A DNA stretch of 64,000 nt. It comes from Burkholderia sp. HI2500 (GTDB lineage: Bacteria > Pseudomonadota > Gammaproteobacteria > Burkholderiales > Burkholderiaceae). Below are positions 1 through 64,000 of the stretch, piece after piece. The notes under the pieces were generated by a model. It was not told the DNA's origin. It searched no databases and saw only the letters and a program-made list of their open reading frames with translations. Position numbers and translations under genes: made by a program. The DNA is taken from NCBI RefSeq assembly GCF_002223055.1, contig NZ_NKFL01000009.1, forward strand, positions 32,029 through 96,028, written 5' to 3'. Positions within the stretch are counted from its first letter, which is position 1. Each line of letters starts with the position of its first letter.

Positions 1-1538
1 ACCAACCCCTCGCCGTGCCGCGCCTGGGCCGCTGCGGTGCCGGGAATCGCCAGCGGCGCGATCAGTGGCGGATCGTTCGCCGTCGCATCACGGGCTTCGC
101 TCACGCCCCTCCCCTCCCACGCGAGTCCGCGATCCGCCCAGTGCGCGCGCAGTGCCTCGAGCGTCGCCGGGCTGACGGGCACCGTGCGCACCTTGCTGCG
201 CTTGCCGACCAGCGTGAGCGTCCACACCGATTGCCCCTTGATGCCGTCGACGCGTTTTAAGCCGCTGTGCCGGGCGCTGGCCGCTTCGGCGCGACGCAGA
301 CCCGAATCGACCATCAACCCGATCGCCGCGCGCGCGATGCGCCACTGCACCGCGTCGTCATCCGCTCGCGCGCAGTGCGCGTCGAGCGTCTCGCGCAGAG
401 TGCGCAACAAGTCCGGCGCCAGCGCGCGCTCGACCTGCAGCGACCATTCGCGCGTGAGCGTCGCCGGCAGCGTGACGGCGCTGAACGGGTTGCCGGCCAG
501 ATAGCGGACCTTGACCAGCCAGTCGAACGCCATGCGCAGCATGCGGACGGCATAGGCCTGGCTGTCGGCCGACAGGGAGCCGGTAAACGGCCGCCATCGG
601 CCGCTCGCGCGGGGTCGTTTCGGACCGCAGAAGTCCGCGCTCGGCTGCGCTAAAAAATCCTTGTAGGCGTCGCAGTCCTCGACCCGCAGCGACGACACCG
701 CGACGCCGCGCACTTTCAGCGCCCACAGCACGAAGCGCTCGATCTCGCGCGTGTAAGCGCGCAGCGTCGCGGGCCGGTCGCGATAGCGCATGAGCCACGC
801 GTGCAGCGCGGCCAGGTCGTGCTCGGCGCGGATGAACGGGAACCCGACCGCGCGGTTCGTGCCGCCCGCCCCCGACAGTTCGACCGGCGCCGCAAGCCGC
901 TCGAGCGGCGCAAGCCCGTCCGTACCCGGACCGACCACGATCGCGCGGTCGGGGGCAGGAGTAAGCGGCGTCACATCGACGTCGGCGTCCACCCGCGCGC
1001 CGAGCGTCGCCTCGTGCCGGCGCAGCCACGCAACCAGGGTTTTCGCGCGCAGCGGGCCGATGCGGGGAATCGAGCGCCACCAGCTGCCGCCGTGCCGGTT
1101 GCAATACGCGATCAGTGCGCCAAGCGTCGCGATCCCCTCCCCGACCAGACGCTGCGCGACGAGTGGCCGAAACCACAACGCGAGCGCGTGATCGGCCGCA
1201 GGCGCGGCCGCCGCGAGCTTGGCCGCGTCCTCGACCATGCGCAGCGTCAAGGCGGTGAGCTTCGCCTCGCCGTGTTGCCGCATCGACGCGCGCAAGTGGT
1301 CGGCCAGCGCCGCGGAACCGTTGAGCAGCGCCAGGCGCACCAACGCGTCGCGCATCGTGGCCAGATGGCGCTCGACCGCGTCGGCCTCGGCCGGCACCGC
1401 GCTGTCCTCGACGTCGTAAAAACGACGCGCGATGGCCGCCGCGGGGATGCCCTGGATGCGCGCGCGCAGTGCGGCGAAGTCGGTGCGCGTATAGGTCGCC
1501 GGCGGCGGCACCGCGACCGCTTGCGGCCGGTTAGCCAT
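1..1538 (-). CDS. Tyrosine recombinase/integrase with N-terminal DUF3701-like domain (3' end beyond window)
   Basis: About 512 residues are visible; the C-terminus lies off the left edge. The start at 1538 is preceded by a GGGGGAGGG ribosome site. The first ~180 residues, rich in Ala and Arg and containing GSWWRSIPRIGPLRAKTLV, resemble the DUF3701 region that precedes the catalytic domain in Burkholderia integrases. Residues ~240-300 look like a SAM-like core-binding domain. From ~375 comes the catalytic domain with box I motif SGLRRAE (catalytic Arg ~415) and the beta-hairpin Lys region VGKRSKVRTVPV. The second Arg, the His and the nucleophilic Tyr would be in the missing part. Family known, role inferred: site-specific recombination, for example multimer resolution or element mobility. 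Whether the gene is intact cannot be judged. Confidence 0.8.
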   Translation of the reverse strand, partial: MANRPQAVAVPPPATYTRTDFAALRARIQGIPAAAIARRFYDVEDSAVPAEADAVERHLATMRDALVRLALLNGSAALADHLRASMRQHGEAKLTALTLRMVEDAAKLAAAAPAADHALALWFRPLVAQRLVGEGIATLGALIAYCNRHGGSWWRSIPRIGPLRAKTLVAWLRRHEATLGARVDADVDVTPLTPAPDRAIVVGPGTDGLAPLERLAAPVELSGAGGTNRAVGFPFIRAEHDLAALHAWLMRYRDRPATLRAYTREIERFVLWALKVRGVAVSSLRVEDCDAYKDFLAQPSADFCGPKRPRASGRWRPFTGSLSADSQAYAVRMLRMAFDWLVKVRYLAGNPFSAVTLPATLTREWSLQVERALAPDLLRTLRETLDAHCARADDDAVQWRIARAAIGLMVDSGLRRAEAASARHSGLKRVDGIKGQSVWTLTLVGKRSKVRTVPVSPATLEALRAHWADRGLAWEGRGVSEARDATANDPPLIAPLAIPGTAAAQARHGEGL

Positions 1539-2003
1539 CCGATGGCCCTCCCCCGTCCGGACCGATGACGCGAGTGCGGGCAGGCTGGGTGCCTCCCGCG
1601 GGATCGCGGAGGGTGACGCGCGCAGGCAGGCGGGGGGAACGGGGCAGCACCGTGACGGACGGCATTTAAAGGAGGCGACCCTAAATAAGCAAATGGAAAC
1701 CAACCTATTCTAGCAATTAAACGACAGGCTGCTAATACGAATTAGCAGACAAGGATGAGTAGTAAAAAAAATCGGACTGCCCGTTCCCATGGTGCCGCCC
1801 GCATTCAACCCAACTACTGCACTCGCGCTGTCCAGCGGCGCGGCCGCCGAATCAGTATAGGTGCTCCCGGCTCGCCGGCAAGGCTCGTTTCGTCGACGAC
1901 GACCCGGTGCCAGCGGCTCGAGCGCCTCACGCTGCTCGCTCGAAACCGCATGGCCTGAAGTGCCGTCAATGCCGACCAGGAGAGTTATCGGCATTAGACG
2001 CGG
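1539..2003. other. Intergenic region upstream of the integrase, with one palindrome
   Basis: No convincing gene. Short open frames on both strands lack good ribosome sites and recognisable motifs. The part around 1680-1770 is AT-rich relative to its surroundings and contains a perfect inverted repeat (1729-1748), listed separately. The remaining sequence is GC-rich and unremarkable. Confidence 0.5.
1729..1748. repeat. Perfect 8-bp inverted repeat with 4-nt spacer, upstream of integrase
   Basis: CTGCTAAT, a 4-nt spacer, then ATTAGCAG. It lies about 190 bp upstream of the integrase start in an AT-rich patch. It could be an operator or a recombinase arm/core site; the sequence alone does not decide. 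Confidence 0.45.
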
Positions 2004-2030
2004 ACCAAAAAAACGGGCCAACCGGCCCGT
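2004..2030 (-). terminator. Rho-independent terminator of the small basic protein/GNAT-like unit
   Basis: Read on the minus strand, directly after the stop codon at 2036, there is a stem ACGGGCC / GGCCCGT with an AACC-type 4-nt loop, followed by a run of seven T. This is a textbook intrinsic terminator for the minus-strand two-gene unit. Confidence 0.85.
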
Positions 2031-2035
2031 CCTAG

Positions 2036-2230
2036 TTACATCGCCTTGCGCCATTCCGGCAGTTCCGGCGTCACGCGCGTGCTCGGCCGCCGGGCCGCCG
2101 CGCGCAACTGCGCCTTGCCGGCCGCCGTCAGCGGTGCCGGCTTCTTCTTACGCTGCGACACGCGCACGACGACCTTCACCGCGGCCGTCGTCGGCGCAGC
2201 TTTCTTCAGCGGTTTCGTCACGTGGCTCAT
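2036..2230 (-). CDS. Small basic hypothetical protein (64 aa)
   Basis: Start chosen at 2230 because AAGGAG lies five bases upstream and the ATGA overlaps the stop of the preceding gene; a start further upstream at 2272 would overlap that gene more. The protein is rich in Lys, Arg, Ala, Pro and Thr (for example SQRKKKPAPLTAAGK), without hydrophobic segments, so it may bind nucleic acid or be a charged partner of the upstream protein. No family recognised. It is translationally coupled to the GNAT-like gene and followed by a strong terminator, so the two are one transcription unit. An antitoxin-like role is possible but only inferred from arrangement. Confidence 0.6.
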   Translation of the reverse strand: MSHVTKPLKKAAPTTAAVKVVVRVSQRKKKPAPLTAAGKAQLRAAARRPSTRVTPELPEWRKAM

Positions 2231-3018
2231 ATCAGCTCCTTGTCTAGCAGATAGTCTAGCAGCTTTGCCCACGACCGGCTGTCGGCACCGAGGTCAAATT
2301 CCATCAGCCGCTGCGAGCCGTGGTCGGTCCACCACGCCGCGTCGAGCTCCAGCAGGTCCTGCACGGTCTGGCAGGCGGCGAACTCGGGGATGGCCTGCTC
2401 CGCCGCCTCGAGCGGCGCATCGAAGCCGAGCTTCGGCCAGTAGCGATAGCCGATCATATGCGGGTCGTACCCCTCTCCTCCCCCCGCGATCAGCGTGATC
2501 CGGCGATAGCCCAGACGGTGCGCGGTCATCGCGCACAGGGCGAAGGCCACCGTGCCGAGCCAGTCCGGCGCCTGGTGCCGCAGAAACATGTGATCGATGT
2601 GCAACGCTTGCGCGACCGCCGGATCCGGGACGTCGTCCGCATCATCGTCACCCTCGGCGAGATATAACGACATCCCGTCGTCCGCGTCCTGATACAAGCC
2701 GATGCGGTTCTTGTGCGGGTGCTGCAGGATCGCGGGCTGGACCGACGTGAAGTACACGCCCGGCGGCGCCTCGTCGGGCCCTACCCCGTACTGGGCCTGC
2801 TCGTGGACGCGCGCGTCCGTAAAGATCATCAGCAGCTGCGCATACTCGGTGCTGGTGAGGTCGAAGTCGTCGAACTCGACGAGGGTCCCAGCATCGAACA
2901 CGGTGCCGTCCTGCCGGAACGCGCCCGACAGAAACTGCCGGGCTTGGACGGACCCCTGCAGCCGATCATAGGCATCCTGCAAGACGCGATCGAAGAAGTC
3001 GGTACGGGGCAGAGCCAT
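2227..3018 (-). CDS. Hypothetical protein with GNAT-like C-terminal half
   Basis: 263 residues. The C-terminal half (residues ~150-210) has a pattern like the acetyl-CoA-binding region of GNAT acetyltransferases: a segment with ALCAMTAHRLGYRRITLIAG followed by IGYRYWPKLGFD, similar to the family's final Y-x-x-LGF. The N-terminal ~140 residues are acidic and not recognised. No signal peptide or membrane segment. It is first in a two-gene unit, overlapping the small basic gene by 4 bp. The GNAT assignment rests on motif appearance only and could be wrong; substrate and function unknown. Confidence 0.5.
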   Translation of the reverse strand: MALPRTDFFDRVLQDAYDRLQGSVQARQFLSGAFRQDGTVFDAGTLVEFDDFDLTSTEYAQLLMIFTDARVHEQAQYGVGPDEAPPGVYFTSVQPAILQHPHKNRIGLYQDADDGMSLYLAEGDDDADDVPDPAVAQALHIDHMFLRHQAPDWLGTVAFALCAMTAHRLGYRRITLIAGGGEGYDPHMIGYRYWPKLGFDAPLEAAEQAIPEFAACQTVQDLLELDAAWWTDHGSQRLMEFDLGADSRSWAKLLDYLLDKELI

Positions 3019-3248
3019 GGTGTTGGCGACGAACGAAAACTACGATTCTAGCGGACAGTCCGACCGCGCCGGAATTTCTTGCGCTTTAGCAGATTGAAGT
3101 CCGGTAGAAATGTTGATCCCTTCTCGGCTTAAAGCTGGCGTCGGTGATGTAGGCTCAGTCGGAGTAGACAATCTTTTTACCTGCGTCGCTATAAGAATGC
3201 GGGGCGTACAGCGCCCAAGCTCGATATCGCTCACCGTCAGGCCTGAAT

Positions 3249-3264
3249 CTTGGCTCGAGCCAAC
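3249..3264. other. parS-like palindrome, copy 1
   Basis: CTTGGCTCGAGCCAAC: the 14-bp core TTGGCTCGAGCCAA is a perfect palindrome. It is one of four related sites within 1.2 kb around parA/parB, which is the arrangement expected of ParB-binding centromere sites. Confidence 0.7.
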
Positions 3265-3371
3265 ATGGGTTCAGCCTGTGTGTCTTGGCCTCAAAGTCTT
3301 GACTGGTGAGCGCCCTACTCGCCCCAGTGCCAGGCACGTCAGTTAAGGCGCTTTTTCGGCCGTTATGCAAT

Positions 3372-3387
3372 CTTGGCTCGAGCCAAG
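3372..3387. other. parS-like palindrome, copy 2 (perfect 16 bp)
   Basis: CTTGGCTCGAGCCAAG is a perfect 16-bp palindrome, the best match of the set, 228 bp before the parA start codon. Likely the consensus ParB-binding site of this plasmid. Confidence 0.75.
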
Positions 3388-3440
3388 TCTAGCTGCAGTC
3401 AAGTCATCGACAAGGATCTTTCGTAGATCGACTTGGGAAT

Positions 3441-3456
3441 CTTGGCTCGCGCCAAG
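3441..3456. other. parS-like palindrome, copy 3 (one mismatch)
   Basis: CTTGGCTCGCGCCAAG differs from the perfect copy at a single central position (A to C), breaking the inner symmetry. It lies 159 bp before parA. Confidence 0.65.
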
Positions 3457-3528
3457 ATCATCCTCGTTCAATCTGAAATCGTTGCTGGACTGCAACACGT
3501 TCACAAAAACGCGGAATTATTCCTCAAT

Positions 3529-3561
3529 TGTTTTGACATGTTTTGACTGACGAATAACAAT
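3529..3561 (+). promoter_or_regulatory. Candidate parAB promoter with tandem 10-bp repeat
   Basis: TTGACA at 3533-3538 matches the -35 consensus exactly, and AACAAT at 3556-3561 is a weaker -10 at 17-bp spacing. The -35 is embedded in a tandem 10-bp repeat, TGTTTTGACA then TGTTTTGACT (3529-3548), one helical turn apart, which may be an autorepression site. The parA ribosome site GGAGGA follows at about 3591. Confidence 0.5.
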
Positions 3562-3599
3562 CCGACTGTCAATACTTCGGCTCTCCGAATGGAGGAAAA

Positions 3600-4271
3600 A
3601 TGGTCATTACGATTGGGGCGGAAAAAGGTGGTGTTGCTAAGACGCGATTAGCAACGCACATAGCAGCCCTGGCTGCCGCGGAAGAAGTGGATGTCGTTCT
3701 TCTCGATACTGATAAGCAAGGTTCTGCGATGAGTTGGTCGCGAATTCGAAACGAAGAGGGCGTTACACCAGCCATTCCAGTGCTCGCTCTCCCGGCGAAT
3801 CCGGCGCGGGAACTGGCAAACCTCGCCAACAAGTACACCCTCGTCGTGGTTGACATCGGCGCGCAGAACTATCGGACGATGCTCGAATGCGCACTGTTAT
3901 CCGATCTCGTGCTGGTCCCGTGCGGGCCTGATCAACAAGAAGTGGAGTCGACCCTGAATGTCTTCGCGACCCTTAAAGACATGGGGCCGCGGCATGAAAG
4001 CGGTGAGATCCCCGCATACGTGGTGCTCACTCGGGTGTCGCCGGTCGAAGGATCGAAGGCGACTGCGGAATTGCGGGCATATTTGAAAAGCGAAGACATT
4101 CGACTTTTCGATTCACAGATTCCGCAGAGAGAAGCATGGCGTGCGACGGGCAAGACCGGCCGGGCCGTTCATGAGCTGAAGGGCCGCGATCGGTCGAAGA
4201 AGGCGATCGATGAGATGGAGGCGGTCTATCGGGAAATCATCGAACGGATCAACGGTGCGGAGGTCAAGTAA
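3600..4271 (+). CDS. parA: ParA partition ATPase
   Basis: 223 residues, the short ParA type without an N-terminal DNA-binding domain. The deviant Walker A is KGGVAKTR (residues 9-16), with both lysines (9 and 14) kept but Ala in place of the usual Gly and Arg after the Thr. Residues ~37-46 (VVLLDTDKQGS) give the second conserved Asp motif and VVVDIGAQ (~80) the Walker B region. ParA ATPases form dynamic nucleoid-bound patterns that move ParB-parS complexes. The ATG follows GGAGGAAAA, so the start is secure. The stop overlaps the parB start by one base (TAATG). Upstream lie three parS-like palindromes and a promoter candidate. Confidence 0.93.
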   Translation: MVITIGAEKGGVAKTRLATHIAALAAAEEVDVVLLDTDKQGSAMSWSRIRNEEGVTPAIPVLALPANPARELANLANKYTLVVVDIGAQNYRTMLECALLSDLVLVPCGPDQQEVESTLNVFATLKDMGPRHESGEIPAYVVLTRVSPVEGSKATAELRAYLKSEDIRLFDSQIPQREAWRATGKTGRAVHELKGRDRSKKAIDEMEAVYREIIERINGAEVK

Positions 4272-5236
4272 TGGCTACTTTTAAGAAAAAAGCAGTAGCG
4301 GTCGAGCGAGTTGCGGCGGTGGAGGATGCCGCTTCGTTGGCTCCCATCGTGGGCGATCCGCGCATGGCGCCGCCGGTGGCAACTATCTCCCAGCTTCGGG
4401 GGGGCGAGGTTGGCTCGAGCCAAGAGCCTGCTAGATATGAAATCGGGCAAACGTATGAAGTCCCGGTTGGCAAAATTAAATCGAATTCTGTCAATCCAAG
4501 GGCCATCTATACAGCCTCTTCTGTATCTGAGATGGCGGAGTCGCTCGCGGCCCGGGGGCAGGGGCAGTCTGCGAGTGCGTATCAGGATGACGCGGGCGAC
4601 GTCGTACTCATTGACGGAGAGAGGCGCCTTCGCGGGGCTCGAACGGCAGGTCTCCCTACGTTGCGGCTTGAGATTCGCCCCAAACCAGCAAGTGAGCGGG
4701 AACTGTATGAGGAAGCCCGCGCTGCGAACGTTGAGCGCAAGGATCAAAGCCCGCTCGATGACGCGATCAAATGGAAGGAATTGATATCGCGGAAGATCTA
4801 TCCGACACAGGCGGCTCTGGCCAAAGCGCTAAGGCTCGGGGAAGATCATGTTAGCCGCACTTTGTCGCTCGCTCAACTGCCGAGCAAGATAGTTCAAGCC
4901 GCCGCGGAATATCCGGAACTTCTCTCTCTCAAAATGCTGAACGCAATTCGAGAATTCTGGGAAGTAAAAGGCGAGGAAGAGACCTTGGCCCTGATCTCTG
5001 AAGCTGCAAAAAGTGGCATGGGCTACCGCGATGTTGCCGCTCGACGTAAAGCGGCTGCAAAAGGGACCGTTAAGCGGCCTCGGTCGACTCGCGAACAGTT
5101 AACCTTCCGTGGCGCGAAGGGCGAGTTCAAGTCGTTTGAAGAGGACGGGCGGATCGAGTTGAAGCTGAAGGGCTTAGCCCCAGACGTGGCGGTGGAGATC
5201 AGCGAAAAGATCTTGGCGTTGTTTCCGAAAGAATAG
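4271..5236 (+). CDS. parB: ParB partition protein (CTPase, parS binding)
   Basis: 321 residues. An N-terminal variable segment (1-60) is followed by the ParB/Srx domain with NPRAIY (~76-81) and the box II motif IDGERRLRGARTAGL (~115-130), which in the family binds CTP. A helix-turn-helix lies around 175-205 (TQAALAKALRLGEDHVSRTLSLAQL) and a C-terminal dimerisation region ends at 321. It binds the parS palindromes and loads as a clamp on plasmid DNA, working with ParA. Oddly, a parS-like palindrome (4409-4424) lies inside its own 5' coding region, encoding residues about 47-52. Coupled to parA by a TAATG overlap. Confidence 0.93.
   Translation: MATFKKKAVAVERVAAVEDAASLAPIVGDPRMAPPVATISQLRGGEVGSSQEPARYEIGQTYEVPVGKIKSNSVNPRAIYTASSVSEMAESLAARGQGQSASAYQDDAGDVVLIDGERRLRGARTAGLPTLRLEIRPKPASERELYEEARAANVERKDQSPLDDAIKWKELISRKIYPTQAALAKALRLGEDHVSRTLSLAQLPSKIVQAAAEYPELLSLKMLNAIREFWEVKGEEETLALISEAAKSGMGYRDVAARRKAAAKGTVKRPRSTREQLTFRGAKGEFKSFEEDGRIELKLKGLAPDVAVEISEKILALFPKE
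4409..4424. other. parS-like palindrome, copy 4, inside parB
   Basis: GTTGGCTCGAGCCAAG has the full 14-bp palindromic core TTGGCTCGAGCCAA, within codons 47-52 of parB, the variable N-terminal segment. Its match to the upstream copies argues that the site, not the encoded residues, is conserved. Confidence 0.7.
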
Positions 5237-5250
5237 CGTGGGCACGGCTG

Positions 5251-5270
5251 CCGCTGGCTGATTCCAGCGG
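5251..5270 (+). terminator. Hairpin after parB, possible terminator
   Basis: CCGCTGG, six-base loop, CCAGCGG, 15 bp after the parB stop, followed by a T-rich but interrupted stretch. A perfect 7-bp stem in the right place; the weak U-tract makes termination uncertain. Confidence 0.4.
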
Positions 5271-5437
5271 TGGACGTTTCTGTTTCCGTCTCTGTAACAG
5301 GTGGGCAGTCCGTCCCAGGTTCGATGGGTGAGGCAATCTCACAGAGGAACAACACCTGTGGGTGCCTTTAAAAGACAACCTCTTTAAAACCTTTAGGTTC
5401 GCAAGAGCCTTATCCAGTAAGGGGTTTGGGGAGGATT

Positions 5438-6266
5438 GGTCATCCTTTATGGGGCGACAAGTCAGGGTTTATGGGGTGTCACGGTCATGCTTTATGGGGT
5501 GAGGTCATGTTTTGTGGGGCATCGAGATCTTGTCTCAAGAGCGTGTTACAACTGATTGATTAAAAAGGGGTTTTTATAGGAGCCAAGCGACGGAAGTCAA
5601 TGACTGGTCGTACTTTGTGGGGCGTAAGGTCGTTATTTGTGGGGCGTGTACGCCGGGTACGACGGCACCACCTGCTCATCGAGGCTTAAAGGTCATGGTT
5701 TGTGGGGGGAGATGCGAACCGCGAGTAAGTAGACACTTCCTTGTAAACCCATGAAATAAAACGAAAATATCCAGCGTCATTGGAAAGGTCATTGTTTGTG
5801 GGGCGTTGTCCGTTCGTTTTCGGTTCCTGAAGGTCATGGTTTGTGGGGAGGTTCCACTGTGGCTAGATTCCTTGTCCGAGAGGTCGTGGTTTATGGGGAA
5901 TGGAGATATGCGACGTAGTCGCGAGTGCAGCGGCGCGTAGTTCGGGGGGGCGGGGCTCGGTATGTCGGTGGGCTCCAGGCTTAAAAGTCATGGTTTATGG
6001 GGGGCTCGATGCATCTCATCGGCCCAGTGGCATGACAGGTCACGATCAGGGACGACAGTCCTACGTGGCCGGTCATGGGGAAAGGGCGAAAGGTCGGGGT
6101 TTATGGGGGGTACCTGTAGGTCTCCATGATTTCGGGCAAGCAAAGGTCATGGTCTATGGGGAGGCAATCGTCATCAACGAAAGGTCATGGTTTATGGGGC
6201 AGGCCGTCAGCGAGACTTGAAAGGTCATGGTTTGTGGGGCGGTGGAACGGTCGTGGTTTGTGGGGG
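5438..6266 (+). repeat. oriV: Iteron array of the replication origin (oriV)
   Basis: About 16 direct copies of an 18-bp sequence with consensus GGTCATGGTTTRTGGGGM lie between parB and rep, all in one orientation. Starts: 5438, 5460 (weak), 5483, 5503, 5606, 5628, 5691, 5787, 5832, 5882, 5986, 6092, 6145, 6183, 6223 and 6249; a degenerate copy at 6277 touches the rep 5' region. Spacing is irregular, 20-106 bp. The constant block is TTTRTGGGG. Such arrays bind the plasmid initiator and set copy number. AT-rich stretches at 5372-5400 and 5555-5580 are candidates for strand opening. No clear DnaA box was seen. No protein-coding gene is supported between 5237 and 6344. Confidence 0.88.
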
Positions 6267-6344
6267 AATATTTAAAGGTCATCCTCGATGGCTTGCGAAC
6301 ATGACTTTTGCGACCTAGAATGCTCCTCAAACTATGAGGACCGT

Positions 6345-7571
6345 ATGGCGGTAGCAAAACAAAAATCCGGTAGTGCAATGATTGCCAGTGTGCCGTCGAG
6401 CGAGCTTCGCAAGCACGTCGGTACGGTGCATGTCGGAGGCGACCTTGGATTGCTAGGGCGGAAGTTGTCGAATGTCCTTTTGCTGAACGCCTACGACAAT
6501 TTGCTGAAGAAGTCAGTGCATGAGATTCCCGTCGGGATCATGAGCGAGATGCTTGGGTTCGACAGCAAGAACACGTCGGCACTCAAAGAGGCTCTCAAGA
6601 AGATCTCCACCACTCCGATCGAGTTCGATATCTTGCACGCGGCAGGAGACGAGGAGTGGGGCGTTACAACGCTCCTGAGTTCGGCAAATATTCGGAACGG
6701 GATCGTCACGTACGAGTACAGCAGCACGCTTGCGAACAAACTGGCAAATCCAGAGATCTACCTGCTCATCAACATAAACGTTCAGAAGCAGTTCAGTGGC
6801 GCGTATGCTCTCGCTCTCTACGAGAATTGCTTGAGATTCAAACGCACAGGGTCGACAGGGTGGATATCAGTTGATATTTGGCGAAGGCTTCTCGGCGCTG
6901 AAGCGTCAACGTACGACGAATTCAAGCACTTCAATTCGGAAGTGATCAAAAAGGCCGTGAAGGAAGTGAACACGGTATCGAACATCCTCATCACACCGGA
7001 GTACGAACGACAGAATCGTCGCGTCGCCAAAATCCGTTTCCTGGTCGAGGACAATCCCCAGAGATCGATGTACGACGAGAGTGATAGCGAGGAGCAAGCA
7101 GCGATCCGCGAATCGGAGACATATCGTCGACTCGTGAAGCTCGGAATTTCGGGCCGACTCGCCGTCGACTGGATTCAGCATGATCCAGATCGGGCGACCA
7201 GGACGGCTCAGTATGTTGAGCAGCAGATTCGGAACAAGAAGATCAAAAAGAACGCCGGCGGATACGCGCGCACGGTATTCGAAGGTGGGGGGGACATCGA
7301 GACAGTAGAGGTAATTGAGGAATCCGCGCGGCGGGCGCAGAAGGCCGTGATCGACGAAGCGGAGGCGGCGGCAGATGCAAGGTCGAAGCTTATCGCAACC
7401 GCGATTCGTGGCCTGTCAGAGAGCGAGCGGAGCGAGTTCGTGCGTCAGTACGCCGCATCCGGAGGGGCGGTCGGGTCATATATCGAGGCTGACGGGGTGT
7501 TTAAGAACGTTCTCGAGAAAACGGCGTTCACTGCTTGGCTCGCAGGTAGGATCGGCGAGACGCTCGCTTAA
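6345..7571 (+). CDS. Plasmid replication initiator, Rep_3/RepB family
   Basis: Start at 6345 chosen for the TGAGGA ribosome site; an in-frame ATG at 6288 lies in a degenerate iteron and has none. This gives 408 residues. Residues ~45-230 show the two winged-helix pattern of Rep_3 initiators: LSNVLLLNAYDNL near the N-terminus, then YALALYENCLRFKRTGSTGW and WRRLLGAEASTYDEFKHFNS, followed by the recognition-helix region. A charged C-terminal part (~250-408), rich in Ala, Glu and Arg, is less conserved. It binds the iterons directly upstream and recruits host helicase. Rep autoregulation by the nearest iterons is common in the family and is plausible here. Confidence 0.9.
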   Translation: MAVAKQKSGSAMIASVPSSELRKHVGTVHVGGDLGLLGRKLSNVLLLNAYDNLLKKSVHEIPVGIMSEMLGFDSKNTSALKEALKKISTTPIEFDILHAAGDEEWGVTTLLSSANIRNGIVTYEYSSTLANKLANPEIYLLININVQKQFSGAYALALYENCLRFKRTGSTGWISVDIWRRLLGAEASTYDEFKHFNSEVIKKAVKEVNTVSNILITPEYERQNRRVAKIRFLVEDNPQRSMYDESDSEEQAAIRESETYRRLVKLGISGRLAVDWIQHDPDRATRTAQYVEQQIRNKKIKKNAGGYARTVFEGGGDIETVEVIEESARRAQKAVIDEAEAAADARSKLIATAIRGLSESERSEFVRQYAASGGAVGSYIEADGVFKNVLEKTAFTAWLAGRIGETLA

Positions 7572-7858
7572 TTGCAAAACGCTAGCCTAGACCAAGCTGA
7601 CAGCGTTGGATCTTCTGACTCAGTGCGGCCAAGAAGGGACAGTCGGAAGCGCCAATCGGGCGACCGCTCACGGGCCGTGAGGGGCGCTCTATGGTAGTCT
7701 TCGACGTCGTCTGCGCATGCCCGAGTTTCGAGATAACCCACGGCAGCCCTTTGATGGTTGTCCCGCGGTAGCTACGTGCGCGAAGCAGTGAAACCGGCAC
7801 GTGGAGTGGGTATTGAATAGGCTTAAGCTGAATCGAACAGCACAATCCTCAATAGGCC

Positions 7859-9649
7859 ATGTACGTCAAAAAAATAACTCTCCACCGATTCAAGCAGTTC
7901 AAGGACACGACCATCCGATTGCAGTCGGGGCTTTCCCTCGTGGTGGGGGGTAACAATAGTGGTAAGTCTTCCCTCCTGCAAGCACTTGCGACTTGGCAGT
8001 TCTGCAAAACGCTGCTCGAAATTGAGAAGGGGCGAGCCGGCTGGCTACAAACGAAAACAAAAGCAGGTGTCGGGATGGGGATCGTGGACTTTACACCTTT
8101 GCAGATACCCTCGTTGAGCCATCTTTGGACGAATCTAAAATCAAACAAGGACACGGAAGCCGATGGCTACACGTTAAAGATTGGGGTCTATTGGGATCTT
8201 GATTCGGGGGAAGAACGTCACCTCGAGATAGGACTGTCGTTGGCCAATGACCGGTTGTTTGTCAAGACCACTTCGACGAACCTTTCGGAAGGCGATGTCA
8301 TGACCAAAGACGGTAGTCCGATTGATGGCAACGTCCCGAGGATCGGGTACTTGCCGCCTTTTGCGGGAATCACGGACCGGGAAGCTAGGCTCACGCCAGC
8401 GATGCGTGAGCGATTAATTGGGCAAGGATTATCAGGTGGGGTGATCCGAAATGTGCTCTTCGAACTTCATGAGGAGAACAAGCGGAAACGGGCGAAAATG
8501 CGGGAAGGGAAGACAAAGATCAGCAACTCGGATCTCAAATCCCTACGGGAAAGTGACGCGTGGGAAATTCTTCTGAAAACAATCCAGTCGACGTTCGCGA
8601 CAGAGATTAAAGTAGTTCCTTTCAACGAGCGGTACCATAGCTACCTGCGGGTTGAGTGCGTGAAAGGAGAGTTCAAAGAGGGAGCATTCAAAAAATTCCC
8701 GAAATACAACTCTCGGGACCTTATGGTCGAGGGTAGTGGATTCTTGCAATGGCTCAGCGTCTACGCGCTGTCCCTATCGCCGGACGTTGACGTAATTCTC
8801 CTTGATGAGCCCGACGCGCATCTTAATGCCACGTTACAAAAAGAGCTCGTTGTGGCATTACGCAAAACAACAGAGGCGACTGGTAAGCAAGTTCTCATGG
8901 CGACCCACTCTCCAGAACTCATCCGTTTCTACGACTACGACAAGATCTTGGCGGTCGCGAACAGAAAAGCTCAATACCTTGACGAGCCTGGGGGCAAAGT
9001 AAAAGTGCTTGGCGGCATCGGGACGATCCACACGCCGACGTTGCATGCGCTCATGGAGAGTAAGCGAATGTTGATCTTGGAGGCCGAGAGCGACGCGCGA
9101 TTTCTTGGAATCCTGGCGGAGAGGGCGCAAATCGCCTGGCCCAAGAATGTCGTGCCGTGGTATTGGAATGGTCACGCGTCGGAGCGTCGACGACTCTTTT
9201 TACAGTTACAAAAGGAGATCCCAGGCCTCCAGGCCATCAGCATTAGGGATCGTGACGACGAGCCGGACGACACCGTAGGTGCGGACCTGATCGACAAATC
9301 GAACCCGCCCAAAAACGACGGATTCACGGCAATGAAGTGGCGGAGGCGGCACATCGAAAATTATTTGCTGTGTGAATCGGCGATTGCACGTGCCGCTGAT
9401 AAGCCAGCGGATGACATTCGAGCGTTCTTCGCGGAGAAGCACGGATTGGCATTGCCGGCCGATACGACCGCTACGGACGTGTTGATTGCGGTCCGGGACG
9501 CCCATGGCAAGGAGATATTTACAAAGGGCGTCTGCATCAAGTCGACCTACAATCTCGCGCGAGAAGACGTCGCCAAGAATTTGGAGGAAAACGAGATCGC
9601 GCACGACCTTGTCACATTTTTTACCGCGCTCACAGAACTCGCGAAATGA
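7859..9649 (+). CDS. AAA/ABC-type ATPase with C-terminal TOPRIM/DUF4435-like part; putative defence protein
   Basis: 596 residues. An SMC/OLD-type ATPase occupies the N-terminal ~400: Walker A GGNNSGKSS (30-38), signature-like EGSGFLQWLS (291-300), Walker B VILLDEPDA (312-320) and H-switch MATHSPEL (347-353). The rest resembles a TOPRIM nuclease or DUF4435: LILEAESDARFL (405-416, acidic Glu), SIRDRDDE (461-468, DxD) and RRHIENYLL (496-504), a motif typical of DUF4435. OLD nucleases and PARIS (AriA ATPase plus AriB TOPRIM) combine these parts in phage defence; here they are on one chain. GC content is visibly lower than the neighbours, suggesting separate acquisition. Start at 7859 has only a weak ribosome site. 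Nuclease function is inferred. Confidence 0.75.
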   Translation: MYVKKITLHRFKQFKDTTIRLQSGLSLVVGGNNSGKSSLLQALATWQFCKTLLEIEKGRAGWLQTKTKAGVGMGIVDFTPLQIPSLSHLWTNLKSNKDTEADGYTLKIGVYWDLDSGEERHLEIGLSLANDRLFVKTTSTNLSEGDVMTKDGSPIDGNVPRIGYLPPFAGITDREARLTPAMRERLIGQGLSGGVIRNVLFELHEENKRKRAKMREGKTKISNSDLKSLRESDAWEILLKTIQSTFATEIKVVPFNERYHSYLRVECVKGEFKEGAFKKFPKYNSRDLMVEGSGFLQWLSVYALSLSPDVDVILLDEPDAHLNATLQKELVVALRKTTEATGKQVLMATHSPELIRFYDYDKILAVANRKAQYLDEPGGKVKVLGGIGTIHTPTLHALMESKRMLILEAESDARFLGILAERAQIAWPKNVVPWYWNGHASERRRLFLQLQKEIPGLQAISIRDRDDEPDDTVGADLIDKSNPPKNDGFTAMKWRRRHIENYLLCESAIARAADKPADDIRAFFAEKHGLALPADTTATDVLIAVRDAHGKEIFTKGVCIKSTYNLAREDVAKNLEENEIAHDLVTFFTALTELAK

Positions 9650-9988
9650 TCAACCGTTTCTTGTGAGCCGCCTACTGAAACGCCGGAGCTTTCGTGAACT
9701 ACCCGAGCGCGTGTACGCGCGAAAGGCACATTTGACCGAGGCGGATGTCAGTCGGATGTGTGGAAAAGCCGTCATTCGCGCTCGGTATTCGAATGCCTCT
9801 TTCGGGTCGGGTTGAGCCAGTCGCGATTTGTCGGAGCGGCCACCGACCGGGTTCGGCCAGAAGACGACGGCCGCTGCCTCGTGAGCAGCGTCATCGAGGC
9901 GGCAGCTTGACTCGGTAACCGGACACCCGTGTGCATATGCCTCGCGATGGTTTAGGATCTTCGGGACAATGAGGCCAAGCACAGGGCA
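9650..9988. other. Intergenic region, nothing recognised
   Basis: 339 bp between the ATPase gene and the HEPN-like gene. No open frame with a ribosome site or recognisable product, no clear hairpin with T-tract. It presumably holds the promoter of the downstream gene but no convincing -35/-10 pair stands out. Confidence 0.4.
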
Positions 9989-10966
9989 ATGAAAAGACAC
10001 GAACCAGTGTACAACGTATACACGTATTTCGAAGCCGACGAACTACGGGCCGTGGGGATCAAGCAGTACTTCCGGCAAGGGAGCGACGCCAAAAAACTAG
10101 CGTTTTTGCAAGAGCGCGCCATGCGCGATTTCTCGTCCGTGCGGCGCGTGCCGCTGGCCCGCTCGATGCCGCGCGAGGAGTACCACGCGATGGAACGCCT
10201 GGGCGAAACGACCCACATGTTCGAACCGCTGTTCCGCGAGGTCGGTGCGGGGATGGCCCCGCTGTTTTGCGTTACAGCGATCGTCGACGGCGTGCCCACG
10301 ATCCACGTGAGTGTGCCGCTGGGGCCGCTCAACATGTCAGAGTTGCCGGAGGGCGTGGGGGAGCCTGGGAAAATGGACGACTACCTGTTCAAGTACATTA
10401 ACGAGGAGGCCGGCACGTTCGACATGCCGGGCCTGATCCACGACGACTATTTCAAGGCCATACGGCTGCTGTTCAACAACCGGCACTTCATCTCGTGCCT
10501 CAAACTTCTGATGTCGTTCCTGGACACGATCGCGTACGTCGAGTTCGGCGACCGGCCGCCGCGTGACACGCCTGTGTTCATCGACTGGTTGCGCATGTTC
10601 TCCGGCCCGACCACGGCCGGCGCAACACCCGAAGAACTATGGGAGTTCCGCAACAGCCTGCTGCACATGTCGAACCTGGAGTCCCGCAAGGTCGCCGCCG
10701 GGAAGGTCGCCCGGCTGACTCCGTACGTCGGCGTCCAGGAGTACCCGCCGAGCGACGATCCCATGATGAAATACATCAATACCTATGGGTTGATTGAAGC
10801 GGTGGCGGCGGCGATCCAGCGTTGGATCACCTCGTACAACCACCACCCGGAAAAGATGCGCACGTTCGTCCAGCGTTACGACCGCGTGGTGTCGGACGAT
10901 CGCCAGGCGTTTATTGCGATGCCGCCCGCGACGGGGCCAAGGGACGGGGCGACCGAAACCGCATGA
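9989..10966 (+). CDS. Hypothetical protein with HEPN-like RNSLLH motif
   Basis: 325 residues, soluble, no signal peptide. No family named with confidence. Residues 221-226 read RNSLLH, an R-x4-H motif of the kind that forms the RNase active site of HEPN domains, within a predicted helical C-terminal region (LEF...WEFRNSLLHMSN). The N-terminal ~120 residues are of mixed structure. It sits between an OLD/PARIS-like ATPase and an AbiJ-like gene on the same strand, which supports a defence-related role, though the motif is short and could be chance. GC content is like the plasmid average, unlike the preceding ATPase gene. Confidence 0.5.
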   Translation: MKRHEPVYNVYTYFEADELRAVGIKQYFRQGSDAKKLAFLQERAMRDFSSVRRVPLARSMPREEYHAMERLGETTHMFEPLFREVGAGMAPLFCVTAIVDGVPTIHVSVPLGPLNMSELPEGVGEPGKMDDYLFKYINEEAGTFDMPGLIHDDYFKAIRLLFNNRHFISCLKLLMSFLDTIAYVEFGDRPPRDTPVFIDWLRMFSGPTTAGATPEELWEFRNSLLHMSNLESRKVAAGKVARLTPYVGVQEYPPSDDPMMKYINTYGLIEAVAAAIQRWITSYNHHPEKMRTFVQRYDRVVSDDRQAFIAMPPATGPRDGATETA

Positions 10967-11065
10967 CGGCGTTTGGCGGGTCTTGCCCGTACATGCCGCT
11001 TGCCCGGTGGCATCGCTGTTCCTCGTTACAATCGTCGACAGACCAGCCCATACATCGGGAGCAGC

Positions 11066-11857
11066 ATGGCAACCCTGTCCTCTATCGAAAAGCGGAAACT
11101 CGAACGCTTGCTTGGCATGAGCAGCGGCTATGTGCTCGACTTTTCCGACCGCACGTTTTCCCTTTTCTTCGAGGAGCACACTGGCCTGGACATCGACGAT
11201 GCCAAATACCGGATCAATATGAGTTCGGGCTCCAAGGCCAACCGGATGCGGGGCTTTTGGACCATTGAACCCGACCACATCGTTGCCAAAGCGCTGGTCG
11301 CGATGATCGAGCACGCCAACGAATACGAGTGCCTTCCGGCCGACATGGACAATGCCCTGCTCGCCGACGTGCAGAATATCATCGACCGACTTCAACAAAA
11401 CTCGGCGAGTCCGGTCCCGGAGGTCGACGCATTCACGGCCAGCGTCAACGACCTGGACTTTGAAGCAGCCGCGAAACACATACGAACGGCCATCGATCAA
11501 AACGAGCCGGCGACAGCGCTTGATCGCTTGCACGTGTTCACGATTAAGTTTCTTCGCACGCACTGCGAGCGCCGCGGCATTGAGGTGAACCGAGACAAAC
11601 CGTTGCACAGCCTTATGGGCGAGTACGTCAAAGCGGTTCGAGCAGCCGGGCTGCTTGAGTCGGAGATGACCGATCGCATCCTGCGGAGCAGCATCAGCAT
11701 CCTGGAAGCATTCAACGATGTACGCAACAACAAAAGCCTAGCGCACGACAACCCCATCCTGAACCACAGCGAGGCTCTGCTGATCTTCAGCCACATCGGT
11801 GCATCGATCCGGTTCATTCGAACGCTGGAAGGACGAGCGATGGACCGATCGCGTTGA
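11066..11857 (+). CDS. AbiJ-like abortive infection protein
   Basis: 263 residues from ATG 11066, preceded by CGGGAG; an upstream in-frame ATG at 10973 has no ribosome site. The N-terminus (SSGYVLDFSDRTFSLFF, then SKANRMRGFW, residues 19-65) matches the pattern of AbiJ N-terminal domain 3. Residues ~145-245 resemble the Abi C-terminal HEPN-type domain, with R220-NNKSLA-H227 (R-x6-H) in the usual position. Such proteins are proposed to cleave RNA on phage infection and stop the host cell. Third in a row of defence-like genes; its 3' end faces dnaE2 convergently, 78 bp away. Function in this plasmid is inferred. Confidence 0.7.
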   Translation: MATLSSIEKRKLERLLGMSSGYVLDFSDRTFSLFFEEHTGLDIDDAKYRINMSSGSKANRMRGFWTIEPDHIVAKALVAMIEHANEYECLPADMDNALLADVQNIIDRLQQNSASPVPEVDAFTASVNDLDFEAAAKHIRTAIDQNEPATALDRLHVFTIKFLRTHCERRGIEVNRDKPLHSLMGEYVKAVRAAGLLESEMTDRILRSSISILEAFNDVRNNKSLAHDNPILNHSEALLIFSHIGASIRFIRTLEGRAMDRSR

Positions 11858-11935
11858 ACGTTGCGTCCAAGCCCGGACCGCGTATGGCCGTTACAACGGG
11901 GAAAAATCGTAGGCGACGTGGCCCTGTTCGGGTCG

Positions 11936-14900
11936 CTAGCAGAACTCACGCGCTGACGTCGGCAGCGCCCCGAGTAGCTCAGTCCGGTCGACGAGCTTGC
12001 GCGCAATCAGGTGCCGCACCTTGCCCTCGGCTTGCCACACGCCGTAGACGGCGAGCAATGCCGCGCCGAGCGCCTCCTTCCGATACGTTTCCAGCAGTTG
12101 CGGCCAGAGAATCACGTTCACCTGGCCAGTCTCGTCCTCGAGCGTCATGAACAGCACGCCGTTGGCCGTGCCCGGACGCTGCCGCACCGTGACCAGTCCG
12201 CAAGCGCGTGCGAGTTGCCCGCTGCGCAGCGTCGCCAACTGGTCGGCCGGTTGCAGGCGATCGAGCGTCAGGCGATCACGCAGCAGCGCGAGCGGATGCC
12301 GGCCGAGCGTGAACCCCATCGCGCGGTAGTCCGTCACGATCTCATTGCCCTCGGATGCTTGGGGCAACGCCGGCACTGCGTCGTCACGTTCAGTGCCGCG
12401 CAGCAGATCTCGATCCGGCACGGCAGCGGCCGCCAGCCAAAGCGCCGCGCGTCGGTTGCCGTCGGCGAATGAGCGGAGGGCGTTCGCGCGCGCGAGCACC
12501 TGCAGGTCGTGCCGATCAAGCCGCGCTCGGCGCGCGAGGTCCGCGACGTCGACGAAAGGCCGCGCTGCGCGTGCGAGCTCGATGCGGCCCGCGACATCCT
12601 CTCGCATACCGCGCAACAGCGAGAAACCGAGGCGCACGGGCGCCGACGTCGTCGGGCCTTCGATCGCGGAATTCCACGTGCTCACGTTGACATCGGCGGG
12701 CAGCACCTCAACGCCGCGACGCCGCGCGTCCTGCAGCAACTGCGACGGCGTGTAAAAGCCCATCGGCTGGCTGTTGAGCAGGGCGGCCAGAAACACGGTC
12801 GGTTCATGTCGACGCAGCCACGCGCTCGAGTAGACGAGCAGCGCGAAGCTGGCCGCGTGGCTCTCCGGGAAGCCGTACTCGCCGAAGCCTTTGATCTGCG
12901 CGAAGATCGATTCGGCGAACTCGCGATCGTAGCCGCGCGCGAGCATGCCGCTCACGAGCCGGTCGTGGTACGGCTCCAGTCCGCCCTTGCGTTTCCATGC
13001 CGCCATCGCGCGGCGCAGCTGGTCGGCCTCGCCGGCGGAGAAGCCGGCCGCCAGCATGGCGACCTGCATCACCTGCTCCTGGAAGATCGGCACGCCGAGC
13101 GTGCGCTTCAGCGCTTTCTCCATGCCATCCGACGGGAACGTGACGGGTTCCAGTCCCTGCCGGCGGCGCAGGAACGGATGGACCATCCCGCCTTGCACCG
13201 GGCCCGGCCGCACGATCGCGACTTCGATCACCAGGTCGTAGAAGCACTGCGGCCGCAGGCGCGGCAGCATCGACATCTGCGCGCGCGATTCCACCTGGAA
13301 CACGCCCATGCTGTCGCCATCGCACAGCATGTCGTAGGTCGCCTTGTCCTCGACCGGTATGTCCTGCAGCTCGAACGTCTCGCCGCGCTTCTCGGAGATC
13401 ATGTCGAGCGCGCGTCGCACCATCGACAGCATGCCGAGCGCGAGCACGTCGATCTTCAGGATCCCGAGCGCCTCGATGTCGTCTTTGTCCCACTGGATGA
13501 TGGTGCGGTCCTCCATCGCGGCGTTTTCAACCGGCACGAGCCGTGTGAGCTTGCCGCGGCTGATCACGAAGCCACCCGAGTGCTGCGACAGGTGCCGCGG
13601 GTAGCCGAGCAGCTGCGCGGCGAATCCAGCCCACTGCTGGTTCAACGGCGCTTCGGGATCGAGGCCGGCCTCGGCAAACCGCTGCAGCAGATCCGCGCGC
13701 GAATCGAACCAGTGGTGCTGCTTCGCGACGCGATCGACGATCGCCGGATCCACGCCGAGCGCCTTTCCGGCTTCCCGCAACGCGCTGCGCGGCCGGTACG
13801 TCGTGACGGCGGCCGTCAGCGCGGCGCGATCGCGGCCGTACTTGCGGTAGATGTACTGCATGACCTCTTCGCGACGCTGATGCTCGAAATCGACGTCGAT
13901 GTCAGGCGGCTCGTTGCGTTCCTTGGAGATGAACCGTTCGAATAGCATCGATTGCCGCGATGGATCGACCTCGGTCACGCCGAGGCAGTAGCAGACCGAG
14001 GAGTTCGCCGCCGAGCCGCGGCCCTGGCACAAGATGCCTTGCTCGCGTGCGAACTGCACAATGTCGTAGACGGTCAGGAAATACGCCTCGTAGTTCAGGT
14101 CCGCGATCAGCTGTAGTTCGTGTTCGATCTGCGCCTGCACGTCGATCGGGATGCCGGCGGGGAAGCGCCGCCGGGCGCCGATGTAGGTTTGTTCGCGCAG
14201 GTACGTCGCCGGGTCGGTACCGGCCGGCACCAGTTCGTCGGGATACTCGTACTTCAGGTCGTCGAGTGAGAACGTGCAGCGCCGCGCGACGCGTATGGTT
14301 TCCTCGAGCGCGCCGGCCGGGTAGAGGTTGGCGAGCCGCAGGCGTGATCGCAGATGACGTTCCGCGTTCGGCGCGAGCTCGTACCCGCACTCGGACACCG
14401 GCCGGCCGACCCGGATCCCGGTCAACACGTCCTGCAGCGGCTTGCGCGATCGAACGTGCATGAGCGGCCAACTGGTGGCCACCACCGGCACGCCGTGGTG
14501 CGCGGCGACGCGCTCGACCACGCCTCGGTGGATGTCGTCCATCGCACGCGCGTGCAACGTGAGCGCAACCCACGCGCGATCGCCGAACACGCGCGCGATC
14601 CACTCGACCTGGGCGTCGAGCCGCTGCTCGTTGGCTGGGAAGTCGGGCGACAGGATCGCGATGCAATCGGGCAGGGTGCGCAGGTGGGTGAATGGGGCTT
14701 CAGGGTGCTCGACATCGAGGGGCGCCAGGCGGTACGTGCCTTTCTTTCCGCGCATGCGGCCGAGCGAGATGAATTCGCAGAGGTTGCCGTAACCGTCCCG
14801 ATTCATCGCGAGTGCAGTGAAGGCGAGCGCGGGTGAGCCGTCGGCGGCCGTCAGCCGGAAGTGCGAGCCGATGATCAGCGGCATGTTCGCGGCCTTCGCT

Positions 14901-15085
14901 TCGACGTGCGCGCGCACGGCGCCGGCCAGCGAGCATTCGTCGGTGATCGCGATCGCGCTGTAGCCGAGCTGCGCCGCGCGCGCGACGTATTCCTCGGCGC
15001 GTGACGCACCGTGCAGGAACGAAAAATCGGAGGCGGCTTGAAGTTCCGCGTAGGCGGGCAAGGCGCCGAAACTGCCGGCGTTCAT
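11936..15085 (-). CDS. dnaE2: Error-prone DNA polymerase DnaE2 (ImuC)
   Basis: 1049 residues, the normal length for DnaE2. Order: PHP domain at the N-terminus (AELQAASDFSFLHGASRAEE), polymerase core with the catalytic motif PPDIDVDFEHQRREEV (two Asp) near residue 390, finger and helix-hairpin-helix regions, and a C-terminal OB fold (GVLFMTLEDETGQVNVILWP). DnaE2 is the catalytic member of the ImuA-ImuB-DnaE2 mutasome, which copies damaged DNA with low fidelity using the beta clamp. It is the last gene of the imuA-imuB-dnaE2 unit and starts 7 bp after imuB ends, so it is probably under the LexA box upstream of imuA. It appears intact. Confidence 0.95.
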   Translation of the reverse strand: MNAGSFGALPAYAELQAASDFSFLHGASRAEEYVARAAQLGYSAIAITDECSLAGAVRAHVEAKAANMPLIIGSHFRLTAADGSPALAFTALAMNRDGYGNLCEFISLGRMRGKKGTYRLAPLDVEHPEAPFTHLRTLPDCIAILSPDFPANEQRLDAQVEWIARVFGDRAWVALTLHARAMDDIHRGVVERVAAHHGVPVVATSWPLMHVRSRKPLQDVLTGIRVGRPVSECGYELAPNAERHLRSRLRLANLYPAGALEETIRVARRCTFSLDDLKYEYPDELVPAGTDPATYLREQTYIGARRRFPAGIPIDVQAQIEHELQLIADLNYEAYFLTVYDIVQFAREQGILCQGRGSAANSSVCYCLGVTEVDPSRQSMLFERFISKERNEPPDIDVDFEHQRREEVMQYIYRKYGRDRAALTAAVTTYRPRSALREAGKALGVDPAIVDRVAKQHHWFDSRADLLQRFAEAGLDPEAPLNQQWAGFAAQLLGYPRHLSQHSGGFVISRGKLTRLVPVENAAMEDRTIIQWDKDDIEALGILKIDVLALGMLSMVRRALDMISEKRGETFELQDIPVEDKATYDMLCDGDSMGVFQVESRAQMSMLPRLRPQCFYDLVIEVAIVRPGPVQGGMVHPFLRRRQGLEPVTFPSDGMEKALKRTLGVPIFQEQVMQVAMLAAGFSAGEADQLRRAMAAWKRKGGLEPYHDRLVSGMLARGYDREFAESIFAQIKGFGEYGFPESHAASFALLVYSSAWLRRHEPTVFLAALLNSQPMGFYTPSQLLQDARRRGVEVLPADVNVSTWNSAIEGPTTSAPVRLGFSLLRGMREDVAGRIELARAARPFVDVADLARRARLDRHDLQVLARANALRSFADGNRRAALWLAAAAVPDRDLLRGTERDDAVPALPQASEGNEIVTDYRAMGFTLGRHPLALLRDRLTLDRLQPADQLATLRSGQLARACGLVTVRQRPGTANGVLFMTLEDETGQVNVILWPQLLETYRKEALGAALLAVYGVWQAEGKVRHLIARKLVDRTELLGALPTSAREFC

Positions 15086-15091
15086 GGTGAA

Positions 15092-16570
15092 TCAACCGAA
15101 CAGGCCGTGCAGGAAGAAGCGCGCTTCGCTCTCGTCGCTGGCCGTCGGCCGCTCCTTGTAGATCCAGTAGCAGATGCCGGCGGTGTCCTCGGCGACGAAG
15201 TAGTCGCGCGTCACGGTCTGCCCATCCTGCCAGCCGCCTTCGATGCGCTCGCCGGGCGATACCATGCGCAGCGGAGTGCCGTAGAACGGCCGATGCTGGC
15301 GCGTGAGAAGCGGCACGGGCTTGGCAAGCAGCCACGCCGGGCGTGGCAAATCCGCCGGCAGCGACGATGGCTTCGGCGCGTCGCGCATCGGCACCCATCG
15401 AGCGGCTGGCTCTGGACGGTAGTCGGCCATGGGAGCCGGGACGAGCACGTTCTCGGCGCCGAGCCGCGCAGTCAGCAGTTCGAGCAGCCGCGTGTGATCC
15501 TGCGGCGTGCCGCCAGGCTCCGGAAATAGCGAGTCGCTCGGTGCGGCTGCTTCCTGCACGCTGCGCGCGACCAGGCGCACCGCAATCACGGGGCCGGCGA
15601 GCTCGACGTGGCCGAGCCGTTCCTTGACGAGCCGGGTGAGGTGTTCCTCGAAGCGAGTGGGCGCGCCCAACGCAATTTCGATTTCGGTCGGCGCGATCGC
15701 CTCCCGGCCGCGCTCGTGCTCGAGCAACAGCGCGAACGCGGCGACGTCCAGCTGCTTCGCGGTGAGCCAGCCAGTCAGCTGCATGATCAGCCGGCGCGCA
15801 ACGAACAGTAGTGCCTCGGCATGCTCGACACGATCCATCAGTTCGACGCGCGTGTCGAACGACGGCGGCATTTCGATCCAGTCGTAAGGCGCCGGCGCGG
15901 TGCCGGCGACCTGGTCGAGCCAGTCGAGCAGCTGCGTGCCGCAGCGCTTTTTCAGCCCGGCGCGAGGCAAGCGCTGCAGATCGGCCAGCGTTTCGCAGCC
16001 GAGATCCTCAAACCAGTTCGCGTAGCGCCGAGCGTCCGGCGCCACGACGAGCGGCACGCGCGCGAGCGCGCGGCGCAGCGATCGTGCGGATAGCGCGATG
16101 CCGCCGCGCAGGCCGCGGGCAACCATCCACGCGGCCGGGCCCGACGACGCCACGGATATCGCCGCGGTGACGCCGAACGACGCGACGACGTCGCGCACGC
16201 AGTGGCGCAGCGCGCGGATGCCGTGGAAGAGGCGCAGGCTCGCCGTCACGTTGAGCACCACGACTGCTTCCTCGGCGTCGACGACGCTCGGCGTGAACTG
16301 CAGGAGCGCATAGGCAACGCCGAGCACGAGCTCGCGCTCGCGCGCGGCGTCGCGCTCGCGGATCTGCGCGTCCGGCGCGAGCGACAGCACGCCACCGCGG
16401 CGCATGCCGGCGACCACGCCGAGCGCACGCGCGGCGAGATCGAGCGCCACGACGCGGCCGCCCTCGAGCACGACGAGCCCGCGCGCATCGTCAGGCGACG
16501 GCGCTGGCGATTGCGGCCGGAACACTTCGAGATTGAGGTGCGGCAGATGCACGCCGATCCAGACTTCCAT
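15092..16570 (-). CDS. imuB: ImuB, inactive Y-family polymerase of the mutasome
   Basis: 492 residues, typical length. It starts WIGVHLPHLNLEVF, the ImuB form of the Y-family N-terminus, in which catalytic acidic residues are lost; in the family ImuB acts as a scaffold linking DnaE2 and ImuA to the beta clamp. A candidate clamp-binding motif is DSLFP near residue 340. The C-terminal region has RPFYGTPLRM and a final YFVAEDTAGICYWIYKE stretch common to ImuB. The 5' end overlaps imuA by 80 bp, showing tight coupling; dnaE2 follows 7 bp downstream. Membership is clear from order and sequence. Confidence 0.92.
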   Translation of the reverse strand: MEVWIGVHLPHLNLEVFRPQSPAPSPDDARGLVVLEGGRVVALDLAARALGVVAGMRRGGVLSLAPDAQIRERDAARERELVLGVAYALLQFTPSVVDAEEAVVVLNVTASLRLFHGIRALRHCVRDVVASFGVTAAISVASSGPAAWMVARGLRGGIALSARSLRRALARVPLVVAPDARRYANWFEDLGCETLADLQRLPRAGLKKRCGTQLLDWLDQVAGTAPAPYDWIEMPPSFDTRVELMDRVEHAEALLFVARRLIMQLTGWLTAKQLDVAAFALLLEHERGREAIAPTEIEIALGAPTRFEEHLTRLVKERLGHVELAGPVIAVRLVARSVQEAAAPSDSLFPEPGGTPQDHTRLLELLTARLGAENVLVPAPMADYRPEPAARWVPMRDAPKPSSLPADLPRPAWLLAKPVPLLTRQHRPFYGTPLRMVSPGERIEGGWQDGQTVTRDYFVAEDTAGICYWIYKERPTASDESEARFFLHGLFG

Positions 16571-17207
16571 GGCGGTTCAACAAAATCGGCGAGGGGGACA
16601 AGGGAACGAACAGCGGCGTGTCGCGTGCTGGCCCGCGGCGCTTCACGAACGTGACGTCGACGCCGTCGCGCTTCGGCGCCAACGCGAGCCGCAACGGTGC
16701 CGGTGACGCGTCGCGCGCGGCGGCCGCCGGCCGGAACAAGAAGAACAGCGCCTGGCCGCTCTGCGCGGCCAGATTGAGCCGCCGCAACGCGTCCGCACGA
16801 ACGTGCGACTGCCAAAGCAGCACGGCGGCGCACGTACCGGCCCGCAACACCTGCTCGGTGGCCCACAAGGCGTCAGCCGTGCGCGGCGCCGGCAGCGTGA
16901 CAAAGCTCGCCGGATCGATGCCCCAATACGCGAGCGCCAGCGGTTGCAGCGCGTGCGGTGGCTGGATCAGGACGACCGGCTTGCCGGCCGCGCGCGCGAG
17001 CACGGGCGCCAGCAGCCGGAGCTCGCCGATACCCGGCTGCGGCGCAAGCAGTTCGACCAGGGCGCCAGCCGGCCAGCCGCCGCCGGGCAGTTCGGACGTC
17101 AGTTCCGGATGACCCGTGTCGACGGCGCGGGTGCTTGAGCGGGCCAGTTGGCTGGCTCGCCATAAACCCGGGTGGATGGCTTCAGGATGGGCGAGGACAG
17201 GATGCAT
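16491..17207 (-). CDS. imuA: ImuA, RecA-like mutasome subunit
   Basis: Start set at 17207 (MHPVLAHPEAIHPGLWRAS) because the upstream in-frame ATG at 17234 lies inside the LexA box; 238 residues result. The opening IHPGLWRASQLAR, then ELPGGGWPAGALVELL, is typical of ImuA, a SulA/RecA-like ATPase relative that lost the strict Walker A. ImuA supports ImuB and DnaE2 in damage-induced mutagenesis. The C-terminal 27 codons overlap imuB. SOS regulation is indicated by CTGT-N8-ACAG 20 bp upstream of the chosen start. No strong ribosome site is seen before the start. Confidence 0.9.
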   Translation of the reverse strand: MHPVLAHPEAIHPGLWRASQLARSSTRAVDTGHPELTSELPGGGWPAGALVELLAPQPGIGELRLLAPVLARAAGKPVVLIQPPHALQPLALAYWGIDPASFVTLPAPRTADALWATEQVLRAGTCAAVLLWQSHVRADALRRLNLAAQSGQALFFLFRPAAAARDASPAPLRLALAPKRDGVDVTFVKRRGPARDTPLFVPLSPSPILLNRHGSLDRRASAAPQSRSVPAAIASAVA

Positions 17208-17226
17208 GGGGTCAGTTACACAAACA

Positions 17227-17242
17227 CTGTACATTTATACAG
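17227..17242. promoter_or_regulatory. LexA box upstream of imuA
   Basis: CTGTACATTTATACAG matches the proteobacterial LexA consensus CTGT-N8-ACAG exactly, with an AT-rich centre. It ends 20 bp upstream of the imuA start, where it would cover the promoter of imuA-imuB-dnaE2. It falls between the SRAP gene and imuA, so SRAP would not be controlled by it unless from elsewhere. Confidence 0.85.
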
Positions 17243-17279
17243 TATATGCGAGACATGACCGCCTCTCCAACTCCTGCGT

Positions 17280-18191
17280 TTACGCCGCCAGCTGGTGCTC
17301 GTAGTACGGGCGCTCGTGGTCGGCGAGGATTTCGCGCAGCTGCGCACGCCGGGATGGGTCAGGCGCGAGCCACGCATCGACGTTGGATGACTTGATCGGC
17401 ACGATGCAACGGTTGTGGCCGGCGGCCGCTACTTCGGGCGGCGGATCGTCGGTGATCGCCGCAAACGACCAGAGGTCGTCTGCGCCGGGGATCTCGGTGC
17501 GCGTCCACAAGCAGGCGAGCTGCATCGGCTGTGGCGGTGTCGGATCGAAACGCAGTACGACGTCCTTCCCGTCGCGGTCGACATGCTCGAAAAACGTGTC
17601 GGCGAGCACGATGCCGTGTGTGAAGCCAAATACCTTGCGCCAGGCCGTGGCGAGGCTCGAGATTTTGGCGTTGTAGGTTCCCGGCTTCTGTTTCTCGTCC
17701 GCCTCGGTCCAGCCCGGTATACGGCAGCGGTACCGCATCGGTACGACCAGCCGCTTGCCGTCGAGCTCGATCAGCACGGGCGCATACCAGCCGGGGAAGA
17801 TCCTCGAATCACGCTCCTGCAGGTCCTGCCGGCGAAGATCGTCGAGCCCACGCGTTGCCGCATCGATCTTGTCCGTGGCGATCCGGACGTCCTCGCTGGC
17901 CTTCTTCGTGACCTTCACGGCGAGTTTCTTCTCCGCGGCTGCAAGCCGCGTGCGCTGCTCGAACAGATCGGCCTCAAGCTTCCGGGTTCGCTGGTTTCGA
18001 TACGTGGCGATCGCTGTCGAGATTTCTTCGTCGACACCGGCGAACGCGGCGTCGACCGCTTTCGGGATCTTGATGTCGGCCCCGGATGCGCGCGCGAAGA
18101 AAATGCGCCTGAACGTTTCGATGTCCATGTCGGCGCCATAGCGCCGGACGTACTCCCGGTAGTTGGCTTGGATCTTGGCGGAATAACACAT
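17280..18191 (-). CDS. SRAP/HMCES-like abasic-site DNA-protein crosslink protein
   Basis: 303 residues. Starts MCYS, leaving Cys2 free after Met removal as in YedK/HMCES, where it forms a thiazolidine crosslink with abasic sites in single-stranded DNA. Other family positions seen: TYNAKISS (the Asn of the usual NARxE motif), GIVLADTFFEH (the Glu of GFYEW) and AAGHNRCIVPI (the His of HxRMP). A charged, coiled-coil-like insertion lies at ~60-120 (KLEADLFEQRTRLAAAEKKLAVK), absent from the short YedK type. Same strand and upstream of the imuA-imuB-dnaE2 unit, fitting a role in damaged DNA or in protecting single-stranded plasmid DNA at transfer. Confidence 0.85.
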   Translation of the reverse strand: MCYSAKIQANYREYVRRYGADMDIETFRRIFFARASGADIKIPKAVDAAFAGVDEEISTAIATYRNQRTRKLEADLFEQRTRLAAAEKKLAVKVTKKASEDVRIATDKIDAATRGLDDLRRQDLQERDSRIFPGWYAPVLIELDGKRLVVPMRYRCRIPGWTEADEKQKPGTYNAKISSLATAWRKVFGFTHGIVLADTFFEHVDRDGKDVVLRFDPTPPQPMQLACLWTRTEIPGADDLWSFAAITDDPPPEVAAAGHNRCIVPIKSSNVDAWLAPDPSRRAQLREILADHERPYYEHQLAA

Positions 18192-18554
18192 CGTCGTCCC
18201 CGGTGCGCATCGGCTCGCAGACAGGGTACCGCAAGTTTTAGCTAACGGAAGTGCGCGGGACGTAGTGCGGCCTGCATCTGGCCATCCCGACCTGCACGAT
18301 CTCTAGCGGGAGAGTTGCTGCGGCGATGACGTCTATCGAATCAACGCACGTGAAACTGCATGTATGCTGTTGGCGAGCCGCGACGGATTCACGGTTTGTT
18401 TGTCGGCGGTGGTTGAGGGCTGTTTCGCGATACGAAGCGGTAAAGAATCGCAAATCGATGTCGATATCATCGTGTAGGCCCTGGAGGGGTGCTATTTTGG
18501 CCGTGCACCTGGGCGTTCACGATGTCGGATAAGTTTCAACAACAATCACATCGT
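18192..18554. other. Intergenic region between SRAP and cupin genes
   Basis: 363 bp between divergent genes. No convincing small gene; weak ribosome-site-like GGAGGGG near 18484 precedes only a short in-frame extension of the cupin gene. It must contain promoters for both flanking genes, but no consensus pair or operator is evident. Base composition turns AT-rich towards the cupin gene. Confidence 0.4.
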
Positions 18555-19190
18555 ATGTTGACAATAAAAAATAGAATCTTTTGTAGAGGGTCGATGACAG
18601 TGATTGCTCAAGCCACTGTCGTTGCAACTTTTATCTCACTAAGTTTGATTTATGCTGGGGACGTCATGGCGGAAGATAGCAAGCACAGAATCGAAGAATC
18701 GAAGGAATTTTGGATAAAGAAGCTTGGTCTGGAGGCTCATCCCGAGGGCGGATATTATAGATACGTGTTCGGTTCTAATGTGGTTCGGAAAACGGCAAGC
18801 GGTGCTGAAAGGAAAGACTACAGCGGAATTTTCTTTATGGTGACACATGACAGTCCGTCCCATTTTCATCAGATGGTATCCGATGAAATATGGTATTACC
18901 ACGCCGGTGCCACGTTGACCATGCATGTTATTGACGAAGCCGGGAAATATCACACGACACGCATTGGTCCCAATCCGGATCGCGGCGAGGTACTATCCGC
19001 AGTGATGCATGGTGGGTGGATTTTTGGTGCATCGGTTGATTCGGGTGACTATACTCTGGTGAGTTGTGCGGTCGTGCCTGGCTTTGATGATTCTGATTAT
19101 AGAATACTAACTCAGTCTGAGTTATTGGGAAGATATCCGGAGTATCGAGATATAATCATGAAAATGGCGTATCAAAGTCTTCCAAAGTAA
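18555..19190 (+). CDS. Exported Cupin_5 (DUF985) domain protein
   Basis: Start at 18555 gives a 211-residue protein whose first ~36 residues form a signal peptide (MLTIKNRIFCRGS then a hydrophobic run ending VMA before EDSK); starts at 18489 and 18594 are possible, the latter having a GAGGG site but an uncharged N-region. The rest is a Cupin_5 domain: LEAHPEGGYYR, FFMVTHDSPSHFHQM, EIWYYHAGATLTMHVI and YTLVSCAVVPGFDDSDY. Cupin_5 proteins bind metal through His residues; most are cytoplasmic, so export is unusual. The gene is AT-rich (about 45% GC) next to a transporter gene of similar composition. Activity unknown. Confidence 0.75.
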   Translation: MLTIKNRIFCRGSMTVIAQATVVATFISLSLIYAGDVMAEDSKHRIEESKEFWIKKLGLEAHPEGGYYRYVFGSNVVRKTASGAERKDYSGIFFMVTHDSPSHFHQMVSDEIWYYHAGATLTMHVIDEAGKYHTTRIGPNPDRGEVLSAVMHGGWIFGASVDSGDYTLVSCAVVPGFDDSDYRILTQSELLGRYPEYRDIIMKMAYQSLPK

Positions 19191-19272
19191 CGCGCCAGAT
19201 TTTATGTTGAAGCATCGCTGATTTGTTGTTTGATTGTCGTTTGCGTGGATGAATTTTGGACCGGGGTCAATC

Positions 19273-20175
19273 ATGTCAATGGCGAACAGTATTCCAACCT
19301 GCCAGGTAGAGGCGATCTTCCCGAAAGATGGTGAGAAGCGCCTGTCGGTGGCAAGAGTCCGTGTGAATGACACGGGCGTATCGCTGAAGCTTCCGGTCGG
19401 CGAGCTGCTTGAAGCGGAATGGATTGAAAAATTTTCTGTAAACGATGTTGCACTACTTGCGACGGTGAATGCCAACGACGTGCGAATACAGAATATTACT
19501 GAGAGAAAGTCGCATTTTCCCTACGCAATTATATATCTCACTGCACTATTTAGCGTCATGTTGATAACCACCAATCTGATTGGTGACAGCATATCGACTA
19601 TAAGTTTGCCGTTCCTCCCGGGATACAGTGTGTTGTTTCCGACGGCCCTGGTAGTCTTTCCGCTAACATATTGCTTTGGGGCCTGCATAACGGAGACGTA
19701 TGGTTTTGTTGTAAGTCGACATGTTATATGGGGCTCTTTTTTGGTGAATGTTCTGGTTGTTGCGATTATTCTGTCTCTCGAAAAAGCAGGGTTGCTTGAG
19801 GGGAGCATTCTTGGAGTGTCGCAGCAGATGATGAGGGCGTTGGGTGCTTCGGCGGTTGGTTATTTTGCTGGCGAGCTCTCTAACTCTCTGATGGTGTCCA
19901 GGTTGAAGGTGGTGTTGAAGGGGCGGGCGCTGATTTTTCGCTTTATTGCGGCCAATGCTGTCGGTGCGGTTCTGGATAGCGTGCTTTTCGGGACTTTGCT
20001 GTTTTATGGAACGGTGTCGACGGATTTGCTAGTAAAAATTATTATCGCGCAAATTACGGTAAAAGTACTGTACGAAGTGATTTTCTCGGTGCTGTTTTCG
20101 CGAATCGTTGTTTGGATAAAGGCACGCGATGGTGTTGATTATTTCGATTATAAAGTCAGCTTCATTGGCAATTAG
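19273..20175 (+). CDS. VUT-family (queuosine-precursor-transporter-like) membrane protein with N-terminal extra domain
   Basis: 300 residues from ATG 19273 (GGGG upstream; 19279 is also possible). Residues ~1-75 form a soluble segment (VEAIFPKDGEKRLSVARVRV) not part of the VUT family. Then come about six membrane segments with VUT_1 features: ITTNLIGDS, TALVVFPLTYCFGACITETYG, a GYFAGELSNSLMVSRLK stretch and RFIAANAVGAVLDSVLFG. The family includes YhhQ, which imports queuosine precursors. The substrate here is unknown. AT-rich like the cupin gene before it, so both may have arrived together. The 3' end overlaps the convergent regulator gene by 4 bp. Confidence 0.75.
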   Translation: MSMANSIPTCQVEAIFPKDGEKRLSVARVRVNDTGVSLKLPVGELLEAEWIEKFSVNDVALLATVNANDVRIQNITERKSHFPYAIIYLTALFSVMLITTNLIGDSISTISLPFLPGYSVLFPTALVVFPLTYCFGACITETYGFVVSRHVIWGSFLVNVLVVAIILSLEKAGLLEGSILGVSQQMMRALGASAVGYFAGELSNSLMVSRLKVVLKGRALIFRFIAANAVGAVLDSVLFGTLLFYGTVSTDLLVKIIIAQITVKVLYEVIFSVLFSRIVVWIKARDGVDYFDYKVSFIGN

Positions 20176-20780
20176 CGGGAGATAATTATTTCAAGAACTT
20201 TGCCGACGACGTCCTGGTTCTTGATCTTTTGAGGGTGGCGCTTTGACGTTGATTCGATGTCGTAGCCGGTGAGCGTCTCCCCATCAGTTACCTTTACGAT
20301 GCGGTACGTATGCGGATCGATCTCGACTAAAGCCAAATCTCCGGAATCGAGCGACTCGTACTCTCCTACGACCAGGATAGAGTTGGGTGGCAGGGGTTCG
20401 GTGCGGCTCTTCGCCTCGAGGGCAACAGCGAAGCTGCTCGAATTTATGTTTGCCACTTTAATCCAGCGCTGATCATGTCGTGCGGCGGTTGCGGCCTGGC
20501 GAGCGTCACGAAGCTTGCTTTGCTCGTATACAGGCACGAATCCCTTGTTCTCCTCCTCGAAGAGCGTAGAGATCGGGACAGAAAAGAATCTAGCAATTGC
20601 CGAAATCGTGCTCAGCCTCGGATCGGTCGTCTCTCCTGACAGGAGGCGGCTTAGCGTCCCTTGATTCAGATTGATCGCGCGCGACAACTCCGCGTCGCTG
20701 ACGCCAGCCTCCTGCTGGAGGTGTTTGACCGAGGCCACAAAGGTGGCAGCTAAGCTCGCAAGATCTTCTTTTTTCTTCAC
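20172..20780 (-). CDS. XRE-family regulator with S24/LexA-like C-terminal domain
   Basis: 202 residues. Residues ~20-75 are an XRE helix-turn-helix (DAELSRAINLNQGTLSRLLSG). Residues ~105-200 have the layout of an S24 peptidase domain (LPPNSILVVGEYESLDSGDLALVEI), but the Ser-Met motif and catalytic Lys normally found before and after are not evident (INSSSFAVALEAKSR at the expected place), so self-cleavage is doubtful. It is divergent from the pilus-side genes, with a palindrome at 20922-20944 between them, suggesting that it represses its own promoter and perhaps the transfer region. Similar regulators control mobile elements. Confidence 0.8.
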   Translation of the reverse strand: MKKKEDLASLAATFVASVKHLQQEAGVSDAELSRAINLNQGTLSRLLSGETTDPRLSTISAIARFFSVPISTLFEEENKGFVPVYEQSKLRDARQAATAARHDQRWIKVANINSSSFAVALEAKSRTEPLPPNSILVVGEYESLDSGDLALVEIDPHTYRIVKVTDGETLTGYDIESTSKRHPQKIKNQDVVGKVLEIIISR

Positions 20781-20921
20781 GCGAAGGATCCGACCCTAAT
20801 TACTGTTCGACGAAGCACTTGAAAATTTTCAAGAGCCTGTTAGAGTTGGTGACGCCGTTCGGTCGTGGGGTGGTGGGGCATCGCTGTCACACTGGACGGA
20901 CATAGGTCTTCGGGGGAAGAC

Positions 20922-20944
20922 TTGCAAAATGTGTTGTTTTGCAA
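20922..20944. promoter_or_regulatory. Operator-like inverted repeat upstream of the XRE regulator
   Basis: TTGCAAAA (20922-20929), a 7-bp spacer, then TTTTGCAA (20937-20944), a perfect 8-bp inverted repeat. Further GCAATG/CATTGC elements follow at about 20964-20986. The cluster lies between the regulator start (20780) and the divergent small gene, the expected place for the regulator's binding sites. Confidence 0.55.
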
Positions 20945-21061
20945 TGCTGTTTGTGTTCTAATGCAATGCAATAGACCACGCATTGCTCGAAATTGAATCG
21001 AACCATCCGAATCGGGAGCTATCGTTTTACTATCCTCCAGTTGAGCACATTGGAGGGTGGG

Positions 21062-21325
21062 TTGAGCAAGATTACTGAGGCGGAATTTAGGGACGCTGCG
21101 AAGAACAATGCTATCAAACATGCGGCGGTGCTGCGCACGGATGAGGGCTATCTCTTCGTCGTCGAACTGTCTTGGAAAGAGGGCACGCACACACTGTATA
21201 CGTTTCGGAATGAGCCGAGAACGTGGGCAAGCCTGGATAGGATGATGAAGTATTTCGAGAAACATGAGCTGAACGTGAACGCGATCAGCTTGCAGTGGAA
21301 TCCCAAAGAAGTCAGGGGAAAGTAA
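21062..21325 (+). CDS. Small ParC-family-like plasmid protein
   Basis: 87 residues if started at TTG 21062, which has a strong GGAGG site five bases upstream; another TTG at 20993 has none. The sequence LSKITEAEFRDAAKNN, then VLRTDEGYLFVVELSW and a C-terminal pattern NEPRTWASLDRMMKYFEKHELNV resembles the small partition-associated ParC-type proteins of proteobacterial plasmids. No membrane segment. Function unknown; it sits directly downstream of the operator-like region, so the XRE regulator may control it. A strong stem-loop follows. Assignment is by general pattern only. Confidence 0.5.
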   Translation: MSKITEAEFRDAAKNNAIKHAAVLRTDEGYLFVVELSWKEGTHTLYTFRNEPRTWASLDRMMKYFEKHELNVNAISLQWNPKEVRGK

Positions 21326-21346
21326 AAGGCTGATAGAGATAGAGGC

Positions 21347-21381
21347 GGTTGGCATCAGTGCTACCAACACTGACGCCAACC
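21347..21381 (+). terminator. Long stem-loop after the ParC-like gene
   Basis: GGTTGGC and ATCAGTG pair with CACTGA and GCCAACC around a CTACCAA loop, giving a stem of about 13 bp with a small irregularity. It begins 22 bp after the stop codon at 21325. No T-tract follows, so it may be a processing or attenuation site rather than a true terminator. Confidence 0.5.
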
Positions 21382-21420
21382 TAGCCACAGGGGCGCTCGT
21401 GCGAGAACGTAGTGAGTTCT

Positions 21421-21454
21421 GAGCGAGGCCCAATAGGTTATCGAGCGAGGCCCA
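21421..21454 (+). repeat. 12-bp direct repeat just before the transglycosylase gene
   Basis: GAGCGAGGCCCA occurs at 21421-21432 and again at 21443-21454, 22 bp apart (two helical turns). The second copy supplies the GAGG ribosome-site sequence of the next gene. Possible regulator binding site for the pilus operon. Confidence 0.45.
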
Positions 21455-21457
21455 CCA

Positions 21458-22012
21458 ATGGCTGGCTGTATTGTATGCGATCTTGATCGCTCTCGGATAT
21501 TTCTTATATCCGTAGTTATCCTGAATTCGCTACTAATCGGAACGAATGCGCGTGCCGACTGTATCGACGATGCGGCCGCCTACCATCATGTCAATCCGGC
21601 GCTCGCGCACGCGATCGCGTCGGTCGAGTCGCGCTTTTCGCCTGTCGCGTACAACCGCAACGCGAACGGCAGCGAAGACATCGGTCTGATGCAAATCAAT
21701 TCCAGCTGGCTCCCGACGCTCTCGCGCTTCGGGATCTCGCGCGCTGCGCTGTTTGACGGCTGCGTAAACGCCTACGTCGGCACCTGGATCCTCTCGCAAA
21801 ACATTTCCCGCCTCGGTTTGACGTGGAACGCCGTTGGCGCGTACAACGCGGCGTCGCCACGCAAGCGCGTCCAGTATGCACGGCGCGTCTACTCGGAACT
21901 TTTCCGGTTCACTCCTGGCGTGGCGTCGCCGCAATCGGATCTCCCGGTAAGCGTTGCTCCGATAACTCTGAACAGCACTGCAGGTGGCCAGGCAGTGGCC
22001 GCGACGGAATAG
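21458..22012 (+). CDS. Lytic transglycosylase of the pilus locus (PilT/VirB1-type)
   Basis: 184 residues with a signal peptide (hydrophobic ~14-32, ending NARA before DCIDD). The SLT domain follows: HHVNPALAHAIASVESRFSP with the catalytic Glu, GSEDIGLMQINSSWLPTL, and VGAYNAASPRKRVQYARRVY. Such enzymes cut peptidoglycan to let pili or secretion channels pass. In IncI plasmids this role in the thin pilus belongs to PilT. It is the first gene of the pilus region. A second transglycosylase (36439) serves the T4SS. Cysteines 35 and ~107 may form a disulfide. Confidence 0.88.
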   Translation: MAGCIVCDLDRSRIFLISVVILNSLLIGTNARADCIDDAAAYHHVNPALAHAIASVESRFSPVAYNRNANGSEDIGLMQINSSWLPTLSRFGISRAALFDGCVNAYVGTWILSQNISRLGLTWNAVGAYNAASPRKRVQYARRVYSELFRFTPGVASPQSDLPVSVAPITLNSTAGGQAVAATE

Positions 22013-22191
22013 GGGCGCCCGATGAATTCGAACAATCAAGCGCACTTTTGCAAAACAGTAAGCACTACGAACGGCTTATGCCATCTGCATACTGCGGCAA
22101 CGATCAGCCTCCGACCTCTTACCAGCCGACGCGAGCCACCTCACTCGCGTCCCGTCAGCCCCACCCCCCTCGATGCCGGGCATGACGGCTT

Positions 22192-22227
22192 CGCCGGCCG
22201 CGTAGGCCCCGCTTCCGGCGCTTTTTT
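22192..22227 (+). terminator. Candidate terminator between transglycosylase and pilL genes
   Basis: CGCCGG (22192-22197) pairs with CCGGCG (22215-22220), enclosing a shorter GGCC/GGCC element, and is followed by six T. Weak stem but proper T-run, placed 180 bp after the transglycosylase stop and 68 bp before the next gene. Confidence 0.4.
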
Positions 22228-22294
22228 ATTCCTTGTGATTCCCGGGTTTTGGGCGATCGCCACTCGAGAACGTTATCCAGACCACGGAGGCCCG

Positions 22295-22879
22295 ATGAGA
22301 CGGCCACGAATTTTTAGCATGGCTCGTGCGGGTGGTCTTGCCGCACTCGTGATGATCGCTTTGTCCGGTTGCGCGACCAGTGGCGACGGCTCGACGGCGG
22401 ATTGGGCACCGGTTGCGCGTCAGACCACTGGGCGCTATCAGCGCGTGTGCACTCTTCCGCCGAGTGCAACGGCATCCGCCCAGGTAGCTGCGCAGCCGCG
22501 CGCATCGTCCGCTAGTTCGCTTGCTGCGGCCTTGGCGCCGAACGCGCCCGGCTTCGATCTGCGTGCGGACGACAAGACGTTGTCTATCTCGCTCGCGCGT
22601 TGGGCCAGCATGACCAGTGTGACGCTGCGCTGGATGACGGCGCTGCAGGTACCTGTGACCGCCGATAGCCACGTCGCAGGCGATCTGCCTGCCGCTATGA
22701 AGTCGATCTTGGCGGCGATCACCGAGGCAGGCTATCCCCTCACGATCCTGCAGGTTGCCGACGGCAAGACGTGGATCGTCACGGACGCGAACGATCTGAA
22801 CAGTAAGCCGCTGTTCGGAACTGCGGCGACGAACCTGGCACAGGTACCGAAGGGGGCGAGCGATGCGCAAGCACATTGA
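22295..22879 (+). CDS. pilL: TcpQ-domain lipoprotein, PilL-like
   Basis: 194 residues from ATG 22295 with GGAGG five bases upstream; the open frame extends further 5' to 22022 but without support. A lipoprotein signal peptide ends in LSGC (Cys ~27), so it is probably anchored in the outer membrane. The C-terminal half (SISLARWASMTSVTLRWM, then VAGDLPAAMKSILAAITEAG) resembles the TcpQ domain, which in toxin-coregulated and IncI thin pili stabilises the secretin. It overlaps the next gene by 17 bp; both carry TcpQ-like domains. Gene name is by analogy with IncI PilL. Confidence 0.7.
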   Translation: MRRPRIFSMARAGGLAALVMIALSGCATSGDGSTADWAPVARQTTGRYQRVCTLPPSATASAQVAAQPRASSASSLAAALAPNAPGFDLRADDKTLSISLARWASMTSVTLRWMTALQVPVTADSHVAGDLPAAMKSILAAITEAGYPLTILQVADGKTWIVTDANDLNSKPLFGTAATNLAQVPKGASDAQAH

Positions 22880-23465
22880 GTGGCCGCTGCGCGGCGCGCT
22901 CGCGATCAACATTGCGCTGGCGGCTGTTGCGCCTGCGCACGCGGCCGACCAGGTGGCAACGTCCAGCGCGCCGGCAATACACCTCGCGCCTTACCTTCCT
23001 CGCTACACCCCCCCGGCAGCGCCGACGCCGGTCGTTGTCGCGCCGGCAGCCTCCACTGGAACCTCATCGTCGTCGGGAGGGGTTCCACCGCTGTCGTCCG
23101 ATTCGCTCGTTGCGCTTGCCGGACAGAACTCGGCGAGCAATGTCGCGCCCGCCGCTTCATTGTCGCCGTCCGAAACTGTGGTGGCAGCGCCTGTTACCGA
23201 TGCGCCGTCGAAACCGATGCACCACCTGACCGGAGGAGTGTCGCTCGAGTCTCAGCTGCGTGAGTGGGCGAAGTCGGACGGATGGACGCTGTCCTGGAAC
23301 GTGGGCCCCGACTGGATCGTGCCGAACGACACGGATTACGTCGGTGATTTTCCGGAGGCCGCGACGAAGGTCATCCAGGATTTGGCTGCCAACGGCGCAG
23401 ATGTTCGCGGTGATGGCTATCCCGATAACCGGACATTCGTTGTCCATGAGGCGGGGAACGACTAA
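22863..23465 (+). CDS. Second TcpQ-domain periplasmic protein
   Basis: 200 residues, signal peptide (RGALAINIALAAVAPAHA, cleavage near residue 27), a long Pro/Ala/Ser-rich linker (~30-120) and a C-terminal TcpQ-like domain with SLESQLREWAKSDGWTLSW, then VGDFPEAATKVIQDLAANG and NRTFVVHEAG. Paralogous in architecture to the preceding PilL-like lipoprotein. Likely forms part of the outer-membrane complex with the secretin directly downstream, whose start follows the stop by one base. Two TcpQ proteins in a row suggests the usual PilL function is split. Confidence 0.75.
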   Translation: MRKHIEWPLRGALAINIALAAVAPAHAADQVATSSAPAIHLAPYLPRYTPPAAPTPVVVAPAASTGTSSSSGGVPPLSSDSLVALAGQNSASNVAPAASLSPSETVVAAPVTDAPSKPMHHLTGGVSLESQLREWAKSDGWTLSWNVGPDWIVPNDTDYVGDFPEAATKVIQDLAANGADVRGDGYPDNRTFVVHEAGND

Positions 23466-25115
23466 ATGCGTGCTTCCTTTCTGTCACCCGCGCTTGCGCT
23501 CGTACCGGCCGTCGCTTTGACGCTCACCGCGTGCGCGATTCGCGACATTCGCAACGAGCAGCAAGTTGCGACCGACCAGACTCGCGCGCAGATTGCGCAA
23601 GCTCCGACGAGTCGCCCCGTCGTCAAGATGCATAAAGGGGCGTGGCTGATGGGCGAACAGATCGTCGCCGGAAAGCCGCAGCCGGCGATCTACGACAAGC
23701 CGGTGTCCTATACGTATCCGGCTGGGTCGCTGACGGAGGTTGCTCAGTGGATCACGCGCATGACGGGCGTGCGCACTGAAATCGATTCGTCCGTCACGAG
23801 CTCGACGCCGATGCAGGCGTCGTTCTCGGCACCTGCAGGCGGGGCGATGTCGTCGCCTCTGCCGCCCGGCGTGCCGGGCATCCCGCTCGGCCAGCCGACT
23901 ATTCCGGCCGCGGCCGGATCGACGAACCTCGATTCGGCGCGCGTACTCACCTACAAGGGCACGTTCAAGGGATTTCTCGATCAGCAACAAGCACGCTTTG
24001 GCGTTTGGCATCGCTATCGCGACGGCGTGATCACGTTCTTCAAGCGCGAAACACGTGTGTTCCCGTTGCCGGCGCTCTCTGAAACGTCCGGCATGGAAAG
24101 TTCGATCACGACCAGCTCGAACTCGGCGAACGGCGCAAGCGGATCAAGCGGTGGCGGCAGTTCGAGCGGCACATCGGGCGGAAATTCCCAACTCTCGACG
24201 CTGAAGGTCACGATCGCGCCGTGGAAGCAATTGCAGACGACCGCCTCGGCGATCGCTGGCAACGGTGCTACGGTCACGGCCGATCCTGACCTCGGGGTGT
24301 TGGTTGTGACGGGTACGCCCGCACAATGCGACGCCGTCGATGGCTGGATGAAATCGCTGACCGCGATGTACAGCAAGACGATCGCGGTGGACATCCACCT
24401 GTATTCGGTACAGACGGACCACGACGAGAATTATGGCCTGGATCTCGCGCTCGGCTACAAGAGCGCGACCGGCCATACGTCGGTCGGAATCACGGGCGCG
24501 CCGGTACCGTCGATCAGCGGAGGTGGTTCCGGCATGAGTTTCGGTGCGAGCATCCTGACCGGGCCGTTTTCGGGTACCAAGGGCGCGGTCAAGGCGCTGT
24601 CGAGCCTCGGCAACGTCACCACGCTGCTGTCGAACGCGGGCGTCACGCAAAACGGGAAGAAGGTCACCCTGCAGGATGGCGAACAGATCCCGTATCTGCC
24701 GCAGACACAGAGCACGTTGGCAGCTAACGTCGGGTCATCGTCGTCGGCAACTGGACAATTTCAGCCGGTCGGCTTCACCGGCCAGTTCTTGCCCAAGCTC
24801 GTCAACGGCACGATCGTGATGGATTTTTCGCTCACGTTAAGTCGCCTGATCGAGATGGTGTCGCTGCCTGCGGGTTGCAACTCGAACAGCACGCAGTCGT
24901 GCCTGCAGATGCCGCATCTTAAGAATTACGACCTGCAGCAGATCGTGCCGCTGAAACCCGGCGAATCGCTTGTGCTGGTCGGCATGCAACGGTCGGACAA
25001 CAGCACGCAGGACAACGGCGTGGGTTCCCCTTTCAATCCCATCCTGGGCGGCGGTGTCGACGCGCGCCAGCAGCGCACGCTGCTCGCGATCGTGATCACT
25101 GCACGACTGCTGTGA
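23466..25115 (+). CDS. pilN: PilN-type type IVb pilus secretin (outer-membrane lipoprotein)
   Basis: 549 residues. Lipobox LTAC near residue 19 anchors it in the outer membrane. Periplasmic N-domains (to ~330) include a Ser/Gly-rich linker (~205-235). The C-terminal secretin domain (~340-545) contains VTLQDGEQIPYLPQTQSTL, GFTGQFLPKLVNGTIVMDFSLTLS and the final VLVGMQRSDNSTQDNGVGSP stretch. PilN forms the multimeric channel through which the thin pilus leaves. Full length for the IncI PilN family. Located between the TcpQ proteins and PilP, in the canonical order. Confidence 0.92.
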   Translation: MRASFLSPALALVPAVALTLTACAIRDIRNEQQVATDQTRAQIAQAPTSRPVVKMHKGAWLMGEQIVAGKPQPAIYDKPVSYTYPAGSLTEVAQWITRMTGVRTEIDSSVTSSTPMQASFSAPAGGAMSSPLPPGVPGIPLGQPTIPAAAGSTNLDSARVLTYKGTFKGFLDQQQARFGVWHRYRDGVITFFKRETRVFPLPALSETSGMESSITTSSNSANGASGSSGGGSSSGTSGGNSQLSTLKVTIAPWKQLQTTASAIAGNGATVTADPDLGVLVVTGTPAQCDAVDGWMKSLTAMYSKTIAVDIHLYSVQTDHDENYGLDLALGYKSATGHTSVGITGAPVPSISGGGSGMSFGASILTGPFSGTKGAVKALSSLGNVTTLLSNAGVTQNGKKVTLQDGEQIPYLPQTQSTLAANVGSSSSATGQFQPVGFTGQFLPKLVNGTIVMDFSLTLSRLIEMVSLPAGCNSNSTQSCLQMPHLKNYDLQQIVPLKPGESLVLVGMQRSDNSTQDNGVGSPFNPILGGGVDARQQRTLLAIVITARLL

Positions 25116-25123
25116 GGCCGCGC

Positions 25124-25720
25124 ATGAACATCCGACCGCGTTTCTATCCGTCATCCGTTCGCGTTTCTGCGATGACTGGCGCGCTGCTCGCATTCGCACT
25201 GCTGTTCGCCGTGCATCCCCGCGCGAACGGCGCACCGACATTGCCGGTGCCTGCTGGTGCCACACCGGCACCGCAAGCCAGTGCGACGATCGCCGCCCCT
25301 GCCTCAGCGCCGGCCTTCGCCCTTACCACGTCCGAAAGCGATGAACTCGCCGCGCTCCAGGCACGCATTCCCGTGCTGCGCGCGAAGAAGGAAATCGCCG
25401 AGCTCGAGGCCGCGATCGATAAGGCGAAACATCCGGTGTCGGCCGGCATGCCGCCGGCCTTGAGTGGCCCGCTGCCGGGTTTGGGTTCGCCTGTTCCTGG
25501 TGCGCTGTCGACCGGCATTCGTATGCCATCGGTCAGCGACATTAGCTTGTCCGGTACGGGTTCGTACGATGGTCGAACGATGGCGACGCTGGTGGTCAGT
25601 GGCGTTGAGCGCGACGTGACGATTGGCGACACGCTCGACGACGGCTGGAAGGTCGCTCGTATTGAAGGCAACCGCGTCCAGTTGGCGCGTGGTGGCCGGG
25701 TGCGGTGGGTGAGGTTCTGA
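25124..25720 (+). CDS. pilP: PilP pilus biogenesis protein
   Basis: 198 residues from ATG 25124 (GAGG upstream); a GTG at 25112 overlapping the pilN stop is an alternative. Signal peptide to about residue 40. A coiled region (ELAALQARIPVLRAKKEIAELEAAID) is followed by a small C-terminal beta-domain (TMATLVVSGVERDVTIGDTL, then GWKVARIEGNRVQL) typical of PilP. In related systems PilP links the inner-membrane platform (PilO) to the secretin. Position between pilN and pilO supports the call. Confidence 0.82.
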   Translation: MNIRPRFYPSSVRVSAMTGALLAFALLFAVHPRANGAPTLPVPAGATPAPQASATIAAPASAPAFALTTSESDELAALQARIPVLRAKKEIAELEAAIDKAKHPVSAGMPPALSGPLPGLGSPVPGALSTGIRMPSVSDISLSGTGSYDGRTMATLVVSGVERDVTIGDTLDDGWKVARIEGNRVQLARGGRVRWVRF

Positions 25721-25722
25721 CC

Positions 25723-26973
25723 ATGCTCACGATCGTGACGCTTCCCGATTCGAGCGTGCGCTACGCGCTCGGCCTCACATGGGAGCACGAGCCCGTCAAA
25801 CCGAAGCCCGCGGCGCTGCGTGAGCGCGCCCGGCGGCTCGGTCGCTTTGGCATCGTGCGTCACACGGCGACAGGCGTCTACCAGGCGGGCTATGGTGAAC
25901 TGCCGCCTGGCACGAAGGGGGCAGGACGCATCCGCGCGCTCGCGAGCCTCGCGGCCGAGCAGTATCCGTCGCCGTGGATGGGCGTGTTCAAGCTGACCGA
26001 CGACGCGTATTGGCTGATCGCGGTTCGCGACGGCGAAATCGTACCGGGCGGGGACCATTTTGGTAGCCGCGACGACGTCATTGCTGCCCGAGATGCGTTG
26101 CGTGCGCAGGAAAGCTGGCACGAGCACGATGGGACGGTCGCAAACCTCGCGGAAATTGTTGGGCTCGCGGTGCCAGAGCGTGGCTTGCGCGACCTGCAGG
26201 CATCGGTCCCGCGGGTCGTATGGGCCGGAGCGATTGTGGTGGGTGTCAGTGTTGGGACCGCTGCTGGTGTCGTGTTGTGGGCGCAGCAGCAGGAGGCGAA
26301 GATCCTTGCTGAACAGCAGAGACTCGCGGATGCACGGCGTGCGCAGCGCGAGGCAGAAGCGGCGATTCCGCCGTGGACGAAGCTGCCGGCACCTTCGGCG
26401 TTACTGAGTGCTTGCTCGCAGGCTTGGCACGATCAGCGGCTGGCACGAAAGGGGTGGACACTTGCGAGTTGGCGTTGCGAACAGCAAGGCGCGCTGCTCG
26501 CGCTGACGATGAACTGGACGCGCCAAGGCGGCACGGCACTCGATGCGCCCGGCGCGCTGAGCGATCCCGATCATTCGCAGGAGTCCCGGACGCAAGACGC
26601 GACGTTGCAGCCGTCATCGGCGCCGGCTGCACTCGCCGACATCGCGCGGCGCACGATCCTGACCTTTTCGCAAACGCGCTCGGTGCCGCTCACGCTGGAT
26701 CCGCCGCCGAAGCCGGATACAAGCGGCAAGACTCGCGATGCCGACGAGCTGCCGTGGCAAGCACGCGGGGCGGCTTTCACGTTCGATGTGCCGCCATGGA
26801 TGCGGTATAGCGCGGATTTCGATGCGACGCCGGGCTTGCGGCTCGCGTCGATCGCTTACGACGCAGCCAAGGGGGAGTGGACCGCACAGGGCACGTTGTA
26901 CGCGTGGACGAAACTGCCGGATGCCCCGGCCAACACGCGGCCGTTGCCGGTGCCGGCAGGAGCGAAATCATGA
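25723..26973 (+). CDS. pilO: PilO inner-membrane pilus assembly protein
   Basis: 416 residues from ATG 25723 (TGAGG upstream), three bases after the pilP stop. The N-terminal ~165 residues are cytoplasmic (GYGELPPGTKGAGRIRALASL). One membrane segment at ~170-190 (WAGAIVVGVSVGTAAGVVLW) is followed by a coiled region and a periplasmic domain, the layout of IncI PilO (PilO2). It helps build the inner-membrane platform with PilR and PilP. The stop overlaps the pilQ start (ATGA). Confidence 0.82.
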   Translation: MLTIVTLPDSSVRYALGLTWEHEPVKPKPAALRERARRLGRFGIVRHTATGVYQAGYGELPPGTKGAGRIRALASLAAEQYPSPWMGVFKLTDDAYWLIAVRDGEIVPGGDHFGSRDDVIAARDALRAQESWHEHDGTVANLAEIVGLAVPERGLRDLQASVPRVVWAGAIVVGVSVGTAAGVVLWAQQQEAKILAEQQRLADARRAQREAEAAIPPWTKLPAPSALLSACSQAWHDQRLARKGWTLASWRCEQQGALLALTMNWTRQGGTALDAPGALSDPDHSQESRTQDATLQPSSAPAALADIARRTILTFSQTRSVPLTLDPPPKPDTSGKTRDADELPWQARGAAFTFDVPPWMRYSADFDATPGLRLASIAYDAAKGEWTAQGTLYAWTKLPDAPANTRPLPVPAGAKS

Positions 26974-28661
26974 AGTCGCCACGGACACTGATCGCATCGG
27001 ATGCGATGGCGCTGGTCGCGCCTGACGCGGCTGCGGTGTCGCCAGTGAGCCTGGTGCCGGCGATCGGCACTCGCCCCGATCGGGTTGACGTGCCGGAGCA
27101 TCTGCAGTCGAGCGTCGTTGTTGCGATGTCGGCTAACGCCGGTGATGCAGACGTCAAGGTGATGATCTACATCGACCATCGCGTCAAAGGCTCGGCGGCC
27201 GTGCGGACGTGGCTGAAGCGCCTAGACGAACTGAAGATCGGTTACGCCGTCGACTCGGTCACGGTCGACTCGCTTGAGCGTCTGCGTGGTCAGCATGCGA
27301 TCGCTCGGCGTGATGATCCGATGCAGGCTACGCAAGCACGGGCGCTATCGCTTCTGTCGCTGGCGGCTGCAGCTGGCGCCAGCGACGTGCATATTTTGGT
27401 GCGTCGTAAGCATACGGATGTGCAGGTGCGGATCCACGGCGATCTGCACACATCGGATGCGTTCTCGATGCACGCTGACGAAGGTCGGCGGCTGATCGGC
27501 GCGATTTATCAGGGGCTCGCGACGAACAAGCCGCCCGAGCTGAAGCCGCTGGACTTCCAGGACGCTCAGATCGACGGTGAAACGCTCGTGGGGACCGCGC
27601 TGTCGACGGTGCGGATTATTCGAGGGCCGTCCGTACCAATTACGCACGGAGGCGGATTCCTTGTGGCCCGGCTGCAACGTCGTCCGGACGCGGTGCCGAC
27701 CAAGTCGCGTCGGGATGCGATTCGGGAGTTGCGACTCAGGGCCCCGACTCGTCCTGAACAACCGGAGAACGATCCCGCGTGGAAGGGGTTCGCGCCTGCG
27801 CAAGTCGAGCGGATGCGGCGGATTGCGCACCGTCCTAACGGACTGGTGGGATTGACGGGGCCTGTGGGTAGCGGCAAGACGCAGGCGATCTTCCATATGG
27901 AACGCTATATCGCTCAGCGCTTTCCGGAACGTCGTCAGATCGCAATGGAAGATCCGCCCGAGTTTGAGAAGGACTGGGACGTTCAGTTGGTCGTTGGGGT
28001 GCACACCTTTATGGATCTGCTGCGCGAGACATTGCGCATGGATCCGAACATGCTGTTGGTCAGCGAGCTGCGTGCGCCAGAGGAGGCACATACGGCGCTT
28101 GAGGCAGCGCTGACCGGTCGCCTTGTGCTGACTACGCTGCACGTTATCGATCCGTACTACTTCTTCGAGCGCCTCGAGGACATGGATCCGGTACGGCTCT
28201 CGCGCCGCAATACATGCAACTCGGAAAAAGTAATTGCTGTGATTGGCATGCGACTACTGCCGCGGCTGTGCGAACACTGCCGCGTGCCGCTTGTGGACGC
28301 CGCGGCCGATGCGGTGCCAGACGAAGTGCTGCGCGCACTCAACACGTGGGGCGACACGCTGAACGTCCACGTGCGCGGGCCCGGCTGCGAGCACTGTGAC
28401 GGGCTGGGGACAGTCGGGCGGGTGGTTGCAGCTGAAATCATCGAAACAGATGTCGCGTTGATGTCGGACCTGCGGACGTTGCCGCTCGATGAGGTGAAGC
28501 GTCAGCACCGAGCTCGACCGGACGCTGATTACTCGATGCTGGCGTATGCCGTCGCGAACGTGCTGGCCGGGCGTGTAGATCCGAACGCGGCGCAGTCTCA
28601 ACTGAGCGTAGAGGTCCGGAACGGCGAACGACTGCCGACATTCGAGGAGCTTGCACCGTGA
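26970..28661 (+). CDS. pilQ: PilQ, GspE-type pilus assembly ATPase
   Basis: 563 residues from ATG 26970, overlapping pilO by 4 bp. The C-terminal ATPase has Walker A GPVGSGKT (near residue 305), an Asp-box-like MEDPPEF, a Walker-B-like MLLVSELRAPEEAHTALEA, and a His-box TTLHV. Two Cys pairs (CEHC near 436 and CEHC near 476) form the zinc-binding site of extension ATPases. It powers pilin assembly from the cytoplasmic face, acting on PilR. IncI PilQ is the matching protein. Nothing suggests inactivation. Confidence 0.9.
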   Translation: MKSPRTLIASDAMALVAPDAAAVSPVSLVPAIGTRPDRVDVPEHLQSSVVVAMSANAGDADVKVMIYIDHRVKGSAAVRTWLKRLDELKIGYAVDSVTVDSLERLRGQHAIARRDDPMQATQARALSLLSLAAAAGASDVHILVRRKHTDVQVRIHGDLHTSDAFSMHADEGRRLIGAIYQGLATNKPPELKPLDFQDAQIDGETLVGTALSTVRIIRGPSVPITHGGGFLVARLQRRPDAVPTKSRRDAIRELRLRAPTRPEQPENDPAWKGFAPAQVERMRRIAHRPNGLVGLTGPVGSGKTQAIFHMERYIAQRFPERRQIAMEDPPEFEKDWDVQLVVGVHTFMDLLRETLRMDPNMLLVSELRAPEEAHTALEAALTGRLVLTTLHVIDPYYFFERLEDMDPVRLSRRNTCNSEKVIAVIGMRLLPRLCEHCRVPLVDAAADAVPDEVLRALNTWGDTLNVHVRGPGCEHCDGLGTVGRVVAAEIIETDVALMSDLRTLPLDEVKRQHRARPDADYSMLAYAVANVLAGRVDPNAAQSQLSVEVRNGERLPTFEELAP

Positions 28662-29758
28662 ACGGATTCTCTTTCCCGCTGGTCGGCTCGCTGTTTAGCC
28701 GTCGTCGACCGCGCGATAGGGCGCTGTCGTGGGGGCTGCGCCTGCGCATCTACGAGGATGCGATCCAGTTGCTTCCGCAGGGTCAATCGCCCACGCACGT
28801 GCTGATGCTGCTGCGCCAGAGTCTATTGCGTCGCAAGAAGCGGGCAGCGGCCCAGCAGATCCACCGCGTGTACCTCGCGCTTGAGGATGGCGCGTCATTT
28901 GCGCAGGCGCTTGGTCCGGGCTTGCCGGACATGGAGCGCAGCGTGTTGGAGATTGGCGAGCGCTCGAGTGAAGGTGGATTGCCCAAGGCAATGCAGCAAA
29001 TCATCGACACGCGCGCACGCATTCTCCGGATTCAGTCCGTCGCGTGGTCGAGCATCATCGACCCGATCGTCTACGTGATCTGTATGTACGGATTTTTCTA
29101 TGTCGTCGGCCAGCAGGTAATGCCGTCGATCGAACTGATGTTGCCGCGTGAAAAATGGACAGGATGGACGGCGCTGCTCGGTTGGTTTGGTGATCTCGGG
29201 CAAGGCTATGCACCGGCGATCGCGGCGGTGCTGGCCGCTGCGTTCGTCGCGGCAACCGTGAATGCGTTGCCGCGCTGGATTGCACGGGTGCGGGTTTGGG
29301 TCGAGGAAGCGTACTTCGTTTTTACGGTGTACCGCGAGTTCGAGGGTACGCGCTGGTTGCTGAATCTGGTCACGCAGGTCAAGGGTGGCGTGCCGCAGGC
29401 CGATGCGATCGCGCAACAGATTCGCCGCGCGTCGCCCTGGCTCGCATCACGGTTGCGACCAGTGTACCGGGCGCTGGTTGAAGGTCATCCGTTGGGCGAT
29501 TCGCTTCGGCGTTCGGGCCTCGGGTTTCCGTCGCCGGATCTGATTGAACGGATCGCGACGCTGGACGGTGCGGAGGGTGGCGCGGACGCACTCGAGAAGC
29601 TTGCACACACGCATGCCGATGATCTGGAAAAGCGTATGCGCCGGATATCAAAGACGGTCGGTGGTATCTGCCTGTTCGTGATTTTTATGGTGATCGGCCT
29701 TGTGCAGCTCGCCAGTAACGGTTTGATCGGGAACATGGCCGGCTCGATCGGGATGTAG
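28658..29758 (+). CDS. pilR: PilR, GspF-type inner-membrane platform protein
   Basis: 366 residues starting at GTG 28658, overlapping the pilQ stop. It has two copies of the T2SS F-domain fold: residues ~25-180 and ~210-365, with membrane segments near 135-155, 190-210 and 340-360. Motifs such as FAQALGPGLPDMERSVLEIGE and PLGDSLRRSGLGFP, LIERIATLDGAEGG are characteristic. The protein is the inner-membrane core on which PilQ acts to extrude pilin. Confidence 0.9.
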   Translation: MNGFSFPLVGSLFSRRRPRDRALSWGLRLRIYEDAIQLLPQGQSPTHVLMLLRQSLLRRKKRAAAQQIHRVYLALEDGASFAQALGPGLPDMERSVLEIGERSSEGGLPKAMQQIIDTRARILRIQSVAWSSIIDPIVYVICMYGFFYVVGQQVMPSIELMLPREKWTGWTALLGWFGDLGQGYAPAIAAVLAAAFVAATVNALPRWIARVRVWVEEAYFVFTVYREFEGTRWLLNLVTQVKGGVPQADAIAQQIRRASPWLASRLRPVYRALVEGHPLGDSLRRSGLGFPSPDLIERIATLDGAEGGADALEKLAHTHADDLEKRMRRISKTVGGICLFVIFMVIGLVQLASNGLIGNMAGSIGM

Positions 29759-29810
29759 GCATGGCGGTCATCAATTTTGGGTAATGCAAGCGCAGCGCAG
29801 GAGATAGGAC

Positions 29811-30308
29811 ATGGGTGACTTACTGGCAACCTGGTACGGCAAGCTGTTGGTGCTGTTGGGCATAGCGGCCGCAGCAGGCGTGATCTATGCCGCGTCGGGC
29901 GGCAACAAGGTTTCGTCGCAGGTGAGCGATATCACGATGCTGCAAGGCAGTGCACGGCAGCAGCTGGGCGATACGCCCAACGGTTACATGAACTTCACGA
30001 CGGGCAACACGGCCAACCTGATTACGGCGGGCATCGTGCCGCCGGGAATGGTCCGCAACGGCAATCTGACCAGCAAATGGGGTAGCGGTATCACGCTCGC
30101 GCCCACGAACAATAACGCGCAAGGCGTGATCACGTTGCAGGTGATCAACAATCCGAAAGACTGCTCGCAACTCGTGACGACCTTGCGCGACTACGACACG
30201 CTTGTGGTCGGGGGGACGACTTTCACACGAAATGCCTTGCCGGATGGCAATACGGCGGCAGCGGTGTGTGCCGGTAACAACGTGACGCTTCAGATCACGT
30301 TCAGCTAA
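29811..30308 (+). CDS. pilS: PilS major pilin, with unusual leader
   Basis: 165 residues; an in-frame TAG six bases upstream of the ATG fixes the N-terminus, and AGGAGATAGG precedes it. The N-terminal hydrophobic helix (KLLVLLGIAAAAGVIYAASG) and a C-terminal globular domain with two cysteines (118 and 153, the usual pilin disulfide loop) identify a type IVb pilin of the PilS kind in the expected place after pilR. However there is no Gly-[Phe/Met/Trp]-x3-Glu prepilin cleavage site: no Glu at +5 of any Gly in the leader. A strong hairpin follows the stop, which often favours pilin mRNA abundance. Confidence 0.82.
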   Translation: MGDLLATWYGKLLVLLGIAAAAGVIYAASGGNKVSSQVSDITMLQGSARQQLGDTPNGYMNFTTGNTANLITAGIVPPGMVRNGNLTSKWGSGITLAPTNNNAQGVITLQVINNPKDCSQLVTTLRDYDTLVVGGTTFTRNALPDGNTAAAVCAGNNVTLQITFS

Positions 30309-30322
30309 TCGAAGTAAGAGGG

Positions 30323-30352
30323 GCCTTGCACTGCGCGAGCGGTGCGAGGCCA
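30323..30352 (+). terminator. Stem-loop between pilS and the PilT-like ATPase gene
   Basis: GGCCTTGCAC (30323-30332) pairs with GTGCGAGGCC (30343-30352): ten pairs including one T-G, loop of ten. It lies 14 bp after the pilS stop and has no T-tract, so partial termination or mRNA 3'-end protection of the pilin transcript is more likely than full termination. Confidence 0.55.
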
Positions 30353-30381
30353 GTCGGATAGACGTCATTGGAGAAGCAACG

Positions 30382-31410
30382 ATGCTGTCGAATCAAGAAG
30401 CGTTCGGGAAAACTGAGCAGCACGAGTTCCTTGTCGAGTCGGGAGACGGTTCGCTCGTGGCGCTGAGTTTCTCCGATTTGTACCTCGAGGCCGGCGATAC
30501 GGCATGGTTCAAGACCTATGCGAACGACCCGATTCGACATGAAGTTGGGTTCGACCAACGCGATGCGATCGCGGTGCTGAAGCAGTATCTCGAGTCGATG
30601 GTCACGAAAGACGACTTTCGTTTGAAGTGGGATGGGGTGTCGATGCGCGGCGCTCGCTTCGAGACGATGGCTGGTCCCCTCTATGTTCTGCGTCGTCATG
30701 CACCGGCCGCGCTGCCGTTCGATGCTCTTGGCTATGGCGAGCGGATCGAACGCGCGTTGCTGTCACCCGCGATGCGCGGTCGCGTGATCCTGCTAACGGG
30801 AGGTACGTCGAGTGGCAAAACGGTCGGTGCGACGTCGCTGACTGTCGAGTGGATGAAGCGCTACGGCGGGGTGGGCTACACGATCGAGAACCCGATCGAG
30901 GTCGAGATCGAAGGTGTGTACCGCGGCGAACACGCGACCGGCACGCTGTATCAGAAGGAAGTGGATGAAGACTCGGAGTTCGGTTTGGAAATCCGACGCC
31001 GTCAACGCGGTGCTCCGAATTTGATCCTGGTGGGCGAACTGCGCACGGCCGATGCCGTTGTGCAGGCACTGCTTGCGGCAGCGTCTGGTGTGCTGGTGAT
31101 TGCCACGTACCACGCTGCCGATCAGATTACCGGGCTGCAGCGTCTCGCGAGTATGGTGCGCGACGCGGGCGCCGATTCAGGGTTGTTCGCGCACGGCATT
31201 GGCGCGGTGATTCACCAGGAGTTGCAGCTGACCGAGCGTGATGACGATATCCATCGTCAACTGCGCGTCACGCCGTTGATCGTGGCGGGCTCTCGCAACG
31301 AGAAGGGTATTCGGTCGCAGCTGCACGGGACAGATTTCCGGCAGATGGTGTCGGATATCGATCGTCAGAAGCGCGTGATGTCCAGCGCGTCGCTGGACGT
31401 GGAGTTCTGA
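30382..31410 (+). CDS. PilT-like second ATPase of the pilus locus
   Basis: 342 residues, GspE/PilT superfamily. Walker A LLTGGTSSGKT (137-147), a Glu-rich Asp-box region YTIENPIEVEIEG, Walker-B-like NLILVGELRTADAVVQALLAAASG and His-box ATYHA. It lacks the zinc-binding cysteines of PilQ, as retraction ATPases do. Residues 1-110 are the N-terminal domain. The IncI thin-pilus operon has only one such ATPase, so this gene is an addition; a retraction role is inferred. Start at 30382 is preceded by GGAGAAGC. It ends where pilM begins. Confidence 0.8.
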   Translation: MLSNQEAFGKTEQHEFLVESGDGSLVALSFSDLYLEAGDTAWFKTYANDPIRHEVGFDQRDAIAVLKQYLESMVTKDDFRLKWDGVSMRGARFETMAGPLYVLRRHAPAALPFDALGYGERIERALLSPAMRGRVILLTGGTSSGKTVGATSLTVEWMKRYGGVGYTIENPIEVEIEGVYRGEHATGTLYQKEVDEDSEFGLEIRRRQRGAPNLILVGELRTADAVVQALLAAASGVLVIATYHAADQITGLQRLASMVRDAGADSGLFAHGIGAVIHQELQLTERDDDIHRQLRVTPLIVAGSRNEKGIRSQLHGTDFRQMVSDIDRQKRVMSSASLDVEF

Positions 31411-31878
31411 ATGGGCCGGCTCTTTCCGTTCGTGGTGCTGATGGTGGCATTGGGGCTGATTGCCGGGGCCCAGCGCGAGGTAAGCCGCGTCGCGGGCCCG
31501 GACGCGCGAGCCGATAGCGTCGCGCAAGTGCGTGCGCTACAGGCCGAGGTGTTTGCGGCCGCTTGCGTGGAAAGCGCCCAAGCACAGCCGGGGTTGGTCA
31601 GCAACGCTTTGGCCGTGACGTGGCCGACCGGGCTGATCGCGCTGGGAGGTTCGATATGCGCGACGAGCCGGGACGGTACGGGACGGCTGGTGTACGCGGG
31701 CGTGCCGACGATGCCGGGGGCAGCTGGTGTACTGATGGAGCGGCTCGACAATCCTGCGTTTTGGTATGCGGTGCCGGTAAGCGGTACAGCGAAGGCGCTG
31801 GTGAACGGGCAGTCGATCAACGTGCCGACGACGTTCGTGGCCGGCACGCTGCTGTTTCAGGGAAGGGTGACGCCGTGA
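31411..31878 (+). CDS. pilM: PilM-like pilus protein
   Basis: 155 residues with an N-terminal hydrophobic anchor or signal (FPFVVLMVALGLIAGA). The rest (VRALQAEVFAAACVESAQA, GLVSNALAVTWPTGLIALGG, ARRLVYAGVP-like region) fits the IncI PilM family of small membrane-attached thin-pilus proteins; the role in assembly is not known in detail. It directly follows the ATPase gene (no gap) and overlaps the next gene by 4 bp. In IncI plasmids pilM lies near pilL instead, so gene order differs. Confidence 0.65.
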   Translation: MGRLFPFVVLMVALGLIAGAQREVSRVAGPDARADSVAQVRALQAEVFAAACVESAQAQPGLVSNALAVTWPTGLIALGGSICATSRDGTGRLVYAGVPTMPGAAGVLMERLDNPAFWYAVPVSGTAKALVNGQSINVPTTFVAGTLLFQGRVTP

Positions 31879-32183
31879 CTAGGAACCGGGAGATCGAGTC
31901 GGTTGAGTTGGTGCCGACGCGGCGAGAAAGGATCCTCATGGAGTTCGCCAGGCTGGTGCTTGGCCTGGCCACGATGATCTTTGTCTATCAGTGGGCGTTC
32001 GAGCCGGAGATTGCGGAGATTTTGAAGATGCCGCCCGATGCAATTGGGTCGCGCATCGTCTCGGTGCTAGGCATGGCAATGGTGGCGGTATTTTGTGCGA
32101 TCCAGCTTTTCGATGTGATCGGATGGCTGATCTACGGTGTGTTCGAGTGCTTTGCCGCGCTTCGCGCGCGCGACAGGCGATAG
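31875..32183 (+). CDS. Small two-helix membrane protein in pilus operon
   Basis: 102 residues from GTG 31875, overlapping the pilM stop (GTGA). Two membrane segments (LVLGLATMIFVYQWAF and VSVLGMAMVAVFCAIQLFDVIG) with a charged N-terminus. No family recognised. Its position between pilM and pilV with tight coupling indicates a function in the pilus system. It is not a prepilin peptidase: too short, and no conserved Asp motifs. Confidence 0.6.
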   Translation: MTRNREIESVELVPTRRERILMEFARLVLGLATMIFVYQWAFEPEIAEILKMPPDAIGSRIVSVLGMAMVAVFCAIQLFDVIGWLIYGVFECFAALRARDRR

Positions 32184-32192
32184 GAGCGAGTG

Positions 32193-33485
32193 ATGGGCGA
32201 AATGCTCGGCAGTCTGGCCGGTACGTTGATGTGGCTCGTGATGGCCTCAGGGCTGTTCGTGTGGCTGCAGCATTCGGCCGATGCGATCCAGATCGCCGGC
32301 GCTGCGACCCAGGCGCAGGTCATGGGTGCAGCGCTCGGTCGCTACGTGAAGGATCACGGCGCCGAGCTGGCCGCCGTCGCGACCCCGAATCAACCTGCGA
32401 ACGTGACGGTTTCCGACCTGCAAGCGGGCGGATATCTGCCGTCCGGGATGAGCACTGCGAACGTGTTTCGCCAGCAATGGGCAGCACAGGTGCTGCAGCC
32501 GCAACCGGGCAAGCTGCAAACGATGTTGTTCACGACGGGCGGCACGGCTATTCCGCCGAGCAAGCTGGTGCCGCTGGCATCGCAGTCGAGCGGCCGCGGG
32601 AACCTCGGTGGCTTCGTGCCGTATCCGAACCAGGCTGGAGACGCGACGTTGCAGCCGTCGGTTGCGGTCGGGGCGGCATTCCGCCAGTCGCTCGCCGGCT
32701 ACACGAATCCGGGCAGCGGTCATCTGGCGATGATGGTGGGGGTGGGCGACGCACCGAGCGACAACGGATATCTGTATCGGGTTGACATGAAGCCGGGCCG
32801 GCCGGATCTGAACGCGATGCAGACGGACCTGAGCATGATGGGTACGGACGGCGCGCAACACAACATCACCGGCGCAGATACGGTTAACGCGAACACGTTC
32901 CGACTCGCGAACGGCGCCGGTATGAATGGCGATCAAGGCGGATCGCTGGAACTGGGGGACATGACCGGCACGCATCCTGGACAGGTTCCGTATGTCGATT
33001 TTCACTACGGCGGCAAGGGCGTGCAGGACTTCAACATGCGCGTGATGAACGACGGCGACAACCATTTGATGATTAGTGGCGCAAACGGCCGGGGCTCACT
33101 TGGGGTGCAAGGCACGCTGCAGGCGGGAAATATCGCGACGGCATCAACAGCGTGCTCGCCGAACGGCACGATGGCGGCAAACAGCGACGGGTCCGGCCAA
33201 ATTCTGTCATGCCAGTACGGCATCTGGTTGCCGATCGGAGGACACAAGCTTTGGTACGGGTTCGTGAACGTCAGCAATGGAAGCTACGTGCCGAAGCCGA
33301 CGTGCCCGTCCGGTGGTACGCCACTCGTTATGACGGTACCAAATAGTTTCAATGTCGATTCCACGGCGGTCGTCAATTACCAGTCCTGGGCAAACGGCGC
33401 TGGATGGATCGTCGCGATCCAAGACGGCAACAACGCGCCGATCAGTGGAAATGGCGTCGCCGCGACGTACTGTTCTTATCAATGA
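32193..33485 (+). CDS. pilV: PilV minor pilin/tip adhesin, with unusual leader
   Basis: 430 residues from ATG 32193 (AGGAG upstream; in-frame TAG 12 bases before). The pilin-like N-terminus (GTLMWLVMASGLFVWL) is followed by AAALGRYVKDHG-type and GGYLPSGMS patterns and a long beta-rich body typical of PilV, where the C-terminal domain (~330-430, CPNG...CQYGIWLPIGG...YCSYQ) contacts the recipient cell. As in PilS there is no Glu+5 prepilin motif; both start MG[D/E][L/M]L. No shufflon repeats or Rci recombinase were found after it. It may recognise recipients for mating. Confidence 0.8.
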   Translation: MGEMLGSLAGTLMWLVMASGLFVWLQHSADAIQIAGAATQAQVMGAALGRYVKDHGAELAAVATPNQPANVTVSDLQAGGYLPSGMSTANVFRQQWAAQVLQPQPGKLQTMLFTTGGTAIPPSKLVPLASQSSGRGNLGGFVPYPNQAGDATLQPSVAVGAAFRQSLAGYTNPGSGHLAMMVGVGDAPSDNGYLYRVDMKPGRPDLNAMQTDLSMMGTDGAQHNITGADTVNANTFRLANGAGMNGDQGGSLELGDMTGTHPGQVPYVDFHYGGKGVQDFNMRVMNDGDNHLMISGANGRGSLGVQGTLQAGNIATASTACSPNGTMAANSDGSGQILSCQYGIWLPIGGHKLWYGFVNVSNGSYVPKPTCPSGGTPLVMTVPNSFNVDSTAVVNYQSWANGAGWIVAIQDGNNAPISGNGVAATYCSYQ

Positions 33486-33495
33486 GGACCACGAG

Positions 33496-34248
33496 ATGAA
33501 TCGCAGTAATTTTCTGATTCTGGCCTGCGCACTCGGGATGTCATCGGTCGCATTCGCTAGCCCCGTTGTGTGCTCGTCGGGAAACCAAGACTCGACGTGC
33601 TTGCCGCCGATCCACGGGGATCCGATTCCCGCGCCTCAATGTTCGCAGGGGCCGGGATGGGTCACAACGGGTAGCGCGGTTTGGCAGGGTTCGCATTGGA
33701 GCCAGCCGCAGTGTAGCTATCAGCCGCCGCCGAGCTGTCCGGCAGGCATGTTGCAGACGGCCGGGCCGACCTGGACGGGTTCTCAATGGACGCAACCCAG
33801 TTGCCAGTCCGTTCCGCCGCCTGCTGTCGATCCGGTTGCTCAGTGCGCGCAAGCCATCGCACAGCGTCAAAGTGCGTACGGAATCTCGGATGCAAATGCC
33901 GCGACGGATGCACCCGTGCTCGAGGCAAACAACACCCTTCGCTGGCATTACTGGACAGCCAATAACTACAGCGACTGGAAGATCACCTGGAACGGCGTGT
34001 ATGCACCACCAAAGCAAATCGGGAATTTGTTTTCGTTTACGACGAATGGCCATTTCGTCGTCGTTAAAGGAGCGCGGCTCGATTCCGGCGTCGATCCGGG
34101 CTCCGGCATGGAAATCCAGAATTTCGTTGCGGCTGTCTGCGAAGCTGACCCGAATACGGGCGCCGTCATTGGTGTTAGTGAAGCGATCGGCTTTGCACGG
34201 TGCGGCGGAAAAGCACCGGAAGGTTCGTCCGGACCGTGTGGGCGTTGA
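33496..34248 (+). CDS. Secreted hypothetical protein with Trp/Pro/Cys repeats
   Basis: 250 residues from ATG 33496. Signal peptide to about residue 22 (LACALGMSSVAFA). Residues ~45-105 contain two imperfect repeats of the form W-x-G-x2-W-x-Q-P-x-C (VWQGSHWSQPQC and TWTGSQWTQPSC) separated by Pro-rich linkers. The C-terminal ~130 residues are of mixed structure with several Cys. No family recognised. It follows pilV by 11 bp, so may be a pilus-associated or surface protein. The repeat form resembles phage/pilus adhesin linkers. Confidence 0.6.
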   Translation: MNRSNFLILACALGMSSVAFASPVVCSSGNQDSTCLPPIHGDPIPAPQCSQGPGWVTTGSAVWQGSHWSQPQCSYQPPPSCPAGMLQTAGPTWTGSQWTQPSCQSVPPPAVDPVAQCAQAIAQRQSAYGISDANAATDAPVLEANNTLRWHYWTANNYSDWKITWNGVYAPPKQIGNLFSFTTNGHFVVVKGARLDSGVDPGSGMEIQNFVAAVCEADPNTGAVIGVSEAIGFARCGGKAPEGSSGPCGR

Positions 34249-34335
34249 GCGGTGGTATTGGCGATGAGGTTGTAGTGATTTGAGCGTGGCAAACCATTTT
34301 TAACTTTAAGTAAAACATTTGTCCGAGGGGCTTTC

Positions 34336-35493
34336 ATGAATACCGAAAAGAACGTCATCAAGCTGGCCGTGGTTTCTGTTGCTGCAGCCCTTGCATTGTC
34401 CGCATGCGGGGGCGGGGGGGGCGATGGTGGAAGTAATGGCACGCCCGCGGGAGGCACGCAACCAACGACGCCGACATCGCCGTCAAACCCTGGGGGCTCG
34501 ACGTCCGTGCCGCCGCAAACCAGCGTGCCTGCCCCGACGTATCCGAGCGATTCGCCGAGCTCGGTGATGTTCTCGACGTTGAACGCGTATCGCCAGGCGA
34601 TGGGTGTCGGGTTGATGAAGCAGGACACTGCTTTGGATAAGGCGGCGACCGCGCACGCGAACTACGGTTTGCAAAATGTTCCGAGTCGTGCGATTTCGGC
34701 GCTGGGTCACGATGAAAGCGCGTCGCTGCCTGGCTATACCGGTGCGTCGCCGGTTCAGCGTGCGCAGGCTGCCGGCGCTCCTTCGACAGAATGGGTCGGC
34801 GAAGTGGCCTTCGGCGGTTATGGGCCGGTTGTACAAACGACGGGCGCTGACTGCGCGAATACCTGGCTGAACAGTGTCTATCACCTGCAGGGCGTGACTG
34901 CCAATTCCGAAAGCATGGGCGTTGGTGTCGCCACGACGGTGACGACACCGCCGGCGGGACAACAGCCCGCAATGTGGGCGTTCTGTGTTGTCGATATGGG
35001 GACGATCACGGGTGTGCCGGGTGCCCCCAATCTCGGCTCGCCGACGCAAAGTAATTCGATTCCGTCAAGCGGCGGACAGCAGTTCGCAACAAACCTGGTC
35101 GTTCACGCACCGTACAGTGACGAGACTGGTGTGTCGACGTCACTTACGCTTGGCGAAGTGCCGAATCCGGCACCGGATCTGAATGCGCCTGGGCGACCCA
35201 TCATGGTCCGCGTGAACGCGGCCGCCGGCAATACGTTGACGGTTTCGAATTTTCAGCTTGTCGACAACACGGGTGCGGTTGTGTCGACTCGAATCCTCGT
35301 GCCGCAAAGTGCAGTGTCGGGTTCGACCGCGTCCGTAACGGCAGATCCGAACAACGGCCTTTCTCCGGGCGTGGCGTTTCTCCTGCCGCTTGCGCGGCTG
35401 AAGGCGAATACCAAGTACACGGTGACGTTCTCCGGTGCCCGCGACGGTTCGCCGATGTCGACGTCCTGGTCGTTCACTACAGGCGCGCAATAA
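34336..35493 (+). CDS. CAP/SCP-domain lipoprotein
   Basis: 385 residues. Lipoprotein signal ending LSAC, then a Gly/Pro/Thr-rich linker (~25-75). Residues ~80-220 match the CAP (SCP/PR-1) family: LNAYRQAMGVGLMKQDTALDKAATAHANY, HDESASLPGYTGASPVQRAQAAG, and WAFCVVDMG. The C-terminal ~130 residues look like an Ig-like domain (AGNTLTVSNFQLVDN, YTVTFSGARDGSPMSTSW). Function unknown for bacterial CAP proteins in conjugation; an anchored surface role such as recipient contact or exclusion is inferred. It lies between the pilus and T4SS operons, 87 bp after the previous gene. Confidence 0.72.
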   Translation: MNTEKNVIKLAVVSVAAALALSACGGGGGDGGSNGTPAGGTQPTTPTSPSNPGGSTSVPPQTSVPAPTYPSDSPSSVMFSTLNAYRQAMGVGLMKQDTALDKAATAHANYGLQNVPSRAISALGHDESASLPGYTGASPVQRAQAAGAPSTEWVGEVAFGGYGPVVQTTGADCANTWLNSVYHLQGVTANSESMGVGVATTVTTPPAGQQPAMWAFCVVDMGTITGVPGAPNLGSPTQSNSIPSSGGQQFATNLVVHAPYSDETGVSTSLTLGEVPNPAPDLNAPGRPIMVRVNAAAGNTLTVSNFQLVDNTGAVVSTRILVPQSAVSGSTASVTADPNNGLSPGVAFLLPLARLKANTKYTVTFSGARDGSPMSTSWSFTTGAQ

Positions 35494-35504
35494 GGAGCGA
35501 TGTG

Positions 35505-35816
35505 ATGGCACGTCCTTCTCGATCCGTTCAGGTACGAGCTCCGGCTCCCGCCAAAGAAGCATCGGCCGATACACCGATCACGCTGCTGCAGGTCGAAGCA
35601 GCAATCAATCGGTTGCGTCGACGTCCGCTGGAGGTCAGCACGGCCGGTCACGCCTTCGATCTGCATGAGCATCAGCGCAAGCTGCTCGAAGGGCTTTATC
35701 GGGACATGATCTCGTCTCGTCGTTATGTGGTGCCGCTGTTGACAGTGCCGGCATCGGCGAGAAGCCTGTTCCATGCCTGGCCGAGCGTGTCCGCTTCGGG
35801 AGCGAAGACATGGTGA
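35505..35816 (+). CDS. Hypothetical protein (103 aa), T4SS-proximal
   Basis: Start at ATG 35505, after AAGGAG. Soluble, basic N-terminus (RPSRSVQVRAPAPAK), a helical centre (VEAAINRLRRRPLEV, FDLHEHQRKLLEGLYRDM). No domain recognised. It follows the CAP lipoprotein gene by 11 bp and overlaps the TrbM-like gene by 7 bp, so is co-transcribed with them. Confidence 0.5.
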   Translation: MARPSRSVQVRAPAPAKEASADTPITLLQVEAAINRLRRRPLEVSTAGHAFDLHEHQRKLLEGLYRDMISSRRYVVPLLTVPASARSLFHAWPSVSASGAKTW

Positions 35817-36436
35817 CCTCTCGACTGAAGCGCCTGGCCTTGTCCATCGGTATCGCGATCGCGGCGCTGGTTCCTGCCCGTGCTGCGCTCGCCGATGGGT
35901 GGGGCTGCGAAGTGTTGCTCTGTTTGTCGGATCCAAGCGGCCCCGAGTCGAAAAGTCAATGTGTGCCGCCGATCGAGAAGCTTTGGGACGCATTGCGTCA
36001 TGGCAACCCGTTTCCGACCTGCGACCTGCTGGCGTCGCTTGCCAGCCTGCCGGCCGAGCTGCTCAATGAATTTCCGCCAGGCAGCCTGGATAACTATGGC
36101 AAGGGGTCGTCGGCGTCAAACACATGGGCGAGCGGTGGCTATTGCCGCAAGGATCTGGTGGGCTGGGGCGGGCACGAGCAAAGCGAGCTCGTGTGCAACG
36201 CGTCTGGTGCGATCAACGTAATGGTCAACGGGCAGCTGAATACGCGTGTCTGGTGGGGCGTGAACGGCGGCGGACTGATCGGGAACATTCCGAACGGCCA
36301 GCATTCAATCTCGGAAACCTATACGGGCCCATCGCCGTATCCGGCTTATGACCCGACCAAGGCCGGTGCCGAGTTCCTGAAGGAATACCAGCAACGTACG
36401 GATCAGGGATTCTTTGGCGGCGGTGGGAGGCACTGA
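35810..36436 (+). CDS. TrbM-like conjugation protein
   Basis: 208 residues. Signal peptide to ~28 (IAIAALVPARAALA). A Cys-rich segment GCEVLLCLSDPSG then QCVPPIEKLWDALRHG and FPTCDLL (residues 32-75) is characteristic of the TrbM/KikA family. Role in mating is not well defined, but family members are common at the start of T4SS operons. The C-terminal half (~100-208, Gly-rich) is less conserved. Directly upstream of virB1. Confidence 0.7.
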   Translation: MVTSRLKRLALSIGIAIAALVPARAALADGWGCEVLLCLSDPSGPESKSQCVPPIEKLWDALRHGNPFPTCDLLASLASLPAELLNEFPPGSLDNYGKGSSASNTWASGGYCRKDLVGWGGHEQSELVCNASGAINVMVNGQLNTRVWWGVNGGGLIGNIPNGQHSISETYTGPSPYPAYDPTKAGAEFLKEYQQRTDQGFFGGGGRH

Positions 36437-36438
36437 CG

Positions 36439-37146
36439 ATGATGCCGATTGATCTTCCCATGTTGGCGACCACGTGCGCGCCTGCTGTTCATCCGGTGAC
36501 ACTCACGGCCGTCGTGCGCAATGAATCCGGCGCGAATCCGTTCGCGATCGGCGTGGTAGGCGGGCGCCTCGTGCGGCAGCCGCGCACGCAGGCCGAAGCC
36601 GAATCGACGGTCGCTGCGCTCGAGCGAGCGGGATGGAACTACAGCGTGGGCTTGGCGCAGGTGAACCGCTCGAACTTTGTCCGTTATGGCTTGGCTGGCG
36701 GCGGTGCTTTCGATCCGTGCGCGAACCTGCGCGCGGGTAGCGAGATTCTTGCCGATTGCTACCGGCAAGCGTCGATCACCTCGGGTCCAGGACAACGCGC
36801 GTTGCGCCAAGCACTGTCCTGCTATTACAGCGGCAACACCAGTCGCGGATTCAAGGTCGAGAAGAGCGGCACGAGCTACGTGCAGCGCGTGGTCGCCCAG
36901 GCGCAGCCTGCGACGCAACAGGAGGGTACAGCGAAATTGACGACAGCGCCGGCCGCCGGCAGGTCGGCAGCGCCGGTCGACACGTCGGCCGCCACGGTGC
37001 CGCCAATCGAGGTTGTGCGCGACGCGTCTACCGTTCGACGCGTGAAGCGTACGACCACGGGGGAGGCCCCCGCGGTGGCGCCGGCGAAGGGCTCTGGATG
37101 GGACGTATTTGGGGATTTCGGGGCGACTAAGGAGAACCGGGAGTGA
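36439..37146 (+). CDS. virB1: VirB1 lytic transglycosylase
   Basis: 235 residues, no obvious long signal peptide. The SLT domain has VRNESGANPFAIGV with the catalytic Glu (~29), WNYSVGLAQVNRSNF, and CANLRAGSEILADCY, LSCYYSGNTSRGF, the form of VirB1 proteins. The tail (~165-235) is Ala/Thr/Val-rich and its last 45 codons are duplicated downstream (37320-37458). It cuts peptidoglycan for the T4SS. Overlaps the following small frame by 4 bp (GTGA). Confidence 0.88.
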   Translation: MMPIDLPMLATTCAPAVHPVTLTAVVRNESGANPFAIGVVGGRLVRQPRTQAEAESTVAALERAGWNYSVGLAQVNRSNFVRYGLAGGGAFDPCANLRAGSEILADCYRQASITSGPGQRALRQALSCYYSGNTSRGFKVEKSGTSYVQRVVAQAQPATQQEGTAKLTTAPAAGRSAAPVDTSAATVPPIEVVRDASTVRRVKRTTTGEAPAVAPAKGSGWDVFGDFGATKENRE

Positions 37147-37337
37147 ACGATCTGACCGATTCGAAGGGCTTGTACAGCTTCCACGTTACCAAGAGCGACG
37201 AGAACAACACCGGCGAGAAGATCTCCGGCAACACGATGGTGATCGGCGATACCGGGGAAGGTAAGACCACGCTGCTGCAGGAGATGCTGGTGGGCTTTCT
37301 GGAACGGTGCAACACGAAGAATCGAGGTGGTGCGTGA
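37143..37337 (+). pseudogene. Duplicated fragment of virB4 (Walker A region) in a 64-codon frame
   Basis: The frame encodes 64 residues starting with GTG behind AAGGAG, overlapping the virB1 stop. Nucleotides 37161-37319 closely match virB4 40122-40283 (roughly 85% by eye): KGLYSFHVTKSDENNTGEK and the P-loop GDTGEGKTT followed by QEMLVGFLER. The fragment differs by small in-frame indels and keeps the reading frame. After it, sequence reverts to a second copy of the virB1 tail. No ATPase could be formed. It is probably a recombination scar, though translation is possible since the ribosome site and frame are kept. Confidence 0.85.
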
Positions 37338-37458
37338 CGCGTCAGCTGGTCGGTGCGTGAGGTGCGACCACGGTGAGGGGCCTGCGGGGGCGCTGGCAAA
37401 CGGTTCCGGATGGAACGTGTTTTGGAAATTTTGGAACGACGAAGGAGAACAGGGAATG
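37320..37458 (+). repeat. Duplicated virB1 3' tail (copy of 37006-37143)
   Basis: From ATCGAGGT at 37321 the sequence follows the virB1 end (37006 on): GTGCG-GACGCGTC, CGACCACGG, GGNTCNGGATGG and AAGGAGAAC-GGGA, ending at the virB2 ATG. About three-quarters of bases match by eye, so the duplication is old. The virB1 frame is open through into virB2 but has no independent start; virB2 starts at 37456. Confidence 0.85.
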
Positions 37459-37779
37459 AAATACGTGACGAAATTGTTTGGACCGCTCGACCGGCGGTGT
37501 ATGCGTGACACGCTGCTGGCGCTTGTTTTGAGTGGCGTCGCTGTCGCGGCCCAGGCGGGCGGCCTGGATGCAGGAAAGCAGGGGCTGTCGACCCTCCAGA
37601 TCTGGCTGTATGCGTGCGCGGCGATCATTGCGACGTGCTACTTGATTTATTCGGGGGTGCAGTGTTTTGAGGGGGGAGGCAACTGGGTGAAGGAATTCGG
37701 CACATCGTGCGTCAAAGTGTTTTTCTGCGGCGCGGCCGTGGTGCTGGCCGGTTACCTGTTCACGGCCGGCGGCAGCTGA
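37456..37779 (+). CDS. virB2: VirB2 T4SS pilin
   Basis: 107 residues from ATG 37456 (GGAGAACAGGGA upstream). Signal peptide (TLLALVLSGVAVAAQAGG), then two hydrophobic helices (IWLYACAAIIATCYLIYSGVQC and VFFCGAAVVLAGYLFTA) separated by a short loop, as in TrbC/VirB2 pilins. It would be the subunit of the conjugative T-pilus. The sequence upstream is a copy of the virB1 tail, so its ribosome site is a duplicate of that before the virB4 fragment. Confidence 0.82.
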   Translation: MKYVTKLFGPLDRRCMRDTLLALVLSGVAVAAQAGGLDAGKQGLSTLQIWLYACAAIIATCYLIYSGVQCFEGGGNWVKEFGTSCVKVFFCGAAVVLAGYLFTAGGS

Positions 37780-37785
37780 TCGACG

Positions 37786-38238
37786 ATGAGCACCGAGAAG
37801 ACTTTGTACCCGTCCTATGCGGGGCTGAACCGAACCGCGATGCAGTGGGGTATCCCGTTGCTGCCTGGACTGGTCGTGTTCGTCGTGAGCATTTTCACGT
37901 CGCTCATCGGTGCGGCATTCATGGGGCCTGGCGGTTTTGTCCTCGGGCTGCCGGGCGTGCCGATCCTCATGTATTTCAAGCGCGTCTGCGCGACCGATGA
38001 CCAGGCCCTGCGGATCACGTGGTTCGAGCTCATCTGCGTGTTGCGTCGCAAGAACGCATCGTTGTTCGGCAAGACGTACACGCTTGCACCGATGCGTTAC
38101 GGGCGCTCGTACCGTCAAATCCGCGAGCAGCTCGCGCGACCGCTGTCGTTGGAGTTGCAAGAGCGATTCATTGCGCGCTTCAAGGCCGAGCTTGAGCATG
38201 AACGATTGGCGATGGAAGCTGAGACGGGGAGCTATTAA
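37786..38238 (+). CDS. virB3: VirB3
   Basis: 150 residues. N-terminal LYPSYAGLNRTAMQWG, then two membrane segments (LLPGLVVFVVSIFTSLIGAA and a following PGGFVLGLPGVPILMYF), a typical short VirB3 domain; the C-terminal ~70 residues are charged and longer than in classic VirB3 (about 100 aa). It works at the inner membrane with VirB4. Stop overlaps the next gene (TAATG). Confidence 0.82.
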   Translation: MSTEKTLYPSYAGLNRTAMQWGIPLLPGLVVFVVSIFTSLIGAAFMGPGGFVLGLPGVPILMYFKRVCATDDQALRITWFELICVLRRKNASLFGKTYTLAPMRYGRSYRQIREQLARPLSLELQERFIARFKAELEHERLAMEAETGSY

Positions 38239-38873
38239 TGACGCATGCGATGGGGAAACTCTGCGGTGAGCGAGCGCACATCATGGCCGACCAACTTATG
38301 GGAAAAAGCCACGCGTCTCCATTGGCCGATGGTCCGTGCACCCGGGCGATGCTTGATGTGTGGGCGGCCGATTTCGATCGCGCCTGTATCCGCGAGCGTC
38401 GCTTCGAAAGGGGCGGCCTCGTGGGGGCCGCATGTGTATTCGGCGCGATCGCCGTGGTTTTGGCGATGTTCGCCGATCCGTTCGGAGGATGGCGTGGGCT
38501 CTGGGTCTGCGGTTCCCGAGAGGTATTCATTGTCGACTGCGTGGTCGTGGGGAGGGCGTTCTGGCTTTGGGCGTTGGCAGTCATGTTGATGATCGGTACG
38601 TGTCTGATGCTGGCTGTTCCCGATCACGAGTCGCCGCCGCGGAATCCGTATGCGCCGTTGGATGATCAAGACAGCATGCATGCGATGGCGATGCTGGCGG
38701 GGCTTCTGCATGAACCGCTGTTGATTGCGTATCTCGACGGCGTGTTGCACCAGGAGCGCGATCTGACGTTGCATGACCTGCGCCTGTTGCGTGACGCGTC
38801 GACATCCGCTTTGCACTCGAAATGGCAAACCATGGCGCGTGACCTGAGAGTGCTCGAGGAGGATGTGCTGTGA
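38238..38873 (+). CDS. Unknown membrane protein between virB3 and virB4
   Basis: 211 residues. Two membrane segments (GLVGAACVFGAIAVVLAMFA and WLWALAVMLMIGTCLMLAV). The N-terminus has Cys-containing helical parts and the C-terminus (~150-211) is helical and charged. No family recognised. Tightly coupled to virB3 (TAATG). T4SS loci of this plasmid group carry extra membrane proteins; it may be a system-specific assembly or exclusion factor. Confidence 0.55.
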   Translation: MTHAMGKLCGERAHIMADQLMGKSHASPLADGPCTRAMLDVWAADFDRACIRERRFERGGLVGAACVFGAIAVVLAMFADPFGGWRGLWVCGSREVFIVDCVVVGRAFWLWALAVMLMIGTCLMLAVPDHESPPRNPYAPLDDQDSMHAMAMLAGLLHEPLLIAYLDGVLHQERDLTLHDLRLLRDASTSALHSKWQTMARDLRVLEEDVL

Positions 38874-38924
38874 TGAACCGCGCGACGAAATTGGGCAGCT
38901 TGGGCGTAAGGCAAGGGGGAAATC

Positions 38925-41336
38925 GTGCTGACGAGTGAACAGCTGAGAAATCAGCCCGCTATCGAAGATCTGATGCCGAAAATCGGTCGACCGATCTCGG
39001 AGATCGTCACGAGCTACGACGACGATCGCGCGGCGATCGTCGTGCGCGTGCCGGGTATGCCGTTCGAATCGGTGCCGACCGCAGAAATCGAATCGCATTT
39101 CGAGGCGCTGAATCGGTTTCTTGCGGGGCTCGTGATGGACAAGGGCAACCGGCTGGGAATCTGGTGCACGTTCACGCGCCGGCGCGTGACGTTCGACGAC
39201 GAATACGCGTTCTCGTCGCGCTTCATGCAGCGGCTGTCCGACAAGTATCTCAAGCGGTTTAAGAACGGGAATTATTTCGAGAACGCGTTCTACATCACGT
39301 TTCTCCTGAAGGGCGACGATCTGCACGAGCTGATCCCGGAACTCCACGAGATGGCCGAGACGATCGATAAGGCGCTGGCGATCTACGATCCGACCTTCCT
39401 GCGGGTGGTGGAGCGGCACGGTGTGATGTTCAGCGAACCGCTCGCATTTTTTGCCGAGCTGATGAACGGTGTAGACGAGCCGATTCCGGTAACGGCGTCG
39501 ACTGGGCGAGAAATCATTCCGTCGGCCGTGCATCACTTCCATTACGACGTGCTGGAGATCCGGGCCGCGCACAAGACGCGCTATTGCATGTGCTACGACC
39601 TGAAAGATCTGCCGCCGATGGGATGGGGTCATCTGAACCCGATGCTGACGCTGCCGGTCGAGTTCACGTTGACGATCTCTTTCATTGGGATGGGAAACTA
39701 CGAGGCACTGTCTAAAATCGCCGATCAGGAAAACAAACTCAGTTCGGTAGAGGACAAGGCGGTGCATCAGCGCGAGGAGCTGAAGGAAGCGCAGGCGCTG
39801 ATAGCGGGGCGTGATCTGGCGTTTGGCGAATACCATGCAGCGCTCGTCGTGTATGGAGATACGGCGAAGAAGGCGATCGACAACGGTGCGTTTGCCTCGA
39901 GCAAGTCACTGAATGAGTGTGGTCTGCGGTGGATCAAGGCGACGCTATCGGCGCCGATTACGTTCATGAGCCAACTGCCGGGCGCGAAGCACAAGCCGAG
40001 GCCGATGCCGAAATCGACCCGCAACCTCGCGTCGACGTTCAGCCTGCACAACTATTCGACAGGCAAGGCGCGCGGCAACCCGATCGGCGACGGGACGGCC
40101 GTGATCCCGCTGCAGACCGAGTCGAAGGGGTTGTACAGCTTTAACTTCCACGTCACGAAGAACGACGAGAACAATACCGGCGAGAAGATCGCTGGCCACA
40201 CGGTTGCGATCGGGGATACCGGGGAAGGCAAGACCACGCTGCAGGAGATGCTGGTTGGCTTTCTGGAACGGTTCAACACGAAGATGTTCGCGCTCGATAT
40301 GGATCGCAGTATGCAGATCTTTATCGAGGAGCTCGGGGGTGTCTATTTTCCGCTACGTGCGGGCGAGCGCACGGGCCTGGCACCGTTTGCGTTGCCGAAG
40401 ACGGCACGCAATCTTGAATTCCTGTACGAGCTGATCGGTTCGTGCGGGCGCGATGAGCACGGACGGCTGAGTGTTGAAGATACGCGCGCGATCAAGCTGG
40501 GTGTCGACGCGGTGTATTCGCTCACGAACGTGCGTGACCGGCGTTTCTCTCGTCTGCTCGAAAGCATTCCGGATACGGGTGAGGGTTGTCTGCGCCGGCG
40601 TCTCGGCATCTGGTGCGAATCCGAGGGCGGGCGTTTTGCATGGGCGCTCGACAACGCGTCGGATACCGAGATCGATATGACGCAGTTCCACCGAATCGGG
40701 TTCGACGTCACGGACTTTTTGAAGAAAGACTATGCCCCGACCGAGCCTGTGCTGGCGTTCCTGCTGTATCTGAAGAGCCTGATGCAAGTGCGCGGTGGCC
40801 TGCTCGCGACGATTATCGAAGAATTCTGGCTGCCGCTGGCGTACCCGACGACGCAGAAGATGATCGAGCGCAGCCTGCGCGTCGGCCGGCGCGCGGACGA
40901 GTTCGTGATTCTCGTATCGCAGACACCTGACGAAGTACTCAAGAGCCCGATCTGCGGCGCCATCATGCAGCTCACGGCAACCAAGATCTTCCTGCCGAAC
41001 CCGAGCGCTACGCGCGCGAGCTACGGTGAATTGATGACAGATCGCGAGTTCGTTGAATTCAAGCGTATCTGCACGAAGGGCTCGCATACGTTCCTGATCA
41101 AGCAGGGCAACCAGTCGGCATTCGCGACGCTCGATCTGCGCGGCTTTTCGGACGAACTGTCGGTGCTGTCAGCGAACCTCGAGAACGTGGCGATTTGGGA
41201 GGAGGTAGGCATCGAGGCCGACGGTGACCCGGAGTTGCGCATGGAACTGTTCCAGGCACGCCGAAAGGGTAAGCGCGATCGTAAGCCAATGTCGGCGGAT
41301 GTCGGTCGTACTTCGTCGATGGGAGCGCACGCGTGA
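38925..41336 (+). CDS. virB4: VirB4 T4SS ATPase
   Basis: 803 residues, normal length. The start is GTG 38925, after a purine-rich GGGGGAAA. The C-terminal ATPase has Walker A IGDTGEGKTT (~430-438), Walker B LLATIIEEFWLPL (~625) and the SSxxRK-like RSLRVGRRADEFVILVSQTP. The N-terminal CagE/TrbE-like domain covers ~1-400. VirB4 supplies energy for T4SS assembly and DNA export. Walker A region codons (40122-40283) are duplicated at 37161-37319. Stop overlaps the next gene. Confidence 0.95.
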   Translation: MLTSEQLRNQPAIEDLMPKIGRPISEIVTSYDDDRAAIVVRVPGMPFESVPTAEIESHFEALNRFLAGLVMDKGNRLGIWCTFTRRRVTFDDEYAFSSRFMQRLSDKYLKRFKNGNYFENAFYITFLLKGDDLHELIPELHEMAETIDKALAIYDPTFLRVVERHGVMFSEPLAFFAELMNGVDEPIPVTASTGREIIPSAVHHFHYDVLEIRAAHKTRYCMCYDLKDLPPMGWGHLNPMLTLPVEFTLTISFIGMGNYEALSKIADQENKLSSVEDKAVHQREELKEAQALIAGRDLAFGEYHAALVVYGDTAKKAIDNGAFASSKSLNECGLRWIKATLSAPITFMSQLPGAKHKPRPMPKSTRNLASTFSLHNYSTGKARGNPIGDGTAVIPLQTESKGLYSFNFHVTKNDENNTGEKIAGHTVAIGDTGEGKTTLQEMLVGFLERFNTKMFALDMDRSMQIFIEELGGVYFPLRAGERTGLAPFALPKTARNLEFLYELIGSCGRDEHGRLSVEDTRAIKLGVDAVYSLTNVRDRRFSRLLESIPDTGEGCLRRRLGIWCESEGGRFAWALDNASDTEIDMTQFHRIGFDVTDFLKKDYAPTEPVLAFLLYLKSLMQVRGGLLATIIEEFWLPLAYPTTQKMIERSLRVGRRADEFVILVSQTPDEVLKSPICGAIMQLTATKIFLPNPSATRASYGELMTDREFVEFKRICTKGSHTFLIKQGNQSAFATLDLRGFSDELSVLSANLENVAIWEEVGIEADGDPELRMELFQARRKGKRDRKPMSADVGRTSSMGAHA

Positions 41337-41758
41337 ATCACTATCGCCTTCGCTTTTTTTCGACAGTCGGGTGGGTATTGCCGATCATCGGTGCATGTTG
41401 GATAGGTACGTGTCACGCACGTGCGATTGATTCGACGGCACAGGCGTCGACCATTCCAGTAGCTGAACAGCAGGGCAGTGGACGAGCGTCCGTGCGGACG
41501 TTGGCGGATATCTATGAGCAGCTGGTGGTCATCGACAGCCATTTGCTTGTACTGATTTCGCTGGAGCAGGGGCGCGTTGGTGCGGATCGCGGGGTGAAAT
41601 CACCCGCTGCTGGCGTTGCGGCTTTGCCAGCGAGTATTGGGCAGCATCCGTGTGATCAGGTATCTGATCCGTTGCGTAAGCCGGAATGCGAGGCTCAACT
41701 TATGCGAATTCAACGACTGCTGCAGGAGATCGATCGACTGGCGATGCCGATTTACTGA
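41333..41758 (+). CDS. Exported hypothetical protein (141 aa)
   Basis: GTG start at 41333, overlapping the virB4 stop. Signal peptide or anchor (TVGWVLPIIGACWIGTCHARA). The mature part has a helical segment (VRTLADIYEQLVVIDSHLLVLISLEQG) and two Cys near the C-terminus. Not recognised as a named VirB component; lies between virB4 and virB5, a place where small T4SS accessory or periplasmic proteins often sit. Confidence 0.5.
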   Translation: MNHYRLRFFSTVGWVLPIIGACWIGTCHARAIDSTAQASTIPVAEQQGSGRASVRTLADIYEQLVVIDSHLLVLISLEQGRVGADRGVKSPAAGVAALPASIGQHPCDQVSDPLRKPECEAQLMRIQRLLQEIDRLAMPIY

Positions 41759-41801
41759 TCCGATGTGATAGGCCGATACGGGATCGGCGAGGAGAGCGAA
41801 C

Positions 41802-42467
41802 ATGAAGCGTTTTATGAAGAAAGCGTGTGTAGCCGCGATGGCAGTGGCATTGATTAGCACGGCACCCACTGTCGCGCACGCGCAAACGGGGCCGGGCATT
41901 CCGACGTTCGACCTCGCCGCGGTTGCGCAGGCGATCGCCACGGTCAGGCAGTTGAAGGCGCAGTACGACCAGGTCGTCACGCAGATCGACATGATCAAGG
42001 GGAACCGTGGGCTTGGCATGATTTTCAACAACCCGGCGTTGCGCAGCTATTTGCCGGATAACTGGAAGTCGGTATACGACCTCGCGAACGCCGGGCGGCT
42101 TAACGGCATCTCGGGTGTAGCCGACGAGATCATGCGGCAAGAAGGGATGACGGTTAACGCGTCGATGGCGCCGGGCGTCTCGCGCTACATCACGACGCTC
42201 GCGACTAACAAGGCGATCACGCAAAAGGCCTACGACGCAGTGATCCAGCGTCTGCAGAACATCCAGTCGTTGATGCAACAGTCGGATACGACCCAGGATC
42301 CGGCCGCGAAAGCCGATCTTGCGAACCGATTTGCAGCCGAGAACGCGCAGATTCAGTCCGAGCAGACGCGCTTGAATCTGGTTCAGCAGCTGCAGGCGGT
42401 TGAAGAGAAGCTCGCTTCGCGCCAAGCGAATCAGGCGGTCATGAACAAGATGACTGCGGACGAGTGA
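41802..42467 (+). CDS. virB5: VirB5 minor pilin/adhesin
   Basis: 221 residues with signal peptide (VAAMAVALISTAPTVAHA, cut near 26). The mature protein is largely helical, with IPTFDLAAVAQAIATVRQLKAQYDQV near its start and LNLVQQLQAVEEKLASRQANQAV near its end, features of the VirB5/TrbJ family. VirB5 sits at the pilus tip and helps in contact with recipient cells. Gap of 43 bp upstream with GAGGAGAG ribosome site. Confidence 0.9.
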   Translation: MKRFMKKACVAAMAVALISTAPTVAHAQTGPGIPTFDLAAVAQAIATVRQLKAQYDQVVTQIDMIKGNRGLGMIFNNPALRSYLPDNWKSVYDLANAGRLNGISGVADEIMRQEGMTVNASMAPGVSRYITTLATNKAITQKAYDAVIQRLQNIQSLMQQSDTTQDPAAKADLANRFAAENAQIQSEQTRLNLVQQLQAVEEKLASRQANQAVMNKMTADE

Positions 42468-42497
42468 GCAACCGCTAACGCATAACAGGTGGCGATC

Positions 42498-43433
42498 ATG
42501 GCAATCGACGTTTTTACAACGATGGAGCAGGGATTCGACGATTCGATCCTGCAGACCATCAACAGCGGCTCGTCGCAGATCATTTCGATGATCTCGCCGC
42601 TCGTCTCGGCTGGTTTCGGCATCTATGTGCTGCTCGTAATGGTGTCGTATATGCGGGGGCGGGAGGAGTTGCCGATCGTCGATTTTCTATTGAAAGCGTG
42701 CGGATGGCTGGTCGTGCTCGTGTGCGGGATGAATATCCAGTACTACAGCCAGTACGTGGTGCCGTTTTTCAATGGTTTTGGCGACGATATTGCCAAAGCG
42801 ATTACGCACGGAAATTCGGGCATGTCGGCGCTCGACAATCTGTTGAATCTGTATGTGACTGCGATTCAGAACGGGTTCAAGCAGATGAATCCCGGCATTT
42901 TCGAGGTTGGGGTGTGGATCGAACTGATCTCGCTTTCGTTTGCCCTGTTGTTCGTCGGAACGATTTTCCTGGGTATCGCGTGTGCCTTCATCATTCTCGC
43001 GAAGTTTGCACTGGGCCTACTTCTCGCCCTTGGGCCGATGTTTATCGCCTGCGCGCTGTTCCCACCGACTCGCCGATTCTTTGATGCATGGGTCGGGCAG
43101 TGTGTGAACTACGGCATCTTGGTCGCTTTGTTTGCAGCGGCCGGTGCGGTCGAAGTCAACTACGCGACAAGCCATCTGCCGACGAGTTTCACAGCGAGCG
43201 ACTACATGCTGACCTGGGTAACGATCGCAAAGATCTGGGCGAGCGGAATCGTGTTCATCATCGTGTCGCTGAATCTGCCGTCGCTTGCCTCGCAGCTGGC
43301 CGGTGGCGTTGGCATCTCGTCGATGGTGGGGAACATGAGCAGGGCTGCTGGAGGTTTGGCGGCCGCGGCAAAGAGTTTGGCCGGTATGGGTGGCGGAGGC
43401 CGCTCGGGTGGCTCGATCGGGGTAAAGGCATGA
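42498..43433 (+). CDS. virB6: VirB6 polytopic inner-membrane protein
   Basis: 311 residues from ATG 42498 (AGGTGG upstream); a GTG at 42489 is less likely. About six membrane segments, with MVSYMRGREELPIVDFLLKACGWLVVL, a Trp-containing segment and FALGLLLALGPMFIACALFPPTRRFFDAW, the TrbL/VirB6 signature. VirB6 forms part of the inner-membrane pore. Its stop overlaps the start region of the following lipoprotein gene. Confidence 0.92.
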   Translation: MAIDVFTTMEQGFDDSILQTINSGSSQIISMISPLVSAGFGIYVLLVMVSYMRGREELPIVDFLLKACGWLVVLVCGMNIQYYSQYVVPFFNGFGDDIAKAITHGNSGMSALDNLLNLYVTAIQNGFKQMNPGIFEVGVWIELISLSFALLFVGTIFLGIACAFIILAKFALGLLLALGPMFIACALFPPTRRFFDAWVGQCVNYGILVALFAAAGAVEVNYATSHLPTSFTASDYMLTWVTIAKIWASGIVFIIVSLNLPSLASQLAGGVGISSMVGNMSRAAGGLAAAAKSLAGMGGGGRSGGSIGVKA

Positions 43434-43450
43434 AACAACGGGAGATTCAG

Positions 43451-43810
43451 ATGAAAAAGCACGTTTTCAGTATTGTCGCGACGCTGGCCGCGGTTGCGTT
43501 GGTGGCCGGCTGTCAGCCGCGCAAGGGCGAAGAATTCGTGGGCCGCTGGAAGCAACTGCATCCGGATGAGCGATTCGGCGCAGATCTCGTGATCGAGCGA
43601 GGCGATGACGGGTTCATCGTCACCAGCTGCCGGTTCGACGCAAAAAATCAGTGCGACCGGACCGCGGCGTCGAGTCGCGTGCCGGCGACGCTCGTGAGCG
43701 GCATGTTGCAAATCAATATGGGAATTGGCGCAATCAGTATCGGCTATGACCCGAAGACGCAGCATGTGCAATTCCGGCGCGACGAGAACGTGCGGGTCGC
43801 GGACAAGTGA
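43451..43810 (+). CDS. Lipoprotein between virB6 and virB7 (possible entry-exclusion type)
   Basis: 119 residues from ATG 43451 (GGGAG upstream); 43430 is an in-frame alternative overlapping virB6. Lipobox LVAGC (Cys ~20). The mature domain (RGKEEFVGRWKQLHPDERFGADLVIERGDDGFIV) is small and beta-rich. Not recognised by name. EexN-type exclusion lipoproteins occupy this place in related VirB operons, but the sequence does not show the EexN pattern, so the function is open. Confidence 0.55.
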   Translation: MKKHVFSIVATLAAVALVAGCQPRKGEEFVGRWKQLHPDERFGADLVIERGDDGFIVTSCRFDAKNQCDRTAASSRVPATLVSGMLQINMGIGAISIGYDPKTQHVQFRRDENVRVADK

Positions 43811-43823
43811 GACGGAGCTGAAC

Positions 43824-43964
43824 ATGCGTCATTGGATAGCCCGTCTGTTGATTGTCGTATCGGCTGGAGTACTGGGCGGCTGTGCGTCGTCGCATGATCT
43901 GCCGTCGCCGAAGGGTGCGTGGGAGCCCGTGAACTGCGTGCCGGCCATGCAAGGAGATAGTTAA
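43824..43964 (+). CDS. virB7: VirB7 lipoprotein
   Basis: 46 residues, lipobox LGGC (Cys ~20) and short mature part (SSHDLPSPKGAWEPVNCVP) with a second Cys. This is typical of VirB7, which anchors the VirB9-VirB10 outer-membrane ring. The stop overlaps the virB8 start (TAATG). Start at 43824 has GGAG upstream. Confidence 0.75.
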   Translation: MRHWIARLLIVVSAGVLGGCASSHDLPSPKGAWEPVNCVPAMQGDS

Positions 43965-44872
43965 TGTTTGGACTCAAACGACGATCGGCCGGTGCCGGTG
44001 CGGCAACCGGTGGCATCGCGCGAATCGTTGGCGGCGGTGCACGAAATAAGTCGCCGGCGAAACAGACGGCCCCGGCTGCCGGCGCGCCGGCGCGTACTGC
44101 CGAAGAGGAGGCCAAGCAGGCGAAATCCCGCCTGTCGGCCGAAGCTCATTGGTATCTGGACCGGGCACTGGAATTCGAGCAATCGAAGCAGGAAGAACGC
44201 GCGAAGCTCACGCATTTCGCGATTCGTGTGGCGATCGGTGGCGGTGTGCTCGGTCTTGCAGGATTTTTAGGCGGTGCAGCCTTAGTACAACTAAAGAGAC
44301 CGAATCCACCTGCGTTGATCCGGACGAACGATACGAGCGGAACGACGACTGTGATCGGCGTCGTGCGCGACGGCGAGATGCCGTTCGGGCAAGTCCAGGA
44401 TCGCGCGGATCTTCGCCGGTACGTAACGATGCGTGAGGGCTACGACTGGGAAACGCTTCAGGACATGTACAACACGGTCAAGCTGATGTCGGCGGACAAG
44501 GAAAAGGAGATCTACGTCGCCTTCTACGACCGTCCTGATTCGCCCCAGAAGGTGCTCAAGAACCAGTTTCGGATCGTGGCGAAAGTAGGTGCGATCACCT
44601 TCGTCGGGTCGACTGCGCAGGTTTTCTTCTCGAAAACGCTGATACCACTCGCTACCGTGCAGAACCCGGACAACGCGCTGAATAAACCGAAAACGGAGTA
44701 TTGGGTGGCGACGATCTCATATCGCCACGACAACCTGCCGGAGTCGGGGGAGGAGCTAGAGCGTGACCCGACCGGGTTTCGCGTCACGAGCTATACGGTC
44801 GATCGCGATTGGACACGCACGGATTCGGCGCCGTCAATTCCGCCGCTGCCGGGACAGAAGGGAGGTGCCTGA
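43964..44872 (+). CDS. virB8: VirB8
   Basis: 302 residues, longer than usual (about 240) because of an extra Ala/Gly-rich N-terminus (~1-65). One membrane segment (~87-110, VAIGGGVLGLAGFLGGAALV). The periplasmic NTF2-like domain follows with VTMREGYDWETLQDMYNTVKL, VLKNQFRIVAKVGAITFVG and TEYWVATISYRHDN, the VirB8 family pattern. VirB8 nucleates assembly. Coupled to virB7 and virB9. Confidence 0.9.
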   Translation: MFGLKRRSAGAGAATGGIARIVGGGARNKSPAKQTAPAAGAPARTAEEEAKQAKSRLSAEAHWYLDRALEFEQSKQEERAKLTHFAIRVAIGGGVLGLAGFLGGAALVQLKRPNPPALIRTNDTSGTTTVIGVVRDGEMPFGQVQDRADLRRYVTMREGYDWETLQDMYNTVKLMSADKEKEIYVAFYDRPDSPQKVLKNQFRIVAKVGAITFVGSTAQVFFSKTLIPLATVQNPDNALNKPKTEYWVATISYRHDNLPESGEELERDPTGFRVTSYTVDRDWTRTDSAPSIPPLPGQKGGA

Positions 44873-45741
44873 TGAACGGACATAGCCATAGCATGAAACA
44901 TGCCGCCGTTCGGCCCGCCCGCAGGGCGTGGCGGGTCGCGACGGCGCTTGTCGCTGTCGTCGTGAGCTCGTCGGCCTGGTCCGCCGTCACGCCGGGCCCG
45001 TGTGCGTCCGACGAACACGTACGATGCGCCGAATACGATTCGACGATCGCATACCGCGTTCCGTATCGGGTTGGCGAGGCCGTCGTTATTCAGTTCGAGC
45101 CGGGGGAGGTGGTCGACGGCCCGAAGAGCGGTCTAGGCACCGGCGAAGCGAAAGGTTGGTCCGTTGGCGGTACGGCTAACTGGTTCATGTTCAAGCCGAT
45201 CGCGAAAAAGCCGAACACGAACGTGCTGATCGTGACCGACAAGCGACGCTACGTGTTCCAGTTCGACGCGGCCGAGCGCAATGAGGCGGCGACCTGGTCG
45301 CTGTCGTTCGACTATCCGGACACGCGCGCCAAAGCCGAGCAGGCCGCGAAAGCGAAGGCTGACAAGGCGCAGGCGATCGAGCAGGCGGGCGCGGACACGT
45401 CCGAGCGGCGCAACGACGACTACGACATGAAAGGCGATCCGGCGATTGCGCCGACCGCGGTGTGGGACGACGGCCGCTTTACGTATTTCCAGTACGACAC
45501 TTCGCGCAGGGCGCCGGAGATCTACGAGATTCAGGCAGACGGTACGGAAGCCGCGCCCAAGCGGCACGTCGACGGCGACACGATCGTGATCGAAGGCATG
45601 GCGACGGGGTTCGTGCTGCGCCTGGGCAAGACAGTACTGGCCATCCGTAACAACGCGTACTCACCTGACGGTTCGTTCAACCGGACAGGTACGACGGTGC
45701 CGGGTTGGGTGCGCATCATGAAGGATGGCAATCATGGTTGA
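44872..45741 (+). CDS. virB9: VirB9
   Basis: 289 residues from ATG 44872, GGAGGT six bases upstream; its start overlaps virB8 by one base. Signal peptide (VATALVAVVVSSSAWSA). The VirB9/CagX domain has PYRVGEAVVIQFEPGEVV, WFMFKPIAKKPNTNVLIVTDKR, and a C-terminal beta domain FTYFQYDTSRRAPEIYEI, LRLGKTVLAIRNNAY. With VirB7 and VirB10 it forms the outer-membrane core. Overlaps the virB10 start. Confidence 0.92.
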   Translation: MNGHSHSMKHAAVRPARRAWRVATALVAVVVSSSAWSAVTPGPCASDEHVRCAEYDSTIAYRVPYRVGEAVVIQFEPGEVVDGPKSGLGTGEAKGWSVGGTANWFMFKPIAKKPNTNVLIVTDKRRYVFQFDAAERNEAATWSLSFDYPDTRAKAEQAAKAKADKAQAIEQAGADTSERRNDDYDMKGDPAIAPTAVWDDGRFTYFQYDTSRRAPEIYEIQADGTEAAPKRHVDGDTIVIEGMATGFVLRLGKTVLAIRNNAYSPDGSFNRTGTTVPGWVRIMKDGNHG

Positions 45742-47017
45742 TGCGCACGACGAGTCGGGTGTTGATCCGGACGTGAACGCGATGGGCGGGTCGGCACCAC
45801 CGGAGGCGGCAAGCTCTCGGAATAAGCCGGAGGTGGAGGCCATACCGCCGACCGGGATGGACCCACGCGGCATTCCGGGACTGCAGCGCGGCAAGCGCAA
45901 TACGAGCGTGCGAGGTGTCGGGATCATCTTCGTCATAGTGGTCATCGTCATCGTGATCGCGGTGAGCGTCGCGGTCTTTGCCAAGCGTTTTGGTGATGCG
46001 TACCTCGAGCACAAGCGCGCGAAGCGTGACGCCCCGGTGCAGACGGCTGTTGTTGATCCTGATTTCCAGGGCAACAAGGATCACGTCGAGGCGGTGCAAG
46101 CGGCCAGCGCAGCAGAAGCGGCATCGGCCGCGTCGGCCGGATTACCTGAGCCGTCCGGTGCACGTGGGTCACAGCCCGCTGGCAACGGCGTGGCAGCAGC
46201 CGGTACGGCAACGACGACTGGTACGTCAGCCGGCGCACCGGTGCCGGCACCCGCACCCGGCGATCCCCGCCTAGCGGGTGACGTGCTCGTGAAGTTCGGC
46301 AAATCAGATGATGGTTTGCCGACGCTTGCTCAGGCATCGAACGGTGGTCAGAACCAGCCGACGCGCCAGTATGCGCGCGACGGGTTGGACGACAGCCTTA
46401 CGCCCTCGCGTCTTGCACCGGTCAAGGCGAGCTTCCTGCCGAACCTGAGCTTGCTGCTCAAGCGTGGCGCAATGCTCCCCTGCGGGCAATTCACGGACAT
46501 CGTGTCCACGCACCCTGGCATGGCGACCTGCCATCTGTCCGAGGACGTGTATTCGGCCGATGGCAAGACGCTGCTGCTCGAGCGCGGCAGCGAAGCGACT
46601 GGCGAGCAGCGCAAAGCGGTGCTGGAAGGGCAGGCAAGCATCTTCGTGGTGTGGACACGCATCGATACCCCGTCTGGTGTAACGGTCGATCTCGATTCGC
46701 CGGCGACGAACGCTTTGGGTGCGACCGGCATTGATGCGGACGTCGATACGCATTTCTGGTTGCGGTTCAGAGGCGCGCTGATGCTGTCGGTGATCAGCGA
46801 CGCCGGCCAGGCACTGGCGAACCTGGCCCAGAGCGGTAACGGCAATCGGATCCAGTTCTCGAACACGACGTCGCAGAGCCAGCAGCTGGCGGCCGACACG
46901 TTGAAAAGCACCATCAACATTCCGCCGACCGCGACGTCGCGACACGGCTCCACGGTCAATATTTTTGTCGCACGCGACGTCGATTTTGGGAGCGTCTATG
47001 AACTTGTCAAACGCTGA
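45734..47017 (+). CDS. virB10: VirB10
   Basis: 427 residues from ATG 45734 (AAGGA upstream; 45725 is an alternative). Cytoplasmic N-terminus, one membrane segment (~60-80, IIFVIVVIVIVIAVSVAVF), a long Ala/Pro-rich linker (~100-190) and the C-terminal TrbI/VirB10 domain with ARDGLDDSLTPSRL, GAMLPCGQFTDIVSTHPGM, THFWLRFRGALMLSVISD and a C-terminal NIPPTATSRHGSTVNIFVARDVDF. It spans the envelope and transmits ATPase signals to the outer-membrane pore. Confidence 0.95.
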   Translation: MVDAHDESGVDPDVNAMGGSAPPEAASSRNKPEVEAIPPTGMDPRGIPGLQRGKRNTSVRGVGIIFVIVVIVIVIAVSVAVFAKRFGDAYLEHKRAKRDAPVQTAVVDPDFQGNKDHVEAVQAASAAEAASAASAGLPEPSGARGSQPAGNGVAAAGTATTTGTSAGAPVPAPAPGDPRLAGDVLVKFGKSDDGLPTLAQASNGGQNQPTRQYARDGLDDSLTPSRLAPVKASFLPNLSLLLKRGAMLPCGQFTDIVSTHPGMATCHLSEDVYSADGKTLLLERGSEATGEQRKAVLEGQASIFVVWTRIDTPSGVTVDLDSPATNALGATGIDADVDTHFWLRFRGALMLSVISDAGQALANLAQSGNGNRIQFSNTTSQSQQLAADTLKSTINIPPTATSRHGSTVNIFVARDVDFGSVYELVKR

Positions 47018-48137
47018 ACCGTACGACAGCAGCGTCACGGTTCGCAATCTGATGGAGTCGGCCGGCATTGCGGAGCTGCGCGCGCTGACGGGCAATACCG
47101 AGATCGCGATCAACCGGCCAGGTGAAGGCTGGACCGAGACGCGCAATGGTTGGGTGCGGCATGAATTGCCAGGCGCATCGCTTACGGCGCTGACGCAGCT
47201 TGCCAATGCGCTCGCGATCTACAACAAGGTGACGCCGCCGCTGTCGGTCGAGGATCCGGAAAAGCCGGTGCGGCTGCCGAATGGCGAGCGCGGGCAGATC
47301 GTGATTCCGCCTGCATGCGAGCCCAATACGGTGTCGATGACGATCCGAATTCCGAGTGCCACGCGTTTGTCGGTGGGCGATCTGACGCGCGGCAATTTCC
47401 TGAACGACTTTCGAATCGTTGGCACGCAGGATGCCACTGTTTTGTCGGCGAATTCGAGCACGCCATCGTTCGGTGATTTGAGCATGAACAGTTCGGCTGA
47501 CGTGGTCGACTCGAGACGTCAGCTTGCGGCGCCGGCGGCCGTCACGCTGCAGCAGTTCGAGCTGGACATGCTCGATGCGCTGGCGCAGCGCGACATGGGG
47601 CAGTTTTTGACGCTCGCCATGCTGCACCGGATGAACGTTGTGCTGGTCGGCGGCGTTGGCTCGGGCAAGACGACGTTGATGAAAGCGCTGGCCGACGTGG
47701 TGCCGGCCACGACGCGGGTCGCGACGATCGAGGACACGCATGAAGTACCGCTTCCCAATCAGCCGAATCACGTGCACTTGTTCTTCAGCGAATCGTTGCC
47801 GGCGCGTCGGATCGTGAAGGCGACGCTGCGCATGAAATTCGACCGCGTCTATCTGGCAGAGCTGCGCGGCGACGAAACGTGGGACTACCTCGTGCTGCTC
47901 AACACCGGGCACCAGGGCGGCATTACGACGGTGCACGCGAATGATGCGATTTCGGCGCTCGCGCGAATCGCAACACTGGTGAAGCAAAGCCCGGTTGGCC
48001 AGACGCTCACGTGGGAATTTATCCTGCGTGAAGTCAAGAGCACGATCGACGTGGTGCTGTTCATGGAGAACAAGTGCTTGAAGGAGGTGTATTTCGATCC
48101 GGTCGGCAAGTGGAAATTACTGCGAGGTCTGGCATGA
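46998..48137 (+). CDS. virB11: VirB11 T4SS ATPase
   Basis: 379 residues from ATG 46998, overlapping virB10 by 20 bp. Walker A VLVGGVGSGKTT (~216-226), Asp box ATIEDTHEVPLP, Walker B VYLAELRGDETWDYL, and His box GHQGGITTVHAN. It forms a hexamer at the inner membrane and drives T4SS assembly and substrate transfer. Part of the GspE/VirB11 superfamily. Confidence 0.95.
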   Translation: MNLSNAEPYDSSVTVRNLMESAGIAELRALTGNTEIAINRPGEGWTETRNGWVRHELPGASLTALTQLANALAIYNKVTPPLSVEDPEKPVRLPNGERGQIVIPPACEPNTVSMTIRIPSATRLSVGDLTRGNFLNDFRIVGTQDATVLSANSSTPSFGDLSMNSSADVVDSRRQLAAPAAVTLQQFELDMLDALAQRDMGQFLTLAMLHRMNVVLVGGVGSGKTTLMKALADVVPATTRVATIEDTHEVPLPNQPNHVHLFFSESLPARRIVKATLRMKFDRVYLAELRGDETWDYLVLLNTGHQGGITTVHANDAISALARIATLVKQSPVGQTLTWEFILREVKSTIDVVLFMENKCLKEVYFDPVGKWKLLRGLA

Positions 48138-48652
48138 GCGAACCGAAAATCAAGTGGGTAAATCTCCATCCGGTCTTGTGTGCGCCGCCGACGCAGGCAG
48201 AGCTCGATGCGCAGAGGCGTCGCGCGATCAGGAGGTGGTTTTGTGCATTGGGTGCAGCCGCGGCGATCGCATTTTGCTTGTTGATTCGTATCGTCTGGGG
48301 ACTGTCGTTAGGTTTAGCGGGAAATTTGGTCAGTATTTTCGCGGCCTTGTTTGCAGCCGCGCTTTTGATCGACCGCATGCCGTGGTCTGCCAACAGTGAC
48401 TGGTCGCCGATGACGGGAGAGGATTTGCCTCGTCTGAGGGAGGTATTTGCTCCCGACGTGCTGGATGCCGATGCGGTCGAGCAATACAGGAAGGATGTGG
48501 CGGCGCTTCACCGGCCCCTGGTGTGGCGCGACTTGCGGATCATCGCAGAGCATCGGCAGGCGGTGCGCACATGGATCGCGCAGGAAGCGAGTGCTCGGGA
48601 ACTTGCAATGTTCAACGAAGCGGGCGAACGAAACCGGAATCGGGAGGTATGA
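48134..48652 (+). CDS. Membrane protein downstream of virB11
   Basis: 172 residues from ATG 48134 overlapping the virB11 stop (ATGA). One or two membrane segments (WFCALGAAAAIAFCLLIRIVWGLSLGLAGNLVSIFAALFAAALLI) and a helical charged C-terminal half (~105-172). Not recognised. Size and pattern recall the virB3-virB4 spacer protein (38238), suggesting a plasmid-specific T4SS accessory. Confidence 0.55.
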   Translation: MSEPKIKWVNLHPVLCAPPTQAELDAQRRRAIRRWFCALGAAAAIAFCLLIRIVWGLSLGLAGNLVSIFAALFAAALLIDRMPWSANSDWSPMTGEDLPRLREVFAPDVLDADAVEQYRKDVAALHRPLVWRDLRIIAEHRQAVRTWIAQEASARELAMFNEAGERNRNREV

Positions 48653-48653
48653 G

Positions 48654-49076
48654 ATGCCGATGAGCCCTTCAAGCCTTTCACGTCTGCGGCGGATGGAAGA
48701 GGAGGCGTTGGCCGATGTGATCTCGGTGCAGCGTCGTCTGGCGCATCGGGCCCCAGGCGTGGACTTCGATACGTTACGACGCTGCAAGGCGCACCTCGAT
48801 GCGATTCAGGAGGATCTGCTGTTCGAGGGCGAATTGCCAGGATTGTTTCTGCGACGGTACTTCTACCTGATCGATCGAGCAACGGTCGAGCGATCGCCGG
48901 CCGGGGTATGCGTTGTGTTCCCGGTCATTCCGGCGGTCGCGGATTTTCGGGATGGACCGCTCGATGATCGGTTCTTGTTCGACGTCGAGCGCTCGCTCGA
49001 TGCTGTATGTGCAATAAGCGGTGGCGAGCGGATGAAGACCATGCAGGTGATGGAACCGGCGGAGGATCGTTCATGA
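48654..49076 (+). CDS. Hypothetical T4SS-associated protein (140 aa)
   Basis: Starts at ATG 48654 with GGGAGGT upstream. Soluble, mostly helical N-terminus (SLSRLRRMEEEALADVISVQRRL), then an acidic, mixed C-terminal half. No family recognised. It is flanked by a membrane protein gene and the PLD nuclease gene, whose start it overlaps by 4 bp, so is part of the transfer operon. Confidence 0.5.
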   Translation: MPMSPSSLSRLRRMEEEALADVISVQRRLAHRAPGVDFDTLRRCKAHLDAIQEDLLFEGELPGLFLRRYFYLIDRATVERSPAGVCVVFPVIPAVADFRDGPLDDRFLFDVERSLDAVCAISGGERMKTMQVMEPAEDRS

Positions 49077-49726
49077 AGCGCGCGATATGGGCCAGTGCGG
49101 CCGCCTTGCTATTGCTGAACGGGACGTCGGCGTCTGCGCGCATTTTCAGCCCCGATTCAGTGGGCTGGTGGGGTGCGCTGTCGCATTCGATCTCGAATAT
49201 GTTCCAGTCGGCCACCGCGAGCAGCTCGGTACCAGCGGGTAGCTGTTCGCCGGAGGTTGGATTCTCCCCGGAGGGAACCGGTGTCGCGCTGGTGCTGAAA
49301 ACGATCGCGAGCGCGAAGCGAACGATTCGCGTGTCGGCTTACGCGTTCACGTCGCGTGAGATTGCGCGGGCGCTTGCGGAAGCGAAGGTGCGCAGCGTGG
49401 ATGTAGAGGTTGCGGTCGACGCACATCAGAACCTGTTTGGTTCGGGGCGCGGCGCGAGTGCCGCAGCGTTAAATATTCTGCTGCGCGCCGGCATTCCCGT
49501 GCGCACGATCGAAGCTTACGCGATTCACCACGACAAGACGGTCACGGTCGACTCCGAAACGGTTCAGACCGGGAGTTTCAATTTTTCGGCCGCCGCCGCT
49601 CGAAGAAACAGCGAGGACGTGCTGGTCCTGTGGAATTGCCCAGCGGTCGCACAAGCCTATACCGCGCACTGGCAGAACCGGTGGGCGCAGGGTACGCCGT
49701 ATCGGATGCGAGGGGACGCGTCATGA
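49073..49726 (+). CDS. Phospholipase-D-family nuclease (Nuc-like), exported
   Basis: 217 residues from ATG 49073 (GGAGGA upstream). Signal peptide (WASAAALLLLNGTSASA). A single PLD domain: the HxK(x)4D motif is at HDKTVTVD (153-160) followed by GSFNFS (168-172), as in Nuc of IncN plasmid pKM101. Such nucleases are exported to the periplasm; their part in conjugation is uncertain. It overlaps both neighbours by 4 bp, in the operon between virB11 and virD4. Confidence 0.88.
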   Translation: MKRAIWASAAALLLLNGTSASARIFSPDSVGWWGALSHSISNMFQSATASSSVPAGSCSPEVGFSPEGTGVALVLKTIASAKRTIRVSAYAFTSREIARALAEAKVRSVDVEVAVDAHQNLFGSGRGASAAALNILLRAGIPVRTIEAYAIHHDKTVTVDSETVQTGSFNFSAAAARRNSEDVLVLWNCPAVAQAYTAHWQNRWAQGTPYRMRGDAS

Positions 49727-49938
49727 CCGGATTGCTGAATAGGCACGAGGCTCGGCAGTGGGCCGATCGTTTGCGCAGCGCGATGGCCGATGGCCCTCTG
49801 TCGGATCAGCTGGTCGATCTGCTCGCATTTCTCGATGGTATTGAAAACGACCATCCCGTAGCTCGAAAGGGCGTTCAGTTGCGGATCGCTGGTTGTGTCG
49901 GTGCGCGTCGCCAGAGCTTGGCTGGGAGTTTTGTATGA
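49723..49938 (+). CDS. Small hypothetical protein (71 aa) before virD4
   Basis: ATG 49723 overlaps the nuclease stop; the 3' end overlaps virD4 by 4 bp. Soluble, helical (EARQWADRLRSAM, LSDQLVDLLAFLDG), no family recognised. Tight coupling to virD4 implies a transfer role, but nothing more can be said. Confidence 0.45.
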   Translation: MTGLLNRHEARQWADRLRSAMADGPLSDQLVDLLAFLDGIENDHPVARKGVQLRIAGCVGARRQSLAGSFV

Positions 49939-52154
49939 AGACCCTTGCCACCTGGTTGCTGGTTGTGTTCCTCGGACTCGTCGCCTTCATTGGCCTTATC
50001 GGCGCCGGACAATACGCGGGTGCGAAGCTGTTCACGCAGTTGCAGGATTTGCCGGCGTCGGTGGTCGGCGTGTGGACGCTCTTCGACTACTGGCAGGCCT
50101 ACGGGAACGTCGGGAAGGTACGGTTTGCGCTCGTACCTGCGTCGTTTGTGGCGGCGCTTGTGCCATTGCTGCCGCTCGTCGTCACCGTACTGGCGTTCGC
50201 GGTCAAACGGCCCAAGCGTGAACTGCACGGTAGTGCGCGCTTTGCCAAGCGCCACGAGATCCGCAAGACCGGGCTGCTGGACGAAGCCGAGGGGCGGGTT
50301 AAGAAGGGGCGGCGGCATTACCCGTCGATCATCGTCGGCCGTTTGCCTGGCGGCAAGCCGGGCAGCCCAAACTACAGCCCCCGCTATCTGACGTTCATTG
50401 GCCAACAGTTTGTGATGCTGGCCGCCCCGACGCGTAGTGGCAAGGGGGTCGCCGTCGTGATCCCGAATTTACTCACCTATCCGGACTCAGTCGTAGTGCT
50501 CGACATCAAGGGCGAGAACTTCGACATCACGTCGCAGTATCGGAAGAACTGTGGGCAGGCAGTGTATCGCTGGGCGCCGTTCGATGAAGGCGGGTTCACT
50601 CACGCGTGGAACCCGCTTATCAAGATCGGGAAGCTTCCGCCGCACATTCGGATCGGCCGCCTGCAGATGATTGCTGCGCGCCTGTATCACTCGCCGGACG
50701 CACGCAACAAATTCTTCTATGACAGTGCGGCGGACCTGTTTCTCGGTGTCGCACTGTACCTGATGGAAACCCGTAAGGAAGATGCCTGGACGTTCGGAGA
50801 GATCCTGCGCGCCGGAGTGCCCATCCGCCCGGACGTGACGCTGCGTGCTCACGTGATGGACATGATGGAACGCGATCGTGAAGGCGAGCCGCTGTCGGGT
50901 GACTGTCTAGGCGCGCTCGCACGTCTGTTGTCGGCGCCCGACGAGACGATGGGCAACATCTCCAAGACCTTCATGGCCGGCCTGACGCTGTTCGCGAATC
51001 CGATCGTGGATGCGGCGACCAGTCGATGCGATTTTGACGTCGCCAAGGTGCGCCGCGAACCGATTTCGATCTATCTGGTGCTGCCGGCCGGAAAGCTGTC
51101 TATCGCAGGGCTACTCGCCAACCTATTTTTCACGCAGTGGATCGAGGACAACCTTGACGAACTGCCGGAAGCAAACCCGGATCTCCAGTATCAGTGCCTC
51201 GGCTTTCTTGATGAAGCGACCGCGGTTGGCAAGATCGAGATCCTGGACAAAGCAAGCGCCTTCATCGCGGGCTACAACATCCGGTTGTTGACGATCCTCC
51301 AGTCGAAGTCTCAAGGCGAAGACCCGAACGCGTACGGTGTCCACGGGATGCGCACGCTGGTGACCAACCATGCACTGAAGGTCGTCTATCCACCGCGCGA
51401 CACGCACGATTCCAAGGAAATGTCCGAGACGCTCGGCTACTTCACCGAAAAAGCCAAGTCGACGAGCCGCACGCGCGGGCGTAGCTCGTCGTCCGGTGAG
51501 AACACCTCTGACCAGAAGCGCAACCTGATGTATGCGCAGGAGCTTGAAATCATGCCGCAGTCCGAGGAAATCATTCTCGGCATGGGGCTGCCGATCCACT
51601 GCGAGAAGGCGTTCTATTACGAGGATCGCATGTTCATCGATCGGCTGCGATCGGTCTGTTCGTTGCTGGGTGAAGTGGGCGACAAGCGGCTGCCGACCGA
51701 GGTCGAGTTGACCGAGGCTCGAGTATCCGGACAGCTGCGCTACCAAGGCATCGAAATCATCAAGATCGCCGAGATCCACGCAGAGCGCTCGGCGCGGATC
51801 GCAGCTGCCGTTCGGGCGTCGCGCCAGGCGGGCGCAAAACCCATCTCCGCGAAAGAGCGGCTCGCTCTCGAGCAAGCGATTCCATCGGGCTTTTCATTGC
51901 AGAAGGTGCGCGAACAAATGCTGGAAAGCTTGTTCGCGATCGGCGAGCCGATCGATGACGATCTGCGGCGGATGTTCGCAGATGCGATCGCGGGGAACGC
52001 CGGCATCGCACTTGGCGCGGGGTTGATCGATCCGGATCCGGTAGCGAATGAAGCGCATGCGGGTCAAGCAACTGATTCGGGACAGCAGGGCAACGTAACG
52101 GAACACGCGCCGGCGGGCGCGCCGATGACGACGGAGGCATACCACCATGAGTAA
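49935..52154 (+). CDS. virD4: VirD4/TraG coupling protein
   Basis: 739 residues from ATG 49935. Two N-terminal membrane segments (WLLVVFLGLVAFIGLIGAG and LVPASFVAALVPLLPLVVTVL). The cytoplasmic ATPase has Walker A MLAAPTRSGKGVAVV (~162-172), Walker B CLGFLDEATAVG (~420), and FTHAWNPLIKIGK, TILQSKSQGEDPNAYG segments of the TraG/VirD4 family. It links the relaxosome to the T4SS. Walker B is FLDEAT instead of the usual LDEF form. The 3' end overlaps the next gene by 8 bp. Confidence 0.94.
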   Translation: MKTLATWLLVVFLGLVAFIGLIGAGQYAGAKLFTQLQDLPASVVGVWTLFDYWQAYGNVGKVRFALVPASFVAALVPLLPLVVTVLAFAVKRPKRELHGSARFAKRHEIRKTGLLDEAEGRVKKGRRHYPSIIVGRLPGGKPGSPNYSPRYLTFIGQQFVMLAAPTRSGKGVAVVIPNLLTYPDSVVVLDIKGENFDITSQYRKNCGQAVYRWAPFDEGGFTHAWNPLIKIGKLPPHIRIGRLQMIAARLYHSPDARNKFFYDSAADLFLGVALYLMETRKEDAWTFGEILRAGVPIRPDVTLRAHVMDMMERDREGEPLSGDCLGALARLLSAPDETMGNISKTFMAGLTLFANPIVDAATSRCDFDVAKVRREPISIYLVLPAGKLSIAGLLANLFFTQWIEDNLDELPEANPDLQYQCLGFLDEATAVGKIEILDKASAFIAGYNIRLLTILQSKSQGEDPNAYGVHGMRTLVTNHALKVVYPPRDTHDSKEMSETLGYFTEKAKSTSRTRGRSSSSGENTSDQKRNLMYAQELEIMPQSEEIILGMGLPIHCEKAFYYEDRMFIDRLRSVCSLLGEVGDKRLPTEVELTEARVSGQLRYQGIEIIKIAEIHAERSARIAAAVRASRQAGAKPISAKERLALEQAIPSGFSLQKVREQMLESLFAIGEPIDDDLRRMFADAIAGNAGIALGAGLIDPDPVANEAHAGQATDSGQQGNVTEHAPAGAPMTTEAYHHE

Positions 52155-55100
52155 CGAACAGCAGGGCAACAAGCGCGATGCGGCCGTGCGCGAATTCGAA
52201 GCGGCCGCGCGCGAGCACGGTCTAATTCTGAATGGTCCGCCCGAGGCGGACGGCGAATTCCACCGTGTGCCTGTCAAGGGAGACAAGCCCGGCAAGGAAA
52301 GTGGCTCGTACCGGCTTTCGCTTGACGGCGCACCGCGAGGATTTATCCAGAATTACCGTGAAGGGGGCGGGCTGAACTGGCGGCCGAGCGACGTGGCGAA
52401 TTTCACGTTGACGTCCGAAGAGCGTTCGGCCGACGCACAACGCCAGCGCGATCGCGCGGCGGAACGGGCGGCGAAGCACGACGAACGTGCTGCATGGGTG
52501 TCGGAAGAGTGGCGCAGGTTGCCGGTCGCGTCCGACGACCATGCGTATCTGGCTCGCAAGGGCGTCGTCAATCACGGGCTGAAGCTCGACCGGCACGGCA
52601 ATCTGGTCATGCCGCTGGTCGACATCGACGGCAAGCTCTGGAGCGTGCAGCGCATCAGTGCCGAGGGCAACAAGCTTTTTACCAAGGATGGCCGCACGCT
52701 CGCGTGCTTTAGTCCCGTGGGCGTGGACGATCCGCAAAAGCCGATCGTGATCGCGGAAGGGTACGCAACGTCGGCGAGTCTGTACGAAATTACTGGTCTG
52801 CCGGTGGTCTGTGCGCTGAACGCTGGAAACTTGCGACCGGTGGCCGAGGCGTTTCGGCAGAAATACCCGGAGCGTCCGATCCTAATCGCGGGCGACAACG
52901 ACCATGTGAAAGAAGCGTCGGGCAAGCCGAACGTCGGCAAAGACGCGTCGTTTGCGACGGCCGAGGCGGTTGGCGGCCACGTGCTGCTGCCGGCGTTCGA
53001 GCCGGACGACGGCGGTACCGACTGGAACGATCTGGCGGCCTCGCGTGGAAGTGAAGCCGTGCGCGAACAGGTCGAGACGCTGCTGACGACGATTTCGATC
53101 GCGAACCTGCTTGCTGCGCCGGATCTGTCCGCGCGGCCCGCGCCATTCGAGCCGTCCGGCGCTGCGGCATCGCGCGTGGCGGATGGTCGCACGTACCTGG
53201 TCGTCCCGTACAAGGAACGTGAGGATGCGAATGCATTGGGGGCCAAGTGGGATCGGGAACGCAAGCAGTGGTATGTGCCACGCGATGTTGACCTTGCTGC
53301 GTTCGATCGGTGGCCGCGCGCCGATGCAGCCGAACCTAGTGGTGCTGCGAGCCCGGCACCCGTAACGCCGGGCGCCGCGGTGCCGGCGACGCCAGCCGTC
53401 GAGGCGACACCGCCAGCGCCGGCACAACGTGCACAGCCGAATCAGCCGCTGCCGCCGCGCGACGAACAGCTGGGCCGGGCGTTCCGGAGTGTGCTGCAGT
53501 CGATCGCTGCGTCGACGACCGTGCGCGGCGACGAAGTCACGCGCACGATTGCGCTGGATGCGAAGGTCGAAGCGGTGTACCACGATGCGTGGCGGCGCAC
53601 GGGTGCGGCCGGTGCGGGCGATCGCGCGGTGGGCGAGATGATTCGCAGGGAGCAGGGCTTTGCGGCAGAGTCGATGCCGGCGCAGGCGGCCGCCGCGCTC
53701 GAAAAGATCCGCGCGGAGTTCGGGTTGACGTCGGCGCCGACGAACGCGGTTACGGACGAACCTATAGTCGGTGCCGACCCGGTACCGGCCACGTCGACAA
53801 ATGCCGAAACGCTGGCGAAGATCCGGGCGCAATCAGGGCTGACTGCTGAGCCGGCTACGACGGAGCTGGACGCGCAGGGCGCAGTCAGTGCGGTCCAACC
53901 GCCGCTGACCACGGACATTACCGAGGGCAACCTGCAGGGTGAATCCGCGGCAGCGGATCGTCGCGGTGTGGTTGAACGCGCCGATGCGGAATTTGCGCGC
54001 GATGTACAGGCGGCTCTCGAAAGTGAGCTGGAGGATCATGGACGGACGGACTGGATGGACAGTCAAATGCAGTTCTGGCGCCAGGTCGCGGACCGAAGGG
54101 GCCTGACCGAGCGAATTGAGGCGGAGTTCGCGACTGGCAAGACGGTGGCCCAAGTGGACGCCGCTCTGGGGCGGGATCTGGATTTCCTGGAGCCTGGTGA
54201 TCGCTCGACTTTCCTGCCGCTGGTGCGTGCGTCGCTCGGCATCCCGTCGCGCATGACGGCCGACGGGCAGGAGGAATTTACCGAGTGGAAACAGGCATAC
54301 GACGCCCGACAAGCTGAACGCCTGGGTGCCGCGGACAATGGCAATCCGGATGGCGCTCCATCGGCCGGTGACGTCCCGGAACGAGACGCGACGATGTGGG
54401 ATGTCGCCGACGATACTGCTGCTGACGGAAGGTTGAGCGGCGATGTGCGCTCGGCCCCCGAACTGCAAGCCGAGCCGGGTGTGCTTGCTGGGCCGGCGAT
54501 CGGTCAGTCGATCGGGCAAACGCGGCTGGATCACGTGCGGCGCGAACAGGCGGCCGCCGAGAATGATCTGCCGCTGTCGACGGACGAGCCATCGGCGTCT
54601 ATTCGTAGCGATGTGCCGGTGGGCACCACCGAACTGTTCGAACGGCTCGGCATTCGACACGATCCGCGTGCGCCGCTCGCGATGGCGATGGCGGACGCCC
54701 AGTGGCGAATCCGTAGTGCGCTGACAGGGCGCGATGCGCCGCTCGACGCCGAAACGCACGCGCAGGCGGTCAGCTGGGTCAAGTGGCTGGCCGAGAATCG
54801 CGATCCGCGTGTGCGCGATAGTGCGTTGAGTGTAGCGCTCGCGCTCGGCCGCCATGACGACGTCTTTGGCGAAACGGGGCTGCCCAATCCGTTTGAACGC
54901 ACGGCGCTCGCGAGCGCGTACCACCTCGGGCGTGAGCGGGAAGTGCTCGGTGCGGACCGAGCGACACCTGATCGTGCCGAGAATCGCCAGCGCTTCGAGC
55001 CGATGTTCGAAGCGCTGAGCGTGAACGGCGAGCCGGGCCGCCCGATGATCGACGTGCTCGATCAGCTACAGCGACGGGTGGAAGTCGGCGCAGAGCGTTG

Positions 55101-57000
55101 GCCGCTTGACGAGGCCGCCCGGGAGCAACTTGCCGCCTGGCTCACGTGGGTGAACCGCTCGGCCGAGGATCCCGCGGTGCGCGAGGCGACGCTGTCGGTT
55201 GCCCGTACGATGGGACAGTACGACAACGCGAAGTTCGTGAACGACGTGCCGTTTCGCGACGCGGCGCTGCTGGACGAGTATCGGGAAGGCTGGAACAGCG
55301 TGAAATGGTCGGCGTCCGGATGGACGACGAATCCGGAGCGAGGCGGCGATCAACGGCCGATGCCTGGCCTGCGCGAGCGGCCGGAGCCGCGCGAGAGCCG
55401 GTCGATCGGAACCGTCGCCCCGTCCGCACGCGTGGTGCCGGCGGCCGCGGAAGCGAATCGCGCACCGGTTCAGACTGTTGGCGACACGCCGGTCGCCGGC
55501 GACACGGTGTCGCCGAAGCCACCGGCGAACGAACCGAGTGCAAAGAATCCGGCCAATGAGTCGATCAAACCGGTCGGCGAGCGCGTTGCACCCGCTGATC
55601 TCGAGCGCGTGCGCCAGGTACGTAGCGCCGACGGGGACGCTGTGCGCGCGACACTGGACGACGCACGTGCGCAACAGCAGTCGGTTGCGGATGAGGCTGC
55701 CCGCAAGACGGAGGATCTGACGAGCCGACTGAAAGCAAAACCGTTCGGCACACCGTCACGATCGGCTGATACCCCGCAATCCCGACCGGCGCGGAACCGC
55801 GAACCGAACGAAATCGAGATTGGTGAAACGGTTGATCGTAAGCCGATTCTGACGCCGACCGGCTACGACTTGCCGCCCTCGATCGCGGAACGTTACGTCG
55901 TAAAAGACGGCAAGTTCTGGAAACCGAACCTGAAGGATCCTGGGGAACCGGGCAACGACGTACCGCACTTCGAGGACAAGGGGGTCCGGCTTACCTCGCA
56001 CGCCAACGATCGCGGCACGCTGGCCGACATGATCGCGGTCGTGCAGGCGAAGAATTTTACGGAGATCACGCTGAAGGGTGACCCCGAGTTTCGCCGTAAT
56101 GGCTGGCTCGAGGCGAAGCTGGCTGGCATGGAAGCGCATGGCTACAAGCCTACCGATAGCGATCACGCGTTGCTCGAGGCCGCTCGACGTGAACAGGCAC
56201 GGCAGCGTGACGCGCTGACGATCCGCAAGGGCGAGCCCCCTGCGCCGGCAGGCACGAAGCCGGCACCGAGCGATTCCACTGTGGCCACCGGCGTACCCGC
56301 CCCGGCAAGTCACAAGCCGGATTCGGTCACCACCGCGGCAAACGCGGCACCGACGCCCCAGGCCAAGCCGGTCGACACGATGTCGGGCGAGTTGCTTGAG
56401 CATGGGAGCGCGCGGTATCAGCACAAGCCGGATGCGTCGCATTCGTACTTCGTGCGGTATCGGGACGACGCGGGCGACGAGCGGACCGTCTGGGGTGTCG
56501 ATCTCAGACGAGCGATCGACGCATCTGGTGCCAAAGTCGGCGACACCGTGTCGCTGAAAAACCTGGGCGAGACGCCTGTTTCGGTCCAGGAGCCTGTGCG
56601 TGACGCGGATGGCAAGGTGATTCGGCTGGAATGGAAAGAGGCGATCCGCAACGCGTGGGAAGTCACGCGTTCGGATGGCGCTGAACCCGAACGTGCCCCA
56701 GCGGCCGCGCATGCTCCCACGCCACAGACGGTTGGGCAGTTGCGTGAGCAGTTCGAGAAGTCGCTGGCCGGATATCCGTCGCGCACCCGCGAGGAGATGC
56801 TGAATCGTTTCGACGCGAGCGTGAAGGTGGCGCTGGATGTTGAGCGCAAGGTGGCGAACGGCGAGCTGAAGGCGGGCGAAGCAGGGGGGGCGATAGAGGC
56901 GGGCTTTACGAGCTTGAAAAAGCAATGGAGCGCGCCGGCGCCGAAACAAGCGCCCGAAAAATCCCCTGGCATCAAGCAAGCGCCGAAGGTGGGGATTTGA
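52147..57000 (+). CDS. 1,617-residue TOPRIM/polyvalent plasmid protein (TraC-like primase)
   Basis: Multidomain. N-terminal DNA primase-like part (~1-300) contains VREFEAAAREHGLILNG and the TOPRIM segment KPIVIAEGYATSASLYE, then PILIAGDNDHVK. Residues ~335-385 match DUF5710 (YLVVPYKEREDANALGAKW). A Pro/Ala linker (~390-440) leads to helical, repeat-like parts (~440-1000). At ~1215-1340 lies an LPD7-like domain (VKDGKFWKPNLKDPG, EITLKGDPEFRRNGWLEAKL), and at ~1410-1500 a KfrB-like domain (LLEHGSARYQHKP...VWGVDLRRAI). Such polyvalent proteins travel with conjugative plasmids and may be transferred into recipients to prime the entering strand and counter host defences. Overlaps virD4 by 8 bp. 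Confidence 0.8.
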   Translation: MSNEQQGNKRDAAVREFEAAAREHGLILNGPPEADGEFHRVPVKGDKPGKESGSYRLSLDGAPRGFIQNYREGGGLNWRPSDVANFTLTSEERSADAQRQRDRAAERAAKHDERAAWVSEEWRRLPVASDDHAYLARKGVVNHGLKLDRHGNLVMPLVDIDGKLWSVQRISAEGNKLFTKDGRTLACFSPVGVDDPQKPIVIAEGYATSASLYEITGLPVVCALNAGNLRPVAEAFRQKYPERPILIAGDNDHVKEASGKPNVGKDASFATAEAVGGHVLLPAFEPDDGGTDWNDLAASRGSEAVREQVETLLTTISIANLLAAPDLSARPAPFEPSGAAASRVADGRTYLVVPYKEREDANALGAKWDRERKQWYVPRDVDLAAFDRWPRADAAEPSGAASPAPVTPGAAVPATPAVEATPPAPAQRAQPNQPLPPRDEQLGRAFRSVLQSIAASTTVRGDEVTRTIALDAKVEAVYHDAWRRTGAAGAGDRAVGEMIRREQGFAAESMPAQAAAALEKIRAEFGLTSAPTNAVTDEPIVGADPVPATSTNAETLAKIRAQSGLTAEPATTELDAQGAVSAVQPPLTTDITEGNLQGESAAADRRGVVERADAEFARDVQAALESELEDHGRTDWMDSQMQFWRQVADRRGLTERIEAEFATGKTVAQVDAALGRDLDFLEPGDRSTFLPLVRASLGIPSRMTADGQEEFTEWKQAYDARQAERLGAADNGNPDGAPSAGDVPERDATMWDVADDTAADGRLSGDVRSAPELQAEPGVLAGPAIGQSIGQTRLDHVRREQAAAENDLPLSTDEPSASIRSDVPVGTTELFERLGIRHDPRAPLAMAMADAQWRIRSALTGRDAPLDAETHAQAVSWVKWLAENRDPRVRDSALSVALALGRHDDVFGETGLPNPFERTALASAYHLGREREVLGADRATPDRAENRQRFEPMFEALSVNGEPGRPMIDVLDQLQRRVEVGAERWPLDEAAREQLAAWLTWVNRSAEDPAVREATLSVARTMGQYDNAKFVNDVPFRDAALLDEYREGWNSVKWSASGWTTNPERGGDQRPMPGLRERPEPRESRSIGTVAPSARVVPAAAEANRAPVQTVGDTPVAGDTVSPKPPANEPSAKNPANESIKPVGERVAPADLERVRQVRSADGDAVRATLDDARAQQQSVADEAARKTEDLTSRLKAKPFGTPSRSADTPQSRPARNREPNEIEIGETVDRKPILTPTGYDLPPSIAERYVVKDGKFWKPNLKDPGEPGNDVPHFEDKGVRLTSHANDRGTLADMIAVVQAKNFTEITLKGDPEFRRNGWLEAKLAGMEAHGYKPTDSDHALLEAARREQARQRDALTIRKGEPPAPAGTKPAPSDSTVATGVPAPASHKPDSVTTAANAAPTPQAKPVDTMSGELLEHGSARYQHKPDASHSYFVRYRDDAGDERTVWGVDLRRAIDASGAKVGDTVSLKNLGETPVSVQEPVRDADGKVIRLEWKEAIRNAWEVTRSDGAEPERAPAAAHAPTPQTVGQLREQFEKSLAGYPSRTREEMLNRFDASVKVALDVERKVANGELKAGEAGGAIEAGFTSLKKQWSAPAPKQAPEKSPGIKQAPKVGI

Positions 57001-57005
57001 GCACA

Positions 57006-57413
57006 ATGCGCCGCCGTCATTTTCCCCACTTGCCGCATAACGCGGCGTTCTTCGCACGTGCGCGTGTGACCGTGCCGGGTTGGTTGCGCCAACACACGTC
57101 GCGTCGCGCGCGCTGGGTCGACGTGTGCCAGTTGGCCGACGCGATGACCGATCCGTTTGTGGCGGCGCTTGCGTCGCGGCTACCTCACCTCGCAACGGAC
57201 ATCGAGGCACGTGTGTCGATTTCGCTCGGCGCGACGTTCACGAGGTTTCGTGGCGAGGCGCATGCGCTCGATACGAGTCTGCGGGTGCTCGATCAACCAG
57301 TCTGGCGACTGTCGACGACGGGTGCGTTTGTGTGCGAGGCCGCCAAGGGCGAACCGGTACTGCTGGTATATACGCCGCCCATTCGGCGCGGTGACCTGGA
57401 CGAGAGAGGGTAA
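57006..57413 (+). CDS. Hypothetical protein (135 aa)
   Basis: Starts at ATG 57006, six bases after the previous stop. Soluble, mixed helix and sheet (VDVCQLADAMTDPFVAALASRL, then a beta-like RVSISLGATFTRFRGEAHAL). No family recognised; motif of a chorismate-lyase-like fold was considered and dropped. It precedes the StbB-like gene by two bases, so is probably in the same operon. Confidence 0.45.
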   Translation: MRRRHFPHLPHNAAFFARARVTVPGWLRQHTSRRARWVDVCQLADAMTDPFVAALASRLPHLATDIEARVSISLGATFTRFRGEAHALDTSLRVLDQPVWRLSTTGAFVCEAAKGEPVLLVYTPPIRRGDLDERG

Positions 57414-57415
57414 AC

Positions 57416-58177
57416 ATGGGAATCAGTATTGCTTTGGTGAACTGCTCCGGCAATGTCGGCAAGACGATGATCACGCGCGAAGTGTTCGCACCGCGTCTGC
57501 CGGACCTGCGCGTGATGCAGGTGGAGTCGATCAACGCGGACGAAGCTGCGGTTGGCGCCGGTGGCCGGGATGCAGTGCGCCCGGAGACGCTGATCGCGGC
57601 GCAGTTCGACATGCTGCACGAGGCGCTGATGCTGGGGCAGGCACTGATCGTGGACATCGGCGCATCCAACGTCGAGGAATACCTGAATCGACTGGACGAG
57701 GCCGCCGGCGCGCACGAGGACTACGGGTTCTTTGTGGTGCCGGTCGTACCGGCGCGCAAGCAGCTGCAGGACACGATAAAGACCATCGAGTTGCTGGCTG
57801 ATTTGGGCGTCGAACCCGATCGGATCCGTGTCGTGTTCAACCAGGTCGAGGCGCTGCGCAACGAAACCGACGAGGTGGCGATCGGCCGGGCGTTCGGGCC
57901 GTTGATCGAGTTCTTTCGTCGGGTGGGCGGCTTCCGGTTGGACATGGCCGCGTCGATCCCGAAGAGCGATGCGTTTCCGGCCGCGGCCGCGTTGGGCACA
58001 ACCGTGTATGCGATTAACGCGGACGAAACGGACTACAAGGCCGGCCTCGCCGAGATATCCGATCGGAACGAAGCGGTCTTGCGCACGAAGCTGATCGGGC
58101 TCAAGCGCCGTGCTACGTCCCTCAACCCGAAGCTCGACGCCGCGTTCGCTGCGGTGATGCGGGAGAAAACCGTATGA
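57416..58177 (+). CDS. StbB/TraL-like P-loop ATPase
   Basis: 253 residues. Non-standard Walker A CSGNVGKTMI (10-19) without the ParA Lys; Walker B ALIVDIGASNVEEYLNRLDEAAG. The C-terminal part (RVVFNQVEALRNETDEVA) completes a SIMIBI-type fold. StbB- and TraL-type proteins assist conjugative transfer or stability in IncW/IncN/IncP-like plasmids. Start at 57416 has GAGAGGG upstream. The 3' end overlaps the next gene by 4 bp. Confidence 0.75.
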   Translation: MGISIALVNCSGNVGKTMITREVFAPRLPDLRVMQVESINADEAAVGAGGRDAVRPETLIAAQFDMLHEALMLGQALIVDIGASNVEEYLNRLDEAAGAHEDYGFFVVPVVPARKQLQDTIKTIELLADLGVEPDRIRVVFNQVEALRNETDEVAIGRAFGPLIEFFRRVGGFRLDMAASIPKSDAFPAAAALGTTVYAINADETDYKAGLAEISDRNEAVLRTKLIGLKRRATSLNPKLDAAFAAVMREKTV

Positions 58178-58719
58178 ATGCACCCATTCCAGGCGGCCTG
58201 GCTGCCGTCAAGGCGGCCGCGCAGACGAGCTCAGGTAAAGGGGAGTCTGGCGATCGGGACGGCGTGGTGTCGATCGACGGTGTGAAGCAAGCGTTGCTGT
58301 CGCTGTCGTCGAGCCCGGAGTTGCGCGAAGCCGTGGTGGCCGAGTTGGTGACGGACCTTGCCAAAGCTGCTGAGGCCGTCCACGACATCGAGAGGCTGCT
58401 GCGGGTGACCGACGAGCAGTTGACGGGCCGCCTGGAGGAAATGCGCCAGGCCTCCGAAGAGTTCGTAGCGGTGGCCGTTCGCCATGAGGCAGCGTTTAAG
58501 GGTGAACTCGCGGTGCGTGCCGCTCAATTGGCGCGTCGCGAGGCACTCGACGCGCTGTCGTCCGAGCTCGTCAAGCTCCAGCAGCTGATCTCTCTACAGA
58601 ATCGCCCGCGCACGTCGTGGCGCACGATCGGCATGACGGTCGTGCTGACGGCCGCCGTCACGATCATGCTGGTCGGCACCGCGATCACCAGTTTTCGTCA
58701 CGTGATAGGAGGTGCTTGA
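58174..58719 (+). CDS. C-terminally anchored coiled-coil protein
   Basis: 181 residues. A helical middle (~60-145; DLAKAAEAVHDIERLLRV, ARREALDALSSELVKLQQL) and one membrane segment at the C-terminus (~155-178, IGMTVVLTAAVTIMLVGTAI). No family recognised, but TraM-like and StbC-like proteins have the same layout. It overlaps the StbB-like ATPase and the DUF1173 gene, so the three are likely coexpressed. Confidence 0.55.
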   Translation: MNAPIPGGLAAVKAAAQTSSGKGESGDRDGVVSIDGVKQALLSLSSSPELREAVVAELVTDLAKAAEAVHDIERLLRVTDEQLTGRLEEMRQASEEFVAVAVRHEAAFKGELAVRAAQLARREALDALSSELVKLQQLISLQNRPRTSWRTIGMTVVLTAAVTIMLVGTAITSFRHVIGGA

Positions 58720-59969
58720 TGCACGCCTACCGTTTCGGTACCGCACTCATTTCGGCCGACGCCGATGATCTGCAGCGTCATCTCGCGGCCGCATACAAAG
58801 GCAAGCAGCGGCCGCTCTGCGCGTGCCTGCCAGACGGCGTGCCGATGTACATCGCCAAGCTGGACGCCCACTATGTCATCAAGCGCATGCCGGACAGCGG
58901 CGCAAAGCACGCGCCGGAGTGCCCGTCCTACGAACCGCCGGCGGAACTGTCGGGGCGCGCGGCGGTGCTCGGCCAAGCCGTCCAGGACGATGGCGAGGCG
59001 ACGAACCTGCGTCTGGATTTCAGCCTGACGAAATCGAGCGGCAAAAGCGCGCCGGAGTCGTCGGGGCGCGAGAGCGACTCGGTGCGTACGGATGGGGCGA
59101 AGCTGACGCTGCGCGGCCTGCTGCATTACCTGTGGGATGAGGCGGGATTGAATCGCTGGTCGCCGGCGATGGAAAACAAGCGTAGCTGGGCCCTCGTGCG
59201 GCGCGAGCTGCTGTCGGCGGTGCTCGGCAAGACCGCGAAGAAGGCGCCGCTCGGCGAGCAGCTGTTCATTCCGGAGACGTGGTCGCTCGATCGCGATGCG
59301 GAGTTGACCGCACGACGCATCACGGCGATGGCGCCGCTCGCGAAGGTCGGCAAGACGCGGCCGATGATGATCGCGATCGGCGAGGTGAAAGAAATCTTGC
59401 CGACGCGCTCCGGAGCGAAGCTGGTTGCGAAGCACCTGGCGAATTTCCCGTTCATGCTCGACGAGGATCTGCACCGGCGCTTCATGAAACGGTTCGCGAA
59501 TGCGATCGCGCTGTGGGACGGCGTCGAAGGTGCTCACCTGATCTTCATTGCGACGTTCGGGCTTGAATCGACGGGCCTCGCGACGGTATCCACGTTGTCG
59601 GCGATGGTCGTGACGGATCGCTGGATCCCGTTCGAGGACATGTACGACAAAGTGCTGATCGACGCGATGACGAGCGACCGCCGGCGTTTTGTGAAGGGCC
59701 TGCGCTACAACCTGGCCGAGAACCAGACGCTCGCATGCGCGGTGCTAACCGACACCGATGTCCCCACGGCGCTGTATGTGCTCACGCCTGGCTCGCCCCC
59801 AGAAGCTGGCGAGGCGCTCGAGGCGGTGATAGCTGAGAGCGCGGTGCCCGCGTGGGTATGGGACGCGGACGAACCGATGCAGCTGCTTCCGTCAGCGAAG
59901 GGGGCGATCCGGTCGCTGCCGGCACCGGGGCCCGAGAGCATCGCGAACAGCACGGGGGCGACCGCATGA
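58719..59969 (+). CDS. DUF1173 family protein
   Basis: 416 residues from ATG 58719 (GGAGGT upstream). Starts with a Cys/His-containing zinc-ribbon-like region (RPLCACLPDGVPMYIAKL, HAPECPSYEPP) and continues with RGLLHYLWDEAGLNRWSP, a pattern of the DUF1173 family frequent on conjugative elements. Function unknown. Its start overlaps the preceding stop by one base and it overlaps the next gene by 4 bp. Confidence 0.7.
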   Translation: MHAYRFGTALISADADDLQRHLAAAYKGKQRPLCACLPDGVPMYIAKLDAHYVIKRMPDSGAKHAPECPSYEPPAELSGRAAVLGQAVQDDGEATNLRLDFSLTKSSGKSAPESSGRESDSVRTDGAKLTLRGLLHYLWDEAGLNRWSPAMENKRSWALVRRELLSAVLGKTAKKAPLGEQLFIPETWSLDRDAELTARRITAMAPLAKVGKTRPMMIAIGEVKEILPTRSGAKLVAKHLANFPFMLDEDLHRRFMKRFANAIALWDGVEGAHLIFIATFGLESTGLATVSTLSAMVVTDRWIPFEDMYDKVLIDAMTSDRRRFVKGLRYNLAENQTLACAVLTDTDVPTALYVLTPGSPPEAGEALEAVIAESAVPAWVWDADEPMQLLPSAKGAIRSLPAPGPESIANSTGATA

Positions 59970-60490
59970 AGCCGACGTTTGATTCATCAATGCCGCCTGC
60001 GGTGACGCCCCCGTGGTTCGATGCGTCGCCGGTCTGGACGGTAAACCTGCCGCTCATCGTGAACTGCGCGATCGCCGAGGTTGTTCTGTTGCTGCTGGTT
60101 GCTGGTGCGGCCGCAGTGACGAATCTGTGGTGGTTGCTGGCGGTTGTGTTGTTTGTGCCGATCGGAACCGTGCTGCAGGCGGTTGCGCAAACACGCGCGA
60201 CACGCTTTGTGATCGACGAGGCACGGGTGACCGTGACGCGGGGGATCGTGATGAGAGAAACGATCAGCGTCGAGCTCGCGCGCGTGCAGAACATTCAGGC
60301 ACTCGCGCTGTGGTGGCAGGAGCGCATGGGCTTCGGCAGCCTGCGTTTCGAGACGAGTGACGTGTATCACCCGGTGTGGGAGCTGCACGGCATACCGGAT
60401 GCAATCGTATGGCGCGACTACCTGACGCGTTACACGGTGGCGCTACGCGAAGCGCGCGGGATACGCGACGTGAACATCGGGCGACTTTAA
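59966..60490 (+). CDS. Bacterial PH-domain (bPH2/YdbT-like) membrane protein
   Basis: 174 residues from ATG 59966. Two membrane segments (LIVNCAIAEVVLLLLVAGA and WWLLAVVLFVPIGTVLQAV) followed by a bPH2-type domain: RATRFVIDEARVTVTRGIVMRETISVELARVQNIQ and MGFGSLRFETSD. Such domains occur in YdbT-like proteins of unknown function. ATGA coupling to DUF1173. Confidence 0.7.
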   Translation: MKPTFDSSMPPAVTPPWFDASPVWTVNLPLIVNCAIAEVVLLLLVAGAAAVTNLWWLLAVVLFVPIGTVLQAVAQTRATRFVIDEARVTVTRGIVMRETISVELARVQNIQALALWWQERMGFGSLRFETSDVYHPVWELHGIPDAIVWRDYLTRYTVALREARGIRDVNIGRL

Positions 60491-60577
60491 GCGGGCGGAA
60501 AGCCGCTCATGCTGCGAGACATTGCGAAATCAAACAACGCTGCCCTGCATCCGGGTCAGCTTTTCTGAGGGCCTACC

Positions 60578-61309
60578 ATGACTACCGATAAGAACCGCGA
60601 TGTTGTACTTACCGACCTTGATCCGAGCAAGACGAGCGCCGAGCAGGGTTTGTATCGCAAGTTCGACGTGCGCCGCATCGACGGGAGCGACCAGCCCGGC
60701 GGCAAGCACCAGGACAGCGAGTATTTCGTACTCGACCTCACGCATGACCTGCACGCGCGCGGGGTGCTCCGTGCCTATGCGATCGCGTGCGCCAAAACGC
60801 ACCCCCATCTTTCCGCCGACCTGATCGCGCGCTACGGGCTCGACTTTTTCGAGCAGGATCCGGCAGCGCCGGCCGACACTTTCAACGCCGATACGAACAG
60901 CCTGATCCGTTCGATCTTGTGGCTGCTTCAAATGGACGCTGCCGGTTTTCTTGTGCCCACCGTATTCGTCGAACACGGCCGCAAACTGCTGGATGCATCG
61001 GTTGGCAGACTTGCCGCCCTGCCAGCTCACAATCCGGGGCCGCAGCAGCCGAGGCAATTCGTTGCGCAGTCGGCCGCGCGAGCGGACGAGCCGCGCGCCC
61101 CGCTGACGGCGCAAGACGCACTCGCGGCGATCGAAACTTTCGAGATCGTCGGCGACAACAATCTGTCGCGCGAACCGAACAGCGAAGATCGCTTCCTCTT
61201 GTCCGAGTTCATCGCTCACCTGTTCGACGGCTACGCTGTCCAGCAGCCGGCGAGCGACGACAGTCGCCGCACGCCGTCTGACGGTCGTGACCGGATTGCA
61301 CCGAACTGA
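60578..61309 (+). CDS. Hypothetical protein of a mobile-element family
   Basis: 243 residues, start at ATG 60578 with GAGGG upstream. N-terminal GLYRKFDVRRIDGSDQPGG then SEYFVLDLTHDLHARGVL and AYAIACAKTHPHLSADL recall a family seen in phage and plasmid proteins; the C-terminal part is Ala/Pro-rich. No catalytic motif evident. It precedes the MobC-like gene and may be in one unit with the relaxase. The 87-bp gap before it is a candidate place for an oriT but no nick-site motif is clear. Confidence 0.5.
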   Translation: MTTDKNRDVVLTDLDPSKTSAEQGLYRKFDVRRIDGSDQPGGKHQDSEYFVLDLTHDLHARGVLRAYAIACAKTHPHLSADLIARYGLDFFEQDPAAPADTFNADTNSLIRSILWLLQMDAAGFLVPTVFVEHGRKLLDASVGRLAALPAHNPGPQQPRQFVAQSAARADEPRAPLTAQDALAAIETFEIVGDNNLSREPNSEDRFLLSEFIAHLFDGYAVQQPASDDSRRTPSDGRDRIAPN

Positions 61310-61324
61310 TTACGACGGACAGCG

Positions 61325-61729
61325 ATGAGCAACGACGATCTGAAGGCGGTGACGGAGGCGCGACCGAAACGAGGTCGGCGCCCCGCAAAGGATGCGTTGG
61401 GTTCGCCAATCAGTACGCGCCTCACTGACGCGGAGCGGCAGCTGTTCGTCGAGAAGGTGATCGCGTCTGGCCTCAGCCAATCCGAATTTCTGCGCGAGTG
61501 CGTGCTGACGAATCGCACGCAGATCGTGTCGCGGCCTCCCGCGAGCGTTGATCGGAAGCGGATCGTGTTTGTGGTCAACAAGACGGGTAACAACCTGAAT
61601 CAGCTTGCGCACGTCGTCAATCATGCGCGGCTCGCCGGGACGCTGCGTGACGATCTATTCGTCGCGTTGATGGACGAGCTGCAGCTGATCACGCAGCTGT
61701 TGAAGGCTCACCTGCAGCGGGTGGACTGA
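61325..61729 (+). CDS. mobC: MobC-like relaxosome accessory protein
   Basis: 134 residues. A basic N-terminus (RPKRGRRPAKD), then a ribbon-helix-helix-like part (PISTRLTDAERQLFVEKVIASGLSQSEFLRECVL) and the C-terminal MobC motif NKTGNNLNQLAHVVNHARL. MobC proteins bind at oriT and help the relaxase nick DNA. It lies two bases before the relaxase gene. The family is recognised by the GNNLNQLA motif. Confidence 0.82.
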   Translation: MSNDDLKAVTEARPKRGRRPAKDALGSPISTRLTDAERQLFVEKVIASGLSQSEFLRECVLTNRTQIVSRPPASVDRKRIVFVVNKTGNNLNQLAHVVNHARLAGTLRDDLFVALMDELQLITQLLKAHLQRVD

Positions 61730-61731
61730 CG

Positions 61732-64000
61732 ATGCTGATCCGTATTTCGGGCCATCACGACGGCGTCAAACAATACCTCGAGGACGGGCGCAAGGTTGGC
61801 CGCGAGTTCAGTCGAGACGAAATGGATGAGCGCGTCGTGCTGGATGGCGACCTGGACCTCACCGAGTCGATCTATCGGATGATCGACGCGGCGCCGAACG
61901 TCGATCGCTATCTGACGATCACGCTGAGTTTCAAAGAAGACCATATCGATCGCGAGACGCTGGACGCGATCACGCGGGAATTCAAAGCGTTCGTTTTTGC
62001 GGCGTACCGGCCGGACGAGCTGAACTTCTATGCGGAGGCGCACCTGCCACGCGTGAAAAGCTACGTCGACGAGAAGACCGGCACGCTCGTCGAGCGCAAG
62101 CCGCATATTCACGTCGTGATTCCGAAATTCAACCTGATCTCGGGGCATAGCGCGCGCCCATTCGGTTTTGACAAGCTGAATCTCGACTACATCGATGCGA
62201 TACAGGAGCACCTGAACGCGAAGTACGGCCTGGCCAGCCCGAAGGACAATCGCCGCACGGAATTCAGCGATGCGTCCGAGATGCTGAGTCGGTACCGGGG
62301 TGACCTGTTCCGTGCGGATAGCCGGCAGCTGAAGGAACGGATCCTCGATGCGATGCTCGACCGGCGTGTCGAGCGCGTCGACGACTTCATGGCGCTGCTC
62401 GCCGAGTACGGGGCCGTGCGCGTGCGCAACGCCGGGCGCGAGGATGCGTATCCCAACGTGAAGCCCGCGGACGCGGCAAAGGGCGTGAACCTGAAGGATT
62501 ACGTGTTCTCGCGCGAATTCATCGAACTGTCGACCGACGAGAAGCTGCTGCAGCTTGCGGCCGATGCGGCTGAACATTACATCGAGCGCCAACCGGCACG
62601 CGCGACATCCGAAGACATTCAGGCGCGCCTGGACGAATGGATGACCGAGCGTGCACGGGAAGTCAAATATCTCAATAGTGGCAACACGCTTCAATGGCAG
62701 CGCTATCAGCAGTCGTCGTCGGGCGATCGCCGCTTGATGCTCGACACGCTCGAGCGCGGTTTCTATGCACAGCACCTGAAGGAGTTTCATGATGACACCA
62801 GCGGATTCGGGCGACTCGAGCCCGACGACTTCGAGCGACCATTCGACACCCCATTCAACGGCGATGACGAGTGGGGCAATGCCGACTTCGGCCCGACCCT
62901 CGATGGGCCAGGCGGACCCGGATTCGATCCCGGACCGTCCGGTGCCGATCGAACCGCCGCCCTTGATCCCGACGAGTTTGGCATTGGGCCAGGTGAACCG
63001 GAATTTGTGGCCGAACCCTTCGACACTGTGCGAGCGCTGTCCGGCGGCGATCTGGTCGGCGTCGCCGAAGGACGTCCAGTGCTTCTGCCAGATTCTGCGC
63101 ACGAACACGTGGACGACGCTGGCGCCGTATCCGCGTATCGCTTGCGACGGGTTCGCGATGGCGATCGAGAAATTGCGCCAGAAAGAAGCAGCACAGGCCG
63201 GGTAGCAGACAGCGCGATCGCGCAGGCGTCACGCGACGCGCGTGAGACGAGGCGGCAGCAGGCGGGTAAGGGCGAGTTCGCCGAGATCCGGCAGCAGCTG
63301 AACGCGGAGCGGCTGCTGGCCGAGCTGTCGCATTCGCACGGCGTGTTGCCGCAGAAATACGTGGTCACGGTCGGGCGCGATGGCGGCACCCGGATCCGGG
63401 CCGGCCGCCGCAATCTGAACGTGTCCGACTTTCTCACGAAAGAGTTGAACCTGTCGTGGGGAGAGGCCGCGCCGCTGCTGCGCGAAAGCTACGCCCGTCA
63501 GCTGTCGGGTGAGCCGATTCCGCGTGCGCGCGAGCTGCCGCGTACGGTGCTTTGGCGCGAGTTCGCGGCGGAGCGCGACGCGCATGGCCGGGCACGGCGT
63601 GCCGCGTGGGAGACGCAGAAGGATCACGAGCACGCACGACGTGCGGCGATCGCCGGCGATCTCGCTGCGCGCCGCACGCAGATTCGCCACGAGCCGCAGA
63701 TGCGGCAACCGGAGCGACGCCAGGCACTCGCGGCCGCGCGGCTGAATCGCGCCGCGGCCGATACGACGCTCGGCGCGCAGATCCGCCTCGAGCGGGCTGA
63801 GTTGAAGGCGCGGTACGGCGATACGGCGGGCCTGACGTTCTCTGGCTGGTTGCAGCAGCGCGCGCAGGGCGGCGACGAGCGTGCGCTCGCCGAGCTGCGC
63901 CGCACGGGCAATCCGAGCCGTGCGGACGAAAAGCCGGTCAATACGATTCGGCCGGGCATGCCAGGCGTGCACGAGGACAACGCGATCCTGTTTCATGGGC
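61732..64000 (+). CDS. Relaxase/mobilisation nuclease (3' end beyond window)
   Basis: About 756 residues visible, C-terminus cut by the window edge. N-terminal relaxase part: YLTITLSFKEDHI, FYAEAHLPRVKS (His 104) and KPHIHVVIPKFN (His 125 and 127), the metal-binding HxH set of relaxases, followed by IQEHLNAKYGL and KGVNLKDYVFSREFIEL. The catalytic Tyr is not certain. The middle is Asp/Gly/Pro-rich (~360-430), and the C-terminal part (~500-756) has long helical Arg/Ala-rich stretches (RAGRRNLNVSDFL, ARRAAIAGDLAARRTQI) common in polyvalent relaxases. It would nick oriT and be exported with the strand via VirD4. MOB class not assigned. Confidence 0.85.
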   Translation, partial: MLIRISGHHDGVKQYLEDGRKVGREFSRDEMDERVVLDGDLDLTESIYRMIDAAPNVDRYLTITLSFKEDHIDRETLDAITREFKAFVFAAYRPDELNFYAEAHLPRVKSYVDEKTGTLVERKPHIHVVIPKFNLISGHSARPFGFDKLNLDYIDAIQEHLNAKYGLASPKDNRRTEFSDASEMLSRYRGDLFRADSRQLKERILDAMLDRRVERVDDFMALLAEYGAVRVRNAGREDAYPNVKPADAAKGVNLKDYVFSREFIELSTDEKLLQLAADAAEHYIERQPARATSEDIQARLDEWMTERAREVKYLNSGNTLQWQRYQQSSSGDRRLMLDTLERGFYAQHLKEFHDDTSGFGRLEPDDFERPFDTPFNGDDEWGNADFGPTLDGPGGPGFDPGPSGADRTAALDPDEFGIGPGEPEFVAEPFDTVRALSGGDLVGVAEGRPVLLPDSAHEHVDDAGAVSAYRLRRVRDGDREIAPERSSTGRVADSAIAQASRDARETRRQQAGKGEFAEIRQQLNAERLLAELSHSHGVLPQKYVVTVGRDGGTRIRAGRRNLNVSDFLTKELNLSWGEAAPLLRESYARQLSGEPIPRARELPRTVLWREFAAERDAHGRARRAAWETQKDHEHARRAAIAGDLAARRTQIRHEPQMRQPERRQALAAARLNRAAADTTLGAQIRLERAELKARYGDTAGLTFSGWLQQRAQGGDERALAELRRTGNPSRADEKPVNTIRPGMPGVHEDNAILFHG

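What the first reader, a model, noticed from the sequence alone, without database searches (positions are those of the whole stretch)
37006..37458. Segmental duplication: virB1 tail, virB4 P-loop fragment, second virB1 tail, then virB2
Between virB1 and virB2 lies a 64-codon frame whose nucleotides 37161-37319 match virB4 40122-40283 closely, including the Walker A codons. It is followed (37320-37458) by a diverged second copy of the virB1 3' end with its ribosome site. So a piece of virB4 was placed next to virB1 by duplication, and the virB1 tail was copied to reconnect virB2. The fragment keeps frame, start and ribosome site despite divergence and small in-frame indels, so it may be expressed as a peptide with a P-loop, or serve as donor for gene conversion with virB4.
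Basis: seen in the sequence. Interest (0 to 1): 0.75.

Follow-up and report, generated by a model that had tools for sequence, protein, structure and literature searches.

The report
Decaying partial duplication in conjugation operon
Between two genes of a plasmid-type DNA-transfer machine sits an old, diverged copy of a small piece of a third gene, most likely a leftover of a past copying accident rather than a working part.

Summary
Window 37154-37320 is a diverged copy of virB4 40115-40284 (148 of 164 ungapped positions identical, plus a 6-nt deletion and a 3-nt insertion); 37320-37460 is a second copy of the virB1 3' end (111 of 140, small indels). In the nearest related Burkholderia plasmids virB1's stop overlaps virB2's ATG, without the insert. 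The fragment's ribosome site, start codon and first codons are remains of a former virB2 start, not a new gene start. Shared derived bases place its origin in this lineage's own virB4, after the split from those relatives. Its branch has 7 nonsynonymous and 6 synonymous changes, against 0 and 14 between two full virB4 copies over the same codons: constraint is much relaxed. The anatomy follows from two junctions with 1-2 bp microhomology: tandem duplication plus internal deletion, or one double template switch. A near-identical 64-aa protein is recorded from another contig, so an assembly error is unlikely. Frame retention is only weakly non-random. Best reading: an ordinary decaying partial-duplication scar. 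A P-loop peptide or conversion donor has no positive support; a translated spacer is not excluded.

The parts
36439..37146 (+). virB1 (lytic transglycosylase), whole; its TGA (37144-37146) overlaps the fragment's GTG
   Evidence: SLT domain above cut-off
37005..37153 (+). virB1 tail copy 1 (coding 3' end of virB1) plus the remains of an old virB2 start
37143..37154 (+). remains of a former virB2 start: GTG and the next three codons; ribosome site just upstream at about 37132-37137
   Evidence: alignment with L021/L022 virB2 start; sequence
37143..37337 (+). 64-codon open frame carrying the virB4 fragment
37154..37320 (+). virB4-derived fragment (P-loop stretch), source 40115-40284
   Evidence: control
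37320..37460 (+). virB1 tail copy 2, frame-shifted, supplies virB2's ribosome site
   Evidence: control
37456..37779 (+). virB2 (pilin), whole
   Evidence: TrbC/VirB2 match below the curated cut-off
37786..38238 (+). virB3, whole
   Evidence: VirB3 domain
38925..41336 (+). virB4 (T4SS ATPase), whole; donor of the fragment

Best explanation
It is a decaying scar of a partial duplication inside a conjugation-type T4SS operon. In this lineage, after it split from its nearest known relatives, a stretch running from the virB1 3' end to the virB4 P-loop was copied through junctions with almost no homology: either a tandem duplication followed by a deletion inside the first copy, or a replication fork that switched template twice. 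What is left is virB1 with its own tail, the first codons of an old virB2, about 170 bp of virB4, then a second virB1 tail leading into the present virB2. virB1, virB2 and virB4 stay whole. The frame is open because it took over virB2's ribosome site and start codon and because few mutations have hit it; it has no protein-level function. Shown: anatomy, junctions, absence in the nearest relatives, order relative to the split, relaxed constraint. Inferred: the recombination route and the lack of function.
For: Absent from the nearest plasmids, where virB1 and virB2 overlap by 4 nt. The insert region in plasmids gives 9 records, 0 covering 80%, the six Burkholderia ones matching only in their full virB4. 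Junction microhomology 2 bp (37154) and 1 bp (37320), and a virB2-like start before the virB4 piece. 4 sites shared only by fragment and window virB4 against L021, L022 and L023; 19 tail sites shared by both copies against L021 and L022. Fragment branch 7 nonsynonymous and 6 synonymous against 0 and 14 for window-L021 virB4, Fisher p 0.002.
Against: The frame is intact after 13 substitutions and two indels, both multiples of three (p 0.07 against the tail's 4 gap positions). Nonsynonymous changes are somewhat fewer than neutral (P 0.03-0.14 over six settings) and 7 of 13 changes are at third positions (p 0.10). A second sequence keeps the frame too. Two of the 13 fragment-branch sites match L023 instead and were counted as parallel changes. 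No intermediate was found.
Confidence: 0.76

Rival explanations
1. Translated spacer: the peptide is irrelevant, but the open frame is kept because it carries ribosomes from virB1 (GTGA overlap) towards virB2, replacing the lost direct virB1-virB2 coupling and preventing polarity.
For: virB1 stop overlaps the fragment's start as it overlaps virB2's start in relatives; frame open, both indels in frame.
Against: The fragment stops at 37337, 118 bases before virB2's ATG, and virB2 has its own ribosome site in a start region that folds no better than shuffles (z -0.28). Frame retention is only weakly non-random.
Confidence: 0.15
2. Functional P-loop peptide: the 64-aa product binds nucleotide or interferes with VirB4.
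For: Walker A kept; an almost identical 64-aa protein is recorded elsewhere.
Against: About 55 residues of an 803-residue protein, without the rest of the ATPase domain aligned to TrwK; strongly relaxed constraint; Walker A survival chance about 0.33.
Confidence: 0.04
3. Donor for gene conversion with virB4.
For: Same replicon, about 90% identity in ungapped positions.
Against: virB4 over the same 56 codons has 0 amino-acid differences from L021, and its dS there (0.52) is not above the whole gene's (0.69). Silent conversion tracts cannot be excluded.
Confidence: 0.03
4. Assembly error.
For: The nearest related plasmids lack the insert; reads are not available here.
Against: The copies are diverged by about 10% and 20%, which misassembly does not produce; a near-identical protein with one internal difference is on another contig.
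Confidence: 0.02

Closest known systems
Partial duplications and gene remnants left by illegitimate recombination in bacterial DNA (general knowledge; PMC3411829, abstract and passages seen)
   Same: Short-range direct duplication or deletion with microhomology at the joints; a truncated, diverging gene piece beside whole genes
   Different: The confirmed Salmonella junctions in that paper have longer microhomology than the 1-2 bp here; here the piece is in frame and starts at an inherited ribosome site
VirB4 / TrwK T4SS ATPases (TIGR00929; PDB 7o41-7o43)
   Same: The fragment is a copy of the Walker A stretch of such a protein (fragment vs TIGR00929: 32.5 bits, E 2.7e-8)
   Different: About 55 of 803 residues with two indels; far below the family cut-off (643 bits)
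virB1-virB2 translational junction (ATGA overlap) of the related Burkholderia plasmids
   Same: Start codon overlapping the virB1 stop, with AGGAGAA just upstream
   Different: Here the overlapping start opens the fragment frame, and virB2 starts 310 bases later

Membership tests
Decaying partial-duplication scar | Similarity beyond chance to a gene in the same replicon | tested here: met
   Scores 224 and 108 against null maxima of 30
Decaying partial-duplication scar | Absent at the same place in close relatives | tested here: met
   L021, L022, L027, L028; more distant L023, L029
Decaying partial-duplication scar | Constraint relaxed relative to the parent gene | tested here: met
   7 N / 6 S against 0 N / 14 S, p 0.002; strict neutrality neither shown nor clearly rejected
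Decaying partial-duplication scar | Frameshifts or stops in the fragment (typical, not required for a truncated piece) | tested here: not met
   64-codon frame intact; the second virB1 tail is frame-shifted
VirB4 ATPase family | Full-length match above the family cut-off | tested here: not met
   32.5 bits against a cut-off of 643.1
Functional small protein | Purifying selection on the amino-acid sequence | tested here: inconclusive
   P(at most 7 nonsynonymous) 0.03-0.14 over six mutation settings
Functional small protein | Detected translation product | not testable with these tools
   No expression data
Gene-conversion donor | Fragment-specific variants in virB4 | tested here: inconclusive
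   0 amino-acid differences window-L021 over 56 codons; silent tracts cannot be told from common descent

The most novel reading that the evidence does not exclude
An accidental piece of virB4, by taking over virB2's start signals, became a 64-codon translated relay between virB1 and virB2, and its open frame is now kept by selection for ribosome traffic to virB2: a young gene born from a duplication scar, caught before it has a protein function.
Probability: 0.12. Interest if true: 0.45.

Novelty: new member of a known kind. Interest (0 to 1): 0.17.

Why it matters
Mostly an annotation caution: the 64-aa frame can be called as a gene, and its P-loop would invite a false function. It is also a well-resolved example of how a partial duplication can enter a dense transfer operon without breaking a gene, because its ends happened to keep virB1's stop and virB2's ribosome site.

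Tried and rejected
Intermediate with a longer duplication: the long span of the relatives' matches came from the fragment matching their full virB4, not from a longer duplication. A scan of genome contigs with VirB4 confirmed no locus; a degenerate pattern across the 37320 junction found nothing in viral contigs or genome contigs.

Codon loss in the window's virB4 after Walker A: dropped, because VirB4 of the relatives also reads GKTTLQ, so the extra leucine is an insertion in the fragment. In one search twelve further loci were scanned for the motif and only three (L020, L062, L067) gave lines; L024-L026 gave none.

Origin of the fragment from a foreign plasmid: dropped on 4 shared derived sites, although two fragment sites match L023.

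The first Fisher test (p 0.0008) counted three virB4 changes twice; one search gives 0.002.

Not examined: 117 of the 126 plasmid records were not fetched (nine were), nor the 75-79% VirB1 relatives P0003-P0006.

Papers: six searches, seen as listings only, showed no report of a virB4 fragment between virB1 and virB2, the one aimed at this, returned one paper. One paper was read in passages.

Full report
Observation. Reading and aligning the window confirms both repeats. 37154-37320 matches virB4 40115-40284: 148 identical, 16 mismatched, 9 gap positions. 37320-37460 matches the virB1 3' end 37005-37147: 111 identical, 29 mismatched, 4 gap positions. Against 300 dinucleotide-model resamples the scores are 224 and 108, null maxima 30 and 30. 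The 64-codon frame 37143-37337 exists and its GTG overlaps the virB1 stop.

Genes. virB1 has an SLT domain and virB3 a VirB3 domain above the cut-offs; virB2 matches TrbC/VirB2 below it (20.0 against 27.9 bits); virB4 has CagE_TrbE_VirB above it. virB4 also matches TIGR00929 (444.6 bits, below the curated 643.1) and the TrwK structures 7o41-7o43. All four are uninterrupted frames.

Relatives. One search gave 126 plasmid records, of which nine were fetched. The closest are L021 (B. aenigmatica) and L022, L027, L028 (B. contaminans; these three identical over the 4000 bases compared), with VirB4 95.6-95.8% identical. In all four the annotated virB1 and virB2 overlap by 4 nt, and alignment with L021 shows the window's extra stretch as an insert. 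In the more distant L023 and L029 virB1 is also directly followed by virB2. A search of plasmids with 37130-37460 gave 9 records, 0 covering 80%; the six Burkholderia ones match only in their full virB4, the other three are short P-loop-type matches. Among 65 genomes of the genus (at most five candidates scored per genome), the fragment part of the query was matched only in G000 (the window region and its virB4) and in G022, there in its virB4. In G000 itself the fragment peptide matches only itself and virB4.

Origin. The first 12 bases of the frame resemble the virB2 start of L021/L022; the sequence then turns into virB4, with 2 shared bases at the switch. The later switch from virB4 to virB1 tail shares 1 base. 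So the frame's start signals were virB2's. Two routes give the same product: (a) tandem duplication from the virB1 3' end to the virB4 P-loop (2965 bases in present coordinates, including an ORF that the relatives lack), then deletion in the first copy from about virB2 codon 4 to virB4; (b) one replication event with two template switches. Route (a) passes through an intermediate that homologous recombination would tend to collapse; route (b) does not (general knowledge). I found no intermediate and hold the two about equal.

Timing. Against L021, L022 and L023, 4 sites carry a base shared only by fragment and window virB4, and at 3 sites only the window's virB4 has changed; 2 fragment sites match L023 instead. 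In the tails 19 sites are shared by both copies against L021 and L022, 14 are changed only in copy 2 and 9 only in copy 1; 7 differ throughout, and 9 gap columns and 6 columns where L021 and L022 differ were set aside. Synonymous divergence is 0.28 fragment-virB4 (54 codons) and 0.69 window-L021 over whole virB4. So the event is later than the split from the L021/L022 group, but not recent.

Constraint. The fragment branch has 13 substitutions, 7 nonsynonymous and 6 synonymous; window vs L021 virB4 over the same stretch has 0 and 14; Fisher p 0.002 (correcting). Strict neutrality is not clearly rejected: P(at most 7 nonsynonymous) 0.03-0.14 and P(no stop in the virB4-derived codons) 0.67-0.83 over six mutation settings. 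Both fragment indels are multiples of three, against none of the tail's four gap positions (p 0.07; the alignment joins two of these into one 2-base gap). 7 of 13 changes are at third positions (p 0.10) and Walker A survival has a chance of about 0.33. The signs of frame retention are weak but point one way, and count against my reading.

Second copy. The protein search with the fragment found one protein, P0001, 64 aa, on a contig of 2205 bases, differing in one internal residue (K to R) besides the start letter. Its source is not named; it may come from another assembly of the same or a sister strain. Since the window's contig reaches at least 96,028 bases, it is a different contig. This makes an assembly artefact unlikely.

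Consequence for virB2. virB2 keeps ATG and an AAGGAGAA ribosome site from the second tail. Its start region folds no better than shuffles (z -0.28; L021 0.40, L022 -1.49). The second tail is open in virB2's frame for 71 codons, with a GTG at 37327 that would add 43 residues; the same frame is open for 26 and 60 codons in L021 and L022, so I give it little weight.

Literature. PMC3411829 (abstract and passages) reports duplications and deletions with short direct repeats at their ends in Salmonella, with longer microhomology than here. Searches were seen as listings only.

Verdict. A real, well-resolved but ordinary partial-duplication scar. The P-loop-peptide and conversion-donor readings lack positive support; a translated spacer is the most novel reading left open.

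Noticed in passing
38238-38873: A 211-aa frame between virB3 and virB4 that L021 lacks and that has no match in the plasmid collection or in Pfam and NCBIfam. Weak relatives (30-32% identity) in 6 other genomes of 299; in G152 the match lies directly downstream of virB4, in G277 about 1.4 kb downstream and with one stop.
   Followed up: partly
37327-37455: Tail copy 2 is open in virB2's frame; a GTG at 37327 overlaps the fragment's stop and would give VirB2 43 more residues.
   Followed up: partly
39012-41336 (virB4 P-loop, about 40206-40240): VirB4 of this Burkholderia group reads GKTTLQ after a GDTGEGKT or GDTGAGKT Walker A, one residue shorter than the fragment's GKTTLLQ.
   Followed up: yes
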